Source: Dyella terrae
GTDB taxonomy: Bacteria; Pseudomonadota; Gammaproteobacteria; Xanthomonadales; Rhodanobacteraceae
DNA: 64,000 nt
Direction of reading: 5' to 3'
NCBI RefSeq assembly: GCF_022394535.1
Contig: NZ_CP089414.1
Span: 2,480,001 to 2,544,000 of the forward strand
Shown: piece by piece, positions 1 to 64,000 of the stretch
Position numbering within the stretch: position 1 is the stretch's first letter
How the letters are laid out: every line of letters begins with the position of its first letter
Translations under genes and position numbers: made by a program
The notes under the pieces: model-generated
Told to the model about the DNA's origin: nothing
What the model saw: only the letters and a program-made list of their open reading frames with translations
Databases searched by the model: none

Positions 1-754
1 GATAATTCGGGCCGCCACGCACCGTGGTGCCCACACCCGGCGCAATGCTCGGGTCGAGAAAATCCACGTCGAAGCTGATGTGCAGGTGCGTGTTCTCGTC
101 GATGCCGGCCAGCGCTTCTTCCATCGTGCGCTTCATGCCCACTTCGTCGATATGGCGCATGTCGAAAATGCTCACCTGCGACTCGCGCACCAGGCGCTTC
201 TCACCCTCGTCCACCGAGCGGATGCCGATCTGGCGGAACACCGCTGCCGAAGTAGCCGGCACATGGCCGCCCATTTCGATCAATTCCTTCGGCCCGTTGC
301 CACACAGGCAGGCCACCGGCATGCCGTGGATATTGCCCGAGGGCGTGGCTTCCGCCGTGTTGAAGTCAGCATGCGCATCCAGCCACAGCACGCGCAGCGT
401 CTTGCCTGTGTCGCGGCAATGGCGCGCCACGGCGCTGATGGAACCGATGGCAAGGCAATGGTCACCGCCCAGCATGATTGGCAGGCGGCCATCGGCCAGC
501 TCCGCGTAGATCGCCTCATGCACGGCTTGGTTCCAGGCGACCACTTCCGGCAGATGGCGATAGCCATTTACCGGCGGCTGCCACGGGTTGAGCGGCCCCT
601 GCAGATTGCCGCGGTCAACCACGTCCAGCCCACGCCGCGTGAGCCTCGCGGCCAGATTGGCCACCCGCAATGCTTCCGGACCCATGGAAGCGCCGCGATG
701 CCCCGCACCGATGTCGGTGGGAACGCCGATCAGGGAAAGTGCCTTGTTGACCAT
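1..754 (-). CDS. rocF: Arginase (partial, C-terminus beyond the window)
   Basis: Hydrolyses L-arginine to ornithine and urea in the cytoplasm; ureohydrolase fold with a two-manganese centre. The reading frame opens at the ATG complementary to 752-754 and stays open to base 1, so about 251 N-terminal residues are present and the C-terminus is off the window. Metal-ligand motifs are clear: GGDHCLAIGS, LWLDAHADFNT and SFDVDFLDPSIAPGVGT. The N-terminus (SLIGVPTDIGAGHRG) and the GPEALRVANL segment are of arginase/RocF type rather than agmatinase. The gene is followed upstream by a rhodanese gene on the same strand, 38 bp away; there is no sign of an arginine operon. Function is confident; it could still be a paralogue acting on another guanidino substrate. 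Confidence 0.93.
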   Translation of the reverse strand, partial: MVNKALSLIGVPTDIGAGHRGASMGPEALRVANLAARLTRRGLDVVDRGNLQGPLNPWQPPVNGYRHLPEVVAWNQAVHEAIYAELADGRLPIMLGGDHCLAIGSISAVARHCRDTGKTLRVLWLDAHADFNTAEATPSGNIHGMPVACLCGNGPKELIEMGGHVPATSAAVFRQIGIRSVDEGEKRLVRESQVSIFDMRHIDEVGMKRTMEEALAGIDENTHLHISFDVDFLDPSIAPGVGTTVRGGPNY

Positions 755-792
755 GAAAACCTGCAGTGTGGATACGGGAAGTACGAGACGTC

Positions 793-1236
793 TTAGTGTG
801 CCAGAGGCAGATGGCGTTGCCGCCACCCATTCAGGCTGCCGTCCAGCACCCGCACGTGGGAATAACCGAGGTCGGTGAGCGTCTGCTGTGCCTTCGCGGC
901 GCGCTTCCCGGAGACGCAATACACCACGATCTCACTGTCGCGCGGCACGCCGAGCACGCCCGCGCGGCTGGCCAGCTGTTCCACCGGGATATTGAGCGCA
1001 CCGGCGATATGGCCGTCGGCGTATTCGTCGGTATGGCGCACGTCCAGCAACACCGGCGCCTGTCCTGCCTGCTGGCGTTGCAGCAGTTGCGCGGCGTCCA
1101 TCGGCGCATCCGCCGCCATGGCAGAGCCCATGCCCACCAACAACCACCCTGCAAGCAGGGCAGCCTTGAGCCTGCGGGACCGTGGCCCCCGGCCTGGCGA
1201 AACGCACTGAAACACCGCCAACACCTTGAATGTCAT
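793..1236 (-). CDS. Exported single-domain rhodanese-like protein
   Basis: A 147-residue protein. The first ~42 residues contain an arginine-rich stretch and a hydrophobic segment (LKAALLAGWLLVGMG) ending in AMA-AD, a good Sec signal peptide, so it should be periplasmic. The rest is one rhodanese domain: LLDVRHTDEYADGHIAGALN, then the active-site loop VYCVSGKRA with the catalytic cysteine, and a GLNGW-like end. Members move sulfur between thiols or act as thiol carriers; the substrate cannot be predicted. The start could be internal because the first 20 residues are not needed for export. Confidence 0.85.
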   Translation of the reverse strand: MTFKVLAVFQCVSPGRGPRSRRLKAALLAGWLLVGMGSAMAADAPMDAAQLLQRQQAGQAPVLLDVRHTDEYADGHIAGALNIPVEQLASRAGVLGVPRDSEIVVYCVSGKRAAKAQQTLTDLGYSHVRVLDGSLNGWRQRHLPLAH

Positions 1237-1441
1237 GAAGTAATGGACAAGCCGGAAGCCCGGCCACCGCCCATAGTAACGTCAAAGGCACCCAATATTC
1301 CCCGCCGGGTGCTGGAGATCGCCCGTTATTCCAGCGAGAGCTGGAAGCACTCGGCAACAGGAAACTGCTTTGTCAGTGCTTCGCCAAGCGGAAGTGCCTG
1401 GCGCAACCTACGCGAAGTTGACGCCCGTGATGTCGGCCCCG

Positions 1442-1711
1442 CTACACCATGCCGCGAATCTTCCCTTCCGCGTGGATCGCAGCGATCAGTTCAACCGATG
1501 CATCCGACCACCGCTCGACAGCAGCGCCATCCCGAACAATGGTGTCGTGCACAAACCCGAAGCGATCACCGTCTCGCCAGACTTGGGCGATATAAGCCAA
1601 GTCAGCCGGTGTCTTGGTAATGGTGAGCTCGTAGTGAAATGTCGATCCAGCATGGTTGAACCGATGCGTCGATCTCGCCACGGCATAGCCCCACAATCCT
1701 TGGTGGCGCAC
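1442..1711 (-). CDS. Small hypothetical protein
   Basis: An 89-codon frame starting with GTG at 1711. The frame is open upstream for about 29 more codons without an ATG. Composition looks protein-like (YELTITKTPADLAYIAQVW, then a C-terminal SDASVELIAAIHAEGKIRG), but I recognise no family. It has no signal peptide or membrane segment. It stands alone between the rhodanese gene and the frameshifted zincin gene, so the context says nothing about a role. The start is uncertain. Confidence 0.45.
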   Translation of the reverse strand: MRHQGLWGYAVARSTHRFNHAGSTFHYELTITKTPADLAYIAQVWRDGDRFGFVHDTIVRDGAAVERWSDASVELIAAIHAEGKIRGMV

Positions 1712-2085
1712 ATATATGCCAGCGCAAAAGCACTTCGAACACTCTGCCGAACGGTCTACGCCGAGATCAAGGAAACGTGTACTTGGAACGTAGATCGATC
1801 AAAGCGAATGAGTGGCAGTGCTTTCAGAGAGCCAGCTCATTGCCAATGTCTACGCACTCTCGCCGCCAAGTAGTGAGTATCGCCAACATAGCTGGGCTCA
1901 CAACCGCGAGTATCTCGAAATAAATACACGCCACGCATACCAAGTCAGCAAGAATGATTAGTGAACCTGACCCCGTTCTTGCTCGACAGCGCTACCTTCG
2001 CCCTGGTGGCGATATTCAAGATTTGTCCAATTGTCTTTGCGGGTGCACGGCTGTATTAGAAGACCTTTCAAAGGAGCGCAGCGCA
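1712..2085. other. Non-coding stretch with the left 21-bp repeat
   Basis: No convincing gene. It holds the left copy of the inverted repeat at 1960-1980 and ends with a ribosome-binding site (AAGGAG, 2071-2076) before the ATG at 2086. Confidence 0.5.
1960..1980 (+). repeat. Left copy of a 21-bp inverted repeat
   Basis: Reads AGTGAACCTGACCCCGTTCT and one more T. Its near-perfect reverse complement (19 of 21 positions) is at 3653-3673. The pair brackets the frameshifted zincin gene and its partner. Confidence 0.7.
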
Positions 2086-3082
2086 ATGGCCTCAATGGAA
2101 GATCACTATGCTGTCTGTATGCCATGCCGGCTCAGAAATGAGGCCCGCAAAGCTGAGGCGCGCGCAAATCCTCCGACGCCGCACCCTGAGCCCGCGCCGC
2201 CGCCGTCATCGATATATGACCCAAATCTCTACTACGCACAATTGCAGCTTGTGCGAGAGGGCGACGGCGGCCCCGTGCCGAATCTGCCCTATGAGGCAAT
2301 ACTAAGCGACGGAACGCGCGAGTGTGGCGCGACAGATGCCAATGGTTTCACTGCGATAATTTGCACTGCGCGACCGCTAGCCGTTCAGCGCGTCACGCTG
2401 ACGTCGCCAGCCCAGGCTAGGACATTACCGTGCTGCGATGCCCCTTTAGACAGCACAGATGGCGAGCGAATTTATTTAGACGCTGGCAGCAATGTGTTTG
2501 CTTACACTGCCAAAACAACGACCGAACCCGCCGTTACCCGTCTACCCGTGCCTAAAGGCCGAGCCCGCGCCTTGACGGCCGGCGAAAGAAGCCATCGCGC
2601 GAACAGTGTTCGGCGATGGTGTCGACTACTCAGAAGTAAAGATTCACAATCGTGGAACGTTGCTTTTTTTGGGGTTTCAAGACAGCGATACAGCAGTAAC
2701 GCCAAACGGCGAAATGTTCATGCCTTCCAAAATCTATCGGGACGATTACTCACAGGGCACAGACGCAGATAGGCGTCTATTCATGCACGAAATGGTTCAC
2801 GTCTGGCAATTCCAAATGGATTACCCGGTGAAGCGCAAGGCGTTGACGGTGACAATTCACAGGGCATCCGCCTATCGCTACACACTGACACCAAATAGTC
2901 GTCTAAGTGATTTCAACATGGAGCAGCAAGGCAATTTGATGTCTGACTACTACATGATTTGTATCTATCGGCGCGCTCAATCTGCCTACAATCCTCACAC
3001 GCACCCGGCATATCTCTATCAGGTGATGCAGCCGTTCGTTAACCCGACCGATCCCCGTCACTTACCGAACGTGAATCTATGA
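2086..3082 (+). pseudogene. Frameshifted T6SS-associated zincin-like effector
   Basis: Two overlapping frames together encode one protein. The first (ATG 2086 after AAGGAG) has a proline-rich linker and a prealbumin-like/effector N-domain (AILSDGTRECGATDANGFTA). Around 2580-2600, after LTAGE, the frame shifts; the rest continues in the frame that ends at 3082 with VFGDGVDYSEVKIHN and the zinc-protease motif HEMVHVWQ, followed by AYRY and FNMEQQGN. This arrangement matches the Vgr-associated zincin family found with type VI secretion genes (established family knowledge). A 1- or 2-base indel explains the break; mutation or sequencing error cannot be told apart here. Its stop overlaps the start of the next gene by 4 bp. 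Confidence 0.7.
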
Positions 3083-3639
3083 AGCGCTTCTGCCTGATTT
3101 CCATTGCGCTGTGGGTCGTTATCGCGCGCAACGCCGCAGGACAGGATGCGCCCAAAGGCTTGCCGTCGTTGACTATCAAGCAAGCCGACAACGTCCCAGC
3201 CGCCTGCTTGCCTATCCACAATGAAGCGTTGCCACTTCTCGGTGCTGCAGTTGGGCCGCTTGATGGCGAGTGGCCGCCGGAAGAATGGGCGATAGTCAGG
3301 CAACCTAGCGGTAAGGCATTCATACTAAAGCCGGGAGAGTGCATTACCTACGGAGCGACGTTAAACGGATATAGACAAGAAGGCGGGGGGCATCCGTTAG
3401 TTGCGGGCGCGACATATGAATTCATCGTGCGTAGCGGCGACAAACCCTCACGATGGGATGAAGGGCTCTTTTTAAGCGTGTTCTGCATCGAGCAGCAGGC
3501 TGACGGTTCGCGCCGAATTCTCCCCTATGTTCTTCACGACGATGGCACGGCGACCTATCCGCGCTGCGGAAGATATATAGGCTGGAAAGCAGCGCCGAAT
3601 AGCTTTATTCCATCTGACTATCCGGCTAGCCGAGAGTAA
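3079..3639 (+). CDS. Exported small protein, possible immunity partner of the zincin
   Basis: 186 residues with a Sec signal (MKRFCLISIALWVVIARNAAG). The ATG overlaps the stop of the upstream zincin (ATGA), which implies translational coupling. Conserved-looking parts are KPGECITYGA, LVAGATYEFIVR and FLSVFCIEQQADGSRRI, which resemble the putative T6SS immunity periplasmic lipoprotein families; I do not see a clear lipobox. A role as immunity protein is inferred from coupling to the effector and from periplasmic targeting, and is not shown by any catalytic motif. Confidence 0.6.
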   Translation: MKRFCLISIALWVVIARNAAGQDAPKGLPSLTIKQADNVPAACLPIHNEALPLLGAAVGPLDGEWPPEEWAIVRQPSGKAFILKPGECITYGATLNGYRQEGGGHPLVAGATYEFIVRSGDKPSRWDEGLFLSVFCIEQQADGSRRILPYVLHDDGTATYPRCGRYIGWKAAPNSFIPSDYPASRE

Positions 3640-3652
3640 ACGGGCTACAACC

Positions 3653-3673
3653 AAAAACGGGGTCAGGCTCACT
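3653..3673 (-). repeat. Right copy of the 21-bp inverted repeat
   Basis: Reads AAAAACGGGGTCAGGCTCAC and one more T on the plus strand; it is the inverted partner of 1960-1980 and lies 14 bp after the stop of the secreted partner gene. Confidence 0.7.
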
Positions 3674-3731
3674 TTCCACAAAGCAGGCCAGCAAATTTCG
3701 TAGCCGTTGGGATGGCCGCACTCGCCCCAAC

Positions 3732-3769
3732 AAAAAAGGCCTGCGCAGACCAAGTCCGCACAAGCCTTT
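3732..3769 (-). terminator. Rho-independent terminator of tRNA-Thr
   Basis: On the minus strand AAAGGCTTGTGCGGAC and GTCTGCGCAGGCCTT form a long stem around TTG, followed by a run of six T. It lies directly downstream of the tRNA. Confidence 0.85.
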
Positions 3770-3778
3770 CTGTTTATC

Positions 3779-3854
3779 TGGTGCCGGCAGCAGGAGTCGA
3801 ACCCGCGACCTACTGATTACAAATCAGTTGCTCTACCAACTGAGCTATACCGGC
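3779..3854 (-). tRNA. tRNA-Thr (TGT anticodon)
   Basis: 76 bases including an encoded CCA end. The acceptor stem GCCGGTA pairs with TGCCGGC, with a mismatch or wobble at the last pair. The D-loop TAGCTCAGTTGGTAGAGCA, the anticodon arm ACTGA-TTTGTAA-TCAGT (anticodon TGT, decoding ACA) and the T-arm GCGGGTTCGACTCCTGC are all present. A terminator follows. Confidence 0.96.
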
Positions 3855-3903
3855 GAAGGGTGGCAAGTCTAGCAGGCCTGTGTGGCCGAGCGCCAAAGAT
3901 GGA

Positions 3904-4653
3904 TCAGAAGCAGCCGGTGCTGTGGGAGCCGACGCCCTTGACGCGGTTGCGCCAGTCGGCATGGCCATTGTCGGCGATGACCACGTCCAGCCAGTACTCG
4001 GGCACGGTTTCGGTGCGTTCGGTCATCTGTGCAGGGAAGCCGGCGGCGACGACTTGTTCGCGGCGGCGGCGGGCGTTGGCGGGGTCTTTGAACAGACCTA
4101 GGGACACGGTGTTGGATTGGTCACCCTGGCCGACGACGAAATAGTCGCCCACGTTGGCGGCGGCGAGGCGGCGGCCGAGTTCCAGCGCCTTGTCGCGGCT
4201 ACCACCGCCCGGCAGATAAACCCACCAGCCGGCGGTCTGGGTGGTCTGTTCCTGGCGCGAGCGCATGCGCGCGGCCTGGTTGGTTAGCGCGACACGGGCG
4301 TTGCGCATATCCGTCTGCGTGGCGAAGGGACCCAGCGCCATACAGGTATAGGTGTTGGGTCGCGGCGGTTGCGGCGGCGCGGGTGCCGGCTCCGGCGCGC
4401 GAGCCTGCGGTGTCGGACTGGAGGCCGGGGCAGAAGGCGCGGCGGCCGTCGACGGCGTGGCGGCAGACGATACGGGTGACGCGGGCGTCGGAGCGGAGGA
4501 TGGCGCGGCCGGGCGCTCGCTCAGCAGGTGCAGTTCTGGCACACCGCTATCGGTGGCGGCACGACCATGCACGTCGTCCTGGCCAAGCAACAACCACGCG
4601 CCCACTGCGATATTGAGTGCGATCAGCAGGACAAAGAGCAGGCGCAGGAACAT
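3904..4653 (-). CDS. SPOR domain membrane protein
   Basis: 249 residues: an N-terminal membrane anchor (LLFVLLIALNIAVGAWLLLG), a long Ala/Pro/Ser-rich periplasmic linker, and a C-terminal SPOR-type repeat region (YTCMALGPFATQTDMRNARV; YFVVGQGDQSNTVSLGLFKD). SPOR domains bind denuded glycan strands at division septa, so the protein probably follows the divisome; I see no catalytic domain. It is downstream of birA-coaX on the same strand, 39 bp after coaX, and probably co-transcribed. Confidence 0.85.
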   Translation of the reverse strand: MFLRLLFVLLIALNIAVGAWLLLGQDDVHGRAATDSGVPELHLLSERPAAPSSAPTPASPVSSAATPSTAAAPSAPASSPTPQARAPEPAPAPPQPPRPNTYTCMALGPFATQTDMRNARVALTNQAARMRSRQEQTTQTAGWWVYLPGGGSRDKALELGRRLAAANVGDYFVVGQGDQSNTVSLGLFKDPANARRRREQVVAAGFPAQMTERTETVPEYWLDVVIADNGHADWRNRVKGVGSHSTGCF

Positions 4654-4692
4654 CGGCGATCCGATCAGGCGAGCGGCGAAGGAGCAGCCATT

Positions 4693-5451
4693 TTAGAGAG
4701 ACTGCTCGACAGGTGTATGTGCGTCCGACCACACGGACAATCCACGCAGCACGCTGTCCTGGCTGAGCCGGGACGGTAGGGCGATCAGCGGTGCCAGCGA
4801 TTCCGCGTCGCCGCCACCCAGGATCAATTGCGGCGCACCGCCCAGCGACGCAGACATGTGCGCTACGAAGCGCTCGACCAGCGCGGCAGCCGCCTGCCAA
4901 CAGCCGGAGGCGACGGCATCGGGCGTGTTGTCGGCGGCCTCGAGCACCCTGCCCGGCCGGTCGACCAGTACACGCGCGGTGGCGCCCAACAGGGATTGCT
5001 GCATCAACTGCGGTCCGGGCGCGATCAGTCCGCCCAGGTGTTTTCCGTCTGCATCGAGCGCGTCTAGCGTCAGCGCAGTGCCGACGCCAGCCAGCACGCA
5101 TGGCGCCAGCCCTTCGGCGCGGGCGGCCACCATGCCAAGGAAACGATCCACGCCCAGGCGACCGGGTTCGGGATACGCGTTGCGCACGCCGCAAGCTTCG
5201 GCAGGCGTGCGTAGCCAGGTCGTCGTCCGTTCGAAGCGGGTAGACACCACGGCGGCGATTTGCGCTTCGCGCGCACCGTCCACGACGGAGGCACCAAACA
5301 CGTGATGCGGCGCGGGCAGGTGGCGCCATGCGTCGTGCAGCGCGAGCACCACGTCATCGTTCCACGCCACCGCACCCTGCGCGTGCCACTGCGCGCCATC
5401 ACGCAGGGCCCACTTCAGACGCGTGTTGCCAAGATCGAGCAGCAGCCTCAT
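4693..5451 (-). CDS. coaX: Type III pantothenate kinase
   Basis: Phosphorylates pantothenate, the first step of coenzyme A synthesis, in the cytoplasm. 252 residues, a usual length. Motifs: N-terminal phosphate loop LLLDLGNTRLKWAL, YPEPGRLGVDRFLGM (pantothenate site with the catalytic Asp), and GVGTALTLDALDADGKHLGG. The ATG overlaps the birA stop (ATGA, 5448-5451), so translation is coupled. The birA-coaX order is common in beta- and gammaproteobacteria. Confidence 0.95.
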   Translation of the reverse strand: MRLLLDLGNTRLKWALRDGAQWHAQGAVAWNDDVVLALHDAWRHLPAPHHVFGASVVDGAREAQIAAVVSTRFERTTTWLRTPAEACGVRNAYPEPGRLGVDRFLGMVAARAEGLAPCVLAGVGTALTLDALDADGKHLGGLIAPGPQLMQQSLLGATARVLVDRPGRVLEAADNTPDAVASGCWQAAAALVERFVAHMSASLGGAPQLILGGGDAESLAPLIALPSRLSQDSVLRGLSVWSDAHTPVEQSL

Positions 5452-6416
5452 GCGCGACGCACCGTGACGTCGGCGCTATCGATGCGATGCAGGCCATCAC
5501 TGGCTTGCAGTAGCAGCGCACCGCGCTCGTCCACACCTGCGCCGACGCCTTCCAGCACGCCGGCTGCACCCTGTACGCGCAGCGCTTTGCCATGCAGCAG
5601 GTCGTAGCGAGCGTATTCCGCGACGAAGGCGGCGAAGCCTTCGCGCTCGAACTGTTCCAATCCTTCAGCCAAGGCTGTGACCAATGCGGCGGCGACGCGG
5701 TTGCGATCCGGCGCTGCGCCGGCCAGTGTCGTCAGGTCGTTCACCGGCTGACCCGCCTGTTCGTGCAGAGCCGAGGTAAGCCGCACGTTGAGGCCCACGC
5801 CAATGATGGCTGCGCACGGCCCCTGATATTCCCCGCCCAGCTCGACCAGGATGCCAGCAAGCTTGCCGGCGTCGCTCAGCACGTCGTTGGGCCACTTGAG
5901 GCCCGCGCCCTCGATGCCCAGCGAGGTCAGCGTGCGCATCACGATCACGCCCACTGCCAGCGACAGCCCTGACAAGGCAGCGAAACCCGCGTCGAAGCGC
6001 TTGAGACAAGACAGGTAGACGTTGAGCCCTGGTGGCGACAGCCAGCGGCGACCACGGCGGCCACGACCTGCGGTTTGGGTTTCTGCAAGCACCATGCTGA
6101 GGTCGGGTAGATCCGCCTGTCGGCGCTGGATCTCACTCGAGGTCGAGTCGATCTCCCAATGCAGTTCCAGCGTGCCAAGACGCTTGCGCACGGCGGCAGG
6201 CAGCGCGGCTTTCAGGGCAGGCAAGTCGAGCAGTTGGACCGGCCACAGCAAGCAGTAACCCGCCGTACCGCGTGATTCCACCGGCACGCCGCGCGCCCGC
6301 AAAGCCTCGATCTGCTTCCAGATGGCGGCGCGGGTTACACCCGCACGCTCGGCAAGCTGGGCGCCGGACACCATGCCGCCATCCGCCAACGCGACCAGCA
6401 GCTCCTGCGCCTGCAT
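5448..6416 (-). CDS. birA: Biotin-[acetyl-CoA-carboxylase] ligase / biotin repressor
   Basis: Activates biotin with ATP and transfers it to the carboxyl carrier protein. 322 residues from the ATG complementary to 6414-6416, which precedes a winged-helix DNA-binding domain (MVSGAQLAERAGVTRAAIWK), so it may also repress biotin genes. Ligase motifs: ETQTAGRGRRGRRW (biotinoyl-AMP loop), LKWPNDVLSDAGKLAGILVE, and a small C-terminal SH3-like cap. The frame is open far upstream to 7088, but this is high-GC read-through: the family length and the HTH start favour 6416. Followed by coaX with a 4-bp overlap. Confidence 0.95.
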   Translation of the reverse strand: MQAQELLVALADGGMVSGAQLAERAGVTRAAIWKQIEALRARGVPVESRGTAGYCLLWPVQLLDLPALKAALPAAVRKRLGTLELHWEIDSTSSEIQRRQADLPDLSMVLAETQTAGRGRRGRRWLSPPGLNVYLSCLKRFDAGFAALSGLSLAVGVIVMRTLTSLGIEGAGLKWPNDVLSDAGKLAGILVELGGEYQGPCAAIIGVGLNVRLTSALHEQAGQPVNDLTTLAGAAPDRNRVAAALVTALAEGLEQFEREGFAAFVAEYARYDLLHGKALRVQGAAGVLEGVGAGVDERGALLLQASDGLHRIDSADVTVRRA

Positions 6417-6663
6417 TACGCGGCGTCCCGGGCCGACACGCCACGACGGCAGCGCCCGCAGGAAAAGGGAAACAGGGAGATAGGACGTGACATTCAATAA
6501 TTCTAGCTTGCCGGCGCGACGCCTCGCAGCGTCAGCGCACTGTAAGTCGCATGACTTCTGGGACTCGCGGGCTCCGTAAGGTCGAAATAGGTGGCACTGG
6601 TATCGCCCCCTTTTTTCTGCCAGCATCGGGATCTTGGATTGCGGATCAAGGGGTTGAACCGCC

Positions 6664-6975
6664 ATGGGTTTCGGGAAGATCTTGTTTGGTTGTGTTCTGT
6701 GTGTCGGCAGCCTGAGTGCTGCATCGGCCATGGACGCGGACAGCCAGGATCTGGGCTCGATGCAGCGCACGGTGGACAGCAACTCCAACCATGAAGGCGC
6801 AGGCAGCAGCAGTGGCGGCGACGCCCTGGGCCTGCCGCGAGAAACCACAACCGCACCCAGTTCATCCTCGTCGTCGTCCGGCGACAATTGCCCGCAGAAC
6901 ACCCCGGCCCGTGGGGCGCGCGGTCGCCAGAACCGCGTCGGCTGGCAGTCGTTGTTGCCGGGCTCCATCCAGTAA
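6664..6975 (+). CDS. Small exported Ser-rich protein
   Basis: 103 residues. A clear signal peptide (MGFGKILFGCVLCVGSLSAA, ending near ASA-MD), then a low-complexity hydrophilic tail with runs of Ser and Asn and a basic end. No domain recognised. It is divergent from birA and ends just before mtfA. Real coding is supported by the signal sequence and codon pattern; function unknown. Confidence 0.6.
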   Translation: MGFGKILFGCVLCVGSLSAASAMDADSQDLGSMQRTVDSNSNHEGAGSSSGGDALGLPRETTTAPSSSSSSSGDNCPQNTPARGARGRQNRVGWQSLLPGSIQ

Positions 6976-6986
6976 CTCCAGTACCC

Positions 6987-7754
6987 GTGCCCGCTGCCTG
7001 GTGGCGGCGCCTCCGCGCCTACCTGACGCCTCCTCCGCTTGCCGATGAACCTTGGCGCCAAGCGCTGTGCGCTTGTCCGCTTGCGCAACGGTTGGATAGC
7101 GAACGTCAGCAGGAGCTACGCCGACTGGTAGGTGTGTTTCTCGCACGCAAGCGCTTTCACGCACTCGCCGATGCCGAACTGAGCGACGACATGTGCACCC
7201 TGATCGCCATGCAGGCCTGCATGCCCGTGCTGCGACAAGGGCCGAAGTCGCTGCGAGGCTGGCGCGACATCCTGGTGTATCCCGGCGAGTTCAAGGTGAA
7301 ACGCAGCCACCATGACGACCGCAGCGGCGTAGTGACCGAAAGCGACGACGTACTGATCGGCGAAGCGTGGGAACGCGGCCCGCTGGTGCTCTCGCTGGCC
7401 GACGTGCAGTTGGACCTGGCCCAACCATGGGACGGCTACAACGTGGTCGTGCACGAGATAGCCCACAAACTCGACATGCTCGACGGCCCGCCCGACGGCG
7501 TGCCAGTGCTCCCACCGCATATTCCTCGGCGCCAGTGGATCGTCGCGTTCCAACGCGCCTTCGACCGGCTATCCAACGATGTGGCGCGCGAGCGCGAGAC
7601 CTTGATCGACCCCTACGGCGCAGAAAGCCCGGACGAGTTCTTCGCTGTAGTGAGCGAGCTGCACTGGTCACAGCCGGCGACGTTGCGCCGCGCAGATGCA
7701 GTGGTGGCGGATTTGCTGCAGGCGTACTACGGGCCTTCGTCGGCACCGGGGTGA
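6987..7754 (+). CDS. mtfA: MtfA family zinc peptidase
   Basis: M90-type zinc metallopeptidase; in E. coli MtfA interacts with the glucose regulator Mlc (DgsA). Catalytic motif VVHEIAHKLDMLDG (HExxH) is about 150 residues in, with the downstream Glu-containing YGAESPDEFFAVVSELHW helix. Other family landmarks: DDMCTLIAMQACMPVLRQG and DVLIGEAWERGPLVLSLADV. I chose the GTG at 6987 (255 residues) because it lies 11 bp past the preceding stop. The frame could begin earlier at 6888, which would overlap that gene by 88 bp. Confidence 0.88.
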   Translation: MPAAWWRRLRAYLTPPPLADEPWRQALCACPLAQRLDSERQQELRRLVGVFLARKRFHALADAELSDDMCTLIAMQACMPVLRQGPKSLRGWRDILVYPGEFKVKRSHHDDRSGVVTESDDVLIGEAWERGPLVLSLADVQLDLAQPWDGYNVVVHEIAHKLDMLDGPPDGVPVLPPHIPRRQWIVAFQRAFDRLSNDVARERETLIDPYGAESPDEFFAVVSELHWSQPATLRRADAVVADLLQAYYGPSSAPG

Positions 7755-7811
7755 GATGGGTTTGGCCGTCTAAATGGGGTGTGAGGCTAGATTGCCCCCT
7801 CACCCCAACCA

Positions 7812-9242
7812 TCAACCCGGCGGAAACTTCACACTAAACCGCGCCCCATTGAACTCCGGCGACCGATCAACCACTAGCTCGCCACCGTAAGCACGAATGA
7901 TGTCCTGCACGATCGACAAGCCGATCCCGTGCCCTTGTACGCGCTCATCACCACGCACGCCACGCTGCAGCACGCTCTCAATCTTGTCGTCGTCGATACC
8001 CGGACCATCGTCCTCCACGCTCAGCCACAGGCCGGGTCGCTGGCGTCCCGCCACCGGGCGCATCTTCACCACTAGCAGCACGCGGTGACTCGCCCACTTG
8101 AAGGCGTTTTCCAACAGATTGCCCATCAGCTCGAGCAAGTCACCCTGCTCGCCGTAGAACGAGGCGTTGTCGTCGATATCGAATTCGCACAGCACGTTCT
8201 TGGCGGCGTAGACCTTCTCCAGGCTTTGCACCAGGTCTTCCGCGTGCCCTGCAATGGGAATGGCGGTGGTGGCGAAGGTCTGGCGGCCTGAGGTTGCCGC
8301 GCGCGCGAGCTGATATGCCACCAGCTCGTCCATCTTGCGCACCTGCTCCAGCACCTGGTTACGAAGATCAGGCGAATCGCTTTCCAGGCCCGAACGGATC
8401 ACCGCCAGCGGCGTTTTCAAGCTATGCGCGAGATCGGCCAGCGTGTTGCGTGTGCGCACGCGCTGTTCGCGCTCGCTATCGATGAAGGCGTTGATGCGCT
8501 CGGTAAGACCGGTGAGCTCCTGCGGATACTGGTCGCCCAGATGCTCGCGGTCGCCGCGCTCCACGCGCGACATTTCGTTGGCCACTTTGCGCAAGGGCGT
8601 CAGGCTCCAGCGCAGTAACAAAAGCTGCAGCAGGATAAGCATCACGCCCAGCGAGGCCAGCCAGAACACAAGGCTACGTCGGAATACCGCGTTGCGGCCT
8701 TCGAGCTGGTCTTCGGTCTGCGCCACCATAAAGGTGAGGTGCACCGATTTCTTCTCCGACGTATCGAGCGCTACGCCGTAGATGTAGTAATACAAGCGCC
8801 CCATGCGCGTATCGACGGGGCCGACAAACTCGCCCTCGCCCGGCGCAAGCGGACGCAGGAAAGCGAAGTCGCGCCCGATAGCCGACGGCGATTCCCATTT
8901 GAAACCGCCGTCGCCGATGGTCACGGCGTAAAGACCCGAACCCGGTCGCGAGAAACTCGGATCGGGTGGCGTATCGGGCAGCAGCACTTTGCCGGAGCGA
9001 CCGACTTCGGTGCCCGCCAGATAGGCTACGACGAAATTCTGAAGACGATCCTGCAGTCCCTTGCGCGAACTATCGGCAGCTGTACGCATAAGCGTAAGGC
9101 CGACCACGCCGAGGAATGCAGCCAGCACGAAGCCAGTCGCCAACGCCGCACGCGCCGCCAGTGAGAACGGGCGGCGCGGCGGGGGCGAATCATTCGTCTT
9201 CGGCTTCGCTGCGAGGGATGGCAAAGCGGTATCCGCGTCCAC
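7812..9242 (-). CDS. phoQ: PhoQ-type sensor histidine kinase
   Basis: Membrane sensor kinase partner of the regulator at 9190. Order: TM1 (LATGFVLAAFLGVVGLTL), periplasmic sensor of ~130 residues, TM2 (LVFWLASLGVMLILLQLLLL), HAMP, dimerisation helix with the phospho-accepting His (LADLAHSLKTPLAVIRS), then the ATP-binding boxes NLLENAFKWA, SVEDDGPGID and GHGIGLSIV. There is no ATG near the expected start; the frame allows a GTG at 9242, which overlaps the regulator gene by 53 bp. That start is a guess, and the true one may be nearer 9180-9200. Signals sensed by PhoQ in relatives are divalent cations and cationic peptides. Confidence 0.88.
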   Translation of the reverse strand: MDADTALPSLAAKPKTNDSPPPRRPFSLAARAALATGFVLAAFLGVVGLTLMRTAADSSRKGLQDRLQNFVVAYLAGTEVGRSGKVLLPDTPPDPSFSRPGSGLYAVTIGDGGFKWESPSAIGRDFAFLRPLAPGEGEFVGPVDTRMGRLYYYIYGVALDTSEKKSVHLTFMVAQTEDQLEGRNAVFRRSLVFWLASLGVMLILLQLLLLRWSLTPLRKVANEMSRVERGDREHLGDQYPQELTGLTERINAFIDSEREQRVRTRNTLADLAHSLKTPLAVIRSGLESDSPDLRNQVLEQVRKMDELVAYQLARAATSGRQTFATTAIPIAGHAEDLVQSLEKVYAAKNVLCEFDIDDNASFYGEQGDLLELMGNLLENAFKWASHRVLLVVKMRPVAGRQRPGLWLSVEDDGPGIDDDKIESVLQRGVRGDERVQGHGIGLSIVQDIIRAYGGELVVDRSPEFNGARFSVKFPPG

Positions 9243-9882
9243 GTACCGTCTCGATGGGCTTGAGGTTGCCTTCCGGGTCCAGCTTCCTGCGCAGGCGGCC
9301 GATGAAGACCTCCAGCACATTGGAATCGCGATCGAAATCCTGCTGGTAGATGTGCTCAGTCAAGTCGGCCTTGGAGACCAGCTCGCCCGCGTGCAGCATC
9401 AGGTATTCGAGCACCTTGTACTCGTAGCTGGTCAGGTCGACCACCTTGCCTTCCACGGTCACCGTCTGCGCGGTGGTGTCCAGCTTGATCGGGCCGCAGG
9501 CCAGCACCGGCTTGGACCAACCGCTGGCGCGGCGCACCAGCGCGTTGATGCGCGCCAGCAGTTCTTCGACGTGGAACGGCTTGACGAGGTAATCGTCGGC
9601 GCCGTGCTTGAGGCCTTCCACCTTGTCCTGCCAGCCGCCGCGGGCGGTGAGGATCAGGATGGGGTAACGCTGGCCGGCCTCGCGCAGCGCCTTGATCAGG
9701 TCCATGCCCGACATCTTCGGCAGGCCCAGGTCGATGATGGCCAGATCGAAGGGCACTTCGCGCCCCATGTACAAGCCTTCTTCGCCGTCCTGGGCTGCAT
9801 CGACGGCAAAACCATCGCGCTTCAGGCGTGCGGCGAGGGTCTCGCGCAACGGCGCCTCGTCCTCAACCAAAAGAATGCGCAT
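9190..9882 (-). CDS. phoP: PhoP-type response regulator
   Basis: 230 residues: receiver domain (RILLVEDEAPLRETLAARL, phospho-acceptor in IIDLGLPKMSGMDL, conserved Lys in DDYLVKPF) and OmpR/PhoB winged helix (LTSYEYKVLEYLMLHAGELV, RLRRKLDPEG, ETVRGRGYRF). Binds DNA when phosphorylated by the adjacent kinase. Its ATG abuts the stop of the small PepSY-like gene upstream (one base shared), so the three genes form a tight operon. Confidence 0.93.
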   Translation of the reverse strand: MRILLVEDEAPLRETLAARLKRDGFAVDAAQDGEEGLYMGREVPFDLAIIDLGLPKMSGMDLIKALREAGQRYPILILTARGGWQDKVEGLKHGADDYLVKPFHVEELLARINALVRRASGWSKPVLACGPIKLDTTAQTVTVEGKVVDLTSYEYKVLEYLMLHAGELVSKADLTEHIYQQDFDRDSNVLEVFIGRLRRKLDPEGNLKPIETVRGRGYRFAIPRSEAEDE

Positions 9883-10202
9883 CAGTGTTTCTCCTTGTTG
9901 CTTCCACCGTCAGTGGACGGGTTCTTGGTCGGATCACCGGAAGCCGGCCCCTTGCTGGCATCCGTGGTTACGGTCACTACGCGTACGTGCCCCGTCGGCG
10001 TGAGCACTTTGACGCGGTGTTCGAACGAACTGCGGCCCCGACGCACGGTGCTGGCGGACAATACCTTGCCGCCGGTCTCGTGCTGTACCTGGGTCACGGC
10101 CTGCTCCAACGACATGGCTGGCTCGTTGGATTGCGCCGCCCAGGCGCTTGCGCCCGTCGAGCACGCCAGCAGCCAGACCAAAGGGCGCAGGATTGTTTTC
10201 AT
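9882..10202 (-). CDS. Small exported PepSY-like protein
   Basis: 106 residues from the ATG complementary to 10200-10202. A signal peptide (MKTILRPLVWLLACSTGASA) precedes a short domain (SLEQAVTQVQHETGGKVLSA, FEHRVKVLTPTGHVRVVTV) with the pattern of PepSY domains, and a Lys/Ser-rich tail. It is first in the phoP-phoQ operon; such small periplasmic PepSY genes are common next to phoPQ in xanthomonads and may modulate the sensor. That role is inference. Confidence 0.75.
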   Translation of the reverse strand: MKTILRPLVWLLACSTGASAWAAQSNEPAMSLEQAVTQVQHETGGKVLSASTVRRGRSSFEHRVKVLTPTGHVRVVTVTTDASKGPASGDPTKNPSTDGGSNKEKH

Positions 10203-10298
10203 TTTGTTAAACAAGCCCGTAACACCTGCGGGGACGGTTTCCATCGTCGTTCAGACTATGGACTCGGGCCTGAATATTGACCGGATAAACCTGAACGG

Positions 10299-11315
10299 TC
10301 ACGCGGCAACCTGGGTTGGCGCCATGGCCTCCTCGATCAGACCCCAGCCAGCACCCGGCAAGTGCGCCCCCTCGCTCAGCCGGCGGCGGAAACCGCGGGC
10401 ACCCGGCTCGCCCTGGTACAGGCCCAGCAGGTGCCGGCTGATGTGCTTGAGCGCAGCGCCACGGGCCAGTTCGGCCTCGATATAGGGTCGCATGTGCAGG
10501 AGCACGTCCTCTCGGGTCGGCATGGGTTCCCCATACAGCGCGGCCTCGACCTGAGCCAGGATGTAGGGGTCGTGGTAGGCCGCCCGGCCAAGCATCACCC
10601 CATCCACCTGTTCCAGATGGGCCTGCACCTGTTCCACCGTGGTGATGCCGCCGTTGATGACGATGACCAGCCCGGGGAATTCACGCTTGAGGCGATAGAC
10701 CCGCTCGTAATCCAGCGGCGGGATCTCGCGGTTTTCCTTCGGGCTCAGGCCTTGCAGCCACGCCTTGCGGGCATGCACCACCAGTACCTCGACGCCCGCG
10801 GCAATCATCGTCTCCGTGAAGTGCTGCAGGTCCGCGTAGTCGTCCTGATCGTCCACGCCGATACGGCATTTGACCGTCACCGGCACGTCCACCGCGTCGC
10901 GCATGGCCTTGACGCAGTCACCCACCAGCGCGGGCTCACGCATCAGGCAGGCGCCGAAGCGGCCGGATTGCACGCGGTCCGAGGGGCAGCCCACGTTGAG
11001 GTTGATCTCGTCGTAGCCAGCCTCGGCGCCATAGCGCGCGGCGATGGCCAATTCCCCCGGCTCGCTGCCGCCTAGTTGCAACGCTACCGGGTGCTCCTGC
11101 TGGCTGTGTTCGAGCAAGCGCAGCTGCTTGCCACGTACCAGCGCGGCACTGGTCACCATCTCGGTGTACAGGCGGGCATGCGGGGATAGCAGACGGTGGA
11201 AGTACCGGCAGTGCCGGTCCGTCCAGTCCATCATGGGGGCCACACATACACGAAATGAGTTAGCATCTGGGGCTAACCCTTGCGTTTCCTTGCTTTCGTG
11301 ACTGAGTGAAACCAT
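10299..11315 (-). CDS. dusA: tRNA-dihydrouridine synthase A, with an island-supplied N-terminus
   Basis: FMN enzyme reducing U20/U20a in tRNA. Landmarks: VAPMMDWTDRHCRYF, LQLGGSEPGELA, INLNVGCPSDRVQSGRFGACLM, catalytic Cys in that loop, and VINGGITTVEQV. The start used is the ATG at 11315 (338 residues). The first ~25 residues (VSLSHESKETQGLAPDANS) come from the island side of the junction. The original start, MSAPTQAPRQPIQKDDWRLT followed by VAPMMD, is stranded at 44024-44122. The island therefore rebuilt the gene rather than destroying it. Chromosomal neighbour on the right was originally fpr. Confidence 0.95.
   Translation of the reverse strand: MVSLSHESKETQGLAPDANSFRVCVAPMMDWTDRHCRYFHRLLSPHARLYTEMVTSAALVRGKQLRLLEHSQQEHPVALQLGGSEPGELAIAARYGAEAGYDEINLNVGCPSDRVQSGRFGACLMREPALVGDCVKAMRDAVDVPVTVKCRIGVDDQDDYADLQHFTETMIAAGVEVLVVHARKAWLQGLSPKENREIPPLDYERVYRLKREFPGLVIVINGGITTVEQVQAHLEQVDGVMLGRAAYHDPYILAQVEAALYGEPMPTREDVLLHMRPYIEAELARGAALKHISRHLLGLYQGEPGARGFRRRLSEGAHLPGAGWGLIEEAMAPTQVAA
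11227..11234. other. attL core of the dusA island
   Basis: TCCATCAT, coding for the MMD of the VAPMMDWT motif of dusA, repeated directly at 44046-44053. Exact crossover cannot be placed more finely because both sides encode the same amino acids with different codons. Confidence 0.7.
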
Positions 11316-11375
11316 CGCATTACTACTCGTTTTGTGTGTTTTCCGGCCATTTTTCGGCCACCGGTGTAACATTCA

Positions 11376-11401
11376 GTGCAACACAAGGAGAAATGTTGCA
11401 C
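11376..11401. promoter_or_regulatory. Palindrome around the integrase ribosome-binding site
   Basis: GTGCAACA (11376-11383) and TGTTGCAC (11394-11401) are perfect inverted arms with CAAGGAGAAA between them, so the AAGGAG of the integrase sits in the loop. It could be an operator or an RNA hairpin that limits integrase translation. Confidence 0.5.
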
Positions 11402-11402
11402 C

Positions 11403-12449
11403 GTGGGCACCATCCTGACTCGCCGTCGCAAGGACGGCCAATCGAGCTACACGGCGGTGATCCGCCTCAAGAAAGCGGGCAAGGTCATCCATAGCGAAAC
11501 GGAGACCTTTGGCCGCAAGTCGCTGGCACTGGAGTGGATGCGCCGGCGTGAGGTGGAACTTGACCAGCATCGTGCCCGTGGAACACTCCACGGCGCCAAG
11601 ACAACGCTGGCCAACCTTATCAAATGGTACCGCGAGACCGTTGGCCCCACAGCCAAGTGGGGGCGAACAAAGGCATTCGACCTGATCCGCCTCGAAGGGT
11701 GCGACATTGCGCGCCGGGTGGCCACCGAGCTGGCCACCGCCGACTACATCAGCCACGTGATGGCCCGGCGCAATGACGGCGCTGGCCCCGCCACCGTTGG
11801 AAACGACCTAGTCTGGATCGGCCAGGTGCTGCGCTCTGCCCGTGCCGAGTTCAATCTCCCGCTCCGCCTCGACCTGCTGGCCGATGCTCGCCACGAACTG
11901 CGACAACGCAAGGTGATCCGCAAGTCGCGCTGGCGAGATCGACGCGTGACGCCGGCAGAGGATGCCGCACTGCGCGACTATTTCGCCCGCCGGGATAGGC
12001 GTGCTGTGATTCCCATGTCAGATATCTACGCCTTCGCGGTGACCACGACACGCCGGCAAGAAGAAATAACCGAGATCCGGCGCTCGAACTTTGAGCGTCC
12101 ATGCGCCTGGCTCGATGACGTAAAGCACCCAACCATGAAGGAAGGCAACCGGAAGAAGTTCCGCATGCTTCCAGAGGCCTGGGACATCATCGACAGGCAA
12201 CCTGAGGTCGACGGCGAAGACCGTGTATTCCCGTACAACCCCAAGTCGATAGGCGAAGCATTTGCTCGAGCTTGCAAGGCACTCGGCATCGAGAAGCTGA
12301 CCTTTCATGACCTCCGCCACGAAGCCACCTCTCGCCTGTTCGAGCGCGGCTACGCCATTCAAGAAGTAGCGCAGTTTTCGTTGCACGAGTCGTGGCAAAC
12401 GCTCAAGCGATACACGCATCTGCGACCCGAGCAGCTGGTCGACCGCTGA
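11403..12449 (+). CDS. int: Tyrosine recombinase (dusA-targeting island integrase)
   Basis: 348 residues from the GTG at 11403, which follows AAGGAG by 12 bases; a GTG at 11376 is in frame but has no ribosome-binding site. N-terminal VGTILTRRRKDGQSSYTAVI is typical of this integrase group. Catalytic residues: first Arg in AVTTTRRQEEITEIR, the HDLRHEATSR box, and HESWQTLKRYTHL with the nucleophilic Tyr. It catalyses insertion and excision at the dusA 5' end. Position next to the attachment site and inward orientation fit the known family of dusA-specific integrases. Confidence 0.95.
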   Translation: MGTILTRRRKDGQSSYTAVIRLKKAGKVIHSETETFGRKSLALEWMRRREVELDQHRARGTLHGAKTTLANLIKWYRETVGPTAKWGRTKAFDLIRLEGCDIARRVATELATADYISHVMARRNDGAGPATVGNDLVWIGQVLRSARAEFNLPLRLDLLADARHELRQRKVIRKSRWRDRRVTPAEDAALRDYFARRDRRAVIPMSDIYAFAVTTTRRQEEITEIRRSNFERPCAWLDDVKHPTMKEGNRKKFRMLPEAWDIIDRQPEVDGEDRVFPYNPKSIGEAFARACKALGIEKLTFHDLRHEATSRLFERGYAIQEVAQFSLHESWQTLKRYTHLRPEQLVDR

Positions 12450-12577
12450 GCCGCGCTGCAGCTGCCGGCGGCCACCACGCACCACGCGACACAGGCGGGC
12501 ACAGTCGATGCATACCGCTGCGCCCCCACGCCGATATGGAAGCCGTGGGGGAATCGTCAGTGGCAAGGAGTACCACC

Positions 12578-12787
12578 ATGAAAAACAGCAGCACCATCTT
12601 CACCACGCTTGATCGCGCGATCGAGCACGTGGATGCCATCGAGACGCTCGGCGCGAGCCTGGCAGCAGGCATGCACGCCGGCGTCGTGATCCCCGACCAC
12701 GTGCAAACGCTCATGGCCATGATGGCCAAGCAGCTGCGCGAGCAACTGGCAGAGCTGGGCGAGATGCTGCAAGGGGCGAGCGAGTAA
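12578..12787 (+). CDS. Small helical protein (island paralogue 1)
   Basis: 69 residues from the ATG at 12578, 7 bases after AAGGAG. Predicted all-helical: LDRAIEHVDAIETLGASLAA, GMHAG, then LMAMMAKQLREQLAELGEML. The GMHAG/GMHTG element and the helix pattern recur in the 76-residue protein at 17165, so the two are probable paralogues. No known function; small proteins of this shape are frequent in phages and islands. Confidence 0.6.
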   Translation: MKNSSTIFTTLDRAIEHVDAIETLGASLAAGMHAGVVIPDHVQTLMAMMAKQLREQLAELGEMLQGASE

Positions 12788-12851
12788 GAAACAAGTGGCT
12801 GCCCGTTAGGCATCCCTACTTATATAGCCCCAATGGGTGGCTTCGTCGGAA

Positions 12852-13057
12852 ACGGGTAATTTTGGTAATCACACCATCGACCAACCATGATTTCCACGGA
12901 AAAACAGCGTGTTACGAGACTAGGGCAAAGGTAACCAAAAGGTAATTAATGAGTAATCTGATTACCTTTATAGACGGTAATTTTCCCCACACATCAAATC
13001 GTTTACTTTCAGGCACTTAAATTGAATGGGTAATTTTAATTACCCTCAAATTACCTT
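12852..13057. promoter_or_regulatory. AT-rich cluster of GGTAAT repeats
   Basis: About ten copies of GGTAAT(TTT) or its complement ATTACC are packed into ~200 bp, ending with the 18-bp palindrome GGGTAATT-TT-AATTACCC (13028-13045). The composition contrasts sharply with the GC-rich surroundings. It could be an operator array or iterons of an origin. No replication protein gene is visible. Confidence 0.5.
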
Positions 13058-13062
13058 TCCGG

Positions 13063-13617
13063 GTGCCCCTGCTTCTCGTTACTTATCAATTCGTTAGGGC
13101 GGGCAAAGGTGCGGCGGTTACCTTCATCACCTTTTGCCGCGCCCAGCCCAACCGCGCTCAGATTGAGCGGCGCCCACCTGTTCCAACCGCTGAGATAGCG
13201 CCCGCGTATCGTCGCCCTGCACGGCATTCGCCAGGCAATGACCGCAGAGCAAAAAACGTGTCCATCTACTACGAGCGCCGGCTATGGGAGGACGCAGAGG
13301 CCTACCTGTTCTGCTCGACTTTCGATTACCGGCCCATCTGTGTCGTAGCCAAAATCGGCGACGGCTGGGAGCTTCGCTTCTTGCGCGGCAGCTCCAACCC
13401 CGGCCCCTTCCCCTACGCCTCGTTCGAGAAGGCCAAACGGCACGTGTTCCGCTACGTCGAACCGCGCGAGCGCCGGATAACGGGAGGCCCGCCGCGCCCA
13501 AATTCAAATGCCTCGACGCCACCCGCAAGCGAAGCACTGCTTACGCCACGCGAACCGCTCCACTCCATTCACCCGAGCCGACTGCCTCGGCGCAAGGGAT
13601 GGTGGAAAGTAAAGTAG
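13063..13617 (+). CDS. Hypothetical protein, start uncertain
   Basis: The open frame is 184 codons. The first ~65 are basic and poorly protein-like; from the GTG at 13258 it looks genuine (WEDAEAYLFCSTFDYRPICV, WELRFLRGSS, FPYASFEKAKRHVFRYVEP). No family recognised and no targeting signal. It lies between the GGTAAT cluster and a convergent membrane protein gene. Confidence 0.4.
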   Translation: MPLLLVTYQFVRAGKGAAVTFITFCRAQPNRAQIERRPPVPTAEIAPAYRRPARHSPGNDRRAKNVSIYYERRLWEDAEAYLFCSTFDYRPICVVAKIGDGWELRFLRGSSNPGPFPYASFEKAKRHVFRYVEPRERRITGGPPRPNSNASTPPASEALLTPREPLHSIHPSRLPRRKGWWKVK

Positions 13618-13637
13618 GGGTCTCGCCGCGTCTTCGC

Positions 13638-14588
13638 TCAATGCTTCCGAGTCAGTTTGCGGAGGTACGCCGGAATGATTGCAAAGGACCAATTGGTCCT
13701 CGGATTTTCGAACGTGGCAGTTGGCGCTTGTATGTCGTGCTTCTCTGCGGCGTACATAACATCCAGCGCTCCCGTACCGTGCGAGGCCAGGGCTTCCGAC
13801 AGCTGTCCAAATGAAGCTTTCATCATTGTTTCCAACTTCTTGCGCTCGTCTACCTGAGCTTGAGTTGGCGCGGCCAACCCAAGTTCGGATCGCAAGCAGT
13901 CGAGCGTTCCACGCATCTGATCATTTAGAGGGGAAAGAACCGTCATCAGCAAAATTTGAAATTTGCCGACCTCCACAGCGTGCTCGTTGTGCATTGCGCT
14001 GCGCGCATCAACAAGGGCCGTGTGTCGTTCCAAGGCTCCCTTATTCATCATGGACAACATGCCCCAGTACTTAGGATCGTCGCGGCCAGACAAGTTGTAC
14101 TGGCGCATCAATTCGACAATGTTTTTTTGTTCCAGCTGCACATCGCTTATTAGGCCCGTATGCGTCCTAGCTTTAGCCTCCAGCTTACGGGCTTTACTGG
14201 CCTCCACCGTGAGTCCTTGTAAGGCCATCGCGAACGTGGTCCCCAATGTCTGAGCACGAAGCGCGGTCATTGGCGTGCACACTAGTTGTACCTTGCCCAC
14301 CGAAATCGCCACGCCATTGAGCTTCCTTTGTCGTTCCGCCTCATCGCCTTCGTGAACAAGCTGGGACAGTTCAGTGACAGCCGCCGTGCACAGTTGTACG
14401 GCCTCCAGATAAACCTCGCGCCTTAACATGGATAGACGGTCAAGCCCTTTCTGACCAGCGTCGTGCTGTCGCTGCCGCCATTGAATGAAAAGATTGAAAC
14501 AATTAGTAATTAATGCACTCAACAACGCTGAGGCTGCGCCTACTATTGCTGCAAGCAGAGCAATGCCAGTGGACGACGTCCAGTTCAT
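13638..14588 (-). CDS. Membrane-anchored protein of unknown function
   Basis: 316 residues from the ATG complementary to 14586-14588; an upstream in-frame ATG at 14648 is less likely because the membrane segment should be near the N-terminus. One transmembrane helix (GIALLAAIVGAASALLSALI), then a long helical cytoplasmic part rich in Leu, Glu and Arg (RREVYLEAVQLCTAAVTELS) that may be a coiled coil. No catalytic motif. Island cargo; possibly part of an uncharacterised defence or signalling function, but nothing in the sequence proves it. Confidence 0.6.
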   Translation of the reverse strand: MNWTSSTGIALLAAIVGAASALLSALITNCFNLFIQWRQRQHDAGQKGLDRLSMLRREVYLEAVQLCTAAVTELSQLVHEGDEAERQRKLNGVAISVGKVQLVCTPMTALRAQTLGTTFAMALQGLTVEASKARKLEAKARTHTGLISDVQLEQKNIVELMRQYNLSGRDDPKYWGMLSMMNKGALERHTALVDARSAMHNEHAVEVGKFQILLMTVLSPLNDQMRGTLDCLRSELGLAAPTQAQVDERKKLETMMKASFGQLSEALASHGTGALDVMYAAEKHDIQAPTATFENPRTNWSFAIIPAYLRKLTRKH

Positions 14589-14805
14589 AGATCCGTTCCC
14601 CAGGTAACTCGTTCCAAAGCGTAGCGGAACCCGCACCGGCTGCATCAAATCTCATCATCGGCGATACCCCGCCCCACCCCAAAGGGCACGCTCCCAGGGG
14701 CTAGGTTCGAAGAACCCTGGCCTGTAGCACTCCGTGACGAATTTCACATCTTCCTCACGAGTCCGTGGGAGACCATCTAGGCTCAGGGAGACAAGGGGAA
14801 GGGAT

Positions 14806-15969
14806 ATGGACTTTGCGGCCAAGGTTTTCGTGGCCTCCATCGTTGCACTCGCGCTGTTTCAAGTGCCTCCAGTGATGGCTCAGACCCAACCGGCGAGCAA
14901 CATCACCTACACGTACAACGCTAAAGGCGAGCGGATCAGTAAGAATGTAGATGGCGTTGTCACTCGATTTGTCTACGACGAACGAGGCCATCTCACCACT
15001 GAAATAAGTCCGACCAACACCCGTGATTACATCTATCTCGGCGACATGTTGGTTTCGACTGTTGATACGCCAAAATCCCCAAGCGCCTCGCCATCTACTG
15101 TAGCGTACGTCACTACCGACCATACCGGGAATCCGCGCGCTGCAAGCGATGCATCTGGCAATTTAATCTGGCAGAACCCATACAAGAGCAATGCATGGGG
15201 CGACCAACCAACGCTGTCCAACGGATACGCTCTCAACGTGCGCTCTGTGGGTTCATACTTCGACCCGGAAACTGGATTGGTTTACAACATAAATCGTTAC
15301 TACGACCCGAATACAGGGCGCTTCATGGAGCCTGACCCGCTTGGTATGGCGGGAGGATTCAATCCTTATGCAGCGGTCAGCAACAATCCACTGAATCGAA
15401 TCGATCCTGACGGCTTACGCGATATCTTCGTGGGCGGCGCGGCTGATGGCACATACCATATCGTTGAAAGCTACTACGACCGCTATCACTCGACGCATCC
15501 AGACTCAGCGTATTACTCCTGGGAAGATCTCGCCGCCATCATCGACGACATCAACAACACGACCAAGAACGCACCTGGCGATCCTATCAATCTCATTGGT
15601 CACAGTTACGGTGGCGATACAGCGGCAGCGGCAGCACTAAAAGCATGCGGAAAGGTCAATCTACTCATTACGATCGATCCCGTAAGCCGCTTTCACTTTC
15701 GCGACATGCAAGCCATCAAAAGCAGTGTCGGAACGTGGGTAGATGTGGATGCAGAGGGCGGAAGCCCTTTTCGGTTGGACAATTTCATTGCGGGCATGGG
15801 AGGTGCGTGGAATGGAGACCCGAATGGAATCGCAGACTCCTACATTCAAGATAATTCTTCCTCGCACGGAGATTTCAGGCACATGATGAATGCTGCAGGC
15901 CCGGGGATAAACAGCCCTGCACAAGTTCTTGGCGGCGCACCGCTGGTGAACCCACCATTTCTCCAATAG
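14806..15969 (+). CDS. Short exported Rhs-core protein with lipase-like C-terminus
   Basis: 387 residues. Signal peptide (VFVASIVALALFQVPPVMAQ), two or three YD-repeat units (ITYTYNAKGERISKNVDGVV, TRFVYDERGHLTTE), and the Rhs-core end (YFDPETGLVYNINRYYDPNT, PDPLGMAGGFNPYAAVSNNP, then IDPDGL). After the core comes a ~180-residue variable tip with INLIGHSYGGDTAAAAA, a GxSxG nucleophile elbow of the alpha/beta-hydrolase type. Normal Rhs toxins are over 1000 residues, so this is a self-contained miniature with its own Sec signal. The ATG at 14806 follows AAGGGGAAGGG. The next gene is a lipoprotein only 12 bp away. Confidence 0.75.
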   Translation: MDFAAKVFVASIVALALFQVPPVMAQTQPASNITYTYNAKGERISKNVDGVVTRFVYDERGHLTTEISPTNTRDYIYLGDMLVSTVDTPKSPSASPSTVAYVTTDHTGNPRAASDASGNLIWQNPYKSNAWGDQPTLSNGYALNVRSVGSYFDPETGLVYNINRYYDPNTGRFMEPDPLGMAGGFNPYAAVSNNPLNRIDPDGLRDIFVGGAADGTYHIVESYYDRYHSTHPDSAYYSWEDLAAIIDDINNTTKNAPGDPINLIGHSYGGDTAAAAALKACGKVNLLITIDPVSRFHFRDMQAIKSSVGTWVDVDAEGGSPFRLDNFIAGMGGAWNGDPNGIADSYIQDNSSSHGDFRHMMNAAGPGINSPAQVLGGAPLVNPPFLQ

Positions 15970-15981
15970 GTAGCAGTTTCG

Positions 15982-16509
15982 ATGCTCACGCACCGCAAGC
16001 TTGTTGCAGTAGCAGCCATAATCTCAGGCGCCATGTCCTTGGCCGCGTGTACCCAGGGACCGAGGGACATTCGCGTTGTTTCCGTGACAGATGTGGACTT
16101 TAAGAACGAGTCGCAGCTTGAGTGGAATGACTACTTGAAGCCGCGCCCCTCCATCGCGATTTCGCGCATTGATTTCTCGACCAGCACCGACCTACTGGCT
16201 CTTGCCAGAAAACACGAATACAACATCGATTTCGTAGTTGGCCCGTGCAGTAAGGATGGGGTGAAAAAAAGTGTTGGGCCTTACGGTGGAGTCTATTGGG
16301 GCAAAGGGCAAATCTACTTCGGGACGAGAGATGCCGAGGTGCCTGGCTATGCAGAAGCTGTAGCCAAGGGACCAACCGTGACTTACCAGGTCTACGTGGA
16401 AAAGTTGCCATCACGGCCCCAAGAACCGCTCTGCTTCACTCTAGAAGGGGGCAACATGCTGGGCGGCAAACTGCGCTCCAATGTCGCGGTAATACCGAGC
16501 CACCCTTGA
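15982..16509 (+). CDS. Lipoprotein, candidate immunity to the Rhs lipase
   Basis: 175 residues; signal peptide with lipobox LAAC (AAIISGAMSLAAC), so it is anchored in the cell envelope. The mature part (VSVTDVDFKNESQLEWNDYL, LPSRPQEPLCFTLEGGNMLG) matches no family I know. It begins 12 bp after the mini-Rhs gene and shares its orientation. A periplasmic lipase toxin would need envelope-located immunity, so an immunity role is a reasonable inference. Confidence 0.65.
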   Translation: MLTHRKLVAVAAIISGAMSLAACTQGPRDIRVVSVTDVDFKNESQLEWNDYLKPRPSIAISRIDFSTSTDLLALARKHEYNIDFVVGPCSKDGVKKSVGPYGGVYWGKGQIYFGTRDAEVPGYAEAVAKGPTVTYQVYVEKLPSRPQEPLCFTLEGGNMLGGKLRSNVAVIPSHP

Positions 16510-17164
16510 AGTCCTAGTGTCCGAGTGCGTCGTCACCAGGTCGGTGGCCACGTATCGATAATGCGATCCGATGCATCAATCCGCATCAAAATCGCGGGGC
16601 CATATACCCCGGACGGCGCCCATAGTGGCGCCATTTGCCGTTCTGCATCAGTTGCATCAAAAGAGAGGGGAGAAGCGCGCAGGCGAGGAGGGGGGACGAC
16701 CGCGCGCGCTGGGTGCAGAGGGGCCTAACTGGTCACTTCTTGACCAGCCCCGAGGCCTCGCCAGCGGGGCGCCACAGAGCTCAGCCTGCGCCCCTGCCCG
16801 CGTCGCGCATACAGCGGGCGCGCCCTGCCAGCGCAACCTGAGCGCCTTGCGCGTTCGTATTGCATACATTGCACGGACAAGCTAACGTCGCGCCGTGGCC
16901 GCCAATTCGGCCACCGGGCTTGGACTCCCGCATACAAGGCGCGTAGCGCCCATCACCGATGCCGGCGCTTTTTTGTTGCCCTCGGTACGGCGCTAAGGGG
17001 GTAGCGAAACGCGACCCCCCCTTATCCAGTTTTATGGCGGGCGACGCGCGGGAGCCTTCGGGCTCGCCGGTTCCTTGTACCGGTAGTCCAACCGCGCGTC
17101 GTCCGTCACCCCGCTTGGACTCGGGGCGGCGGATTCCATGGATTGAATACAAGGAATCACGCAC
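16510..17164. other. 655-bp non-coding stretch with GC-rich structured repeats
   Basis: No supported gene. It contains copy 1 of a repeated element (16651-16735) and several GC-rich inverted repeats around 16886-17100. Open frames here are GC-driven and lack protein-like composition. Confidence 0.5.
16651..16757 (+). repeat. Structured repeat, copy 1
   Basis: Starts with TGCATCAAAA, contains the exact 24-mer at 16686-16709 (AGGAGGGGGGACGACC then GCGCGCGC) and ends with a small hairpin TGGTCA-CTTCT-TGACCA. Copy 2 is at 17500-17606 in the same orientation. Could be a repeated non-coding RNA. Confidence 0.5.
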
Positions 17165-17395
17165 ATGACTGCATCCGCTCGCGCTTTCGGAACTGATCCG
17201 CGCGCCCTCTCCCGTGCCGTCGAAGATCTCCGCGCCCCGTATCACGCCCTCCATATGGCCGCTGCCGGCATCGCGGCAGGGATGCACACGGGCACCGCCG
17301 ACGAAAGTGGCGTCTACCATCTCCTGCAGGCAGTGGCCGGCCAACTCGACCAGGCCATCGCCCAGCTCGAATCCCTCACCGGAACCCGCCAATGA
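17165..17395 (+). CDS. Small helical protein (island paralogue 2)
   Basis: 76 residues starting at ATG 17165 after AAGGA. Helical: LSRAVEDLRAPYHALHMAAA, GIAAGMHTG, VYHLLQAVAGQLDQAIAQLE. Shares the AAGMHxG element and layout with the protein at 12578. It lies between the two copies of the structured repeat. Function unknown. Confidence 0.6.
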   Translation: MTASARAFGTDPRALSRAVEDLRAPYHALHMAAAGIAAGMHTGTADESGVYHLLQAVAGQLDQAIAQLESLTGTRQ

Positions 17396-17499
17396 CCATG
17401 GACGTCATCCCCTCTCACTTCGGCACCCGTGAGCGCATCACTCCGCATCGAGCGCAGACGCCACCATGCCGCCCAAGGCCGAGCCTGACGGGCGGTATC

Positions 17500-17606
17500 G
17501 GTGCATCAAAATGTGGCGGGGTAAGAGAGCATCGCAGGAGGGGGGACGACCGCGCGCGCCGGGGACAGGCGGCCCCCGAAGTGCTCAAACCCTGACCACC
17601 AGTCAG
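17500..17606 (+). repeat. Structured repeat, copy 2
   Basis: Same order as copy 1: TGCATCAAAA, the 24-mer (17536-17559), and a terminal hairpin CTGAC-CACCA-GTCAG. The rest of 17396-17764 holds no supported gene. Confidence 0.5.
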
Positions 17607-17722
17607 GTACGCGTACGACGCCACACGGCGTCCACTGATTTGGGATGCCCAGATCCTCGCTCGAGCTATCGGCGGCCGACAGCAGCTCAACGACGCCCCC
17701 CCCTAATGTCGCCACAAAAAGA

Positions 17723-17744
17723 AAGCCCCGCATTTGCGGGGCTT
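17723..17744 (-). terminator. Rho-independent terminator of the HicAB/AbiU2 operon
   Basis: Stem AAGCCCCGC-ATTT-GCGGGGCTT followed on the minus strand by TCTTTTTG; 21 bp downstream of the AbiU2-like stop codon. Confidence 0.8.
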
Positions 17745-17764
17745 CATTCTTAGTTCGACAGTCA

Positions 17765-18514
17765 TCAGGCCGGGTAGCTGGCGACAGGGTCAGGCGGCAT
17801 CAACCGGAAGTCCGGGTGTCCCTCAGTACGCTCGCCACGCACTGCCACCCAGAAGAACTTCGCGTTGTGAGCGTGTCGACCAGCTTCGTCTTCAAGGAGA
17901 TCAAACGCCGTGCCACTTACTAAGTGCAAGAGTTCAGACACTATAGTCAAAGTGTCTCGATACAGCTGAACTACCTCTTCATTGGTCGGGTCCACGAGCC
18001 CAGGAGGTAGCTCAAGATCATGATGTGCAAGTCGTTTATTGCGCACAGTCCGAACCCGCTCTAAGGACGCATGTTTTTCGCCTTCTATGAGGTAGCTCTC
18101 GATTGCCATCCTAATGTTCTTCCGTTTTGAACCGAGCGAGCTTCTCAGCATGTCCCACACTAATTCCGGCACGCTCGAGATCTTCTGCGCGCGATCCTTC
18201 AGGAGCTCTTCGTACTTCGAATCGTCAGTGAGCCACCGCCAAATGCTCTCCATATTCGGTGTGTCGTGGCGCGTATCCCATATCCTCATGAGCGCCAAGA
18301 TTAGTTCCCGCCGAAGCGCCCAGGCCACTATATGAAACGAGTTCGTGGCAAATGAAGTGCCCATCCGGTCCAGAAGTTCTGCGTCATTCGCCGTGGGAGA
18401 CCAGGTCTCGTGGAACATCGCAGCCATCGTCGCGTTTTCTTCGCAAATGCTGACCATCCCCTTGAAGTGCTCAACTTCATTGGCTATTGGCTTGTTCTTT
18501 CTAGGTGTATTCAA
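17765..18514 (-). CDS. AbiU2/HEPN-like protein
   Basis: 249 residues from a TTG at 18514, which follows GGACGAG by 6 bases and lies 34 bp past the hicB stop. The frame runs further upstream only as a shadow of hicB. All-helical; HFKGMVSICEENATMAAMFH and FHIVAWALRRELILALMRIW resemble the AbiU2 HEPN family, and RTVRNKRLAHHDLE fits the HEPN ribonuclease motif (R-x4-6-H). HEPN proteins of this kind are RNases of abortive-infection and toxin systems (family knowledge). It is probably co-transcribed with hicAB and shares its terminator. Confidence 0.65.
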   Translation of the reverse strand: MNTPRKNKPIANEVEHFKGMVSICEENATMAAMFHETWSPTANDAELLDRMGTSFATNSFHIVAWALRRELILALMRIWDTRHDTPNMESIWRWLTDDSKYEELLKDRAQKISSVPELVWDMLRSSLGSKRKNIRMAIESYLIEGEKHASLERVRTVRNKRLAHHDLELPPGLVDPTNEEVVQLYRDTLTIVSELLHLVSGTAFDLLEDEAGRHAHNAKFFWVAVRGERTEGHPDFRLMPPDPVASYPA

Positions 18515-18548
18515 AGTGATCTCGTCCCTGATGAAAGTCCTGGCACAT

Positions 18549-18986
18549 TTATGCAGCGTGACGAACACCAACCGGCTCGACGGACACGTTGACGCGATAG
18601 CCGAGGTGCGCCAGTGCACCCTCCACCTGCTCGAGCTTCGACTTGTGCGCCAGATCCAGCAGGCGATCCACCTGGGGAGCGTGCATGCCCAACATGCGGC
18701 CGAGATCCGCCTTGCGTACGCCCTTGGTCTGCATGGCCTGATAGAGACCCACCTTGGCGACATCGAGCGCCGGAAGCGCAACCCAGTGCTCGCCGCGCTT
18801 CTTGTCCGTAGCGGTCGGGATCGGTTCCCGTTCGTCCATATAGGACTGCAACACCAGCGCGATGGCATCCACCGACTCACGCAGGGCTTCCTCGACGGTG
18901 TCGCCGACACTGTTGAACGCCGGTAGGTCGCGGCACGTAGCCACGAACGCGCCGTCTGCTTCGGCTAGCTTGATCGCATATTGCAT
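18549..18986 (-). CDS. hicB: HicB antitoxin
   Basis: 145 residues: N-terminal RNase-H-like HicB fold (MQYAIKLAEADGAFVATCRD, LPAFNSVGDTVEEALRESVD) and C-terminal helix-turn-helix (VRKADLGRMLGMHAPQVDRL). Neutralises HicA and represses the operon. It follows hicA by 28 bp in the usual hicA-hicB order. Confidence 0.92.
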   Translation of the reverse strand: MQYAIKLAEADGAFVATCRDLPAFNSVGDTVEEALRESVDAIALVLQSYMDEREPIPTATDKKRGEHWVALPALDVAKVGLYQAMQTKGVRKADLGRMLGMHAPQVDRLLDLAHKSKLEQVEGALAHLGYRVNVSVEPVGVRHAA

Positions 18987-19014
18987 GTCATCACTCCATT
19001 GGATGCCCCGGCCC

Positions 19015-19191
19015 TTACAGGCCGAGGTCTTTGAGGATCTTCTTTCTCAGTGGCTCCGGTATTTCCTTGGATCCGTGATTCGGGACCACCGAGGTGTTGC
19101 CGTCGAACTTCACGAACTGGTGGCTTCCGCGCTGACGTTCAAATATCACTCCTTGCGCCCTAAGCCACCTGATGAACTCGCTGTACTTCAT
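19015..19191 (-). CDS. hicA: HicA toxin
   Basis: 58 residues from the ATG at 19191 after GGGAGG; the longer frame to 19236 has no ribosome-binding site. Double-stranded-RNA-binding-like mRNA interferase: MKYSEFIRWLRAQGV, the catalytic-His segment RQRGSHQFVKF, and IPEPLRKKILKDLGL. First gene of hicA-hicB-AbiU2. Confidence 0.92.
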   Translation of the reverse strand: MKYSEFIRWLRAQGVIFERQRGSHQFVKFDGNTSVVPNHGSKEIPEPLRKKILKDLGL

Positions 19192-19448
19192 CGCCTCCCT
19201 GCCTGTCCATTTCCCTTGCATCCATTGTACTAACATTTATGTTGCATGCAACACTTTTGTTAGTAACTGCGCAAGAAGAAGCCACGTGAAGGCATGGCGC
19301 GGACAGTACCGGAAGTGACCCTTGGCAGAAGGCATCATCCACTTGCCCCAAGGTCATATGCATCCTGCCCGCCGTCGTTGGGTCCGCTTTCGATGCCGAT
19401 TCCCGCCGGGTTCGCGCTGAGGATTTGGATCGCAGTGCCGCTCTGAGC

Positions 19449-20177
19449 TTATGGCACATGATCCACTGCAGCGATGAGATCGAACGTCTCAAGGCCGTAG
19501 TCCCGCTCCCATTTCGGATTCAGTTGCCATAGCCCTTCTTTGACGGAAGGATTGATGGCGCTAAGGCTGCGCGCATAGCTGGCGTGATAGTGCTTATGCC
19601 ATCGATAGATGTAGTAGACGCGATCGACCGGGAGAAGAGTGGTTTCCCAGCATTCACCTGCGGTCTCATGCGCAATTATTCTTTGCTCGAAGTCGAAATC
19701 CTCACCCGCATTCATGCACTTGTAGCCACCGACGGCCTCGAAGACGGATCGATGGAATGCCGCGGCACAGTGAAAACCGTAGTCGCTTCGACTCAAGGTT
19801 TTTTCAACCCCCGCATCTCTCTCATGCCATAGCCATACCGTTGGGCATTTGTAGAAACCCCTGCCCGGAAGCCCTTTCATGGTCTCGGCAATTCGCCACG
19901 GAAGATGAATGTCGTCGTCATCCCAGATCAAAAGATTGTCGTATTTGGCGAGGGCGACGGACAGATTTCGCTTCTCGCCAAGGGTTCGAAGTCGCCTGTT
20001 CAGATTGACGATCAAAACCTCGTCGTGCTCATAACGAAGCTCCTGCGACGGGTGATCGTTGACGACGATCAGTTCCTTTGGTCCGCTCCACTCCTGCCGC
20101 AGGAAACTCTCAATGGCCTCCTCCAGGAAAAAGGGCCGGCCGTAAGTAAGGCATAGGCAAGATACGCCCTCATCCAT
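19449..20177 (-). CDS. GT2-type glycosyltransferase (RiPP locus)
   Basis: 242 residues, GT-A fold: VSCLCLTYGRPFFLEEAIES, LIVVNDHP, LGEKRNLSVALAKYDNLLIW and the metal-binding WDDDDIHLP. An acceptor-side motif GGYKCMNAGEDFDFEQR follows. No membrane segment, so it is cytoplasmic. It is the last gene of the RiPP operon, 35 bp after the GT60-like gene, and may add a second sugar to the peptide. The sugar is unknown. Confidence 0.82.
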   Translation of the reverse strand: MDEGVSCLCLTYGRPFFLEEAIESFLRQEWSGPKELIVVNDHPSQELRYEHDEVLIVNLNRRLRTLGEKRNLSVALAKYDNLLIWDDDDIHLPWRIAETMKGLPGRGFYKCPTVWLWHERDAGVEKTLSRSDYGFHCAAAFHRSVFEAVGGYKCMNAGEDFDFEQRIIAHETAGECWETTLLPVDRVYYIYRWHKHYHASYARSLSAINPSVKEGLWQLNPKWERDYGLETFDLIAAVDHVP

Positions 20178-20212
20178 GTTTCATCAGCCTCCATCGGTAA
20201 TGGACATCGACG

Positions 20213-21646
20213 TCAAGCCTGCAAGACGAACTTCTCGAACAATTCGTCATTGATTGACCGGATCTTGCAACTCAAGCGTGCGCCGGATGCGCTTTGGTGG
20301 GCCACTTCATATCGCACTGGCTTCTCCTTGGGGGACGCCGCGAAATTGATCCGATAGCTCACGGGCTTATCGTCACGCAGTGCCATCATCTCTTCGGACG
20401 AGAGCTTAAAGCGGTATACCTCTGTACCATCGCGGGAAAACACGCCTACCGTCACCCGGTCTCCTGTAGACACCGCCTGCTCCATATCGTCCGGCGCGAT
20501 GCGAATATGAGCGTCGACACAGCAAATCAGTTCGTTCAGCCAGTTCTCGCCCGACGAAGGCGTTTGCAACAGCTCCGGCTCCGCGCCGTCCATCGTAGCC
20601 TGCGTCACCCCTTCAAATCGGAAGCTCAAGCCGGCATATCGCTCGTAGTCCTCGATCGTCCGCACGCTGCCCAGGCCGAACCTTCCGAAAGACTCGTACT
20701 CAGTGCCAGACGCTTCCATGCGCAAAAGCTCGCGGCTCCGCAAATAGGATGAAACAGCGCGCTCCTTGGCTGTCTTGTCTACCGCACCGATCGACTTCCG
20801 CTGTGAGGTGTGATCGTCCCAGACCTTCGCCTCCCCGACCCGACGGTATTGGTGCCACAGGATCGGCCGATGGGGGTGAAACAGGTCGTACCCGTGCGTA
20901 TAGGCTCGAACAGCCAGGGTGATCTCCTCGCTGGCAAAGAAATGATCGCCATCGTTCGGTACGTCAAAGACAAAACTGCCATCGGCGAACACAAAGCCAC
21001 CGCTCAGGAATCGAGCCCGCATCGGGGCCTGCCGCTGCTTCCAATCGGCCATCGGCGACGACTTGAAGTGAACAATACCCGGCGGACTGAAGCGATCAAA
21101 GTTCATTTGAATCGCATCCATCTGCCGTGACTCAGGATCCCTGTCAGGATCAAACGCCGGCGGATAGCCGGTCAGCAGTGGCTTGCTGCTCACGCACCGA
21201 AGCTCGTTAATCATACCGATCAGCGCCGCATCCCACCCTGTCGTGAACCTGTGATGGGAATCGATCTGCAGCGAGAAGTTCTCGCTCTCGCTATACCGTT
21301 GAATCTTGTGACGAGCCCATCCGCAGCCGCGGCTCTTGAGATAGTCGACGTCGATCAACCTGACTCGACACCCTTCGATCCACAGGCCATGGATGCGATC
21401 CACATCGTCATGCGACTCTCCAGCGTAGGAAAAACCCGCTGATTCGAAATCGCCAATGCTCTCGTCGGCGGCATGCTGCCAGCACACGACGATGTTCAGT
21501 TTCCCAGGCGATTCCGCCGCGCGAATTAAGTCCACCAACGTGGGGATAAGTTGCGTGTCCCGATAGCTGGGTATCTGCACAAAGATCGAACCATCTTCTC
21601 GCACGAGCACGCCTCCTAGAACTCGCGTTCGCTCTCGATTTGCCAA
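20213..21646 (-). CDS. GT60-like GlcNAc-type glycosyltransferase (RiPP locus)
   Basis: 477 residues. The N-terminal two-thirds match the UDP-GlcNAc transferase family that includes eukaryotic Skp1 GlcNAc-transferase: SIFVQIPSYRDTQLIPTLVD, GCGWARHKIQ, FSLQIDSHHRF, GWD, LSGGFVFADGSFVFDVP. That family glycosylates hydroxyproline or Ser/Thr of proteins (established). The C-terminal ~130 residues look like a separate beta domain. Located 25 bp after the exporter gene. Glycosylation of the precursor peptide is inferred from context. Confidence 0.78.
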   Translation of the reverse strand: MANRERTRVLGGVLVREDGSIFVQIPSYRDTQLIPTLVDLIRAAESPGKLNIVVCWQHAADESIGDFESAGFSYAGESHDDVDRIHGLWIEGCRVRLIDVDYLKSRGCGWARHKIQRYSESENFSLQIDSHHRFTTGWDAALIGMINELRCVSSKPLLTGYPPAFDPDRDPESRQMDAIQMNFDRFSPPGIVHFKSSPMADWKQRQAPMRARFLSGGFVFADGSFVFDVPNDGDHFFASEEITLAVRAYTHGYDLFHPHRPILWHQYRRVGEAKVWDDHTSQRKSIGAVDKTAKERAVSSYLRSRELLRMEASGTEYESFGRFGLGSVRTIEDYERYAGLSFRFEGVTQATMDGAEPELLQTPSSGENWLNELICCVDAHIRIAPDDMEQAVSTGDRVTVGVFSRDGTEVYRFKLSSEEMMALRDDKPVSYRINFAASPKEKPVRYEVAHQSASGARLSCKIRSINDELFEKFVLQA

Positions 21647-21671
21647 TCAAACGTTGGCATCGGGTGTACTT

Positions 21672-23771
21672 CTATCGTGAAACTGAAGGAAGATCGATGC
21701 GGACGACGCGATCGGCCATCCGTATGGTTTCCGGTCGGTGCGCTATCACAATCTTCGTCATGCGGAGATCCTTCACCATGGCATTGACCATGGTTTCCTT
21801 CTCGACATCTAGGTGACTGGTCGCTTCATCCAAGAGAAGGATCCGCGGCCGACGATAAATGGCACGAGCAAGGATGAGCCGCTGCTTCTGCCCGCCCGAC
21901 AGGCTCGATCCCATGTCGCCCACCAGCGACTCGTAGCGCATGGGCATGGCCTCGATATCAGCGTGGATTGCGGCGGATTTGGCCGCGCTGATGATGTCCT
22001 GAAGATCAGCGTGCGTGTCGAAGAACGATATGTTGTCCGCGACCGAGCCGGCGAACAGGTTGTCATCCTGCATGACCGCGCTGACCATGTTCCGATAGTT
22101 CTCGAGCCCCAGGTTACGTATATCCAGCCCACCCACCCTGATTACTCCCTCGGAAGGCTCCAGCAAGCCGAGAATCAGTTTGGCTAGCGTGGACTTACCG
22201 CACCCACTGGGGCCGACAATGGCGACAGTCTCGCCCGCCCCGATCGTCAGATTGAAATCCTTGAGCACCCATGGCTCGCCATCGGCATAGCGAAAGCCCA
22301 GTCCGCTGACTTCGATACTTGGCTCGGGTTCCGCTCCGATGTTCGAGCCAGCGACATTTGCTTCCGGCGCATGCAGTGCCATGTCCGCGATGCGCTCCGC
22401 GTGGAGCCGAAGCATGCGCAGATCCACTATCTTGTCTATCAACCCGCCAACCTTGGTGGCGAACTGGTCGGCATAGGCCACGAACGCGATCAACATGCCG
22501 GCGGAGAACCGGTTCTTCATCACCAGATAGGCACCAAGGGATATCAGCAGTATCCGCTGAATACCGAACAGGCTCTGGTTCAGCGCACCAAAGGTCAACG
22601 TGATCCGCTGGCTGTACATGCCGCGCTTCGCAGCCTCGACCGTGGCGTTGGAAAGGCGGGCCTTTCGCTCGTTCTGTTTGTTCGCCAGCTTGATGGAGCG
22701 CACCCCGCGCACCGATTCCATCAACTCCGATTGTTGCTTGGCGGTGTAGACCAATTGTTCCTCGTTGATGCGCCACAATGTCCGATACAGCAGCCATCGC
22801 AATGCAGAATAGGCCAACGACGCAACGAGCACGCAGGCGGTCAACGGCATGCTGTACTGGCACAGGATGACCAATGCCAGAAACCCCATGACGCCATCCA
22901 GCACCGCCTCGACAAAGCCGCCGGTAAGCGTGTTCTGTATTGCCTGAAGCGATGAAAATCGCGAGACGATGTCACCCATGTGGCGCTTCTCAAAGTAGTC
23001 CATCGGAAGCTTGAGAAGGTGACTGAACAGGTTGGTGGTCCATTGCGCGTTCAAGCTGGCACCCAGCCAACTGAGAATCCATCCCCGTGCAACGACCAGT
23101 GCCGCCTGAAAGGTCATCACGATCAGGAAGCCGACCGTCAGCACAAACAGAAGGCTAGTGTCGGACGACAGAAGCACCTGATCAACCACCCATTGCATCT
23201 GGAAGGGAAAGACCAGGGACATGGCCTCGATGGCGAGCGCGAGACCAACCACCTGGATAACGGCTCGACGCAAGCCGACGATCTTCCCCGTCAACATGCG
23301 AAGGGAGACGCGCTCGCGCTCCTTCATGGGCTTGAAGTTCGCACCCGGTATCAGTTCAAGCACGATTCCGGTGAAGTGCTTGCTCACCTCAGCCAGTGGG
23401 ATCCAATAGCGACCGCGAGCCGGGTCGTAGATTTCCGCGCCGCGACGGGAGATGCGATGCAACACCACGAAATGCGCCATGTCCCAATGCAGGATGCAGG
23501 GAAACTGAGCCTCGGGCAGATAGTTCAGTTCGGCTCGGAGCGGGCGCGCTTCGAATCCCAGCGCATTGGCTATCCCCATCAATCGTGTGACATCCGTTCC
23601 CTTGAGCGACGTATGGAAGCGACGTCGCAAGGCGGCCAGGTCGGTGTCGTGCCCGTGATAGGACGCGATCATCGCGATGCAGGCCAGGCCGCACTCGGCC
23701 GCCTCGGCCTGCATCACAAGAGGCAGCTCGCGGCCACGCCCCCAAACAGGTAGATCGCTACCGTCCGCCAT
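21672..23771 (-). CDS. C39 peptidase / ABC exporter (bacteriocin type)
   Basis: 699 residues from the ATG at 23771, which overlaps the HlyD stop (TAATG). N-terminal C39 peptidase with Q21 and catalytic C27 (VMQAEAAECGLACIAM), His in AHFVVLHRI and Asp in IYDPARGRYW, so the protease should be active. Then six transmembrane helices and an ATPase: VGPSGCGKSTLAKL, LSGGQKQRL, ILLLDEATSHLD and IVIAHRPET. Such proteins remove double-glycine-type leaders and export the peptide. It pairs with the HlyD adaptor. Confidence 0.93.
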   Translation of the reverse strand: MADGSDLPVWGRGRELPLVMQAEAAECGLACIAMIASYHGHDTDLAALRRRFHTSLKGTDVTRLMGIANALGFEARPLRAELNYLPEAQFPCILHWDMAHFVVLHRISRRGAEIYDPARGRYWIPLAEVSKHFTGIVLELIPGANFKPMKERERVSLRMLTGKIVGLRRAVIQVVGLALAIEAMSLVFPFQMQWVVDQVLLSSDTSLLFVLTVGFLIVMTFQAALVVARGWILSWLGASLNAQWTTNLFSHLLKLPMDYFEKRHMGDIVSRFSSLQAIQNTLTGGFVEAVLDGVMGFLALVILCQYSMPLTACVLVASLAYSALRWLLYRTLWRINEEQLVYTAKQQSELMESVRGVRSIKLANKQNERKARLSNATVEAAKRGMYSQRITLTFGALNQSLFGIQRILLISLGAYLVMKNRFSAGMLIAFVAYADQFATKVGGLIDKIVDLRMLRLHAERIADMALHAPEANVAGSNIGAEPEPSIEVSGLGFRYADGEPWVLKDFNLTIGAGETVAIVGPSGCGKSTLAKLILGLLEPSEGVIRVGGLDIRNLGLENYRNMVSAVMQDDNLFAGSVADNISFFDTHADLQDIISAAKSAAIHADIEAMPMRYESLVGDMGSSLSGGQKQRLILARAIYRRPRILLLDEATSHLDVEKETMVNAMVKDLRMTKIVIAHRPETIRMADRVVRIDLPSVSR

Positions 23772-25045
23772 TAGAGCGCTCCCTGCGTTGTCACCACGGA
23801 ATCGTGCCCGCCCCGCAGGGGTTCGGTGATCCACTCTATCAGCCGTCGACGGTCGACCTGCACGTCTGCATCCAGGGTCATCCCGGGCTTGAGTATCTCT
23901 GCGTGCCCATACGCCATGACGGCCTGGCTGTCCAAGGCCACAAGCACGCGATAGCGCGATTCCTTGACCTCTCGCCCCAGCAGTCTTGTCGCCTCGGTTG
24001 CCGACAAAGCGCTACGGGATACCCCCGTGATGTGGCCGGCGTATTGACCGAACTTCTGATAGGGATAGGCCTGATAGCGAATCACGACGCGACCGCCCTC
24101 ACGAACAAAGCCGATGGCCCTGGTCGGGACCCACAGTTCGGCGAGAAGCTTCGAATTGGCCGGCAGCACTATCATCAGAGACTGCTGCGCCGCCACTGCC
24201 TGCCCCGGGTGGACAATGACATTAGCGACCGTGCCGCTAAACGGTGCGCGCAGAACCAACGCGCGCTGCACTTCGTTCTGTGAGGCTAGCTGGGCCACGT
24301 CCGCGAGTTGGCGCGCAATGTCATTGGCCTTGCCGGACATGGCGGCCGGCAATTGTTCGAGCTGCCCCCGCAGTTGCTGGTCCTGCTGCTTGAGCTGAAA
24401 GATCTTCTCCGTCAGTTGCTTCAGTGCCACCTGGTTCTGCAGCGCGACGTCTTTCTGCTGAAGCACCTGCCACTTGCTGACCACTCCCGAGCCCTCTGCC
24501 TTGGACCACTGCTCGTACAGCGAAGAAGCACTATCCGCCCGCTGACTTTGCAGAGCGATCTGCTGATCAATCTGCGTAATCTGATCACGCAGGAGCGCCT
24601 GGCGCTCGCGCAGGTCCTTTGCCTGCAACTCAGCCAGATTCTTTTGCTCGCGCAAGTCAGCCGACAGGCGTTCGCGCTTGATGTCGAGATCCGCCGTGAT
24701 CGCTGCATGCGTATCCCCCAGTGACGCGCTCACCTGCTCACCAGATATCTCCAACAGGGGCTGCCCAGCGGAAACGGCATCGCCCTCGCGCACCAGTACG
24801 CGTGTCACGATGCCTGGCGCCGTGGGCGCTAGGGTGAGCAATCCTTCCGCAGGGACAAGAGAGCCTTCGACCTGTTGATGTCGAGTGTAATGGGCTTCGG
24901 TCATGATGATCAGGATCATCAGAACCGTCAGCATCCCCAAGGCAAGGAAAAACCATCCAAGTCGTGGCGGCTGGATGCGTACGGAGCCAAGCCAGCCATG
25001 CTGCCGAGCTGCCATAACCTCTTTTCTAAACAGGCTTTCGGACAT
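23771..25045 (-). CDS. HlyD-family membrane fusion protein
   Basis: 424 residues: short cytoplasmic N-terminus, one membrane helix (LGWFFLALGMLTVLMILIIM), two lipoyl half-motifs (GLLTLAPTAPGIVTRVLVRE and RALVLRAPFSGTVANVIVHP) separated by a long coiled coil (~residues 110-250), and a beta-barrel end. Links the inner-membrane ABC exporter to an outer-membrane channel; no TolC gene is in the island. Overlaps the exporter gene by one base. Confidence 0.92.
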   Translation of the reverse strand: MSESLFRKEVMAARQHGWLGSVRIQPPRLGWFFLALGMLTVLMILIIMTEAHYTRHQQVEGSLVPAEGLLTLAPTAPGIVTRVLVREGDAVSAGQPLLEISGEQVSASLGDTHAAITADLDIKRERLSADLREQKNLAELQAKDLRERQALLRDQITQIDQQIALQSQRADSASSLYEQWSKAEGSGVVSKWQVLQQKDVALQNQVALKQLTEKIFQLKQQDQQLRGQLEQLPAAMSGKANDIARQLADVAQLASQNEVQRALVLRAPFSGTVANVIVHPGQAVAAQQSLMIVLPANSKLLAELWVPTRAIGFVREGGRVVIRYQAYPYQKFGQYAGHITGVSRSALSATEATRLLGREVKESRYRVLVALDSQAVMAYGHAEILKPGMTLDADVQVDRRRLIEWITEPLRGGHDSVVTTQGAL

Positions 25046-25128
25046 ATCGATCCATAGGTATTTTCATCGCCGCAGCAAACACTGAACCCACCCAGTCGGC
25101 GTGCACTGTTCAACTTCTGTCGTAGGCT

Positions 25129-25683
25129 CTAATGATCCGTGCTCACGTCGGCGGCTCCGTCATGGCATTCAAAATAAAAGACGTATGCCAGGCTGAAGGG
25201 ACGCGCATCACCGAGCATAGCCTTGCGTTCGCCGGCGTCCGGAGCCGCGTGGTGTATTTCCAGTGGCCGGAAGGTCCACTGCAATGAGGCGGCGCGGACC
25301 GCATCGATGAACATCCGGAGGCGTTGGCCTGCATCTCCTTCATCGGCCACCCTCACTTCGCTCACGCGCCCCGCCTCATCGATGATCAGCGTCGCGTGGA
25401 CTTCCACCACGGGTGCACATGCAGCAAGAAGGCTTTCCGGGTATATCGGCGAGACACGCTGGATGACATTGCCTCCGCTGGCTTGGTCGCCTTTTGACAA
25501 TTCGTATCGATGCAGGCCGGCACTGTCATCCAGCTTCCAGGTGGAATCCCCTTGCGGAGGCGGCGGCGGAATCGAACCGGTTTGCGCACAGCCGGCAACA
25601 AACAGCGTCTGAAGGGCTATCGAAAGGGCTGGGCTGCTGCTGAGCCAGCGGCGAAATGTCGAGGACACCATCAGCGCTTGCAT
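25129..25683 (-). CDS. Lipoprotein with TonB-C-like domain (RiPP locus)
   Basis: 184 residues from the ATG at 25683. Signal with lipobox VAGC (LSIALQTLFVAGC), then a Pro-rich linker and a TonB-C-terminal-like fold (VSPIYPESLLAACAPVVEVH, IIDEAGRVSEVRVADEG, SLQWTFRPLEIHH). Such domains occur in energy transducers and envelope scaffolds; here, with no membrane helix, it is probably an envelope lipoprotein assisting export or giving producer immunity. That role is inference. Confidence 0.75.
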   Translation of the reverse strand: MQALMVSSTFRRWLSSSPALSIALQTLFVAGCAQTGSIPPPPPQGDSTWKLDDSAGLHRYELSKGDQASGGNVIQRVSPIYPESLLAACAPVVEVHATLIIDEAGRVSEVRVADEGDAGQRLRMFIDAVRAASLQWTFRPLEIHHAAPDAGERKAMLGDARPFSLAYVFYFECHDGAADVSTDH

Positions 25684-25726
25684 CCGGCAGCGCCAGGCGT
25701 CTTCCGGAGCGGTAGGCCAGCCATCC

Positions 25727-26827
25727 TCATGACACGGCCGCCGCGGCGTCGATCCGATAGCGCCGGTTATAGAACGCGTCATGCTCCAGACACTCCTTGG
25801 ACTGGAAGTAGTCGTTCAAAGTGACCTCAATAGACGACGTGATGCCCGCGCATTCACACAGATAGCGCACGAACAGTTCGAGCAACCGCATATCCGGGGC
25901 GCGCTCCTCGATCCACAGGAACTGCCCCTGCTCATTGACCTCGAAGAACACGTAATCCCCTGTCGGGGTCACAGCCATGTCCAGGCATCCGAACGAAAGG
26001 TCCATGCGACGCATGAATTCGAGTATCTTCGCAGACACGGCTTCGGGAAGATCCTCGTATCGGGTTATGTCGACGCGCTGCATGTAATCGTTACGCCAAT
26101 CTACCCGCGCAACATCTACGGATTGCGAGTCGATCTTTGCGCAGTGGATCTTCGAGCCCATCACGACGACGCGTAGCTCATACGCCTTCTCGACATACGA
26201 CTGATAAATGCCGGGGCAAAGGGAGATCGCTTCCGGCCTCAGGAGGATCGACCGATCCACCAGAGCGGCATGCTGTACCGCCGACGAATTGTCCCCAACC
26301 GACCAGATGTTCTGGTTGTACGGCTTGAAGATGGCTCGCTGATGGCGATCGAGAAATATGGCCACCTCTTTGGGGTTGTTTGAAATCAGCGTGTCCGGGG
26401 TGATCAACCCTACGTCGTTGGCAATCTTGATCTGGTTGGTCTTCAGGCTTCCCGAAAACCGTGAAGCCAGTGAATTGATCGAGGCTTTTGCACGTAGCGC
26501 GACAAGACCGTGGATCGAATCCGAGAAAGCGGCGAGCTCTCTTTTCACGGCCTCGAGATCATCCGCATGGACACGACTGAAGTCGAAATATTCTCGGTTG
26601 TGCCGACGCATCCAGGCACACGCGACCTTCTCCAGCTCGACCTCGATCAGCTCACCCTTTCTCTCGCATCGCCATGAAATGACGCCCATGTCATCGCGAA
26701 CCGTGGCCGATCCACCGGCAACGACGTCGTAGATGTCAAAGATTTCACATGGCACACCTTGCCGCTGAAGCGCCCAGCACACCGCGTTGGCGTGCGCGTC
26801 TTCCAGTCGCGTCATGAGTAGAATCAT
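25727..26827 (-). CDS. ATP-grasp peptide ligase (graspetide/MvdD-like)
   Basis: 366 residues from the ATG at 26827, 6 bases after AAGGGG; an open frame to 26935 is not needed. N-terminal pre-ATP-grasp fold (MILLMTRLEDAHANAV) with the CAWMRRHNREYF segment typical of RiPP ATP-grasp ligases, then nucleotide-binding HQRAIFKPYNQNIWS, SYVEKAYELRVVVMG, metal ligands in LSFGCLDMAVT and VFFEVNEQGQFLWIEE. Known members form ester or amide side-chain links between Asp/Glu carboxylates and Thr/Ser/Lys of a precursor. Precursor and exporter genes are in the same operon. Confidence 0.85.
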   Translation of the reverse strand: MILLMTRLEDAHANAVCWALQRQGVPCEIFDIYDVVAGGSATVRDDMGVISWRCERKGELIEVELEKVACAWMRRHNREYFDFSRVHADDLEAVKRELAAFSDSIHGLVALRAKASINSLASRFSGSLKTNQIKIANDVGLITPDTLISNNPKEVAIFLDRHQRAIFKPYNQNIWSVGDNSSAVQHAALVDRSILLRPEAISLCPGIYQSYVEKAYELRVVVMGSKIHCAKIDSQSVDVARVDWRNDYMQRVDITRYEDLPEAVSAKILEFMRRMDLSFGCLDMAVTPTGDYVFFEVNEQGQFLWIEERAPDMRLLELFVRYLCECAGITSSIEVTLNDYFQSKECLEHDAFYNRRYRIDAAAAVS

Positions 26828-26958
26828 AGGAACCCCTTCCCTGCTCTTGGATTCGACATACCTAGCGCACATCGATGGCCGGCGCGGAAATAACGTTCCG
26901 CGTCTCGCGATCATCAAGACCATCGTCAGCAGCACTGCTGCGTCAGCGCCAGGCTTCC

Positions 26959-27807
26959 TTACGGCCCCTCATGGCCGTTTTTCCCGACGTCATGAATCGA
27001 TTGAACGGTGGTGATCGCTGGAGGCGATGCATGAAAAGCCGGCAGCACCAGCAAGCTGTCTGCACCCAGCCGTTCTCCACTCTTCCTGGCGACACCCCCT
27101 GTTTCCGCGCAGGTCATGTGCTCCATCGACATGACACCGCACGTGCCTTCCTTTCCACAGGCCCAAATGCTGCCGCATCGCGAGCTGATATCGACGATCA
27201 GCGGGTTGCTCGATCGCAGAAGCGTGCCAAGCGATGCTTGATCGTCGGGCGCATCAAATGCAGCAGCATGCGCATTGCCGACGTAAACCAGTGCCCTGTC
27301 GAATTGTCCCGCGCCCCTTGCCTGGGTCAGCCGTGCATACATCGCGGCATCAATCGCCTGGGATCCTTCCGATCCGCCAATGCATACGACGTCTATATGC
27401 TTTCCCGCGCGCCGCATCCCCTGGATGGTAGACAGAAGCTCAAGCATTCCCTGGGATGACCTTCCATCCTGGCGATTCAGAGGACGCGCCCAGAAAGCTG
27501 ATGCAAGGAGCGCCTTTCTCGCATCGACCTTATTGTCTATGTAGTTATTGACCAGCTCCTGCTCGTCATGCGGCAACTCGAGCGCCACCAGCACGCGCCC
27601 AGTACTGCTCTCCAACGTCGATGCGACTATGGCCGGTATCTCGCGACTGCCGTGCATGTCGCCCACAACCAGCAACGGGTGCTTATTCCAGGATTCCTGC
27701 AACTCACGGGTGGCGTCGGAGATGTTGAGATTCTGAGCGAAGGCCATAGATGCGCAGCACAGCATGGCAGTACCGACCATGGCGAGAAGAATAGGTTTCG
27801 CACTCAT
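26959..27807 (-). CDS. Exported ChaN/TIKI-like protein (RiPP locus)
   Basis: 282 residues from the ATG at 27807. Signal peptide (ILLAMVGTAMLCCASMAFAQ). The mature part has HPLLVVGDMHGSREIPAI, VLVALELPHDEQELVNNYID and ALVYVGNAHAAAF, the G-x2-H and E pattern of the EreA/ChaN/TIKI superfamily (putative metal-dependent hydrolases or haem binders). It lies directly behind the precursor gene, so it may trim, modify or protect against the peptide. Four Cys are grouped near the C-terminus. Function in RiPP loci is not established to my knowledge. Confidence 0.65.
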   Translation of the reverse strand: MSAKPILLAMVGTAMLCCASMAFAQNLNISDATRELQESWNKHPLLVVGDMHGSREIPAIVASTLESSTGRVLVALELPHDEQELVNNYIDNKVDARKALLASAFWARPLNRQDGRSSQGMLELLSTIQGMRRAGKHIDVVCIGGSEGSQAIDAAMYARLTQARGAGQFDRALVYVGNAHAAAFDAPDDQASLGTLLRSSNPLIVDISSRCGSIWACGKEGTCGVMSMEHMTCAETGGVARKSGERLGADSLLVLPAFHASPPAITTVQSIHDVGKNGHEGP

Positions 27808-27884
27808 CCTGGTGTCCGGCCGCGTATAGGGTTTCAAGACGAGGGCGCCGGATGGCACCCCCGTCCATGATCTAGAAGTTCCTA

Positions 27885-28049
27885 TCAGGCGCGCCAGTCG
27901 TCCCAAATGGACGGACCGCTGCCCTGCCAGCAGTAGGTGTTGAAAGGAGGCTTGGTCGGGCCTGCACCGGCAATCAACTGCAACTCTTCCTCGGTCATTT
28001 CACGAGCCAGCGAGTGGCCGAGAATGCGTTCCTTGACTTCCACTTTCAT
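27885..28049 (-). CDS. RiPP precursor peptide (54 residues)
   Basis: Too short for most gene callers. ATG at 28049 after AGGAG (spacing 6). Leader: MKVEVKERILGHSLAREM, then TEEELQLIAGAG, an acidic helix with a GA/AG end, which C39 peptidases recognise. Core: PTKPPFNTYCWQGSGPSI followed by WDDWRA. The core has Thr, Ser, Lys and Asp, the groups joined by ATP-grasp ligases, and one Cys and three Trp. It is immediately upstream of the secreted protein, ligase and exporter genes and co-directional. Assignment rests on leader features and context; it is not a known microviridin sequence. Confidence 0.85.
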   Translation of the reverse strand: MKVEVKERILGHSLAREMTEEELQLIAGAGPTKPPFNTYCWQGSGPSIWDDWRA

Positions 28050-28088
28050 AACTAACTCCTCTCTGAGTAACGCAGGTAGGTACTAGAT

Positions 28089-28382
28089 TTACGCGGATCG
28101 TGCCGCGCTCACTTCGGCTTCGCCGAATCGATCCCATAGGTCGGTCCCCTGCGGCCTGGCGACTGTCGTCAGGCGCATGAAAGCCGCGCGACCAAGAACT
28201 GACGCGCCGTATCTGTTCGCTCTGATGATGCGAGGGCGGCTTTCCGTCCCTGTCGCCAAGGACCTGGCGAGCCTTTGCAGCTCGTCGTCACGGGAGGGCT
28301 CGCCATTCACGGCGCTTCGTGCTGCCCTTGCAAACGAAAACAATCGACAGCCATCATTGGCAGCGCTAGTTATCAAAGCCAT
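28089..28382 (-). CDS. Small protein at the head of the RiPP operon
   Basis: 97 residues, ATG at 28382. Arg/Ala-rich, probably helical: CRLFSFARAARSAVNGEP, DELQRLARSLATG, GRAAFMRLTTVARPQG. No signal or known domain. The stop is 39 bp before the precursor start, and the only promoter-like sequence lies upstream of this gene. It could be a regulator, a leader-binding partner or a second precursor; none is proven. Confidence 0.55.
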   Translation of the reverse strand: MALITSAANDGCRLFSFARAARSAVNGEPSRDDELQRLARSLATGTESRPRIIRANRYGASVLGRAAFMRLTTVARPQGTDLWDRFGEAEVSAARSA

Positions 28383-28401
28383 TTCGTCCTTGATACAGCC
28401 A

Positions 28402-28430
28402 AAAATAGTTAATAAACGAACATAAACAAA
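28402..28430 (-). promoter_or_regulatory. Candidate promoter of the RiPP operon
   Basis: On the minus strand TTGTTT (-35-like, 28425-28430) and TATTTT (-10-like, 28402-28407) are 16-17 bases apart in an AT-rich block. The ATG of the first gene is about 20 bases downstream. Confidence 0.45.
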
Positions 28431-28830
28431 AGACGTTTTGACTAGATCACGGACAATGTGAATCTCTCGTGACGATATATGAAAGAAAAAACAACCTTTC
28501 CAAGCATGCCTTGCCGTCTTGATCGCGGACTTCCAGCCACATCACTTTCGAAGCGCCGACGCTCGCCCTCAAGTGCGGAGCGGATCAGGCGGGATGGCCA
28601 TGCCCCACGACAACCAGCGATGACGATCACTCGACCTCCGCATGCGCCACGGCATGGGGTAGTGCTGAAGACGACGCGCGATCACTTCGCATGCCGCCCT
28701 GCGAATCAAACCGCCCGATCATTGATCCCGCTCGAGCCTCGGGGCTCATCGACGCAGGCGAGTTGGCTTCATTGGCTCTCTTCCGCGGCGCAACACCAAC
28801 AGGTAGGACGTCCGTTGCGGTGACGTTCGA

Positions 28831-28950
28831 TCAGGCAGTACCGCGGGCATCTATCAGGACAACGCGATGGAATCTTCCTGCGGAAGCAAACGCTCGAGCA
28901 AACCATGCCGGACACGTGTCGTGAGTAACCATCACCAATGTGATATCGAC
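28831..28950 (-). pseudogene. Possible C-terminal remnant of an ABC ATPase
   Basis: DITLVMVTHD followed by HRVVLIDARG resembles the H-loop and end of MacB-type ATPases. The region upstream on this strand has no Walker motifs, so only a scrap remains, if it is real. It lies between the RiPP promoter region and galE. The rest of 28440-28964 shows no gene I can support. Confidence 0.3.
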
Positions 28951-28964
28951 ATCAAGAATCATCA

Positions 28965-29975
28965 TCATGAAGCCTGACTTATTGCATGCTGATGAGCACG
29001 CCATGCATCCCTGCAGATGCGTGATAGGTCGTTTTGTGCCACCCACTTGAGGATCAATGCCGCGCGAGTGGCGTCAGCGCAGCTCTGTGGGATATCGCCC
29101 GTGCGTCGAGCCTCGAATCTAACGTGGATATCCCTGCCACATGCGACTTCAAAGGCTTTAACGACATCCAGCACGCTATAACCGGCTCCATTGCCAAGGT
29201 TGAAGGTCGAGCACGATGGCGACACGGGAGATGCAAGGTAGTCAACGGAAACTCGATGCGCGAGCGCGACATCGTCCACATGGATGTAATCGCGCACGGC
29301 CGTTCCATCATGCGTCGGATAGTCTGTACCGTAGACGTCAAGACTTGATCGCCAACCTCGCGCCACATCACAAAGTGACGAAAATAGATCGCTTTGGCAA
29401 AGTGAATTCGGCGCACCAAGCGTCCCACCGGGATGCGAGCCGGCCACATTGAAGTACCGAAGGACGATTGCCTTGAATGCCGAATTTTCAACGCAGGCCG
29501 AGCGAACGACCTCTTCACCGATCAACTTAGTCCTTCCGTAAGGACTCGTTGCACCGACCGGTGCCTCTTCCGTCAAGAGGCAAGCCTTCGATTGATAGAT
29601 AGCTGCGGATGAGCTGAATATGAGCCTATGGCACCCGGATGCCAGCATGGCACCGACAACGTTCACGGTTCCATGAACATTATTGTGAAAGTAGGAGAAT
29701 GGTTTTTGTGCGGACTCTTCAACCGACTTCAGTGCGGCCAGATGGATGACTACATCGAAGTCGTGGCGCCTGAACGCGGTGCGGACACGACTGTCGCATA
29801 TGTCCATGTTTATGCAGATTGGCGCCCGCCCAGAAGCGTGTTGAATTTGATCGATGGCAGACAAGTGGCTACGGGAGAAGTTGTCGAGCACGAAAACATC
29901 GTGTCCGCCGTTTAGTAGCTCCACACAGGTATGTCGACCGATGTATCCCGCGCCGCCGGTTATTAAGACGTTCAG
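28965..29975 (-). CDS. galE: UDP-glucose 4-epimerase
   Basis: NAD-dependent SDR epimerase interconverting UDP-Glc and UDP-Gal (or GlcNAc/GalNAc forms). NVLITGGAGYIGRHTCVELL (NAD loop), VIHLAALKSVEES, SSSAAIY, catalytic SPYGRTK, RYFNVAGSHP and VRDYIHVDDVA are all present. The NAD loop is encoded upstream of the first in-frame GTG, so the start must be earlier. No ATG is available; a CTG at 29975 with GAGG 6 bases upstream gives 336 residues, the family length. It may supply sugar nucleotides for the two glycosyltransferases of the RiPP locus. Confidence 0.85.
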   Translation of the reverse strand: MNVLITGGAGYIGRHTCVELLNGGHDVFVLDNFSRSHLSAIDQIQHASGRAPICINMDICDSRVRTAFRRHDFDVVIHLAALKSVEESAQKPFSYFHNNVHGTVNVVGAMLASGCHRLIFSSSAAIYQSKACLLTEEAPVGATSPYGRTKLIGEEVVRSACVENSAFKAIVLRYFNVAGSHPGGTLGAPNSLCQSDLFSSLCDVARGWRSSLDVYGTDYPTHDGTAVRDYIHVDDVALAHRVSVDYLASPVSPSCSTFNLGNGAGYSVLDVVKAFEVACGRDIHVRFEARRTGDIPQSCADATRAALILKWVAQNDLSRICRDAWRAHQHAISQAS

Positions 29976-30479
29976 ATGATTGCCTCGCGCATACTGCGTG
30001 AAATGATTTGATCCTTCGAGCGATCGAAGGGAATGCCTGCACGTCGCATCTACGTCTGAACCTGCCGGATTGGCGCGATCCCGAAATACACCATGTACGG
30101 CAGAGCTGGCGCTGCCCCGGCACCTCCTTTCAAACCAGCTTCTTCGTCAAGCGAAGATCGTGCTAGCCACTGCTCGTACCACCCTGATTTGAGTTCGCCT
30201 TGCAGCAGGATCCCGGACGTACACATTGGTAACCCCAGAGGGAACCAAGCAACGTGCGATGCTCCTGTTCTCGCGGACATAGGGGGCTCTCCATGTCTTT
30301 GGCTCGGCGTTGACTGGTGCGTGCGGGGACCGGCTGGGAAAAGTGATTCATCGGCAAGCCCGGACTTGCTGCGGCGCTGCACACAACCCTTTTGGCCGAG
30401 CCAAACAATACGACATTATTCAACGTATTTCGAAAGAATAAAGCACGGAAAATGTCTATAAATCGTCAACACTAGAAAG
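29976..30479. other. Gap between galE and the IS3 remnant
   Basis: Open frames exist on both strands (for example 30050-30382 minus) but none shows a recognisable domain or ribosome-binding site. The stretch is probably decayed sequence. Confidence 0.4.
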
Positions 30480-30908
30480 TGGACTGCCCCGGGATTTACG
30501 ACACCGACCAGCCCCACAATGAGGCCTTCTCAAAGGCCTCGGGGCTGACGCCACCGAGATGGCTGTGACGACGGGTTCGACTGTAGAAGACCTCGATGTA
30601 GTCGAAGACATCGGCGCGGGCCAGATCACGGGTTTTGTACACGCGTTTGCGAATGCACCCCTTCTTCAGACTGCTGAAGAACGATTCGGTGACCCAGGCT
30701 TGGTCGGACTGATCGACAGTGAACTGCCGCCGCAGGCGATTAGGGCGATGATTGATGGACGCCCGACGATACGGCGAGGCACCCAGCAGCCGCGAATTGC
30801 CTTGATCTTCTGAGCATGCATGATCGTCTCCACGCAATGCTTGCCACACACTTCGCCAGCCTCGCGCAAATCGCCAAGCACGCGCCGCGCGCCGTAGACA
30901 CCACCACC
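30480..30908 (-). pseudogene. IS3-family transposase remnant with internal deletion
   Basis: OrfB pieces in two frames: VYGARRVLGDLREAGEVCGK then, shifted, RRASINHRPNRLRRQFTVDQ and ESFFSSLKKGC, YIEVFYSRTRRHSHLGG. The section between QAWVT and ESFFSSLK, which carries the first two catalytic Asp, is missing. The element end TGGACTGCCCC is at 30480. It is cut by the IS30 copy at 30923. Inactive. Confidence 0.8.
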
Positions 30909-30909
30909 T

Positions 30910-30922
30910 ATCCGCTCTGGGT
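30910..30922 (+). repeat. Half hairpin site (left arm) at the IS30 insertion
   Basis: ATCCGCTCTGGGT corresponds to the left arm and loop of the cassette hairpin (GTCCGCTTCGGGT). The IS30 end starts on the next base. The matching right arm is not found at the other end. Confidence 0.6.
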
Positions 30923-32110
30923 TGCGACTTCAGGCGGTCCTTGCAACACATTGTTGGAATCGCTCGGCTGGTGTTTCGAAATTCAGTGTTTGTCGCGGAC
31001 GTCCATTCAATCGCCTGGCTACCGCATCGAGTTTAGCCTGAGAGTACACCGATAGATCGGTACCCTTCGGGAAGTACTGCCGTAATAGCCCATTGGTGTT
31101 TTCGTTCGATCCACGCTGCCAAGGGTTGTACGGATCACAAAAGTAGACCTTGATGTCCGTTGCCAGCGTAAAGCGCTGGTGTTGAGCCAGCTCCGATCCT
31201 CGATCCCAGGTCAGTGATAGATATAGCTCACGTGGAAGCTTGGCGGCGTGCTTAATCAACGCGTCAACCACGGTCTCGCTGTCCTTGCCCTCCAGCCTGA
31301 TCAGCACGACATAGCGTGACCACCGCTCGACCAACGTGGCGATCTGGCTATGCCTGCCACCCAACAAGAGATCACCCTCCCAGTGCCCAGGCACGGCTCG
31401 ATCTTCGACTTCGGCGGGACGCTCACGGATCGAGATGGCACCGGTGATCTGTGCATGATCATCGGTTTTTTGCGAGTGATGGCGCGAGCGGCGCATGGCT
31501 CGGGTGCGACGAAGATGCGACAAGAGCTCCTTTTTAAGGGCTCCACGCGCCTGAATGAAGAGGCTTCGATAAATCGTCTCGTGCGACACCTGAAGCGCCT
31601 CATTCGCCGGGTAGGTGCGTTTGAGCCAGCCGGCAATTTGCTCCGGTGCCCATTGCTGCTGAAGCTTAGCGGCTACGACGCGCGCCAGGGTTCGATGCCG
31701 GGCCAACTTGCGGGGCTTGGGGCGACAGGCGTCATCCCACGCGCGTTGGTCCGCGTCCATGGCCCGATAGCGATCCGCGCCACCATGGCGTCGGATCTCC
31801 CGACTGATCGTCGAGGGCGCCCGGCCCAACCCCGCCGCCATACTGCGAATGGATCGGCCGGCCACTAGCGACCGTGAAATCTCTTCGCGCTCGGCAAGCG
31901 TCAACACCCGGTCAGACCGGTGACGCGTGGGCGGCCGGATGCCACCCGTTTCGGCCAGGATCGCATCTGGATCTCCTGCAGAGCCATCGCGGTAGCGTCC
32001 GGAAAAGCTCACGATCAAAGACCGACTGCTTCTATAGGGCTCACCGTCCGTCAGGTGAATTTCGTAGTCGATAGTCGGACATGCGTCCGCCAAACTTAGC
32101 TTTTGCATTA
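30923..32110 (-). mobile_element. IS30-family element 1 (right end lost)
   Basis: The left end TGCGACTTCAGGCGGTCC is a diverged IS30 inverted repeat, compare 34670 and 40356. The transposase frame begins next to hairpin site 1 without a matching right repeat. Confidence 0.7.
30930..32108 (-). pseudogene. IS30 transposase lacking its normal N-terminus
   Basis: 392 codons. From GGIRPPTRHRS on it parallels the intact copy at 40363: second HTH (SMAAGLGRAPSTISREIRRH), DDE residues in VPGHWEGDLLLGG, SLTWDRGSE and GSNENTNGLLRQYFPKG. The first ~55 residues bear no resemblance to the MKHRTRIYYTENQKSQMWDR start of the intact copy, so the first DNA-binding domain has been replaced. Probably inactive. 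Confidence 0.8.
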
Positions 32111-32141
32111 GGTCCTTCTAGCTTCCTCTGATCGCCCATGC

Positions 32142-32167
32142 TGTCCGCTTCGGGTCGGAAGCGGACA
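32142..32167 (+). repeat. Cassette hairpin site 1
   Basis: TGTCCGCTT-CGGGTCGG-AAGCGGACA: perfect arms around a GGGT-containing loop. First complete site of the array. Confidence 0.85.
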
Positions 32168-32250
32168 TCCCGAGCGCCCCGATCTGGGGCCCAGCGTGAC
32201 TTGAATTGACACAATACTGGCCTGATGAAGGCGCCGGTGGCGCAGCGGCA

Positions 32251-32940
32251 TCAGGGGCCTGCGTTGGTCCTCATAACTGCACCGGCCCAGTCCTCGCATT
32301 GCTTCTCCGTCGTCCTGATATCCGATTCCGACGTCACTGCTGACGTGCACTTGAGCACTATGCCCCTGTCGCGAACACGAAATGCCACGACGGCGTGGAT
32401 AGCCGGCCTGGAGAAAGCGCCCACACGTTCGTCGACAAGATGGGCCCTCCCAATGGCATTACCATCGTCAAGAAAAACTCCGAGAAACCGGCCATCACTG
32501 AGGACCACGGGGGCATCCCCCGTTCGCTGGGACTGCTGCTCGTCTCTTTGGTTCTGCGCCATCACGCCTTTCGCCACATACGAACCTCCGCCGGCGAGCA
32601 TCTCGGCCTTGAGGCTCGCAAAGTCACCAGCAGTAAAGTCACGACCTTCCTTGATGTAGGTGACGGAACGTGATTTCTTCAGAAACACCGGATCCTCATG
32701 TGACTTCAGTGATCGAGCGTCTTCGTTGTCGACGTAGAACTCAACCATGCGTCCGGTCGATGGCAATGTTCGGCTAACGATGTTTTTGAAAACAGATGGC
32801 ATGTCTTGCTTGGTCGGCTTGAATCCACTGGGGACAGGGACGCCAATCTGCCTGCCATCCATGTCAAATGCCTGGGTGCCATCGCACCCTGAAAGAAGAA
32901 GGGCAGCGATAAGCGCGAACACCAAAGTCCCTGCTCTCAT
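32251..32940 (-). CDS. Lipoprotein of unknown function (cassette gene)
   Basis: 229 residues; lipobox LSGC after LVFALIAALLL. The mature part (IGVPVPSGFKPTKQDMPSVF, SVTYIKEGRDFTAGDFASLK) matches no family I know. Single gene between hairpin sites 1 and 2, minus strand like all genes of the array. Confidence 0.7.
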   Translation of the reverse strand: MRAGTLVFALIAALLLSGCDGTQAFDMDGRQIGVPVPSGFKPTKQDMPSVFKNIVSRTLPSTGRMVEFYVDNEDARSLKSHEDPVFLKKSRSVTYIKEGRDFTAGDFASLKAEMLAGGGSYVAKGVMAQNQRDEQQSQRTGDAPVVLSDGRFLGVFLDDGNAIGRAHLVDERVGAFSRPAIHAVVAFRVRDRGIVLKCTSAVTSESDIRTTEKQCEDWAGAVMRTNAGP

Positions 32941-33280
32941 CTACCAAAGCTCCTGTTTGTCAGCCCGCGATCAAACTCGGTTGCAGGTGAAATGCGACAC
33001 CCCGTCTATCCGTCAGGTGGCGCAGCTTTACCAAGAACGATGTACCTGGCGACTTAGTTTGGCATGTCTGCTTTGGGTCGGAAGCAGACATTAAGGCACA
33101 GACGACAACCCTGCCTATGCGCGTGGACCTCCCGCGCCCCTAGCGAGCTCTCGCATGCGCTTGCTGACCGGCGAATCAGGCCATGACGACAGTTGGGAAT
33201 GGGAAAAGGAAATCTTCTTGCCGAAGGCGCAGGGGACCGTCAGACCCACAACGACGTGACTCGCCCTGCCGCTGATTTCC
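32941..33280. other. Non-coding stretch containing hairpin site 2
   Basis: Apart from the site at 33065-33090, no gene or other signal is visible. Confidence 0.5.
33065..33090 (+). repeat. Cassette hairpin site 2
   Basis: TGTCTGCTT-TGGGTCGG-AAGCAGACA; compensating changes keep the arms paired (C-to-T with G-to-A), which suggests selection for the fold. Confidence 0.85.
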
Positions 33281-33571
33281 TTAACTGACCCGATTTGATC
33301 TCAGGGGGACCTCAGCGCGTCGGTCTCCACGGATCACGATCAGTGAACGACCGTTGTCGAGTACGACATCCATGAATCTCGCCTTCGGTGCCCACATCAA
33401 GATGGCGCCGACACTGCCGATGATCATTGGCCAAATGGCAATGGATAGTGCCTCACCGCGTACAAACAACGCTAGCGAAATGAGGGCAAATGCGACGGTG
33501 AAAAAGCTTGGCAAGGCCCGCTTGGCCCAAAAAGCGTTTTCCGAAAGAGCAACGCCATCAGATTGATTCAT
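33281..33571 (-). CDS. Small membrane protein (cassette gene)
   Basis: 96 residues with two transmembrane helices (LPSFFTVAFALISLALFV and ALSIAIWPMIIGSVGAILMW) and a short C-terminal beta-like tail (VVLDNGRSLIVIRGDRRAEV). No family recognised. Between sites 2 and 3. Confidence 0.65.
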   Translation of the reverse strand: MNQSDGVALSENAFWAKRALPSFFTVAFALISLALFVRGEALSIAIWPMIIGSVGAILMWAPKARFMDVVLDNGRSLIVIRGDRRAEVPLRSNRVS

Positions 33572-33642
33572 GCCCCCAAGCCCCCCCGATACGTTTTGGC
33601 CGAAAACCTAGCAGTCATCGCCTCGCTCCGGATATCCGCGAC

Positions 33643-33666
33643 GTCCGCGATGGGTCGGGAGCGGAC
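33643..33666 (+). repeat. Cassette hairpin site 3
   Basis: GTCCGCGATGGGTCGGGAGC then GGAC; arms slightly diverged. Ends 2 bp before the stop codon of the next gene. Confidence 0.75.
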
Positions 33667-33667
33667 C

Positions 33668-34297
33668 TCAATCCCCCGCGGCAGCGCGCATGTAAGTCTT
33701 GTAGTTCGCCACAAGAACGAAGGGTAGCCAATAGATCAAGGCGGTCAACACGACTGCGAACCAAGAGATGAAAGGCAATGTCACTCGGCTGGAAACTAGA
33801 GCAGCCACTCCAAAGTGACTCGAGTCCTTCGCGATCAACCCGCCGTTAAACATCGTCGGAAAATTGATGATCGATAGATCTCCAAGAATGGTCGCGACGA
33901 TAAATGCTGCGGCTGCTACCAGCTTCAAGAATGCGAAGTTGTCGCTAGGCCTCTTCCGACCGCTCCGGTCCATCCCCACCCTGAAGGTCCTTGAGAATGG
34001 GAAATAGCCAACGAATAGTAGGCCGAGATATAGAGGTAACAGGCACCATTGGGTCGTCATGACGAAAACGCATCTTCCGGGTGTCGGACAAACATTAGCG
34101 GCCCGCGCAACTGCTGGAATGTGAGCCAAACCGAAATCGTTGATGCCCCCAGCTATCGCAAGGTCGCTCACCTTGTCGAAAACAGCCCCAGCAAGGTAAC
34201 TAAGAATCAGGGCCACTGCGAAGGTTGCCTGCATTGGCACTAGGTTGATTTTTCCCGCTAGCGCCGCCTTTCGACGTGCCTCGTAAGATCCGAACAT
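33668..34297 (-). CDS. Four-helix membrane protein (cassette gene)
   Basis: 209 residues, four predicted membrane helices (ATFAVALILSYLAGAVF, WCLLPLYLGLLFVGYF, LVAAAAFIVATILGDLSI, WFAVVLTALIYWLPFVLV). No known family. Between sites 3 and 4. Confidence 0.7.
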   Translation of the reverse strand: MFGSYEARRKAALAGKINLVPMQATFAVALILSYLAGAVFDKVSDLAIAGGINDFGLAHIPAVARAANVCPTPGRCVFVMTTQWCLLPLYLGLLFVGYFPFSRTFRVGMDRSGRKRPSDNFAFLKLVAAAAFIVATILGDLSIINFPTMFNGGLIAKDSSHFGVAALVSSRVTLPFISWFAVVLTALIYWLPFVLVANYKTYMRAAAGD

Positions 34298-34342
34298 TCG
34301 CCCCCCCTAGTGACGCGCAACGGAGTGACCCAGGATCGGTGA

Positions 34343-34367
34343 TGTCCGCTGTGGGTCGAAAGCGGAC
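34343..34367 (+). repeat. Cassette hairpin site 4
   Basis: TGTCCGCTGTGGGTCGAAAG then CGGAC, followed by a T run. Confidence 0.8.
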
Positions 34368-34383
34368 TTTTTTTACGCCGCTT

Positions 34384-34611
34384 TTAGGAGAGAGCCGATC
34401 TGTGCGAATGGCTCTTTAGCGAAAGCCCCGTCAACGCCCCTATGACGGCGCAAGAACAACCCAAAAAACAGCCCATGTAACCCCAAAAGTAGCCCAACTC
34501 AAGTCCACTGTAAGGTTCGGAGGAGAAGCCTTTCCACGCGAAGTAGACTCCTAAAAACATGCCCAACGCGGCAAAGGTCAAACCGAGGGTGTAGCCGACT
34601 ATGTATTTCAT
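34384..34611 (-). CDS. Small membrane protein (cassette gene)
   Basis: 75 residues, two membrane helices (IVGYTLGLTFAALGMFLGVY and GCFLGCSCAVIGALTGLSL). AGGAGG-like sequence precedes the ATG. Between sites 4 and 5. Confidence 0.65.
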   Translation of the reverse strand: MKYIVGYTLGLTFAALGMFLGVYFAWKGFSSEPYSGLELGYFWGYMGCFLGCSCAVIGALTGLSLKSHSHRSALS

Positions 34612-34655
34612 AATTCCTCCGTGAACTACGACAAGCCAACACTACTTGAAGGGAA

Positions 34656-34669
34656 TGTCCGCTCCGGGT
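34656..34669 (+). repeat. Cassette hairpin site 5, left arm
   Basis: TGTCCGCTCCGGGT; the right arm GTCGCAAGCGGAC is at 34911-34923, separated by the miniature IS30 element. Confidence 0.8.
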
Positions 34670-34910
34670 TGCGATTTCAACCGGTCAACGCAACACCCCG
34701 ACACTGTGTCAGCAGAAGGTGCGTTGCCACGGCATCCAGGCTCAGATTCATCGCTCGCTGGCCAGCAGGCTGGAAGTACCTTAAATCCGGGGGTAATCCG
34801 ACCTATTGGCAAAGCAGAATCGTTAGAGAGGCTGCCAAGAATGAGTAGAGTATTGATATTCCACGAAAAACGATTTCATCAAAGTGTTGCGTTGACCGGT
34901 TGAATCCGCA
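34670..34910. mobile_element. Miniature IS30-derived element (MITE-like)
   Basis: About 241 bp. Perfect 21-bp inverted repeats TTCAACCGGTCAACGCAACA(C) at 34676-34696 and 34884-34904, extended outward with few mismatches. No transposase inside; the internal frames are not protein-like. It sits exactly between GGGT and GTCG of hairpin site 5, with GT duplicated, as with the full IS30 at 40356. Confidence 0.85.
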
Positions 34911-34923
34911 GTCGCAAGCGGAC
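34911..34923 (+). repeat. Cassette hairpin site 5, right arm
   Basis: GTCGCAAGCGGAC, partner of 34656-34669. Confidence 0.8.
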
Positions 34924-34930
34924 GGTTCGT

Positions 34931-35293
34931 CTAGCGTGCCATGAAGCACCCGACAGCATCACCCCGGACATTAAAGGTTACCGGCGGATTGCCCGAGTAT
35001 GCCAACACGAAGTTCCCTTGGGCGGGATCGAAATAGAGCTCGTAACCCTCTTGGTCATCGGCAACCAGGACGCACGACCGAATCTCGCACTCTGCCGTGC
35101 CCATCACCTGCTCATACGAGTCCCGGATTCTTATGTCGCGCCAGGCGGGCTGAACTAGCGAAGCTCGCATCGCGGCCAATTGGGCGCCCACCCACTCTTG
35201 GGACAGCGGTTGCCCGATCGCTTCGGGATGAATCTCGTAGACGTAGTTCTCAATCTCGTCTTCGACGGCAGTTCGCAGCGCAATCAGATCCAT
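34931..35293 (-). CDS. Hypothetical cytoplasmic protein (cassette gene)
   Basis: 120 residues, no signal or membrane segment. EWVGAQLAAMRASLVQPAWR and GYELYFDPAQGNFVLAYSGN are well formed, but I know no family. The stop is 8 bp from site 5 and the start 18 bp from site 6. Confidence 0.65.
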   Translation of the reverse strand: MDLIALRTAVEDEIENYVYEIHPEAIGQPLSQEWVGAQLAAMRASLVQPAWRDIRIRDSYEQVMGTAECEIRSCVLVADDQEGYELYFDPAQGNFVLAYSGNPPVTFNVRGDAVGCFMAR

Positions 35294-35310
35294 TCACCCC
35301 TCCGTTCTAA

Positions 35311-35335
35311 TGTCTGCTCTGGGTCGGAAGCGGAC
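35311..35335 (+). repeat. Cassette hairpin site 6
   Basis: TGTCTGCTCTGGGTCGGAAG then CGGAC. Confidence 0.8.
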
Positions 35336-35338
35336 GCA

Positions 35339-35578
35339 TCATTGCTCGCTCAACGCTCTCAGAAGAGCGGCCTTCAGTGATCCGTGAGCTTCCCTTTGAA
35401 TATCTGAAATTCGCCAGCCAAGTGCCGCCGGTTGCAATCGATAGGTCAGACGAACACGTCGATCAGCCTCAGGCGTGCACGTCTTTCCCGGTACACACGG
35501 CCCACTCATTTCGACCTTCACGACATGCGGGTCGATTGTGGCGTCGACGGTGACGTTATAGAAACCTGACGGATCCAT
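35339..35578 (-). pseudogene. Truncated DUF3828-like protein (cassette gene)
   Basis: 79 codons from the first ATG; the frame is open upstream to the preceding stop (YDPLWDS precedes MDPSGFYNVTVDAT), so the true N-terminus with any signal peptide seems lost. The remaining part (VRLTYRLQPAALGWRISDIQ) resembles the end of secreted DUF3828-type proteins, a weak match. No hairpin site separates it from the next gene, unlike the rest of the array, which suggests a deletion that fused two cassettes. Confidence 0.5.
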
Positions 35579-35642
35579 GCTGTCCCAGAGCGGGTCATAG
35601 CCGATCCAGTCGACGGCACAGTTTCCTCTCCCCAGAGTTTGG

Positions 35643-37064
35643 TTACCCGGAAACTAACTGAGAAACGAAGGGCTCAATCTTTGGATCAACGGGCGTAATC
35701 CATTCAGGATGCGCGTTACCCTGTTCGTCGGAGTTAACCAGCACGCCGTACAGATCCTTACCGTTGTACAAAACAATGATCTGCTGGCTCGTGCATTCGT
35801 GCGGCTTACAGGCCGAAAACATCACGAACCGTTCACCGCCAACGGATATGGACTTAGATGGCGATTGCACTCCATCTCCACAAGCAGAAATCCATTCTGG
35901 GCGCTGTTTTGAGGAAAGAATGGCCTCAAATTTCGTTTTGAAGAGCGGATCGCTTTTGCAAAGATCGAACATGTAGGCGCCGCTTGCATTAGTCATCCTT
36001 GATAGGGCCGCACTGCTTCTTGAGGTTTGGTCATCTTGAGTGACCTGTCCTGTCTGAACGATCTGTGAGAGCTCTGCCTTTTGGTCCGCATACCACTGCA
36101 CAAGGCATTCTCGGTCATGGCAGATTTTCTCACGGTAGTTCCACCGTGCCCTGGTGCGGTCCTTGAAGGCTGACTGGTCAGACGCTGCTGCCTTAGCCTG
36201 GGCATAAATGGCTGCCAGTTGCACATCCTCGGCAGCCAGCTCTGCGTCACTGCAGATCAGATGCTCGGCGTCGGACTTAGCCTTGGTGCAGTCGAAACTT
36301 GCAGGGAAGGTCTGCCCAACTGCCCCCTCTGTCGTTGTCGACGCAGTTCCGGTGGCCACAGGCGGAGCAGGAGTCGCAGGCGGAGCAGGCGCCGTAGGCG
36401 GCGCCGGTGCATCGCTGCGCGAGCAATCGAGGATCGGAGAACTAATAACCATCCCCTTGCCGCGGCACATGATTGAGACTTGCTCCCCTTTTCTCAGGGT
36501 AGCAAGTTGAGAAATGGCGGCCTTACTAAAGTTGGCGTGGACAGTTTGGTACTCATCAGTACCAAGTAGCTCAACATAAGGATCATCACTGAAATCCTTT
36601 GAAATACGCACCACGACACCATGGACGTAGATCCACTTATCCTTGTATTTCGTGTCTGCGAGCACTTCATTGGCCTGATACTCCCCGAAGAGCTGTGGCG
36701 CAGATATATCGATGATCTCAGGAGCTGGGGGAGCCAAACCATTTGGAGGCTCGGCACCACGAGCACCATCTTCGTGAGAACCAGCCCTCTGGCTGGCTGG
36801 GACGGAAGAGCTAGTGGTGTCCGAACGTGACGAAGGGGACGACCCGTCCCGAGAATAGAAAAGCACCGCCAAGACGGCCAATACCAAAGTGATCAGCACC
36901 GGTGCCATTGCCAAGCGTTTCTTGGGTGGCTCCACAAATTTGGTCGGGCTTGGTGTCCCCGCAGGCTTGAGCGGTAACGCCCCGTTTGGCCTTCCACACT
37001 TCGGGCAAGCCGGTGCTGCATCGCTGATCTGCGAATGACAGTCAGGACATTCAATAAGTGCCAT
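35643..37064 (-). CDS. Zinc-ribbon membrane protein with LprI-like and Ivy-like lysozyme-inhibitor domains
   Basis: 473 residues from the ATG at 37064. Order: zinc ribbon ALIECPDCHSQ/APACPKCGRP, membrane helix (MAPVLITLVLAVLAVLFYS), OB-fold tRNA_anti-like domain (WIYVHGVVVRISKDFSDDPY), Pro-rich linker, LprI-type Cys domain (FDCTKAKSDAEHLICSDAEL, CHDRECLVQWYADQ), and a C-terminal Ivy-like domain (YMFDLCKSDPLFKTKFEAIL, FSACKPHECTSQQIIVLYNG). CKPHEC is the lysozyme-contacting loop of Ivy (known). The enzyme-inhibiting part should face the periplasm. Probably protects peptidoglycan against lysozyme. An extended start at 37163 is less likely. Confidence 0.8.
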   Translation of the reverse strand: MALIECPDCHSQISDAAPACPKCGRPNGALPLKPAGTPSPTKFVEPPKKRLAMAPVLITLVLAVLAVLFYSRDGSSPSSRSDTTSSSVPASQRAGSHEDGARGAEPPNGLAPPAPEIIDISAPQLFGEYQANEVLADTKYKDKWIYVHGVVVRISKDFSDDPYVELLGTDEYQTVHANFSKAAISQLATLRKGEQVSIMCRGKGMVISSPILDCSRSDAPAPPTAPAPPATPAPPVATGTASTTTEGAVGQTFPASFDCTKAKSDAEHLICSDAELAAEDVQLAAIYAQAKAAASDQSAFKDRTRARWNYREKICHDRECLVQWYADQKAELSQIVQTGQVTQDDQTSRSSAALSRMTNASGAYMFDLCKSDPLFKTKFEAILSSKQRPEWISACGDGVQSPSKSISVGGERFVMFSACKPHECTSQQIIVLYNGKDLYGVLVNSDEQGNAHPEWITPVDPKIEPFVSQLVSG

Positions 37065-37466
37065 GAGACCTCTCCCCTTCCCCTGGTGCAACAACCTGAC
37101 GAATATCCCTCGGCTGCCGATTATTGCCGCAGAGCAGGCAGCATTCGGTTGAAGAATAAGCAAAGGTCTAGCACTTTCATAGCGTGGAGCAATGTGGTGC
37201 CGTAAGGTCCGTATATGGACTCCTCCCCTTTGCCAAGCATCCCCTAGCTCTGGCGTCCGTGTCGACTGCCTACGTATATCCGGCCTCTAAACGCTGCACC
37301 GTCAGGCGGTGCCGGGCCACGATGAGCTAGTCGCGCGTCGGCGCCCAATCGCTATGGCGTGCTCTGAGCACACGGACCTTTCAGGGTTTTGCCGACGCCG
37401 GTCCGACCGGTACGTCATCACTCGGGGGCTTCGCAATCGTTGAAGAGATGCTTTCGGACGTTCCTC
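37065..37466. other. Gap upstream of the lysozyme-inhibitor gene and left end of IS110 copy 1
   Basis: No gene supported. Probably holds the promoter of the 473-residue protein and, near 37430, the left end of the IS110-family element. No hairpin site is present here. Confidence 0.45.
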
Positions 37467-38498
37467 TCAGGCGGCCGCCAGCGCCGGTTGGTAGTTGGTG
37501 CCATGGCGTAGCATGGCCCAGGCCATGCGCGCCGTTTTGTTGGCCATCGCCACACAGGCCACATTCGGATGGGCGCGGGCGGAGAGGCGGGTGACCCAGC
37601 GGCTCAACGAGTCGTCGTGGCACGGCGCCGTCCGCAGCATCGCGCGGGCGCCATGCACCAGTAACGATCTGACGTAGGTATCACCGCGCTTACTGATGCC
37701 CAACAGACGATCCTTACCGCCGGAGCTGTGCTGCCGTGGCGTCAGCCCCAATGACGCGGCCATCTGCCTGCCGTTGGCAAACTGTTTGGCATCGCCCACG
37801 CACGCGATCAGTGCGGTGGCGACCACGGGGCCAACACCACGCAACTGTTGCAGCCGACGCGCATCGAGGTTGGCCTTGGCCGCTTCGTTGATTTGGCCGT
37901 CCAGTTCTACGATGCGAACGTCCAGCATGCGGAGGTCTCGCCATAGCCCTTCGAGCAGTTGCCGGAAGCGCATGCTAAGGCCGTTGTCAGCGTCCTCGAG
38001 CCACGCAGGGATCGCATGCCGCAGCGACGACATGTCCTTGGATGCCACCAACCCGTATTCCGCGACCAGGCCGCGGATCTGATTGCCCTTCGCGGTGCGT
38101 TGCTCCACCAAGCTCGATCGCACCCGGTGCATCGCCTGCAGATCCTGTTGGTCGATGCTCTTCACGCTCACAAAGCGCATGCTCGGCCGACTCATCGCCT
38201 CGCAGATCGCTTCGGCGTCATTGGCATCGTTCTTGTTGCTCTTTACATACGGCTTCACGAACTGCGGCGCTATCAGCTTCACGCGAAAACCACGCGCCTG
38301 CAGTTCGCGCGCCCAGTGGTGCGCACCACCGCAGGCTTCCATGCCGACCACACATCCCGGCTCGGCCACCTCCGAGACGGCCTTCAACCAACGATCTCGC
38401 GACAAGCGGCGACGCCATACCGGTTGCTCGTGTCGATCGACCCCGTGGACCTGGAAGACCTGCTTGGCCACGTCGACTCCAATGCGCGTAAGCTTCAT
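37467..38498 (-). CDS. IS110/IS1111-family transposase, copy 1
   Basis: 343 residues from the ATG at 38498. DEDD N-terminal domain (MKLTRIGVDVAKQVFQVHGV, GMEACGGAHHWAREL, KNDANDAEAICEA) and Transposase_20 C-terminal domain (LQQLRGVGPVVATALIACVG, MAASLGLTPRQHSSGGKDRL). RNA-guided/site-specific type of transposase; elements of this group commonly insert into hairpins. Appears intact. Hairpin site 7 lies about 85 bp to the right. Confidence 0.92.
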   Translation of the reverse strand: MKLTRIGVDVAKQVFQVHGVDRHEQPVWRRRLSRDRWLKAVSEVAEPGCVVGMEACGGAHHWARELQARGFRVKLIAPQFVKPYVKSNKNDANDAEAICEAMSRPSMRFVSVKSIDQQDLQAMHRVRSSLVEQRTAKGNQIRGLVAEYGLVASKDMSSLRHAIPAWLEDADNGLSMRFRQLLEGLWRDLRMLDVRIVELDGQINEAAKANLDARRLQQLRGVGPVVATALIACVGDAKQFANGRQMAASLGLTPRQHSSGGKDRLLGISKRGDTYVRSLLVHGARAMLRTAPCHDDSLSRWVTRLSARAHPNVACVAMANKTARMAWAMLRHGTNYQPALAAA

Positions 38499-38583
38499 GG
38501 GTGGACTCCTCTTCGCCAACGACTGGTTCAATCGCTTCCAGTCTGGCACTTGATGCCGAAGACGGAGAGGAGGCCATCTCATT

Positions 38584-38603
38584 GCTTCGGGTCGGAAGCG
38601 GAC
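38584..38603 (+). repeat. Cassette hairpin site 7 (left arm degraded)
   Basis: GCTTCGGGTCGGAAGCGGAC; the outer part of the left arm is missing, probably through the IS110 insertion. Confidence 0.65.
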
Positions 38604-38623
38604 GTCCGCCCAGACAGCCCATC

Positions 38624-38974
38624 TCATCCAAGGATGGCCCCTTCTATGAGAGCACGATCCCAGCCTTCGCTGTTCATGCATTGCATGATCTTTCCCTCTG
38701 CCTCGTCCGATGGACTGAACCAGTGGGAAGTCTGCTCAAGCTTGTCCAAGCACTTTTTCAAGCTAGCGGACGCTTGATCGTTTTCACAATTCTCCGTATG
38801 CCCAAAAATGGGCGAGCCCTTCTTCACCCAGCAGAATTTCGCATGTGGAGGGTCGAGCATATGCGCGCCCGCCACTGCATACGGATTCAACGACGCGCAC
38901 CCCGCGTTGACACTAACTAGCGCTGTCATGCCTGCCGCACAGACCGTTTTCAGGAAGCCGCTTGAAAAGGTCAC
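38624..38974 (-). CDS. Small lipoprotein (cassette gene)
   Basis: 116 residues; lipobox NAGC (GMTALVSVNAGC). The mature part has four Cys (KFCWVKKG, ENCEND, KKCLDK, QCMNSEGW) that may form disulfides. No family known. Between sites 7 and 8. Confidence 0.65.
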   Translation of the reverse strand: MTFSSGFLKTVCAAGMTALVSVNAGCASLNPYAVAGAHMLDPPHAKFCWVKKGSPIFGHTENCENDQASASLKKCLDKLEQTSHWFSPSDEAEGKIMQCMNSEGWDRALIEGAILG

Positions 38975-39014
38975 GTCGCCCTGCTCCTTTGGGTAGTGCC
39001 TGGCAATATGGGGG

Positions 39015-39040
39015 TGTCCGCTTCGGGTCGGAAGCGGACA
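39015..39040 (+). repeat. Cassette hairpin site 8
   Basis: TGTCCGCTTCGGGTCGGAAG then CGGACA; identical to site 1. Confidence 0.85.
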
Positions 39041-39046
39041 GTTTCA

Positions 39047-39487
39047 CTATTTGCCGGCTTCCGATTTTTCTGTACCGTTCTCTTTGGATTCACAGAATTT
39101 CAAACCATCCATCAGAAACGGCGCCGAGCTAAAAAGTTTCGGATCAGGATGAGATGCCACATAAGAAGCCGCGCCAGATAGCGCGCTCTTTTCCTTCCCG
39201 GTGCACTGAACATACGTTTTTGCTACCGACAAGGCACCCAATTGAACGAGAGCCGATCGCAGTTGAATAGCCAGCTGATGCTGCGCGAGGTCTGGATCAT
39301 TATTTTCCAGCGCAACCATGGAAGATCTGACTTCGGATAGCGCTTCGTGAGCGTTATTACCTTCCGCTATCGCTCCGATGGTTCTCGCACCAACTCCGAT
39401 CCCTGCGTAAAAGCCGGCGGCGGCACTTCCTGCGAGTGCCAACATCGCAGCCACGGACCATAGTGCAATCTTTGCGCCCTTTCGCAT
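39047..39487 (-). CDS. Exported or anchored small protein (cassette gene)
   Basis: 146 residues; N-terminal hydrophobic segment ALWSVAAMLALAGSAAAGFY acts as signal or anchor. The rest is helical (LAQHQLAIQLRSALVQLGAL) with two Cys. Unknown family. Between sites 8 and 9. Confidence 0.65.
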   Translation of the reverse strand: MRKGAKIALWSVAAMLALAGSAAAGFYAGIGVGARTIGAIAEGNNAHEALSEVRSSMVALENNDPDLAQHQLAIQLRSALVQLGALSVAKTYVQCTGKEKSALSGAASYVASHPDPKLFSSAPFLMDGLKFCESKENGTEKSEAGK

Positions 39488-39548
39488 GATGCTCCTTATG
39501 TATCTTCACTCGGGGATACCCTGAGTTTAGAACTCGTCCTGTTGGTCA

Positions 39549-39574
39549 TGTCCGCTACGGGTCGAAAGCAGGCA
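39549..39574 (+). repeat. Cassette hairpin site 9
   Basis: TGTCCGCTACGGGTCGAAAG then CAGGCA; arms partly decayed. Confidence 0.7.
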
Positions 39575-39585
39575 CTTGATCCAAA

Positions 39586-40029
39586 CTAGATCGGGTCGAA
39601 TTCGGTGCGATTCGCCGCGACAAACGAACACAAACATTCCCAAACCGAAGCATCACGGCAGATCGCATCACTTAAGAATTTGAGCTGTTGCAAACCTTTG
39701 CCTGTCTCGTCCATCAGAAACAACTCTCGCTTCGCCTCGTGCATATGAGGGTCGCTGATGCCAAAGAGGCGAGAGGAGCGGTCTATGCAATTGGCTGCAG
39801 AGCTTGCACCAATCCTTGCGTAGGCCTCGACGAACTCATCGTAAGCGGGTTGTCCATCAAAGTCCTTGAGGTAGAAATACTCAAGGCCACCATTGTCAAT
39901 GATGCCCTGGGCACTGTAGACCATTACAAAGGTCCGCAATGCTACCGAGAGAGAGCTTAGATCCCCGCCGGCATCTTTGAGCCGGGCAAAGGCCGCATCA
40001 CTGGCAAAATTCAATACATCCGTATCCAT
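39586..40029 (-). CDS. DUF4375/DMP19-like protein (cassette gene)
   Basis: 147 residues from the ATG at 40029. The helical core with IIDNGGLEYFYLKDFDGQPA is the characteristic element of the DMP19-like DUF4375 family; some members are DNA mimics, the rest unknown. Between sites 9 and 10. Confidence 0.7.
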   Translation of the reverse strand: MDTDVLNFASDAAFARLKDAGGDLSSLSVALRTFVMVYSAQGIIDNGGLEYFYLKDFDGQPAYDEFVEAYARIGASSAANCIDRSSRLFGISDPHMHEAKRELFLMDETGKGLQQLKFLSDAICRDASVWECLCSFVAANRTEFDPI

Positions 40030-40050
40030 GGATATTCCTTCGTGACACAC

Positions 40051-40074
40051 GTCCGCTTCGGGTCGGAAGCTGAC
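40051..40074 (+). repeat. Cassette hairpin site 10
   Basis: GTCCGCTTCGGGTCGGAAGC then TGAC; one mismatch in the right arm. Confidence 0.75.
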
Positions 40075-40088
40075 TCTCAAGCTATTGG

Positions 40089-40313
40089 TCAACTCGCCTT
40101 GACCACGATTAGGTCTACATCATCACCTAACCCCGAAAGCCTGTCGGCTAGGTGCACATGGTCAAAGCTGTGGCTTTCCATCTCATCCGCCAATTCAGCG
40201 AGCACCCTGGCAATCGCCCTGAGCTCGGTCGGGTTCGTCAGGATGCTGGCTTCCACGAGCCGCATGGGCCGCTCCTGCTCTTTGTTCCCTTCCTCGTATC
40301 CAAACAGCTTCAT
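40089..40313 (-). CDS. Imm32-like immunity protein (cassette gene)
   Basis: 74 residues from the ATG at 40313. MKLFGYEEGN, RLVEASILTNPTELRAIARV, LAELADEMESHSFDHVHLAD match the immunity family Imm32 found beside polymorphic toxins. No toxin is adjacent; it is the only gene between sites 10 and 11, hence an orphan immunity gene. Confidence 0.7.
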   Translation of the reverse strand: MKLFGYEEGNKEQERPMRLVEASILTNPTELRAIARVLAELADEMESHSFDHVHLADRLSGLGDDVDLIVVKAS

Positions 40314-40341
40314 GCCGCCCTCGATTCGCAATTTTCCGAAC

Positions 40342-40355
40342 TGTCCACTCTGGGT
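40342..40355 (+). repeat. Cassette hairpin site 11, left arm
   Basis: TGTCCACTCTGGGT, directly followed by the IS30 inverted repeat; the right arm is at 41585-41597. Confidence 0.75.
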
Positions 40356-41584
40356 GGCGGCCTCAACCGGTCGATGCAACAGCTTGTTGAAATCGTTCGG
40401 CCGGTGTTTCGAAGCCTAACGTTTCTCGCGGTCGTTCGTTCAACTCTCTCGCAACTGCATTGAGCTTGGCCTGCGTGATACCCGACGGATCCATGCCCTT
40501 GGGAAAATACTGCCTGAGCAGTCCGTTGGTGTTCTCGTTGGAGCCACGTTGCCACGGATGGTACGGGTCACAAAAGTAGACCTGGATATCGGTGGCCAAG
40601 GTAAAACGACGATGGTCCGCCATCTCCGAGCCGCGGTCCCACGTCAGCGATTTGTACAGCTCCCGAGGCAGCTTGTGTGCGTGCTTGATCAACGCATTGA
40701 TCACTGTCTCGGTGTCACGCCGATCCACCTTGACCAGCATGACGTAACGCGTGTGCCGTTCGACCAGCGTGGCGATCTGACTGGTCTTGTTGCCAAAGAG
40801 CAAGTCACCTTCCCAGTGACCGGGCACGGCGCGATCCTCGACACACGCCGGTCGCTCACTGATGGAGACGGTGCCAGTGATCCTGCCGTGGTCGTCGGTC
40901 TTTTGCGTGTGATGGCGCGAACGGCGCATTGCGCGCGATCGCCGAAGATGCGCGAGAAGCTCCTTTTTCAGGGCTCCGCGGGATTGGATGTAAAGCGTGC
41001 GATAGATCGTCTCGTGTGACACCTGACAGCTCGACTCGTCGGGATAAGAGAGCTTCAACCATCCAGCAATCTGCTGCGGCGCCCAATGGTGCTGGAGCTT
41101 GGCCGCCACGCATCGCGCCAAGAGCCGATGCGTGGACAGCTTACAGCGCTTAGGGCGTCGCGCTCTGGCCCAGGCCGCCTCGTCCGCCTGGCTGGCACGG
41201 TACGCCGCCGCGCCGCCGTTGCGGGCAATCTCACGACTAATGGTCGAGGGCGCGCGCCGCAGTGACATGGCAATGGTGCGGACGGAATGAGCGGTGACCA
41301 GCCCGCGTGAAATGACCTCACGCTCGGCTAAGGTCAAAGCCCGTGCCGACCGATGACGCAACGGTGGACGGATGCCGCCGGACGCGGCGAGAATCTCGCG
41401 AACCGACGAGTGGTGCCGATCAAACAGCCGTGCGATCTGATGCAGCGACTCACCGCGCTGCCAACGATCCCACATCTGCGACTTCTGGTTTTCCGTGTAA
41501 TAGATTCGAGTGCGGTGCTTCATGGGCAACACTCCTGCTGCTTGCACAGTCGTCAGTGTGTTGCATCGACCGGTTGAGGCCGCC
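40356..41584 (-). mobile_element. IS30-family element 2 (complete)
   Basis: 1229 bp with perfect 26-bp inverted repeats (GGCGGCCTCAACCGGTCGAT then GCAACA at 40356-40381; complement at 41559-41584). GT is present on both sides (…GGGT | GTCGG…), a 2-bp duplication as usual for IS30. Inserted in the loop of hairpin site 11. Confidence 0.92.
40363..41523 (-). CDS. IS30-family transposase
   Basis: 386 residues from the ATG at 41523. Two N-terminal HTH parts (MWDRWQRGESLHQIARLFDR; TIAMSLRRAPSTISREIARN) and DDE domain (VPGHWEGDLLFGNK, SLTWDRGSE, GSNENTNGLLRQYFPKG). The stop codon lies inside the left inverted repeat. Appears functional. Confidence 0.95.
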   Translation of the reverse strand: MKHRTRIYYTENQKSQMWDRWQRGESLHQIARLFDRHHSSVREILAASGGIRPPLRHRSARALTLAEREVISRGLVTAHSVRTIAMSLRRAPSTISREIARNGGAAAYRASQADEAAWARARRPKRCKLSTHRLLARCVAAKLQHHWAPQQIAGWLKLSYPDESSCQVSHETIYRTLYIQSRGALKKELLAHLRRSRAMRRSRHHTQKTDDHGRITGTVSISERPACVEDRAVPGHWEGDLLFGNKTSQIATLVERHTRYVMLVKVDRRDTETVINALIKHAHKLPRELYKSLTWDRGSEMADHRRFTLATDIQVYFCDPYHPWQRGSNENTNGLLRQYFPKGMDPSGITQAKLNAVARELNERPRETLGFETPAERFQQAVASTG

Positions 41585-41597
41585 GTCGGAAGCGGAC
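41585..41597 (+). repeat. Cassette hairpin site 11, right arm
   Basis: GTCGGAAGCGGAC; ends 3 bp before the stop of the next gene. Confidence 0.75.
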
Positions 41598-41600
41598 GTT

Positions 41601-41942
41601 TCATCGTTTCTGTGGCGCGCATCCCCATCCGTCATAGCCCACGCCAAATAGTTGGGCTACGCACCCCATGAACCCAGACACGGACAGAATCAGATTCTGT
41701 TGAACGGACATATACAGGGCAGCGTTAACACTGTGTTCTCCGTTGCTCAACTGCACGACGGCGACAGCAAAGTTATGATCGTTCAAGAAGCCGGCGACGA
41801 TCTCTGCCTTTTCCTTCGTATCGGCGCGGAATTTGAAGTCGACGTCGCGAGGGATGCTGAAGTCATCCCCATGACGATCCAACGTCCTCAGTACGTCCGT
41901 GTCGGCAGCAGCACCATCCATCAAGATTTTGACCACAGACAT
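41601..41942 (-). CDS. RraB-like protein (cassette gene)
   Basis: 113 residues from the ATG at 41942. DTDVLRTLDRHGDDFSIPRD and the C-terminal FGVGYDGWGC fit the RraB/DUF695 fold; RraB inhibits RNase E in E. coli. A true RNase E inhibitor role is uncertain for this short member. Between sites 11 and 12. Confidence 0.7.
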   Translation of the reverse strand: MSVVKILMDGAAADTDVLRTLDRHGDDFSIPRDVDFKFRADTKEKAEIVAGFLNDHNFAVAVVQLSNGEHSVNAALYMSVQQNLILSVSGFMGCVAQLFGVGYDGWGCAPQKR

Positions 41943-42006
41943 CCTATCGCTCCCTTTTCCATTGTCGAATCGACATTTTTGCCCGTTGTTCACTCAAATA
42001 CGTAAG

Positions 42007-42032
42007 GTGTGCTTTGGGTCGGAAGCGGACAC
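42007..42032 (+). repeat. Cassette hairpin site 12
   Basis: GTGTGCTTTGGGTCGGAAGC then GGACAC; one mismatched pair. Confidence 0.75.
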
Positions 42033-42045
42033 TCGTCTCTGATGA

Positions 42046-42297
42046 CTACTGTGAGAAATTCAGCGCAAGTCGTACGAAAAATGGCACGGCAAGCGCTATG
42101 CAGAAAGCAACCCACAACCGTGTTCGGCTTGGAACAATCGCCAGGATCAAAAACATCGCCCCGCAGTCGTAAGCGGAAGACATGATTGACTGGTGGTGCC
42201 TACTCCAAAACCAAGCAACCAACAAGTAAGCAACTGCGAGGCACGCGATGCCCAGGCGTTGTCGCCAACGTAGGTTCCATTCCCGCGCCATCCCCAT
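42046..42297 (-). CDS. Small membrane protein (cassette gene)
   Basis: 83 residues with about three membrane helices (LGIACLAVAYLLVAWFW, SAYDCGAMFLILAIV, LWVAFCIALAVPFFV). Unknown family. Between sites 12 and 13. Confidence 0.6.
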   Translation of the reverse strand: MGMAREWNLRWRQRLGIACLAVAYLLVAWFWSRHHQSIMSSAYDCGAMFLILAIVPSRTRLWVAFCIALAVPFFVRLALNFSQ

Positions 42298-42332
42298 GCC
42301 GCCCCTCGCCCAAACCCAATCAAATATCGCAA

Positions 42333-42341
42333 TGTCCGCTT
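42333..42341 (+). repeat. Cassette hairpin site 13, left arm
   Basis: TGTCCGCTT; the right part CGGGTCGAAAGCGGACA is at 43885-43901, separated by IS110 copy 2. Confidence 0.7.
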
Positions 42342-43884
42342 CACGCCCTGAGCCGTTCCGTCAACTATGTGACGAAGCCAGTCCAGCGAGCAAGGGCGAG
42401 CCGCGGCGCTGCAGGGCCTTAAGGTAGCGCGACTCGTCGTAGGGTGTGTGGGACTGCCAGCAGCGATGCAGGATGCGGATCCACTTGAAGGCCAAGGCGC
42501 GGACGGCCACCTGGTGCGGGCTACCCTTGGCGCGCTGCTGGCGATAGAAGGCGCCGGCCCAGAAGGACTTGTTGATGGTCTGTGCCGCCCATTCCACGAA
42601 GGTCTGGCGGATGAAGGTGGGGCACTGCCAGCGCCAGTGCACCCAACTTTTCTTGCCGCTGCGCTGCGTGACCGGCGCGACGCCCGAGTAGCGCTGCAGT
42701 CGCTCGGCGCGAGCGAAGCGTTCGCGTTGTTCGCCGAAGGCGGCCAGCAAGCGCGGCGTGAGGATCGGGCCACTGCCGGGCAAGGCATCGAAGAGCGCGT
42801 AATCGAGAAGCGTGGGGGCCAAGGCCGCGATCGCCTGATCGAAGCGATCGATGGCGCGCAGCGCGACCTGCAGCTGCTCGATCAGGGCGATAGCCAGCAA
42901 CTGATGCGTGGTGATCACCGCCGGATCGTCGGTCAACGGCGTCGCCGTATGGATGGCTCGCACACGCCCGGCCATGACCTTGGCGGATCGCACGTTGTGC
43001 GCACGGAAGAACGCTTCGAGCGTGGACTTACGTGCACGCTGCGCCTGCTTCAGCGTGGGCCAGCGCAGCACGAAGTCACTGAAGACAATCGTGTCATGCT
43101 GATCAAACCAATCTAAAACCTGAGGATAATACTGCTTGAGCGTGTGGCCCAGCCGATTGACCAGACGCTTCTTGTCATCCACCAGCAACCGTCGCTGCTC
43201 GACCAGGAACCCCAAGGTGCGCATCGCCACGCTCTGCGGTTGGAGTGGCGTAAAGCGGTGCGGATAGCGCTGCATCAACTCCAGCGCCAGTTGTGCATCC
43301 GTCGGATCATCTTTGGCCCGACTGGGCTTGAACGCTTCGCGATACTTCGCCAGCAAGCTGGGATTGATCGGAAATAGCACGATGAAATCGTACTTCTGCA
43401 AGGCGTACACCACCGGCCCCTTGGTCAGCTCCAAGGCGATGGCGATGCGCCCGCCAAAGCGCTGATGCAGCGCGCGCGCCCACACCTCGATCGCCTCGGG
43501 CTGATGCGCGACCGTGCCGAACTAGCGCACGTCACTGCCCGCGGGTTGCAAACAGACATCATGTTTGGCATCCGCCCAGTCCAGTCCAATGAAGGCCGTA
43601 AAACCGGCATCGCTTGGCATACCCATGGTCCACCTCGCCGCGTGCGTCAGCTGTCGAGACGTGCATGCCCGAGCTCGGCGAAGTCGATACAGAGAGCCGA
43701 CCAGGCGGCGTTCCCTGAGGATTCGTTGAAGAGCTCAAGCGCACCGGCCAGCTCGAATCCGAAGCGGCGAACATCGCATGTTTGGGTCGAAATGTTCGTA
43801 GCTTGCCGGTGCAAGTCCCGCCCTCGCGGCCAGCTACCTGGCCGCCGTGACATGGTCACTGAGAACGGGGCGGAATACCTATAC
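42342..43884 (-). mobile_element. IS110-family element 2
   Basis: About 1.54 kb, defined by the two halves of hairpin site 13 on its flanks. Contains one transposase gene with a nonsense codon and a ~260-bp non-coding right part (43627-43884). Confidence 0.75.
42361..43626 (-). pseudogene. IS110-family transposase, copy 2, with nonsense codon
   Basis: The frame starts at the ATG at 43626 (FTAFIGLDWADAKHDVCLQP, first catalytic Asp) and is broken by TAG at 43522-43524; from 43485 it runs to the end (IAIALELTKGPVVYALQKYD, DPTDAQLALELMQRYPHRF, FDALPGSGPILTPRLLAAFG). Only distantly related to copy 1. Inactive unless the stop is read through. Confidence 0.85.
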
Positions 43885-43901
43885 CGGGTCGAAAGCGGAC
43901 A
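43885..43901 (+). repeat. Cassette hairpin site 13, right part
   Basis: CGGGTCGAAAGCGGACA, last element of the array, 120 bp before the displaced dusA start. Confidence 0.7.
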
Positions 43902-44023
43902 TCCCGAGCTTGCCGAGTCGCCATGAGCACGGCAAGGCCCAGCCGCTCGGCGGCAAGGCCTTTGGGGCAACAAGAGTGCAACACGAGGAAATCCGGCAAC
44001 CCTAAGCTGTTGCCGTAAAAGGC

Positions 44024-44122
44024 TTATATACCTTGGTTGGTCCCATCCATCATCGGAGCAACGGTGAGGCGCCAGTCGTCCTTCTGGATCGGCTGCCGCG
44101 GGGCTTGGGTGGGGGCTGACAT
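44024..44122 (-). pseudogene. dusA: Displaced original 5' end of dusA
   Basis: 33 codons: MSAPTQAPRQPIQKDDWRLT then VAPMMDGTNQGI and a stop. It is the chromosomal dusA start, cut at the MMD codons by island insertion; the continuation (WTDRHCRYF) is at 11220 and below. It marks the right end of the island. Confidence 0.9.
44046..44053. other. attR core of the dusA island
   Basis: TCCATCAT, the direct repeat of 11227-11234. Confidence 0.7.
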
Positions 44123-44385
44123 GCGCCCCATTGTACCGGCTGGCTTGCCGGGCTGTTTTCCGACCACCGAAACCGGCTTTCGATGACAGGTTGACGCAAC
44201 GGCCTGAGGTGCCGGGCTCCCCTGCATGAATGACCCGCCTGCCGATGGCATAATGGCCACTTCGCTGCACTTGCGGCAGCACTCGTCAGGCGCAGCGGTT
44301 TCCGCCTTCCCCACACGAGTCCGGTACCGGCATGGTCGGTACCCTGCCCGCAGCTCCCCTGATTCTTTTAGGACGGTAACCGGCA

Positions 44386-45162
44386 ATGGTGGCATTGGCG
44401 ACGGAGCACGTGATTGACGTGCACCACTGGAACGACAGTCTTTTCAGCTTCCGCACGACGCGTGACCCTGGCTTCCGCTTCGACAGCGGGCAATTCGTGA
44501 TGATCGGCCTGGAAGTGGATGGCCGCCCCTTGATGCGCGCGTATTCGATCGCCAGCGCCAACTACGAAGAGCACTTGGAGTTCTTCAGCATCAAGGTGCC
44601 CAATGGCCCGCTGACCTCCCGCCTGCAGCACCTCAAGCCCGGCGACCCGCTGATTGTGAGCCGCAAGCCGACCGGCACGTTGGTGCTCAACGACCTCAAG
44701 CCGGGCAAGCACCTGTACCTGCTCGGCACAGGCACGGGCCTGGCGCCGTTCATGAGTCTGGTGCGCGACCCGGAAACCTACGAGCGCTACGAGAAAATCG
44801 TGATCGCGCACGGCGTGCGCAACGTCAACGACCTCGCCTACATGGATTACCTCGAGAACGAGCTGCCGCAGCACGAGTACCTCGGCGAGCTGGTGCGCGA
44901 GAAGCTGGTCTATTACCCCACGGTGACGCGCGAGGGGTTCCGTCACCAGGGTCGCATCACCGACAACATCGTCAATGGCTCGATGAGCGAAGCCATCGGC
45001 TTGCCGCCGCTCGACCCGGCGACCGATCGCGTGATGCTGTGCGGCAGCCCTTCGATGCTGGACGACACCTGCGCGCTGCTCGATGAGCGCGGCTTTCAGG
45101 TATCACCGCGTACGCGTGAGCCGGGCGATTACGTGATCGAGCGCGCGTTCGTCGAGAAGTAA
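44386..45162 (+). CDS. fpr: Ferredoxin--NADP(+) reductase
   Basis: 258 residues, FAD enzyme passing electrons between NADPH and ferredoxin/flavodoxin. FAD motif RAYSIASANYEEHLEFFSI, KPTGTLVLNDLKPG, NADP site LYLLGTGTGLAPFMSLVRDP, and VMLCGSPSMLDDT; ends with the YVIERAFVEK tail of bacterial subclass I. Divergent from the original dusA start. A terminator follows. Confidence 0.95.
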   Translation: MVALATEHVIDVHHWNDSLFSFRTTRDPGFRFDSGQFVMIGLEVDGRPLMRAYSIASANYEEHLEFFSIKVPNGPLTSRLQHLKPGDPLIVSRKPTGTLVLNDLKPGKHLYLLGTGTGLAPFMSLVRDPETYERYEKIVIAHGVRNVNDLAYMDYLENELPQHEYLGELVREKLVYYPTVTREGFRHQGRITDNIVNGSMSEAIGLPPLDPATDRVMLCGSPSMLDDTCALLDERGFQVSPRTREPGDYVIERAFVEK

Positions 45163-45182
45163 GCCACGCGATCGCTTGTTTC

Positions 45183-45218
45183 AGCGGGAGTGCACGGTGT
45201 GCGCTCCCGCTTTCGTTT
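45183..45218 (+). terminator. Rho-independent terminator of fpr
   Basis: AGCGGGAG and CTCCCGCT arms around 13 bases, then TTCGTTTC. Confidence 0.75.
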
Positions 45219-45230
45219 CGGCTGCCGCGA

Positions 45231-45833
45231 TTACTGCCAGATCGTGTACACCCGCCCGGTGACCACACCCTCCACGCTGCGTCGGTAAACCTGCCCCACA
45301 CGCTCGCCGGGCACGGCTTCGAAACCGGGAAAGTACGGGCCGTAAGCCTCTAGTGCCTCGGTGAGAAGCGTCGCACTTACCGCATTGATACGCAGGCCGC
45401 GCGGCAGTTCCGTCGCGGCGGAGCGCACGAAACCTTCGATAGCCGCGTTCACCGTGGTGGCATTCGTGCCCAGCTTGATCGGTTCGACTGCGGTGATGCC
45501 GCTGGTCAACGTGAACGAGCCACCATCGCGCAGATGCGGGATGCCCGCAATAACCGCATTCACCTGCCCCATCAGCTTGTCCTGCAGGCCGGACAGAAAC
45601 TGCGCGGGCGTGGTCTGCGCCAGCTCGCCGAAATGCACGTTGCCCGCAGTGGTGACCACCGCATCGAGCTGGCCCACCTCGCGATACATGCGCTCCACGC
45701 TAGCCATGTCGGTAAGGTCGACGCGCACGTCGCCGGAATGACGGCCGGCGCGGATGAGTTCATGGTGCGGGGCCAGTGCCCCCGCGACGGCCGTGCCGAC
45801 CGTACCGCTAGCGCCGATAAGCAGAATTCGCAT
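45231..45833 (-). CDS. Short-chain dehydrogenase/reductase
   Basis: 200 residues from the ATG at 45833. Rossmann motif MRILLIGASGTVGTAVAGAL, VVTTAGNVHFGELA, SFTLTSGITA with the catalytic Ser, but the usual YxxxK is replaced by a Thr/Asn-rich segment (KLGTNATTVNAAIEGF), as in some small atypical SDRs. Substrate unknown. Divergent from the LysR gene next to it, which probably controls it. Confidence 0.85.
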   Translation of the reverse strand: MRILLIGASGTVGTAVAGALAPHHELIRAGRHSGDVRVDLTDMASVERMYREVGQLDAVVTTAGNVHFGELAQTTPAQFLSGLQDKLMGQVNAVIAGIPHLRDGGSFTLTSGITAVEPIKLGTNATTVNAAIEGFVRSAATELPRGLRINAVSATLLTEALEAYGPYFPGFEAVPGERVGQVYRRSVEGVVTGRVYTIWQ

Positions 45834-45949
45834 GGATGGAACCTCGATAGCTGCGGCCCCCATGGGTCGCCATGCCCCAGTCTCCGCTTCTCCCGTACTC
45901 CAATAAACGTGCCATTATTCCACCCATTCCAAACTGCAGGTTTGCAATC

Positions 45950-46849
45950 ATGGATACGCTGGCGAGCATGGCGATGTTCGTGCGGGTGGTGGATACCGGC
46001 AGCTTTGCCGCCGCTGCCGAAGCGAGCGGCGTATCCCCCACCATGGCCGGCAAGCACATCCGCGCCATCGAGGAACGGCTGGGTGCCCGCCTGCTCCATC
46101 GCACCACGCGCCGCCAACAGCTCACCGAGGTCGGCAAGCTCTACTACGAGCGCTGCAAGCTGGTGCTGGCCGATGTGGAGCTGGCCGAGCGCAGCGCCCA
46201 TGAACTGCAGGCCACGCCCCGAGGACGACTGCGCCTCACCGCCCCCATGAGTTTCGGCAGCCGGCGACTTACCCCGGCGCTCACCGAGTACCTGCAACGC
46301 TACCCCGACGTCAGCGTGGAGTTGTCACTCGACAATCGTGTCTACGACTTGGTGGGTGAAGGCTACGAGCTGGGTATCCGCATCGGTGCAGTGGATGACC
46401 CCCTGTTGGTCGCCCGCCAACTACAGCCCTATCGCATGCTGCTGGCCGCGTCGCCGCAATACCTGGCACGACATGGCACGCCAGCGCGTCCGGAGGAGTT
46501 GTCAAAACACGTCTGCCTTGGCCTGACCAATTGGCGTCGTCGCGATCAGTGGCGATTGCTGGGCCCCGGTGGCGAGGAATGCGACGTGCCCGTGCAGGGC
46601 CGGCTTTCGGTGGACCACGGTGATGCCTTACGTGTCGCGGCGCTGCATGGTGCGGGCATCGTGCTGCAGCCGGAAGTGTTACTCGCGGACGATCTTGCCG
46701 AAGGACGCTTGATGGCGGTGTTGCCCGAATGGGCGCCGCCGGCAACGCCCATGCACCTGCTGTATGCGCAGGATCGCCGGCCGACAGCCAAGCTGCGCAG
46801 CATGATCGAGTTTTTGCTGGAACGCTTTGGCGCGGATACTGCTCGGTAG
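45950..46849 (+). CDS. LysR-family transcriptional regulator
   Basis: 299 residues from the ATG at 45950. N-terminal winged helix (MAMFVRVVDTGSFAAAAEAS, VSPTMAGKHIRAIEERLGAR) and a periplasmic-binding-like effector domain (YPDVSVELSLDNRVYDLVGE). Of the CrgA/AaeR-like subgroup. The 116-bp divergent spacer to the SDR gene is the likely operator. Confidence 0.9.
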   Translation: MDTLASMAMFVRVVDTGSFAAAAEASGVSPTMAGKHIRAIEERLGARLLHRTTRRQQLTEVGKLYYERCKLVLADVELAERSAHELQATPRGRLRLTAPMSFGSRRLTPALTEYLQRYPDVSVELSLDNRVYDLVGEGYELGIRIGAVDDPLLVARQLQPYRMLLAASPQYLARHGTPARPEELSKHVCLGLTNWRRRDQWRLLGPGGEECDVPVQGRLSVDHGDALRVAALHGAGIVLQPEVLLADDLAEGRLMAVLPEWAPPATPMHLLYAQDRRPTAKLRSMIEFLLERFGADTAR

Positions 46850-46892
46850 AAGCGCTAAAAGCTTATTCACGATCTCCGCGCAGCTCATTTCC

Positions 46893-47034
46893 CTCACCGT
46901 CATTCCGGCGCAGGCCGGAATCCAGTAGCGATTACGTTGAATGGTCGCGAGGGTTGACCATATTTCAGGACCTGCTTCGCGAAAACCTAATGTAGCGGCC
47001 ACTGGATTCCGGCCTGCGCCGGAATGACGGTGAG
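46893..47034. repeat. 34-bp perfect inverted repeat
   Basis: 46893-46926 and 47001-47034 are exact reverse complements, each containing CATTCCGGCGCAGGCCGGAA; the core occurs widely in gammaproteobacterial intergenic DNA. The 74-bp spacer is non-coding. Lies between convergent genes and could terminate both. Confidence 0.8.
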
Positions 47035-47120
47035 GAAAAATTTCGCTCAAGCGAGATCGTAATCAGGCCCCAAGGAGCGCGACATGCACAAGATGCGCTC
47101 CTCGAAGGAGGGCCGCTACC

Positions 47121-47774
47121 TCAATCGCGTATGCGCCCCTGCCCTTCATTGTCCCAATAACCGAACACACGTCGCGCGATGAGTTTGTAGACACGCTTGC
47201 CCGTGGCGCGCCACACCCGCGAGTGCATTGCAGGGGTATCGAGAATGACGCGCTGGCGCGCCGTCAATGCGTCCGGGCAATAGGTGCGCTTGTGCTTGAG
47301 CAGGTGTCGCAGGTCTTCACGTGCCAGCAGGCGGAACAAGGCACCACGCTTGCCGCGCGTCCATGCGATCTGAAAATCGACCACTGCGGGACGACCATCG
47401 GCGCGAACAAGCCAGTTCGGCTCCTTGGCAAGATCGTTGTGCACAACGCCACGACGATGCAGTCGCGCCAACAATCGCAACGCCTCCCGGTAATAGGCGC
47501 GATCGTGCGGCTGAGCCTGCTGCATGGGCGCACCGGCGATGTAGCCGCGCAATAGTTCGTGCCCATCCCAACCCAGCAACGCGGGCACGCCGTCAATGCC
47601 ATCGAGCTTCGCCAGCGCACGGGCTTCGCGCGCGGCGGCACGGCGCGCAACGGCGCGGGCCCACCAACGCGCCGCCATGACGTCGCGACGGATCACGCGC
47701 ACGCCACCGCGCGCGGTCATTTCGATGCGACCGAGTTCGTCGGCTTTCAAAAGTATGTCGCGCGAGGTATCCAC
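47121..47774 (-). CDS. RIO/KdkA-like kinase-fold protein
   Basis: 217 residues. Kinase-fold elements: DGHELLRGYIAGAP, catalytic loop HRRGVVHNDLAKEPNWLVRA with the HxDLxxxxN pattern, and AVVDFQIAW (DFG-like, with DFQ). The short length and basic nature recall bacterial lipopolysaccharide or RIO1-type kinases. Target unknown. Confidence 0.75.
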   Translation of the reverse strand: MDTSRDILLKADELGRIEMTARGGVRVIRRDVMAARWWARAVARRAAAREARALAKLDGIDGVPALLGWDGHELLRGYIAGAPMQQAQPHDRAYYREALRLLARLHRRGVVHNDLAKEPNWLVRADGRPAVVDFQIAWTRGKRGALFRLLAREDLRHLLKHKRTYCPDALTARQRVILDTPAMHSRVWRATGKRVYKLIARRVFGYWDNEGQGRIRD

Positions 47775-47882
47775 AAGAACGTCACTATCCGCCTGACATC
47801 GGCTGCCCCATTGTCGCCGAACCTACGTATGCACGGTGCATCGCCATGCCGATATGCTGCGCCGTCAGAGACGGAGGATGCC

Positions 47883-48368
47883 ATGCTGGAGATCGCGCTT
47901 TACGTGTTGGCCGCGCTGCTGATGATCGGTGGCGTCGCTGGCAACATCCTGCCGGCACTGCCGGGCATCCCCATGATCTTCGGCGGCATCTGGCTGGTGG
48001 CGGCGGTGGACCATTACCGGCACCTGGGCACGTGGTGGCTGGTGATCATCGGCGCACTGGGCGCGTTTGGCGTACTGATGGACTTCGTCTCGGCCTCCCT
48101 GGGCGCCAAACGGGTCGGCGCCAGCCGGCTGGCTCTCTGGGGCGCGGGCCTGGGCACGGTGGTGGGTATGTTCTTCGGCCTGGTCGGCCTGATCGTCGGC
48201 CCGTTCCTGGGCGCCCTGGTAGGCGAGCTGGCCTCAGGCACCAGCGTGCTGCGCTCGGCCCATGTAGGTGTGGCCACCTGGCTGGGGTTGCTCTTCGGCA
48301 CCTTCGTCAAACTGGTGATCTCTTTCGTGATGATCGGCCTGTTCGGCTTTGCCATGCTGTTTGGCTGA
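47883..48368 (+). CDS. DUF456 membrane protein
   Basis: 161 residues from ATG 47883. Gly-rich membrane helices (ALLMIGGVAGNILPALPGIP, LVIIGALGAFGVLMDFVS, LGAKRVGASRLALWGAGLGT), the DUF456 pattern. Function of the family is unknown. Confidence 0.85.
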   Translation: MLEIALYVLAALLMIGGVAGNILPALPGIPMIFGGIWLVAAVDHYRHLGTWWLVIIGALGAFGVLMDFVSASLGAKRVGASRLALWGAGLGTVVGMFFGLVGLIVGPFLGALVGELASGTSVLRSAHVGVATWLGLLFGTFVKLVISFVMIGLFGFAMLFG

Positions 48369-48483
48369 GTCCCGGCCACTCCCCGCTGACCCTGGGCCCC
48401 GCACCCGACGGCGCGACCTTCGGCACATGGCCGGCCCGCGTGCGCCCCTATAGGCTCGGGAAACTTCACTACGGGGAAACCTC

Positions 48484-50250
48484 ATGTCCAAACGTCTTGC
48501 CCTGGCGCTGGCGGTATCGCTGGTCGCCGTCGGCTCCGCCCAGGCGGAAACCAAGTCACCCACCTGGATCGACCGCAGCAACACCGATGCGAAGGTGCTG
48601 CTCGACGTGATGGCGAAATTCAACCCCGAGTTCGCTTCGCAGATCGGCGTACCGGGCTTCGACGACAAGGTGGTTGATCTGAAGCCCGACGTCGACGCAC
48701 GTTCGCGCGCGGCATTCACCGACGCCAAGGCGAAGCTGGAGAAGATGCTCGCCGACGAGAAGGACGCCAACGTCCGCCAGGATCTGCAGATCATGATCAA
48801 GGCGACCGACCAGCAGATCGAAGGCATCGATCTGAATCACAAATACATGCTGCCTTACCAGGACGTCGGCCAGCTGATTTTCCAGGGCGAGTTCGCGCTG
48901 CTTAAGGACGACGTGGACGCCAAGCGTCGCCCGTCCGCCGTGAAGCGCCTGGAATGCTACGTCGGCAAGACGCCGGGCTGCACACCGCTCATCGATCTGG
49001 CCAAGGCGCAGACCCAGGCGCGCATCGGCGAGAAGGACCTGATCGGCCCGTACAAGAACGAAGTGGAGCAGAAGCTCAGCAACTCGCAGCGCTATGCGCA
49101 GGGCATCCGCCAGCTGTTCGCCAAGTACAAGCTGGACGACGCCGACGGCAAGGCCGCACTCGATGCGCTCGACAGCCAGCTCAAGGATTACGACGGCTGG
49201 GTGAAGACGACCGTCGTGCCACGCGCACGCGCGGACTTCCGCCTGCCGGAACCGCTGTATGCGTACAACCTCAGGCAGGTCGGCATCGATATTCCGCCGG
49301 AACAGCTGATCAAGGAAGCAGAGTTCGAATTCGCCGAGCTGCGTTCCATGATGCAAGTGCTGGCGCCGGTGGTGGCGAAGGCCGAAAACATCCAGGCCAC
49401 CGACTACCGCGACGTGCTGAAAGCACTGAAGAAGGAACAGCTTGGCAAGGATGACGTGGTGCCGTGGTACCACGAGATCATCGGCCACATCGAAGACACC
49501 ATCCGCCGCGAGCACATCATCACCCTGCCCCAGCGCAAGATGCAGATGCGCCTCGCGTCGGAGGCGGAGACCGCCGCCGTGCCGGCCCCGCACATGGACC
49601 CGCCGCCGTTCATCAACAATCACGGTGAACAGGGCACGTTCGTGCTGACCATGGGCAACCCCAGCGGCAACAAATCCGACTCGTACGACGACTTCACCTA
49701 TAAGGCCGCTGCGTGGACGCTGACCTCGCACGAAGGCCGCCCTGGCCACGAGCTACAGTTTGCGGCCATGGTGGAACGCGGCGTGTCGCTGGCACGCAGC
49801 CTGTTCGCCTTCAACAGCGTGAACGTGGAAGGCTGGGCGCTGTATGCCGAGTCGGAAATGCTGCCGTATGAGCCGCCGGCCGGCCAGTTCGTGGCCCTGC
49901 AGGCCCGCCTGCACCGCGCTGCTCGTGCCTTCCTTGATCCGATGCTCAACCTCGGCCTGATCACCAAGGAACGAGCGCATGACGTGCTGCGTTACGACGT
50001 GGGCTTGTCCGAAGCCATGACGCAGCAGGAACTGGACCGCTACACCTTCAATAGCCCCGGCCAGGCCACGGCGTACTTCTATGGCTACATGCGCTTGCAG
50101 CAGACGCGCATGAACACCGAGCTGGCGCTGGGCAAAGACTTCAACCGCCAGGCATTCAACGACTTCGTGATCGGTCAGGGTCTGCTGCCGCCGGAACAGC
50201 TCGCTGAAGCGGTGCGCACGCAGTTCATTCCGTCGCAAAAGAAGAAGTAA
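48484..50250 (+). CDS. Exported DUF885 family protein (M3/M32-like metallopeptidase fold)
   Basis: 588 residues with signal peptide (LALALAVSLVAVGSAQA). The DUF885 zinc-site motif is LTSHEGRPGHELQFA with the downstream Glu in NVEGWALYAESEML; HxxxxGHxxQ replaces the usual HExxH. Periplasmic peptidase role is inferred from the family. Terminator at 50280. Confidence 0.9.
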   Translation: MSKRLALALAVSLVAVGSAQAETKSPTWIDRSNTDAKVLLDVMAKFNPEFASQIGVPGFDDKVVDLKPDVDARSRAAFTDAKAKLEKMLADEKDANVRQDLQIMIKATDQQIEGIDLNHKYMLPYQDVGQLIFQGEFALLKDDVDAKRRPSAVKRLECYVGKTPGCTPLIDLAKAQTQARIGEKDLIGPYKNEVEQKLSNSQRYAQGIRQLFAKYKLDDADGKAALDALDSQLKDYDGWVKTTVVPRARADFRLPEPLYAYNLRQVGIDIPPEQLIKEAEFEFAELRSMMQVLAPVVAKAENIQATDYRDVLKALKKEQLGKDDVVPWYHEIIGHIEDTIRREHIITLPQRKMQMRLASEAETAAVPAPHMDPPPFINNHGEQGTFVLTMGNPSGNKSDSYDDFTYKAAAWTLTSHEGRPGHELQFAAMVERGVSLARSLFAFNSVNVEGWALYAESEMLPYEPPAGQFVALQARLHRAARAFLDPMLNLGLITKERAHDVLRYDVGLSEAMTQQELDRYTFNSPGQATAYFYGYMRLQQTRMNTELALGKDFNRQAFNDFVIGQGLLPPEQLAEAVRTQFIPSQKKK

Positions 50251-50274
50251 TTCTCGCGAGCCGAACGGTTCGCA

Positions 50275-50646
50275 CTAGCGAGGCCGCGTCTTCGGACGCG
50301 GCCTCTTCTTTTGTGGAGCCGGTGCGTTGCTGCTCCGTTCAAGCCATTGGGAGAACCGAGCGGTATCGCGACGAAGCGCGGACGGAACGAGGATGTAGTC
50401 GCGACTCGGCGGCTCATCCGGGCGATGGCGGAATCGCGCGGCGCCCTTCTCCGCCAACAGTTCAGCCTGATCCGCCTCCGCCAGCCGCAACGCCAACCCT
50501 TGCGCGGACAACCACGCGCACGGCTTCTCGTCGAACCAGGCCATCAGCCCGCCGAACATCGGCTTGAAACGAAGATCGTGTGGACGCCCCAGGTGCGTGG
50601 CGGCGTCTTCCAGTTCCTTGCGCAGGAGCTGGATGTCGGCGTTCAC
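50275..50646 (-). CDS. TfoX N-terminal domain protein
   Basis: 123 residues from the GTG at 50646, overlapping the hemolysin III stop (GTGA). DLRFKPMFGGLMAWFDEKPC and LALRLAEADQAELLAEKGA are TfoX_N features; the basic Pro/Lys tail is extra. Unlike TfoX/Sxy it lacks the C-terminal domain, so a competence role is not implied. Confidence 0.82.
   Translation of the reverse strand: MNADIQLLRKELEDAATHLGRPHDLRFKPMFGGLMAWFDEKPCAWLSAQGLALRLAEADQAELLAEKGAARFRHRPDEPPSRDYILVPSALRRDTARFSQWLERSSNAPAPQKKRPRPKTRPR
50280..50312 (+). terminator. Rho-independent terminator of the DUF885 gene
   Basis: GAGGCCGCGTC-TTCG-GACGCGGCCTC then TTCTTTT. Overlaps the 3' end of the convergent TfoX-like gene. Confidence 0.85.
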
Positions 50647-51313
50647 GCCCGTGCGTCGGGCAGCACGTAAAGCAGCACCGCGAGATAGTGCAGCACGCTG
50701 CCGGCCAGCACAAAGAAGTGCCACACCGAATGGTGATACGGCAGCTTGCGCCACAGGTAGAACGGCACGCCCAGCGTGTAAGCCACGCCACCAGCAAGCA
50801 GCAGCACCATGCCACCGGTCTGCAAGTGCGCGAGCAAAGGCTTGAACGCGATCACGCCCACCCAGCCCATGCCCACGTACATCAGCACAGCCAACTTGCG
50901 GTACTTCTTGAGCATGCCCAGCTCCAGCGCGCTGCCCATCAAGGCCAGCCCCCCACACGGTACCGAACAGGCTCCAGCCCCAGGCGCCCGGCAGGGCGAT
51001 CAGGGTGAACGGCGTATAGGTGCCCGCGATAAGCAGGAAAATGGCGATGTGGTCCAGCGTGCGCAATACACGCTTGGCCATCACACCAGGAATGGAGTGA
51101 TAGAGCGTGGAGGCCGTGTAGCAGAGGATCAACGTGGTGCCGAACACCGCACTCGCCACCACGGCGCGCGCATCGCCATAAAGCGATGCATCAGGACACC
51201 AGCGTGACGAGACCGGCGATGCTCAGCAGGATGCCGATGCCGTGAATGACGCTACTGGCGACCTCGTCGCCGAAGGCATAGCGGGGGAGAGCCGTGCCAG
51301 AGCTGGCGGACAT
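50643..51313 (-). pseudogene. Hemolysin III/YqfA-like membrane protein, two frameshifts
   Basis: Pieces in three frames: MSASSGTALPRYAFGDEVAS with a first helix ending at a stop near 51191; VVASAVFGTTLILCYTASTL, YHSIPGVMAKRVLRTLDHIA in the next; then LALMGSALELGMLKKYRKLA to the end. One break is at the six-C run 50949-50954 (one extra base restores the frame if removed), the other near 51190. Either a decaying gene or sequence errors. Coupled to the TfoX-like gene downstream. Confidence 0.8.
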
Positions 51314-51421
51314 GGGGAAGATCCTTGAACCGAACGTACCGGGGGTACGGCTCCGCCACCTTAGCGACCCCGCGTCCGAATGCAAGGCCGCGCGGCGTAT
51401 GAAACGCCGCGCCCGCCTGCG

Positions 51422-51856
51422 TCACTCGATGATGAAAGCACCGAACGCGACGCCCAGGTCCCAGCCCTTGCCCGTGCCGCTGAGCGCCAGGGACACATTG
51501 CCCTTGGTCATCACGCGTGCACCGGCGGATTTCGACGCGCCAGCGTGTACGCCGGCATCGGCGTAGTGCCCCTTGATCTCGCTCATGCTGCCGACGCCAG
51601 AGAACTTGCCGACGCCGTTATCGATCTGGCTTTTGCCGAAGGTCAGCCCACCGCCTTTGACGCGGATGTGCACGCTCATGCTCTGGCCGTTACTGCAACG
51701 GACGGTGCCGCTGCCGGTAGCCGTTTGATAGAACACCGACCAGCCCGCAAGACGAAAACTCATCTTGCACTCCAGGTCACCGGCATGTGCCGGCGCCGAG
51801 CCCACCCAGCCGGCCAAGACCAGCGTTGCCGCCACTACCCACTTCCCCATACCCAT
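51422..51856 (-). CDS. Exported DUF992-like protein
   Basis: 144 residues from the ATG at 51856. Signal peptide (WVVAATLVLAGWVGSAPAHA). The mature Gly/Ser-rich beta protein (YQTATGSGTVRCSNGQSMSV, GSGKG-like turns, LGVAFGAFIIE) looks like a small secreted beta-barrel or DUF992-like protein. Function unknown. Confidence 0.7.
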   Translation of the reverse strand: MGMGKWVVAATLVLAGWVGSAPAHAGDLECKMSFRLAGWSVFYQTATGSGTVRCSNGQSMSVHIRVKGGGLTFGKSQIDNGVGKFSGVGSMSEIKGHYADAGVHAGASKSAGARVMTKGNVSLALSGTGKGWDLGVAFGAFIIE

Positions 51857-52033
51857 GGCATGTCTCCCTTGAAAACGTATCCGCCATCGCGGCAAGCCAG
51901 CGATTCTGGCGAGCGCTCACCTTCTACGGCGTGAATACAGCATTCACTCCAGATGTACGCCAAAACAAGCCGCACCGCGAAAAAATGGCACAACCGGGCG
52001 TCCCCTCTCTCTCCCCCGACGCCTGGCCTTGCC

Positions 52034-52062
52034 GCCCCGCCATCCTGTGCGGGGCTTTTTTT
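52034..52062 (+). terminator. Strong terminator without an upstream gene
   Basis: GCCCCGC and GCGGGGC arms (52034-52040, 52049-52055) followed by seven T. The nearest upstream gene is on the other strand, so it may end a small RNA transcribed from about 51940. Confidence 0.75.
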
Positions 52063-52153
52063 GTCCCGCGTTCGCCGCCGCGACAACACGCGCTACACGC
52101 TCACTGATGGCAGGCTCTATGCTGGGTACGGACCGGGAATCGGGAGAGCCGCC

Positions 52154-52981
52154 ATGTCAGCGATCGATCTGCTGTTGCATCTGGACCATCTAGACCTCGA
52201 CGTTGCCGCCCCTCGTGCCGCCCTGGCCCTGGCGCAACGACTGGGTGCACGACTCGATGCACTCTACGTTGCCGACCTTCCCGCCACTGCCTTCAGCCTA
52301 CCGGAAGCGGTGCCCGTACAACTGGAAGAAACCCAGCGCCGGGTTGCCGAAGCCCGGACCCATGCCGACCAGTGGCAACAGGCACTCAGCCCTCGTTCGC
52401 TGACGGGTCGCTGGCGAGTCACCCAAGGCGACACGGTTCAGACACTAAGCCTGGCCGCGTCCGGCTACGACATGCTGGTGATGGAACGCAGCCAGCGGCG
52501 CAGCGATGCCCCGGTGGGCTTCGGCTCGGTCTCCCGCTGCGTGTTCGCCAGCGGCCGGCCGGTGCTAGTGGTACCCGACACCGCCCCGGTTCCCAGCCTG
52601 GGCGCCAAGGTGCTGGTGGCCTGGAACGGCAGTCGGGAATCCGCCCTCGCCCTCGCCGCCGCCATACCGCTGCTGCAGAAGGCAGATGAGGTGCGCGTGC
52701 TCGACGGCAGCGAAATGAACTCGGACATGTTGCCGGTGCTGCCCCCACCCGGCCTGGGCGACTGGCTGCAGCGCCACGGCATTGAGGCCCGGATCGACAC
52801 GCTGGATATCGGCCCCAGTCACGCGGCGGGCCCCGCCGTGCTGGACGCGGCGCATGCCCAAGGTGCCGACCTGATTGTCATGGGCGCCTGGAGCCGTTCG
52901 CGCCTTGCGCAGATGGTGCTGGGTGGCACCACGCGCCACCTGTTCATGCGCGGCGACGTGCCCATGCTGGTGGCGCACTGA
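52154..52981 (+). CDS. Tandem universal stress protein (UspA family)
   Basis: 275 residues with two Usp folds: first IDLLLHLDHLDLDVAAPRAA, DMLVMERSQRR; second AKVLVAWNGSRESALALAAA and the ATP-binding end LIVMGAWSRSRLAQMVLGGT, TRHLF. Cytoplasmic stress protein; the second domain keeps the GxxG-type nucleotide motif. Confidence 0.9.
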   Translation: MSAIDLLLHLDHLDLDVAAPRAALALAQRLGARLDALYVADLPATAFSLPEAVPVQLEETQRRVAEARTHADQWQQALSPRSLTGRWRVTQGDTVQTLSLAASGYDMLVMERSQRRSDAPVGFGSVSRCVFASGRPVLVVPDTAPVPSLGAKVLVAWNGSRESALALAAAIPLLQKADEVRVLDGSEMNSDMLPVLPPPGLGDWLQRHGIEARIDTLDIGPSHAAGPAVLDAAHAQGADLIVMGAWSRSRLAQMVLGGTTRHLFMRGDVPMLVAH

Positions 52982-53155
52982 AAAATCCCTTTCCGGGAGT
53001 TTCGGGGCAATCACCCTAGAATAGCCTTCCATACGGCTACTTGTGCAAGTCCCATCAGTGGGCCTAGGGTGAAATTGCACCCGCGCGATCCCCACTGCGT
53101 CCCCTGCAGCGTGTCGGGTGCGACAACCCAACATCGATACGTCAGGAGGTCGCTT

Positions 53156-53815
53156 ATGTCGTCCGCAAGCCTGGCTTTACCCCGTCACGCCCATCCGGAC
53201 AGCGTCCGCATCGCCGCGCTGAGTGCTGCCATCGCTCTAAACCTGGCCGCGCTCATGGTCGTCATGCGGCCGATGGCTCCGCAGTGGGCCGCGCAGGTGC
53301 AACGCATCACCACCACGCCGATCAGCTGGATCACCCCGGAGAAAGAGCTTCCACCGCCACCGCCCGTCGACATACAAAAGCTGGTGCAGCCGAAAGCCGT
53401 GCCGCGTACCCAGGTCGTACCGCAGCCATTACCGGTCAACCCACCCGTGACCACGACGGACGAGGGCAGCATCCCCGCACCACCGGTGGTGCCGACACTG
53501 GCGCCGTCGACCGACGCTCCGACGACAGGCGCGCCCATGGAAGCCACGCTCGCCTACCGGGCGACGCCGCTGAAATATCCGCCGCAAGCCCTGCGTTCGC
53601 ACATGGAAGGACAGGTGATCCTCAAAGTACTGGTCGACGAGAACGGCGTGCCACAGGACGTAACGGTCGAGAAGAGCAGCGGCCAGCAGGTACTCGATCG
53701 CAGCGCAAGCGAGCAGGTATTGAAGGGCTGGCGATTCGAGCCCGCCACCGTGAACGGCCACGCCGTACGCGCATGGGCGCGCGTGCCCGTGACATTCAGC
53801 CTGAACGAGCTGTAG
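53156..53815 (+). CDS. tonB: TonB-family energy transducer
   Basis: 219 residues from ATG 53156 after AGGAGG. Membrane anchor (IAALSAAIALNLAALMVVM), Pro-rich periplasmic spacer (PPPPPVDIQKLVQPKAVP), and TonB C-terminal domain (ATPLKYPPQALRSHMEGQVI, GWRFEPATVNGHAVRAWARV). Couples proton-motive force to outer-membrane receptors. No exbBD adjacent. Confidence 0.88.
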   Translation: MSSASLALPRHAHPDSVRIAALSAAIALNLAALMVVMRPMAPQWAAQVQRITTTPISWITPEKELPPPPPVDIQKLVQPKAVPRTQVVPQPLPVNPPVTTTDEGSIPAPPVVPTLAPSTDAPTTGAPMEATLAYRATPLKYPPQALRSHMEGQVILKVLVDENGVPQDVTVEKSSGQQVLDRSASEQVLKGWRFEPATVNGHAVRAWARVPVTFSLNEL

Positions 53816-53844
53816 GCGCGCCCGTCGCCCACCGGCGCGACACA

Positions 53845-53890
53845 AAAAGGAAGGCCCGGCCTGCGTCCAGTGGCAGGTCGGGCCCTTCCT
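53845..53890 (-). terminator. Terminator between tonB and the membrane protein
   Basis: Arms AAGGCCCGGCCTG and CAGGTCGGGCCCTT; the minus strand continues TTCCTTTTTG. May act for both convergent genes. Confidence 0.75.
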
Positions 53891-53905
53891 CGGCAAACGA
53901 AAACA

Positions 53906-54196
53906 TCAGCGGGCGCTGGCAGTCACCGGCTGCGCGTGACCGCGTGACCCGCGCACGATGGCCCATACCACGGCCGCCACCACGATCACGGGCAGGCACA
54001 CGGGCAACAGGGCAAGCGCCACGATGGGCGCCACGATCAACAGCGCGATACCACCGAAAAAAGCACCGAGTAGCGCGCCGACCACGCTGAAAAGACCGCC
54101 GATCAAGGTGAAGATGAGCTTGAACACCAGGCCTATCGCCACCGCACCCAGCCAGATTCCCAACACCACCATCAAGAGCACGCTCATTGCAATCAT
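53906..54196 (-). CDS. Small hydrophobic membrane protein
   Basis: 96 residues from the ATG at 54196. Almost entirely membrane helix (LLMVVLGIWLGAVAIGLVF, LLIVAPIVALALLPVCLPVI) with a Gly-rich centre. No family recognised with confidence. Confidence 0.7.
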   Translation of the reverse strand: MIAMSVLLMVVLGIWLGAVAIGLVFKLIFTLIGGLFSVVGALLGAFFGGIALLIVAPIVALALLPVCLPVIVVAAVVWAIVRGSRGHAQPVTASAR

Positions 54197-54417
54197 GACG
54201 CTTCTCCTCCCGGCATCGCCGGCGACCATGCGCATCGACGTTTTGAGGCGATCGATGCCGTTTTCAAGGCCTTCTTGAGTAGCATCGTGCGCTTTTGCGG
54301 TGCCTCGCGCATGTCGCGAAAGTCATGCCGGCCCGCTCCTATTCCGCCCCCTCGGGTTACGGGACTTTAACGACCCACATGCTCCACTGCGCGCCGGTTT
54401 CCATCGAGTAACATCGC

Positions 54418-54996
54418 ATGGCCAAACACATGCAACACCTCAAGGCGCTGCGTGAGATCGCGTTTGACTATGGTGTGGGTGAGCATCCCGATCTAGCCAC
54501 GATGTCCCGGGAGCTGAGCCGCGCGGTTTATCAGAACAGGCACGCGCTGGACGCGGATCTCGCCGATCTGCGCTTGCGCGACAAGGGCTTCGAGCGCTGG
54601 ATCGTCGCGCAGCGCAGCAAGCCGGACATCAGCGTCCTGGTGATGGCATGGCCGGCAAACTACAGCTCGCCCATCCATGACCACGACGGGCTGTGGGGCC
54701 TGGAGATGGCCCTGCATGGTGCCCTGGAAGTGGAGTCATGGGACCGCGATGAAAACGGCAAGGTCCTGCGAATGACCGGCCGCGACTGGCTGGGCCCCGG
54801 GGACGTCAGCTGGTTCGACGCCGACGACCGCTACGCACACCGCTGCCGCAACCTCTCCCGGCAGGAAACGGCGCTGACGCTTCACGTCTACGGTGGCGAT
54901 CTGGCACAGTACTTCACATACCAAGAAGCCGGCGAAGCCGGCCAGTGGACCAAGAGCCCGCAGCGCAGCAGCATCGCTGGTCGCCTGTACGCCTGA
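54418..54996 (+). CDS. Cysteine dioxygenase-type cupin
   Basis: 192 residues. Cupin iron ligands: YSSPIHDHDGLWGLEMALHG (HxH) and the third His in DDRYAHRCRNLS, as in thiol dioxygenases of the CDO type. It lacks the vertebrate Cys-Tyr crosslink pair, as bacterial members often do. Followed by an FAD-dependent oxidoreductase 39 bp away, which suggests a joint thiol or sulfonate oxidation route; the substrate is unproven. Confidence 0.8.
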   Translation: MAKHMQHLKALREIAFDYGVGEHPDLATMSRELSRAVYQNRHALDADLADLRLRDKGFERWIVAQRSKPDISVLVMAWPANYSSPIHDHDGLWGLEMALHGALEVESWDRDENGKVLRMTGRDWLGPGDVSWFDADDRYAHRCRNLSRQETALTLHVYGGDLAQYFTYQEAGEAGQWTKSPQRSSIAGRLYA

Positions 54997-55035
54997 GCCA
55001 CGCAGGTTCCAAACGCTTTGATTTAAGGGAGTGGC

Positions 55036-56406
55036 ATGTATCGACGGGTCGCCATCATCGGCGGCGGTGCTGCAGCGGCAGCGCTGCTGAGCGAGCTGCT
55101 GGAACGCCAGCTGCCGCAGCCGTTGCATCTGGACTGGTACACCGGTGGCGCTAGTTCGCCACGCGGTGTCGCGTATGGCACGCGGTCCGACAAGCATCTG
55201 CTGAATGTTCGTGCCGCCTCGATGAGCATGTTTGCCGCCAGGCCGCACGGGTTCCTTGATTTCGCCCAGCGCGGCGACGGCACCATCGCCGGCACGGATT
55301 TCCTGCCGCGTCGCCTCTATGGCGACTATCTGGAGGCGGAAGTCGAACGCGCGCTCGAACGCGCCCGCGCGGCCGGCCACGACGTACGCGTACTGCCGTT
55401 CGCGGTGGACGCCATCGTGCCAGAGAGCGCCGGCGTCACCGTCGTCCACGGTGAGGAAAACACACGCGTCGATGCCGCCGTGCTGGCCATCGGCTCGCTA
55501 CCTCCCCTGCCCTTGGGCGGCGTCGCCGATGCGGCTCTCGCCAGCGGCGGGTACGTCACCGAACCCTGGGGTTTCCTCGCCCAGGCCAAGCCGGATACGC
55601 GCCCGCTCAAAGTGGTGCTGATCGGATTGGGTCTGACTGCGGTCGACGTACTGCTGGAATTGTCGGCGCTATGGCCCAACGCCAGCTTCGAAGCCATTTC
55701 ACGCCACGGCCTGTTGCCGGAACCGCATCTGCACCAAGCCTCCGCGCCGGCCGATGACGGCAGCGAGCTGATCGAATCCATGCGCGAGGCGCCTTACATC
55801 CGCAACTGGATTCGCCTGCTGCGCGAATCCGTCGCACAGAGCGCCGACTGGCGCACGGTGATCGACAGCCTGCGCCCGCATACACCGTCGCTCTGGGCGA
55901 TGCTTCCCGAAGTGGAACGCTCGCGCTTCCTGCGACATGCACGCTGGGCGTGGGAACGCGTGCGCCACCGCATGCCGCCGCAAGTGATGGCATCCATGGC
56001 AGCACTCGAAGATGCCGGCCGTCTGCACCGTCGCCGTGGCCGCCTGCAGGCCGTGGACGTGGCGGGCGACAAGCTGCATCTGGACATCCGCTTGCCACAC
56101 GGCAAGGGCGTGGAGACGATGGACGCTGACCTGGTGATCCAGACGGTGGGCCTGAATACCGACGTGCGCCGCACACAGCACGCCTTGGTTCGCCAGCTAT
56201 CGACCAACGGCCATGTAACGGCCGACCCGCTGGGTCTCGGCGTGGTCGCCACTACCGAAGGCCGCGTAAAGCACGGCACGCAAACGTGGCAGCACTTCTA
56301 CGCCATCGGCACCCTACTCCGAGGCGCATTGTGGGAATCGACGGCCATGCCGGAAATCCGGCAACAGGCACGCAACCTCGCGGATCGCCTGATGAAGAGC
56401 GAGTAA
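55036..56406 (+). CDS. FAD-NAD(P)-binding oxidoreductase (NAD_binding_9)
   Basis: 456 residues. N-terminal dinucleotide motif YRRVAIIGGGAAAAALLSEL, PRGVAYGT, LNVRAASMSMFAARPHGFLD (characteristic of this family) and a second nucleotide motif VVLIGLGLTAVDVLLEL. Probably a flavin monooxygenase-like enzyme acting with the upstream CDO-type protein. Confidence 0.85.
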   Translation: MYRRVAIIGGGAAAAALLSELLERQLPQPLHLDWYTGGASSPRGVAYGTRSDKHLLNVRAASMSMFAARPHGFLDFAQRGDGTIAGTDFLPRRLYGDYLEAEVERALERARAAGHDVRVLPFAVDAIVPESAGVTVVHGEENTRVDAAVLAIGSLPPLPLGGVADAALASGGYVTEPWGFLAQAKPDTRPLKVVLIGLGLTAVDVLLELSALWPNASFEAISRHGLLPEPHLHQASAPADDGSELIESMREAPYIRNWIRLLRESVAQSADWRTVIDSLRPHTPSLWAMLPEVERSRFLRHARWAWERVRHRMPPQVMASMAALEDAGRLHRRRGRLQAVDVAGDKLHLDIRLPHGKGVETMDADLVIQTVGLNTDVRRTQHALVRQLSTNGHVTADPLGLGVVATTEGRVKHGTQTWQHFYAIGTLLRGALWESTAMPEIRQQARNLADRLMKSE

Positions 56407-56410
56407 GGAA

Positions 56411-56436
56411 AAGGGAGCGCCAGGCGCTCCCTTTTT
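56411..56436 (+). terminator. Terminator of the oxidoreductase gene
   Basis: AAGGGAGCGCC-A-GGCGCTCCCTT with a T run. Confidence 0.85.
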
Positions 56437-56539
56437 CATGTAGGCCATTCATCACCAAGCCGAACGTCGTTGCCGAGGGTTCTGTCATCGCCACCCTCTA
56501 CGTCTGCATGACTTGAAAGTTCGGGACGCCTCGGCGAAT

Positions 56540-56863
56540 TCAGCCTCCACGCAACCGTAGAACCAGATGTAACGTGGACTCTTTCTGGATGTTGTAATCA
56601 CTCACCGCCCTACCATCTTCAAGCTGCTTACCGGCGAAGATAAGTCGCTGTTGATCAGGGGGAATGCCTTCTTTGTCTTGAATCATAGCCTTGAGGTTTT
56701 CGATCGAATCGGACGGCTGGGCATCGAGGGTAATCGTCTTACCCGTGAGGGTTTTGATGAACAACTGCATCGCCATGACAGACGGCGCAAAGGTCATGAA
56801 ACCGCAGGCAAGAAAAACGAGAAGTCCCACGCTTAAACGGCTTTTTCGTGTAGAAGTGTTCAT
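56540..56863 (-). CDS. Exported ubiquitin
   Basis: 107 codons from the ATG at 56863: a 31-residue Sec signal ([20 protein letters not shown], then MA) fused directly to a 76-residue ubiquitin beginning [15 protein letters not shown] and ending [10 protein letters not shown] at the stop. About 66 of 76 positions equal eukaryotic ubiquitin, with changes such as I3L, V5I, T22S and K29M. Lys 6, 11, 27, 33, 48 and 63, the L8-I44-V70 patch and the free GlyGly are kept. Predicted to be released to the periplasm or outside. Close resemblance to eukaryotes and lack of E1/E2/E3 genes nearby suggest horizontal acquisition. Precedent: a secreted ubiquitin in Bacteroides fragilis. Confidence 0.93.
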
Positions 56864-56974
56864 GGATATTTTCCCTATGTGTTGGTGCACCTCATCGCCG
56901 ATCGATCGTGATCGGCAACGTGTGCGCATGGCGCTTAGGTCATCCGCGTATTCATTGATGGCGTGCGCGTCCAG

Positions 56975-58084
56975 CTACTGGGCTAGCGTCAGTCCGCTCG
57001 GATCGCTACCCAGCGCGCCTTGATTGGCATTACCAAAATCGCTGAGCGTTTGAACCTGGTACGTCGACGGATTCACTGTCAGCAAAGCGCCATTTCCTTC
57101 GGGCCCGCCATCCGCATCAGTTACACCAAGCAACCCCGACGACGACAACCAAGTAATGCCGTTCGGTGCGATGGCGGTTTGCGCAGTCGAGCCCGTGCCA
57201 AAATCAGTGAGCAGGGTTCGAAAACCGTTCGTTGGATTCACCTGCACCACGGCGCCACCACCGCCCGAACTCAGTTCCTGCACCAGCACATAGATGGCGC
57301 CTGACGGACTGATCGTCACGCTCATCGGCGTGGACTCAGGGTTCGTGTCGACCCAACCTTGAGCGCTGTTGCCAAAATCGCTCAATACATTGCGTGCGCC
57401 CGTGCCCGGGTCGACGGTAAACAGTTCACCTTGGCCATTCGTGCCAGCGCTGCCATCGGCCACCAGAATGGTGCTGCCCAATAATCCGAGGAGCCCAGGC
57501 CAATACACCATGCTATCGGGATAGACGCCTTGATTCGTGCCAACGCCAAAATCCGTCAGCAGCGCACGACTGCCTGAACTGCTCACCGAAAAGATTGCAC
57601 CCTGGCCATTCGTTCCGGCCATCGGATCGACCACCAGGATCTGCGCAGTCAATCCCAACAAACCCGGCACGACCAATACGCCGGATGGATCCTGCCCCAC
57701 ATCACCCTGCACGCTGTTGCCGAAATCACTAAGTTGGGCTCGATAGCCCGTCACCGGATCGACTTCGAAAAGTGCACCTTGTCCGTTCGTTCCCGCGCTG
57801 CTGTCGGTGACGATGGCCTCGGCCGAACCGAGCAGCCCAAGCAAGCCCGCTGGCATCCAACCCACGCCACTAGGATCGACACCCGTATCCCCTTGTGTGC
57901 TACTCCCGAAATCGCTGAACAACGTTCGGTTACCGCTGCTTTGATCAACGATGAATAGCGCACCTTGTTGATTGGTGCCTGCGCTTTGATCGACCGCGAG
58001 TAGATTGCCCGTGGCAATCGACGACGCAGCCGCAACACCCATGCATCCGACTGATAACGCCAAAACCATTAGCTTACGTTTCAT
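56975..58084 (-). CDS. Exported six-repeat beta-propeller-like protein
   Basis: 369 residues from the ATG at 58084. Signal peptide (LMVLALSVGCMGVAAAS). About six repeats of 50-60 residues, each with AGTNGQGALF-VDP-TG then a LSDFGN-QG segment (for example SAGTNGQGELFTVDPGTGAR). The regular pattern suggests a six-bladed propeller. No catalytic residues recognised. 111 bp upstream of the ubiquitin gene on the same strand; they may form one transcript. Confidence 0.75.
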   Translation of the reverse strand: MKRKLMVLALSVGCMGVAAASSIATGNLLAVDQSAGTNQQGALFIVDQSSGNRTLFSDFGSSTQGDTGVDPSGVGWMPAGLLGLLGSAEAIVTDSSAGTNGQGALFEVDPVTGYRAQLSDFGNSVQGDVGQDPSGVLVVPGLLGLTAQILVVDPMAGTNGQGAIFSVSSSGSRALLTDFGVGTNQGVYPDSMVYWPGLLGLLGSTILVADGSAGTNGQGELFTVDPGTGARNVLSDFGNSAQGWVDTNPESTPMSVTISPSGAIYVLVQELSSGGGGAVVQVNPTNGFRTLLTDFGTGSTAQTAIAPNGITWLSSSGLLGVTDADGGPEGNGALLTVNPSTYQVQTLSDFGNANQGALGSDPSGLTLAQ

Positions 58085-58817
58085 GATTGTCCCCCGCTTG
58101 TGGATGGGCCATACATGTGCGTTTGAATGGCACATGCGTACCTGACGAAGGCGCGGTGGCGCCTGCGTACCTCGCTTTTCAACAAGAGAAAACCACCAAC
58201 AAAACCGCCGTTACCCCAGCAGACGCCGGGCTACGGTGCCTTCCTTGCATGCCACGACGCTGCATTCCAGCATTCGCTGGAAAGATGATTTGAGCTTGCC
58301 CCAGATGTTGTTAGCGACTCTAAATCGCTCAATGCGGCCGTCATGCACAGCAAGGCGCACCGATCCATCGAATTGCCGATACCTCTTCTGCTTATCCGCG
58401 TACTACAACGCTGCAGAACGATGACTATGCCAAAGACGGTACCAACTGTCGGCACCCAGAAATGCCAGATCGCTTTCGTCGCTGAACCCGGATTTCCGGG
58501 TCGCGAAGCTAGCGCATGCACAGTTATCGCCTTGTGATCGACGCATGCATCGCCATTCACGGGCACGATGCACGCACAGCGACTGCACATAGACGTCACC
58601 ACTTCTGCTGCGCCACGCAGCAAGCGATGCTTGCCAATGGAACGGTGTTGTTGTTGCGCAAGATCGAGGGAAACAGCCATTTGCGGACGGTTGGCAAACT
58701 GCGCGACATCCCCCGCTCACACCACGAAATAGTTGGCATGAAGATGTCCTGCGTGGCCTGTTCTTTGGTGTCGCTTCTTTTTCTCGTAGGCAACGCGCCG
58801 GCGCTGGGCAGTGACAA
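58085..58817. other. Gap with a remnant of the lipoprotein repeat unit
   Basis: No gene supported. 58738-58810 resembles 60896-60960 (start of the first lipoprotein and end of the effector), as if a fourth unit had decayed. Confidence 0.45.
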
Positions 58818-59485
58818 TCACCAACTGCCATAGGGGATGCCGTGCTCTTGCACATATTGGCGCGCGGGCTCGTGCATGGGTCGATATTTCCCACCCGACT
58901 TGCCCTCGTACGGCCCCAACGGCTCCACCTCCGCCTGCCCGCGCATCACTTCCACCGCAGGCATCCCGATGCCGTTGATCCACACCACGGTGCGCCCCCC
59001 CTTGGCGCTACGCCGATGCTGATCATGTGACGGCAACTGGTTTCGGTATGGCCCTGCCACGTGATCGCTTCTTGCTTGACCAACGCCTGCCGCATGCTGT
59101 TCGGCACAGTGAATTGCCATCGGTAGGTTTGCGGCTCGGCCAGCGACTGCCAGCGCACGAACACTTCCATGGGTGCTCCCGCACTGTCGATGGAAGCGCC
59201 ACCCGTACCACCTCGGCCACTCCAGCCCTCGGTTTGTCCAAATTCCGTCGCCATGCCCTGTGGTATCTCGACGGTTCGCCCTCGGTCATCCGTCACTTGC
59301 AGTGCTTCAACCCATGCTTCCATGTAGCTAGGCGTGTAGACACCCAACGACCAATGGTGGCAATTCTGGCGTGCCTCGCGCCGGATACGCGCGTCGCTGT
59401 ACTCCTCGCTGGCACAGGCCGGCAGCAATAGCGCGCTGAGCAGTACCAGCCACAAGCATGAAGCTGCCTTATGTCGTTTGTTCAT
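58818..59485 (-). pseudogene. DUF2931-like lipoprotein, copy 3, frameshifted at a G7 tract
   Basis: Frame from ATG 59485 (lipobox LPAC after LWLVLLSALL) runs to SIGVAPRG, then shifts at seven consecutive G (58995-59001 on the plus strand as C); the original ending, RTVVWINGIGMPAVEVMRGQ to HGIPYGSW, continues in another frame to 58818. The three copies are about 80-90 percent alike by eye. Inactive in this phase unless slippage restores it. Confidence 0.8.
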
Positions 59486-59538
59486 CCGTGCCCCCCGCGT
59501 TTGGACGTCCGCGAGATGCCCGCGAGGATCGACGGGGC

Positions 59539-60205
59539 TCACCAGCTTCCATAGGGAATTCCGTGCTCTTGGATGTACTGCTTGGCCGGGCCCGATAACG
59601 GATAGGCGTATTCCTTACCCCGCCCCTGCCATGGCCCCAACGGCTCCACCTCCGCCTGCCCGCGCATCACTTCCACCGCAGGCATCCCGATGCCGTTGAT
59701 CCACACTACGGTGCGCCCTCCTGGAGCGACGCCGATGCTGATGTTCTGTCGGCAACTGGTCTCGGCACGACCCCGCCACGTAATCGCCTCTTGCTTGACC
59801 AACGCCTGCCGCACGCTGGCCGGCACAGTGAATTGCCAGCGGTAGGTTTGCGGCTCGGCCAGTGACTGCCAGCGCACGAACACTTGCATTGGTGCACCCG
59901 CGCTGTCGATCGTGGTTCCCCCCCGCGCCACCCAAACCATCCCAACCCACGGTCTGCCCCAAACTGCCAGCCATACCTTGCGGTATCACAACCGTTCGTC
60001 CCCGATCATCCGTGACTTCCAACGTTTCGACCCATGCCTCCATGAAACGGGGAGCGCCCACCATCATCGACCAATGCCGACAGTTTTGCGTTGCCTCTCG
60101 CCGGATACGCGCGTCGCTGTATTCCTCGCCGGCGCATGCCGGCAGCAATAGGGTGCCAAGCAGCATCAGCAACAGGCATGAAATAGCCTTGTGTTGCTTG
60201 CTCAT
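59539..60205 (-). pseudogene. DUF2931-like lipoprotein, copy 2, frameshifted at a G7 tract
   Basis: From ATG 60205 (lipobox LPAC) the frame goes to GGAGG and shifts at a seven-base tract, 59918-59924, where copy 1 has GGAGG; TIDSAGAPMQVFVRWQS and the end HGIPYGSW are in the other frame. One extra base in the tract explains it. Confidence 0.8.
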
Positions 60206-60257
60206 TCGTGCCCCTGCTTTTGGATGTCGGTGGGATGCCTGCGAGGGTCGACGGGGC

Positions 60258-60923
60258 TCACCAACTGCCATAGGGAATGCCGTGCTCTTCCACATACTGC
60301 TTAGCTTGGTCCGAAAAGCGTACGTAACGCCCGCCATGTTGCCCTTGGTCCGGCCCCAACGGTTCCACCTCCTCTTGCCCGCGCATCACCTCCACCGCCG
60401 GCATCCCGATGCCGTTGATCCACACTACGGTGCGCCCTCCTGGAGCGACGCCGATGCTGATGTTCTGTCGGCAACTGGTCTCGGCACGACCCCGCCACGT
60501 AATCGCCTCTTGCTTGACCAACGCCTGCCGCACGCTGGCCGGCACAGTGAATTGCCAGCGGTAGGTTTGCGGCTCAGCCAGTGACTGCCAGCGCACGAAC
60601 ACTTGCATTGGTGCACCCGCGCTGTCGATCGTGGTTCCTCCCGCGCCACCCAAACCATCCCAACCCACGGTCTGCCCCAAACTGCCAGCCATACCTTGCG
60701 GTATCACAACCGTTCGTCCCCGATCATCCGTGACTTCCAACGTTTCGACCCATGCCTCCATGAAACGGGGAGCGCCCACCATCATCGACCAATGCCGACA
60801 GTTTTGCGTCGCCTCTCGCCGGATACGCGCGTCGCTGTATTCCTCGCTGGCGCATGCAGGCAGCAACAAAGCGCTGAGCAACACCAACAGCAGGCGTGAA
60901 ATTGCCTTGTGCCACCTGTTCAT
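60258..60923 (-). CDS. DUF2931-like lipoprotein, copy 1 (intact), candidate immunity protein
   Basis: 221 residues. Lipobox LPAC (LLLVLLSALLLPAC), then ARIRREATQNCRHWSMMVG, TLEVTDDRGRTVVIPQGM, FVRWQSLAEPQTYRWQFTVP and the ending HGIPYGSW. Its ATG overlaps the stop of the effector (TAATG), so it is translated with it. DUF2931 lipoproteins are often found next to T6SS phospholipases; a role as envelope immunity is inferred. Confidence 0.85.
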   Translation of the reverse strand: MNRWHKAISRLLLVLLSALLLPACASEEYSDARIRREATQNCRHWSMMVGAPRFMEAWVETLEVTDDRGRTVVIPQGMAGSLGQTVGWDGLGGAGGTTIDSAGAPMQVFVRWQSLAEPQTYRWQFTVPASVRQALVKQEAITWRGRAETSCRQNISIGVAPGGRTVVWINGIGMPAVEVMRGQEEVEPLGPDQGQHGGRYVRFSDQAKQYVEEHGIPYGSW

Positions 60924-62935
60924 TAGTGTCCCTTCTTCTGCAAGTAAGTAAGACGATCGCGCTCATCGGCAGGACGCATAGGAAACAACACACCGAGGTC
61001 CGCGCCCCACGCTGTCGGCAATGTGGCGACCACCGTGTTCGGTTTGGTCTTGTCGTCGTAGGTCGGCGGCCAATCACCTGGGTTCCAGTTTGCCGACTGG
61101 TGCAGGTAGCGGCGGCTAAGCCACTGCTCTTCCTGGCGGATCAGCGGGATCTCGCCCTTACCGTCATTGAGCGCGTAGGCAAGCAATTTGTCCTTGATGG
61201 AAATCAGTTCATCGGGCAGCGTCAACGCCGGCACGTCATCGGGGGACTGCGCGAATGGCACCCCTGCCCGCACCGCCAACGCATGCATGATGCGCAAGGT
61301 GATCAACTGATAGTCGCCACGCACCTGCCGCAGCGCGACCAGCGCGGCGGCCACTTGCAGCTTGACCTCACTGACGGGCCCCCTGAAGGTTTGCCGGCGG
61401 CCCGCGACCACCTTGGTCCAGGTCTGGATCTTCCAGGTGTGAGAATTCGGCGGTGGATTCAGCTCCGGATCGATCAGCCAGTCCTTGTCCAGCTTGTCCG
61501 CCTCGCGAAGCTGGTCCAGGGTGCGTTTGACGGCGGTGCTCTCCGTGGCCACCTTATCGAGATAGACCTTCAGCATCTCTTTCAACTCGCGAGACGTAGC
61601 GAAGTCGTATTTCTCTTGATCCAAGTTCTCCAAGCTGATCTCCGGCCGCGTCAGTACGCTTTGTTCCCACCCGAGCATGGAATAGCCGCCACCGAGATCC
61701 GAGTGCACGCCCGGCAGGGAAATTTCGATATACCGGCTCAGCTTGACGCGATTGAGGCAGAAGTTTTCGCGGCATTCGTCCCTTGCTGTCAGGTGCACCA
61801 CCTGGTCGGCGCAATCGTCGGACAGGTGGAGTTTGACCGGGTCGTTGTTGCCGTTGTCGGGGATGCCGATGGCTGCGACGCTTTCGTACAGGCCCACGAA
61901 GCGGATACGTAGATCGCTTTTGTTGCCGCCGCTCCAACCGTCTTTGAGGGGCAGGCCCGCCTCTCGCAGTTGGCGCGCCATGACGCCTTGATCCCCGCCG
62001 TGCAGAATCAGCGAAACCACATGGCGCGATGACGCCGCGCCGCGACTGAAGCCGAACAGGTCGAACTCGATGGCGTCGATAATGATGTTGGTGTTTCCAA
62101 GGAAGAACGCCTTGATCTCCGCCACGGCCGCTTCCACGGCTTTCTCGGCACAGGCAATCACCCCGGTGGGACCAAAGCCCGTGCCAAAGGTAAAGATGCT
62201 GTCCTTGTGATCGGCCCGCGTGCCGATGCCTTCGATATAGGCGCGACGGTAGACATAGAGTCGGCCATCCTCGCCGGTTTCTGCATCGACGAGTCGGTGC
62301 GTTTCGCGGTACAGGGTGTACAGCCGATGCACATTCGTCTCACCCCCCGCATAGCTCACATCATTCATGTTGTTCTGCTTGCGGCACGCCGCCATCAATT
62401 GATCGATGATCGCGGGATGCTTGTCGAGGCCGGCAGCCTGAGGCGAGCATTTTTCGATGGCCGCCTTGCTGTTGGGGTAGTTGTTGCCGGTGCCGTCGTC
62501 GCATAGGGCAATGCGTATCACCACGTGCACCGGATCCTCGGCGGGCGGGCGAGTAACCGCGAACGCGGCGGAGGAAACGCCGGTACCGGCGGGTGGCGCT
62601 GATATCGGCGCGGTGTTGGTGGATTCACTCAGTGCCGGTGCGCTCCGTTGGTTAGTGGCGGCATCGGCTTCGTCGTCCAAGGTTTCGCGGTTTTGCGAGG
62701 CTATCAAACGCGCGCCGCAGGTGGTGCGCATGCCTTCCACTGCCGGGGCGTAGCCAAACAGCGACGGCACACCGCCCTCAATGGGGAAAATGCCGTTGCA
62801 TTGCGGGCAGAACACCATGTGTCCCTTGCCGGCCACGCGATGCCCGTTATCAAGTCGCATCAGTGCGTAACCTTCCAGCACACGACCACCATGATCGGTG
62901 GTATCGCAACAGCCAATGATGTTTTTCTCGGCCAT
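60923..62935 (-). CDS. PAAR-Tle1-like phospholipase effector (T6SS)
   Basis: 670 residues from the ATG at 62935; a TTG at 62959 is possible. N-terminal PAAR-type domain (~1-80: NIIGCCDTTDHGGRVLEGYA, CPQCNGIFPIEGGVPSL, TTCGARLIAS) that can cap a VgrG spike, then a low-complexity linker and a DUF2235 hydrolase (IALCDDGTGNN, EGIGTRADHKDSIFTFGTG, nucleophile FGFSRGAASSRHV, FVGLYESVAAIG, GVHSDLGGGY). Such Tle1 proteins hydrolyse phospholipids in rivals. Followed by three lipoprotein genes. Confidence 0.88.
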   Translation of the reverse strand: MAEKNIIGCCDTTDHGGRVLEGYALMRLDNGHRVAGKGHMVFCPQCNGIFPIEGGVPSLFGYAPAVEGMRTTCGARLIASQNRETLDDEADAATNQRSAPALSESTNTAPISAPPAGTGVSSAAFAVTRPPAEDPVHVVIRIALCDDGTGNNYPNSKAAIEKCSPQAAGLDKHPAIIDQLMAACRKQNNMNDVSYAGGETNVHRLYTLYRETHRLVDAETGEDGRLYVYRRAYIEGIGTRADHKDSIFTFGTGFGPTGVIACAEKAVEAAVAEIKAFFLGNTNIIIDAIEFDLFGFSRGAASSRHVVSLILHGGDQGVMARQLREAGLPLKDGWSGGNKSDLRIRFVGLYESVAAIGIPDNGNNDPVKLHLSDDCADQVVHLTARDECRENFCLNRVKLSRYIEISLPGVHSDLGGGYSMLGWEQSVLTRPEISLENLDQEKYDFATSRELKEMLKVYLDKVATESTAVKRTLDQLREADKLDKDWLIDPELNPPPNSHTWKIQTWTKVVAGRRQTFRGPVSEVKLQVAAALVALRQVRGDYQLITLRIMHALAVRAGVPFAQSPDDVPALTLPDELISIKDKLLAYALNDGKGEIPLIRQEEQWLSRRYLHQSANWNPGDWPPTYDDKTKPNTVVATLPTAWGADLGVLFPMRPADERDRLTYLQKKGH

Positions 62936-63352
62936 GGAATCGCTCTTCTTGATAGACAAGAAGACGATCGGCTAACGAGCATCACGTTGTCAGTGGCACA
63001 ACGCCGCTGTTTCTTGTCAGGGGACTGCACCAACCGTTAGCCCGCGCAGGCAGCGTTTGCACGTCATGCATGCATGCATGTTTACTGTGTGCTTGCTGGG
63101 CGTTGTTGTGGATGTAGTCCTTCGTGCCGTAACACCGTACAGACGCGCTGTAGGCGTTCACCTTGTTTACGTCGAGCCATCGCCCGACATGCGTTTTTTT
63201 CGGTGCTGGCGTGAGCGGGTATGTCACTCGCACCGTCTGTTCTGGTCTTTTTCGTGGCTACGCGAGTGACCACGGCAGTTGATGCCGTGACCCGCGAGGC
63301 GCCGGTGTAACGAGCACCGATGACTCGCTAACCATAACCAACTGTTGAAGAG
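62936..63352. other. Gap upstream of the effector
   Basis: No gene supported. Contains a short ATGC tandem repeat (CATGCATGCATGCATG near 63066) and probably the effector promoter. Confidence 0.45.
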
Positions 63353-63682
63353 TTGATGATGGCCAACAGCGATCATAAGACAGGGCGACGCCCGTCTTCA
63401 CCCCCGAACGGCAACCAAGCCGTTTCACCGCACGCCCTGGGTATCCCCAGCTCTGCCCCTGCGGTTATTCCCGAGTTCGATCCCGATGCCGTTGCGAGAT
63501 GGCTCATGCGGCTGCATGAGCCCCTTCAGAAACGGGACTGGGTCGTTATCCCGTGGAATGCGCGGGATCCGCAGAGTGCCCGCGTGCTCACCGGTGAAGT
63601 GAGGATGATTCTTGAGGCAGCCGTGCTCTGCCTCGGGCAAATCAACCATCGGCGAATGCGGTCGCCGACTGCCGACGCTTAA
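63353..63682 (+). CDS. Small hypothetical protein
   Basis: 109 residues, no signal or membrane segment. DPDAVARWLMRLHEPLQKRD and RVLTGEVRMILEAAVLCLGQ form plausible helices, but I recognise no family. Divergent from the effector operon. A long inverted repeat follows the stop. Confidence 0.5.
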   Translation: MMMANSDHKTGRRPSSPPNGNQAVSPHALGIPSSAPAVIPEFDPDAVARWLMRLHEPLQKRDWVVIPWNARDPQSARVLTGEVRMILEAAVLCLGQINHRRMRSPTADA

Positions 63683-63683
63683 A

Positions 63684-63760
63684 CCCCGTCCGATGATCGG
63701 CCCCGTGGCGCATCGGCTCACGCGTCGATGCGCCACACCTTCGGGCGATCACGGACGGGG
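63684..63760. repeat. Nested inverted repeats downstream of the small gene
   Basis: Outer arms CCCCGTCCG (63684-63692) and CGGACGGGG (63752-63760), inner arms GTGGCGCATCG (63705-63715) and CGATGCGCCAC (63726-63736). No U-run, so not a standard terminator. The remaining bases to 64000 hold nothing I can support. Confidence 0.6.
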
Positions 63761-64000
63761 CACACGGCATTCCCTGACACGGATCACACGCTGATCCATG
63801 GTGCTGCAAACGGAATTTGATATGGAGCGCGAGCAACGCAAGCACGAACCCCGCGGGCTCGGTGTGCTGTGAACCCACGAACCAGCGCGATCAACACGAC
63901 GGCGCCTTAGCGCGCCGCCGGTCGATGTGCCTTCTGCATGTTGTCGGTGCTATGAAAAGACCTGGCGATTCACCATCCACTCAACACGACTTTCCCAATC

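Follow-up and report, generated by a model that had tools for sequence, protein, structure and literature searches.

A ubiquitin gene with an export signal and its propeller partner in Dyella terrae: occurrence, mobility and possible function

The ubiquitin gene and its upstream partner

What could a near-copy of eukaryotic ubiquitin do outside a bacterial cell? The question is raised by a gene of Dyella terrae located in the stretch of 64,000 nucleotides analysed here (the window). The gene (56540–56863, minus strand) codes for 107 amino acids from an ATG and is defined by its open reading frame, the PF00240 profile and alignment. Its product matches the profile over residues 34–105 with 98.9 bits (cut-off 25.4), the single PF00240 match in a chromosome assembled as one contig of 5,355,565 bases (5.36 Mb). 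The first 31 residues (56771–56863, minus strand) form a predicted Sec-type signal sequence that opens with the basic stretch MNTSTRKSR, continues in a hydrophobic core and closes with SVMA directly before Met1, as judged by a hydrophobicity heuristic and an alignment of the seven members found in the bacterial family. Such a signal is fused straight onto Met1 of a standalone ubiquitin in 7/7 of these members.

The mature part (56543–56770, minus strand) comprises 76 residues ending in RGG. Residues 32–107, aligned with solved ubiquitin, are identical to the eukaryotic protein at 66/76 positions, and the ten substitutions are I3L, V5I, E16D, V17A, E18Q, T22S, V26L, K29M, T55A and L56V; the six lysines other than Lys29 and the RGG end are retained. 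By the alignment, chance is far too small to explain a near-identical match of this length. The earlier note, which had described a genuine bacterial gene bearing an export signal, Met for Lys29 and several further changes, and a GlyGly end with most lysines kept, was correct on these points. The nearest proteins come from Dyella, the earlier note having named the Xanthomonadales, and are labelled "ubiquitin family protein" in the database; the whole-protein homologue search, with 120 of its 7977 matches listed, was dominated by polyubiquitins.

Directly upstream lies the first gene of the pair (56975–58084, minus strand), encoding a putative six-bladed beta-propeller of 369 residues with a predicted export signal. 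The gap from its stop to the ubiquitin start measures 111 bp (56864–56974, minus strand), and the two genes may be co-transcribed; promoter and terminator scans gave no signal exceeding that of shuffled sequence. A propeller gene occupies the same place, on the same strand, at 7/7 family ubiquitin genes and in Jeongeupia, with gaps of 24–111 bp. Strong propeller orthologs and exported ubiquitin co-occur in the same 7/233 family genomes. More widely, the propeller was found in 6/369 genomes of the class (best foreign E 6.6e-22) and in 4/399 genomes of the order of Jeongeupia, Jeongeupia counted. Among the remaining exported-ubiquitin loci of the genome scan (80 retained as the best of 197), Jeongeupia alone yielded a propeller homologue in the flanks examined; as far as these flanks indicate, the propeller is therefore not a general partner of exported ubiquitins.

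Insertion site, phage-like contigs and occurrence across bacteria

The pair lies within an approximate insertion (56410–63965) relative to the ubiquitin-free genomes of the genus. In 18/18 of them homology to the window stops at about 56.39–56.49 kb and restarts at about 63.97–63.99 kb, and the insertion site is therefore empty in all 18; the left neighbour gene (55036–56406) is matched in 20/20 genus genomes. The contig of a second ubiquitin-bearing genome (G015) aligns with 56341–58576, a stretch containing the pair, and then passes into the right flank, lacking the stretch of about 58.6–63.9 kb, which in the window genome is occupied by the gene of a Tle1-like PAAR protein and by DUF2931 repeats. 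Flanking genes are common to G067 and G069, and the other compared flanks gave weak paralogue-type matches. Ubiquitin is rare in the phylum: PF00240 matches occur in 2/398 sampled genomes, namely the window genome itself and a second one with a weak match (26.6 bits). Among plasmid records, ubiquitin was found in three, one from Ruminococcus albus and two from Pseudoalteromonas; a propeller match was absent from plasmid records. A tree of ubiquitins, as proposed in the earlier note, was built from 104 domains and 73 columns, but 1/100 inner branches is starred, so that no donor can be named from it.

Several further features of the window and of related genomes were observed. The Tle1-like phospholipase with its PAAR motif, the DUF2931 gene downstream and two additional copies of the repeat (period about 719 bp) span 58903–62959 and may represent a T6SS effector together with immunity genes that have been amplified. 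Another part of the window (16882–17113) encodes a C4 antisense RNA with its a1/b1 targets (Rfam), features typical of P1/P4-type elements; the window may therefore contain a prophage or satellite. Two T2SS-type secretins scored above the cut-off in G000, an observation in favour of the antagonist reading set out below.

Ten ubiquitin loci and two propeller loci were located on predicted viral contigs, all of them predictions from metagenomes or genomes and none a cultured phage. Five of the ten ubiquitins have a signal start, as read from the ORFs by eye. One contig carries a propeller–ubiquitin pair with an RGG end, on the strand opposite to phage tail, tail-fibre and baseplate genes. Three near-identical signal-ubiquitin proteins bear a short tail at the C-terminus, identified as IPTL-CTERM in the single protein tested, and their contigs have terminase genes downstream (two of the three contigs tested). 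Another signal-ubiquitin protein, whose autotransporter match stays below threshold, is encoded next to phage methyltransferase, terminase and portal genes. On a further contig with P2-type tail genes (L162:2881–4608), the place of ubiquitin after the propeller is taken by a gene for a WSC-domain protein whose start resembles a signal; this pair, apparently cargo, sits between tail-completion and baseplate genes. A search of annotated phage records gave no match.

The genome scan retained the best 80 of 197 relatives, from which L021, L023 and L026 were dropped as duplicate genomes. Altogether, 94 ubiquitin ORFs were examined, 75 with and 19 without a signal (heuristic). A small-residue motif stands immediately before residue 1 in 73/75 exported ORFs; one of the two scan patterns requires Ala before Met1, and 62/79 ORFs lacking that pattern were still called exported by the heuristic. 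Fusion to further protein is the usual arrangement (58 of the 75), with autotransporter barrels in 19 and S-layer domains in 5 of the fused forms; 17 are standalone, one of them clipped by a contig end. The 65 exported loci of the genome scan (from the best 80 of 197) represent 12 named phyla and two unnamed ones. Many loci belong to metagenome bins, and among those without a signal some resemble eukaryotic sequences, such as the tandem ubiquitins of L031; isolates among the exported loci include Pedobacter cryoconitis, Saccharibacillus sacchari, Sphingomonas canadensis and Flavobacterium collinsii. The neighbours of four standalone loci (L036, L041, L096 and L088) were judged by eye alone.

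Some of these loci have arrangements of their own. Pedobacter cryoconitis (L036:7246–8648) encodes four consecutive exported ubiquitins, all without the RGG tail. In Akkermansia-type genes (L060, L061, L065 and L091) just 306 residues follow ubiquitin, about the size of one autotransporter barrel, and ubiquitin may thus be the sole folded passenger. Two other genomes of the Dyella family contain ubiquitin genes without signal and without GG (L017:5959–6219 and L018:5980–6231), which probably have a separate history.

Ubiquitin thus seems to lead a second existence beyond the bacterial cell. It is possible, if not yet probable, that many bacterial phyla use exported ubiquitin as a mobile extracellular domain, which phages and islands would carry by itself, paired with a propeller, or as part of autotransporter, S-layer or CTERM-sorted proteins; conservation of its recognition face would then reflect encounters with ubiquitin-reading eukaryotes, e.g., grazing protists and fungi.

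Possible functions of the exported ubiquitin

We tentatively favour, at somewhat less than even confidence, a cassette of two exported proteins, propeller then ubiquitin, that would have been gained horizontally and would serve as a secreted, non-covalent antagonist resembling BfUbb, the ubiquitin secreted by Bacteroides fragilis. The Sec system would export both proteins, and signal peptidase would free ubiquitin starting at Met1. Outside the producer, ubiquitin would act as a folded ligand binding its targets non-covalently; the RGG end would be optional, and conjugation would not be the conserved activity. The likeliest use is that of a released BfUbb-type protein harming competitors, with the propeller as a putative delivery, binding or stabilising partner. 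The sequences themselves establish the gene, its pairing, its insertion site and mobility, the selection acting on it and the missing tail of some relatives, whereas export, cleavage, joint transcription, antagonism and the part played by the propeller are deduced from them. The Tle1-like PAAR protein and DUF2931 genes in the same insertion of the window genome point towards antagonism. Against it, window-type proteins resemble canonical ubiquitin far more closely than BfUbb does, and bovine ubiquitin is reported to be inactive against BfUbb-sensitive B. fragilis (PMC5705921).

The ubiquitin domain is under strong purifying selection. For residues 1–73 of the seven family members dN/dS is 0.022–0.075 in the 8/21 pairs where it could be computed, synonymous sites being saturated in the other 13/21. 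For the propeller, dN/dS is 0.095–0.353 (19/21 pairs) and exceeds that of ubiquitin in 8/8 shared pairs. Among 11 distinct exported Dyella-type sequences, 18/73 positions are variable: 8/14 in the core, 0/12 in the I44 recognition face and 10/47 elsewhere, under the position lists used for core and face. The contrast between the face and the rest is modest (Fisher p=0.031 against all others and 0.10 against non-core others; 0.002 against the core). Position 29 (codon near 56684–56686, minus strand) shows six different residues among these 11 sequences, and the other six lysines are invariant. Each lysine is retained in 93–100% of 74 exported domains, a sample chosen for similarity; L092, being out of register, was excluded from these column counts, and P0003, chimeric past residue 69, was counted at positions 70–76 by observed letters only.

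These patterns bear on a second reading, which we regard as a real possibility short of a probable one, namely that the protein is a ubiquitin mimic directed at eukaryotic neighbours (protists, fungi or plants). Released or displayed, it would occupy ubiquitin-binding proteins, or enzymes, through non-covalent contacts once taken up or once a vacuole is damaged. The invariant I44 face suggests a ubiquitin-reading, hence eukaryotic, target rather than bacterial antagonism, and the strong selection and the retained lysines are consistent with this. WSC domains bind fungal wall glycans, and the replacement of ubiquitin by a WSC-domain protein after the propeller points the same way, although it is a single contig. 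No route into the eukaryotic cytosol was seen, however, the face contrast is modest as stated, and RGG is gone in 3/7 family members. Bacterial antagonism and a eukaryotic target can both hold together.

The prevalence of fused forms, with their barrels and S-layer domains, would fit the recruitment of ubiquitin as a stable beta-grasp domain that serves surface architecture or adhesion and has no ubiquitin-specific target. This reading is rather unlikely: the form in the Dyella family is standalone, and an invariant face with a variable core is the opposite of what a mere scaffold should show.

The mechanism proposed in the earlier note, in which a free GG end is charged by eukaryotic E1 and then conjugated, or blocks E1, fits the data most poorly and is very improbable. 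RGG is indeed kept in 4/7 family members, the window's included, but in G015, G067 and G087 a stop replaces Arg74, so that ubiquitin ends at residue 73. The metagenomic sequence P0216 stops likewise, while P0215, P0217, P0218 and P0219 finish in RGG. The GG at positions 75–76 is retained in 3/58 fused exported ubiquitins, and RGG in 7/16 complete standalone ones (the four of the Dyella family, Jeongeupia, Sphingomonas canadensis and a deltaproteobacterial bin). With the stop in 3/7 family members, the alignments indicate that the ubiquitin fold is conserved and the conjugation tail is not, and an optional RGG agrees with a non-covalent mode. An E2 search of the seven ubiquitin genomes was empty, the control search being equally silent. 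Nor does the B. fragilis precedent cited for the GG end carry over: BfUbb is described as lacking the two terminal glycines, with Cys as its last residue, and the activity demonstrated for it is the inhibition of other B. fragilis strains (PMC3352274, PMC5705921). Its complex with E1 reportedly arose without ATP and was absent under reducing conditions (PMC3352274).

Assembly contamination or a non-functional relic has a negligible probability, as the earlier note had already argued for contamination, given a single-contig genome with one PF00240 match and a bacterial signal, the same pair in the same 7/233 genomes with homologous flanks in a second one, the empty site in 18/18 genus genomes and dN/dS far below 1.

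If the pattern holds, a hallmark of the eukaryotic cytosol would also be a bacterial extracellular weapon or mask spread by phages and islands. The natural 73- and 76-residue forms of sister species make the importance of the GG tail directly testable, and the propeller partner could provide a handle on the mode of action of BfUbb.

Comparison with known systems

In the literature searched, which covered few subscription journals and no preprints, BfUbb stands alone as a bacterial ubiquitin that is exported and whose function has been tested, and among the results, in the longer lists the top-ranked ones, no report was recognised of a Dyella exported ubiquitin, a propeller–ubiquitin pair, or phage-borne or surface-fused bacterial ubiquitins. 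Secreted bacterial ubiquitin is thus known already; the propeller partner, the carriage on phage-like contigs and the mostly fused exported ubiquitins of 12 named phyla appear to be new.

BfUbb is reported to be secreted, to begin at Met1, to inhibit some strains of its own species and apparently to have no immunity gene (PMC5705921); synthetic mature BfUbb, without terminal glycines, inhibits sensitive strains of B. fragilis (PMC5705921). It resembles the Dyella protein, as the earlier note had also seen, in a signal ending directly before Met1 of a standalone mature ubiquitin, and further in strain-restricted occurrence and in the beta-propeller genes of the ubb region (PMC5705921, PMC3352274). 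The two differ in that BfUbb is reported to be 63% identical to human ubiquitin (PMC5705921, PMC3352274), without GG and with a Cys end, whereas the window protein matches at 66/76 positions and ends in RGG. The direct propeller–ubiquitin pair, phage carriage and surface fusions belong to the Dyella-type and other loci described here, and the accessible text on BfUbb makes no mention of them (PMC5705921, PMC3352274). The likeness is one of a possible way of working; membership among BfUbb-type antagonists is not claimed.

Antimicrobial effects of ubiquitin are also summarised in a review: full ubiquitin at 60 uM reportedly inhibited some bacteria and a fungus, and a GG-less oyster ubiquitin was reported to be bacteriostatic (PMC10892293). 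The oyster protein is likewise extracellular, GG-less and active on bacteria, but it is an animal protein without a bacterial gene and an export signal of its own (PMC10892293). The secreted ubiquitin of Globodera rostochiensis similarly has a signal ahead of ubiquitin and acts on another organism, yet it is the product of a eukaryotic gene, carries a 12-residue C-terminal extension and has a plant target, as described in PMC5705921. The propeller may be compared with YWTD/NHL-type propellers such as those of nidogen and LRP6, but its sequence had no match among solved structures, and a common fold proves no function.
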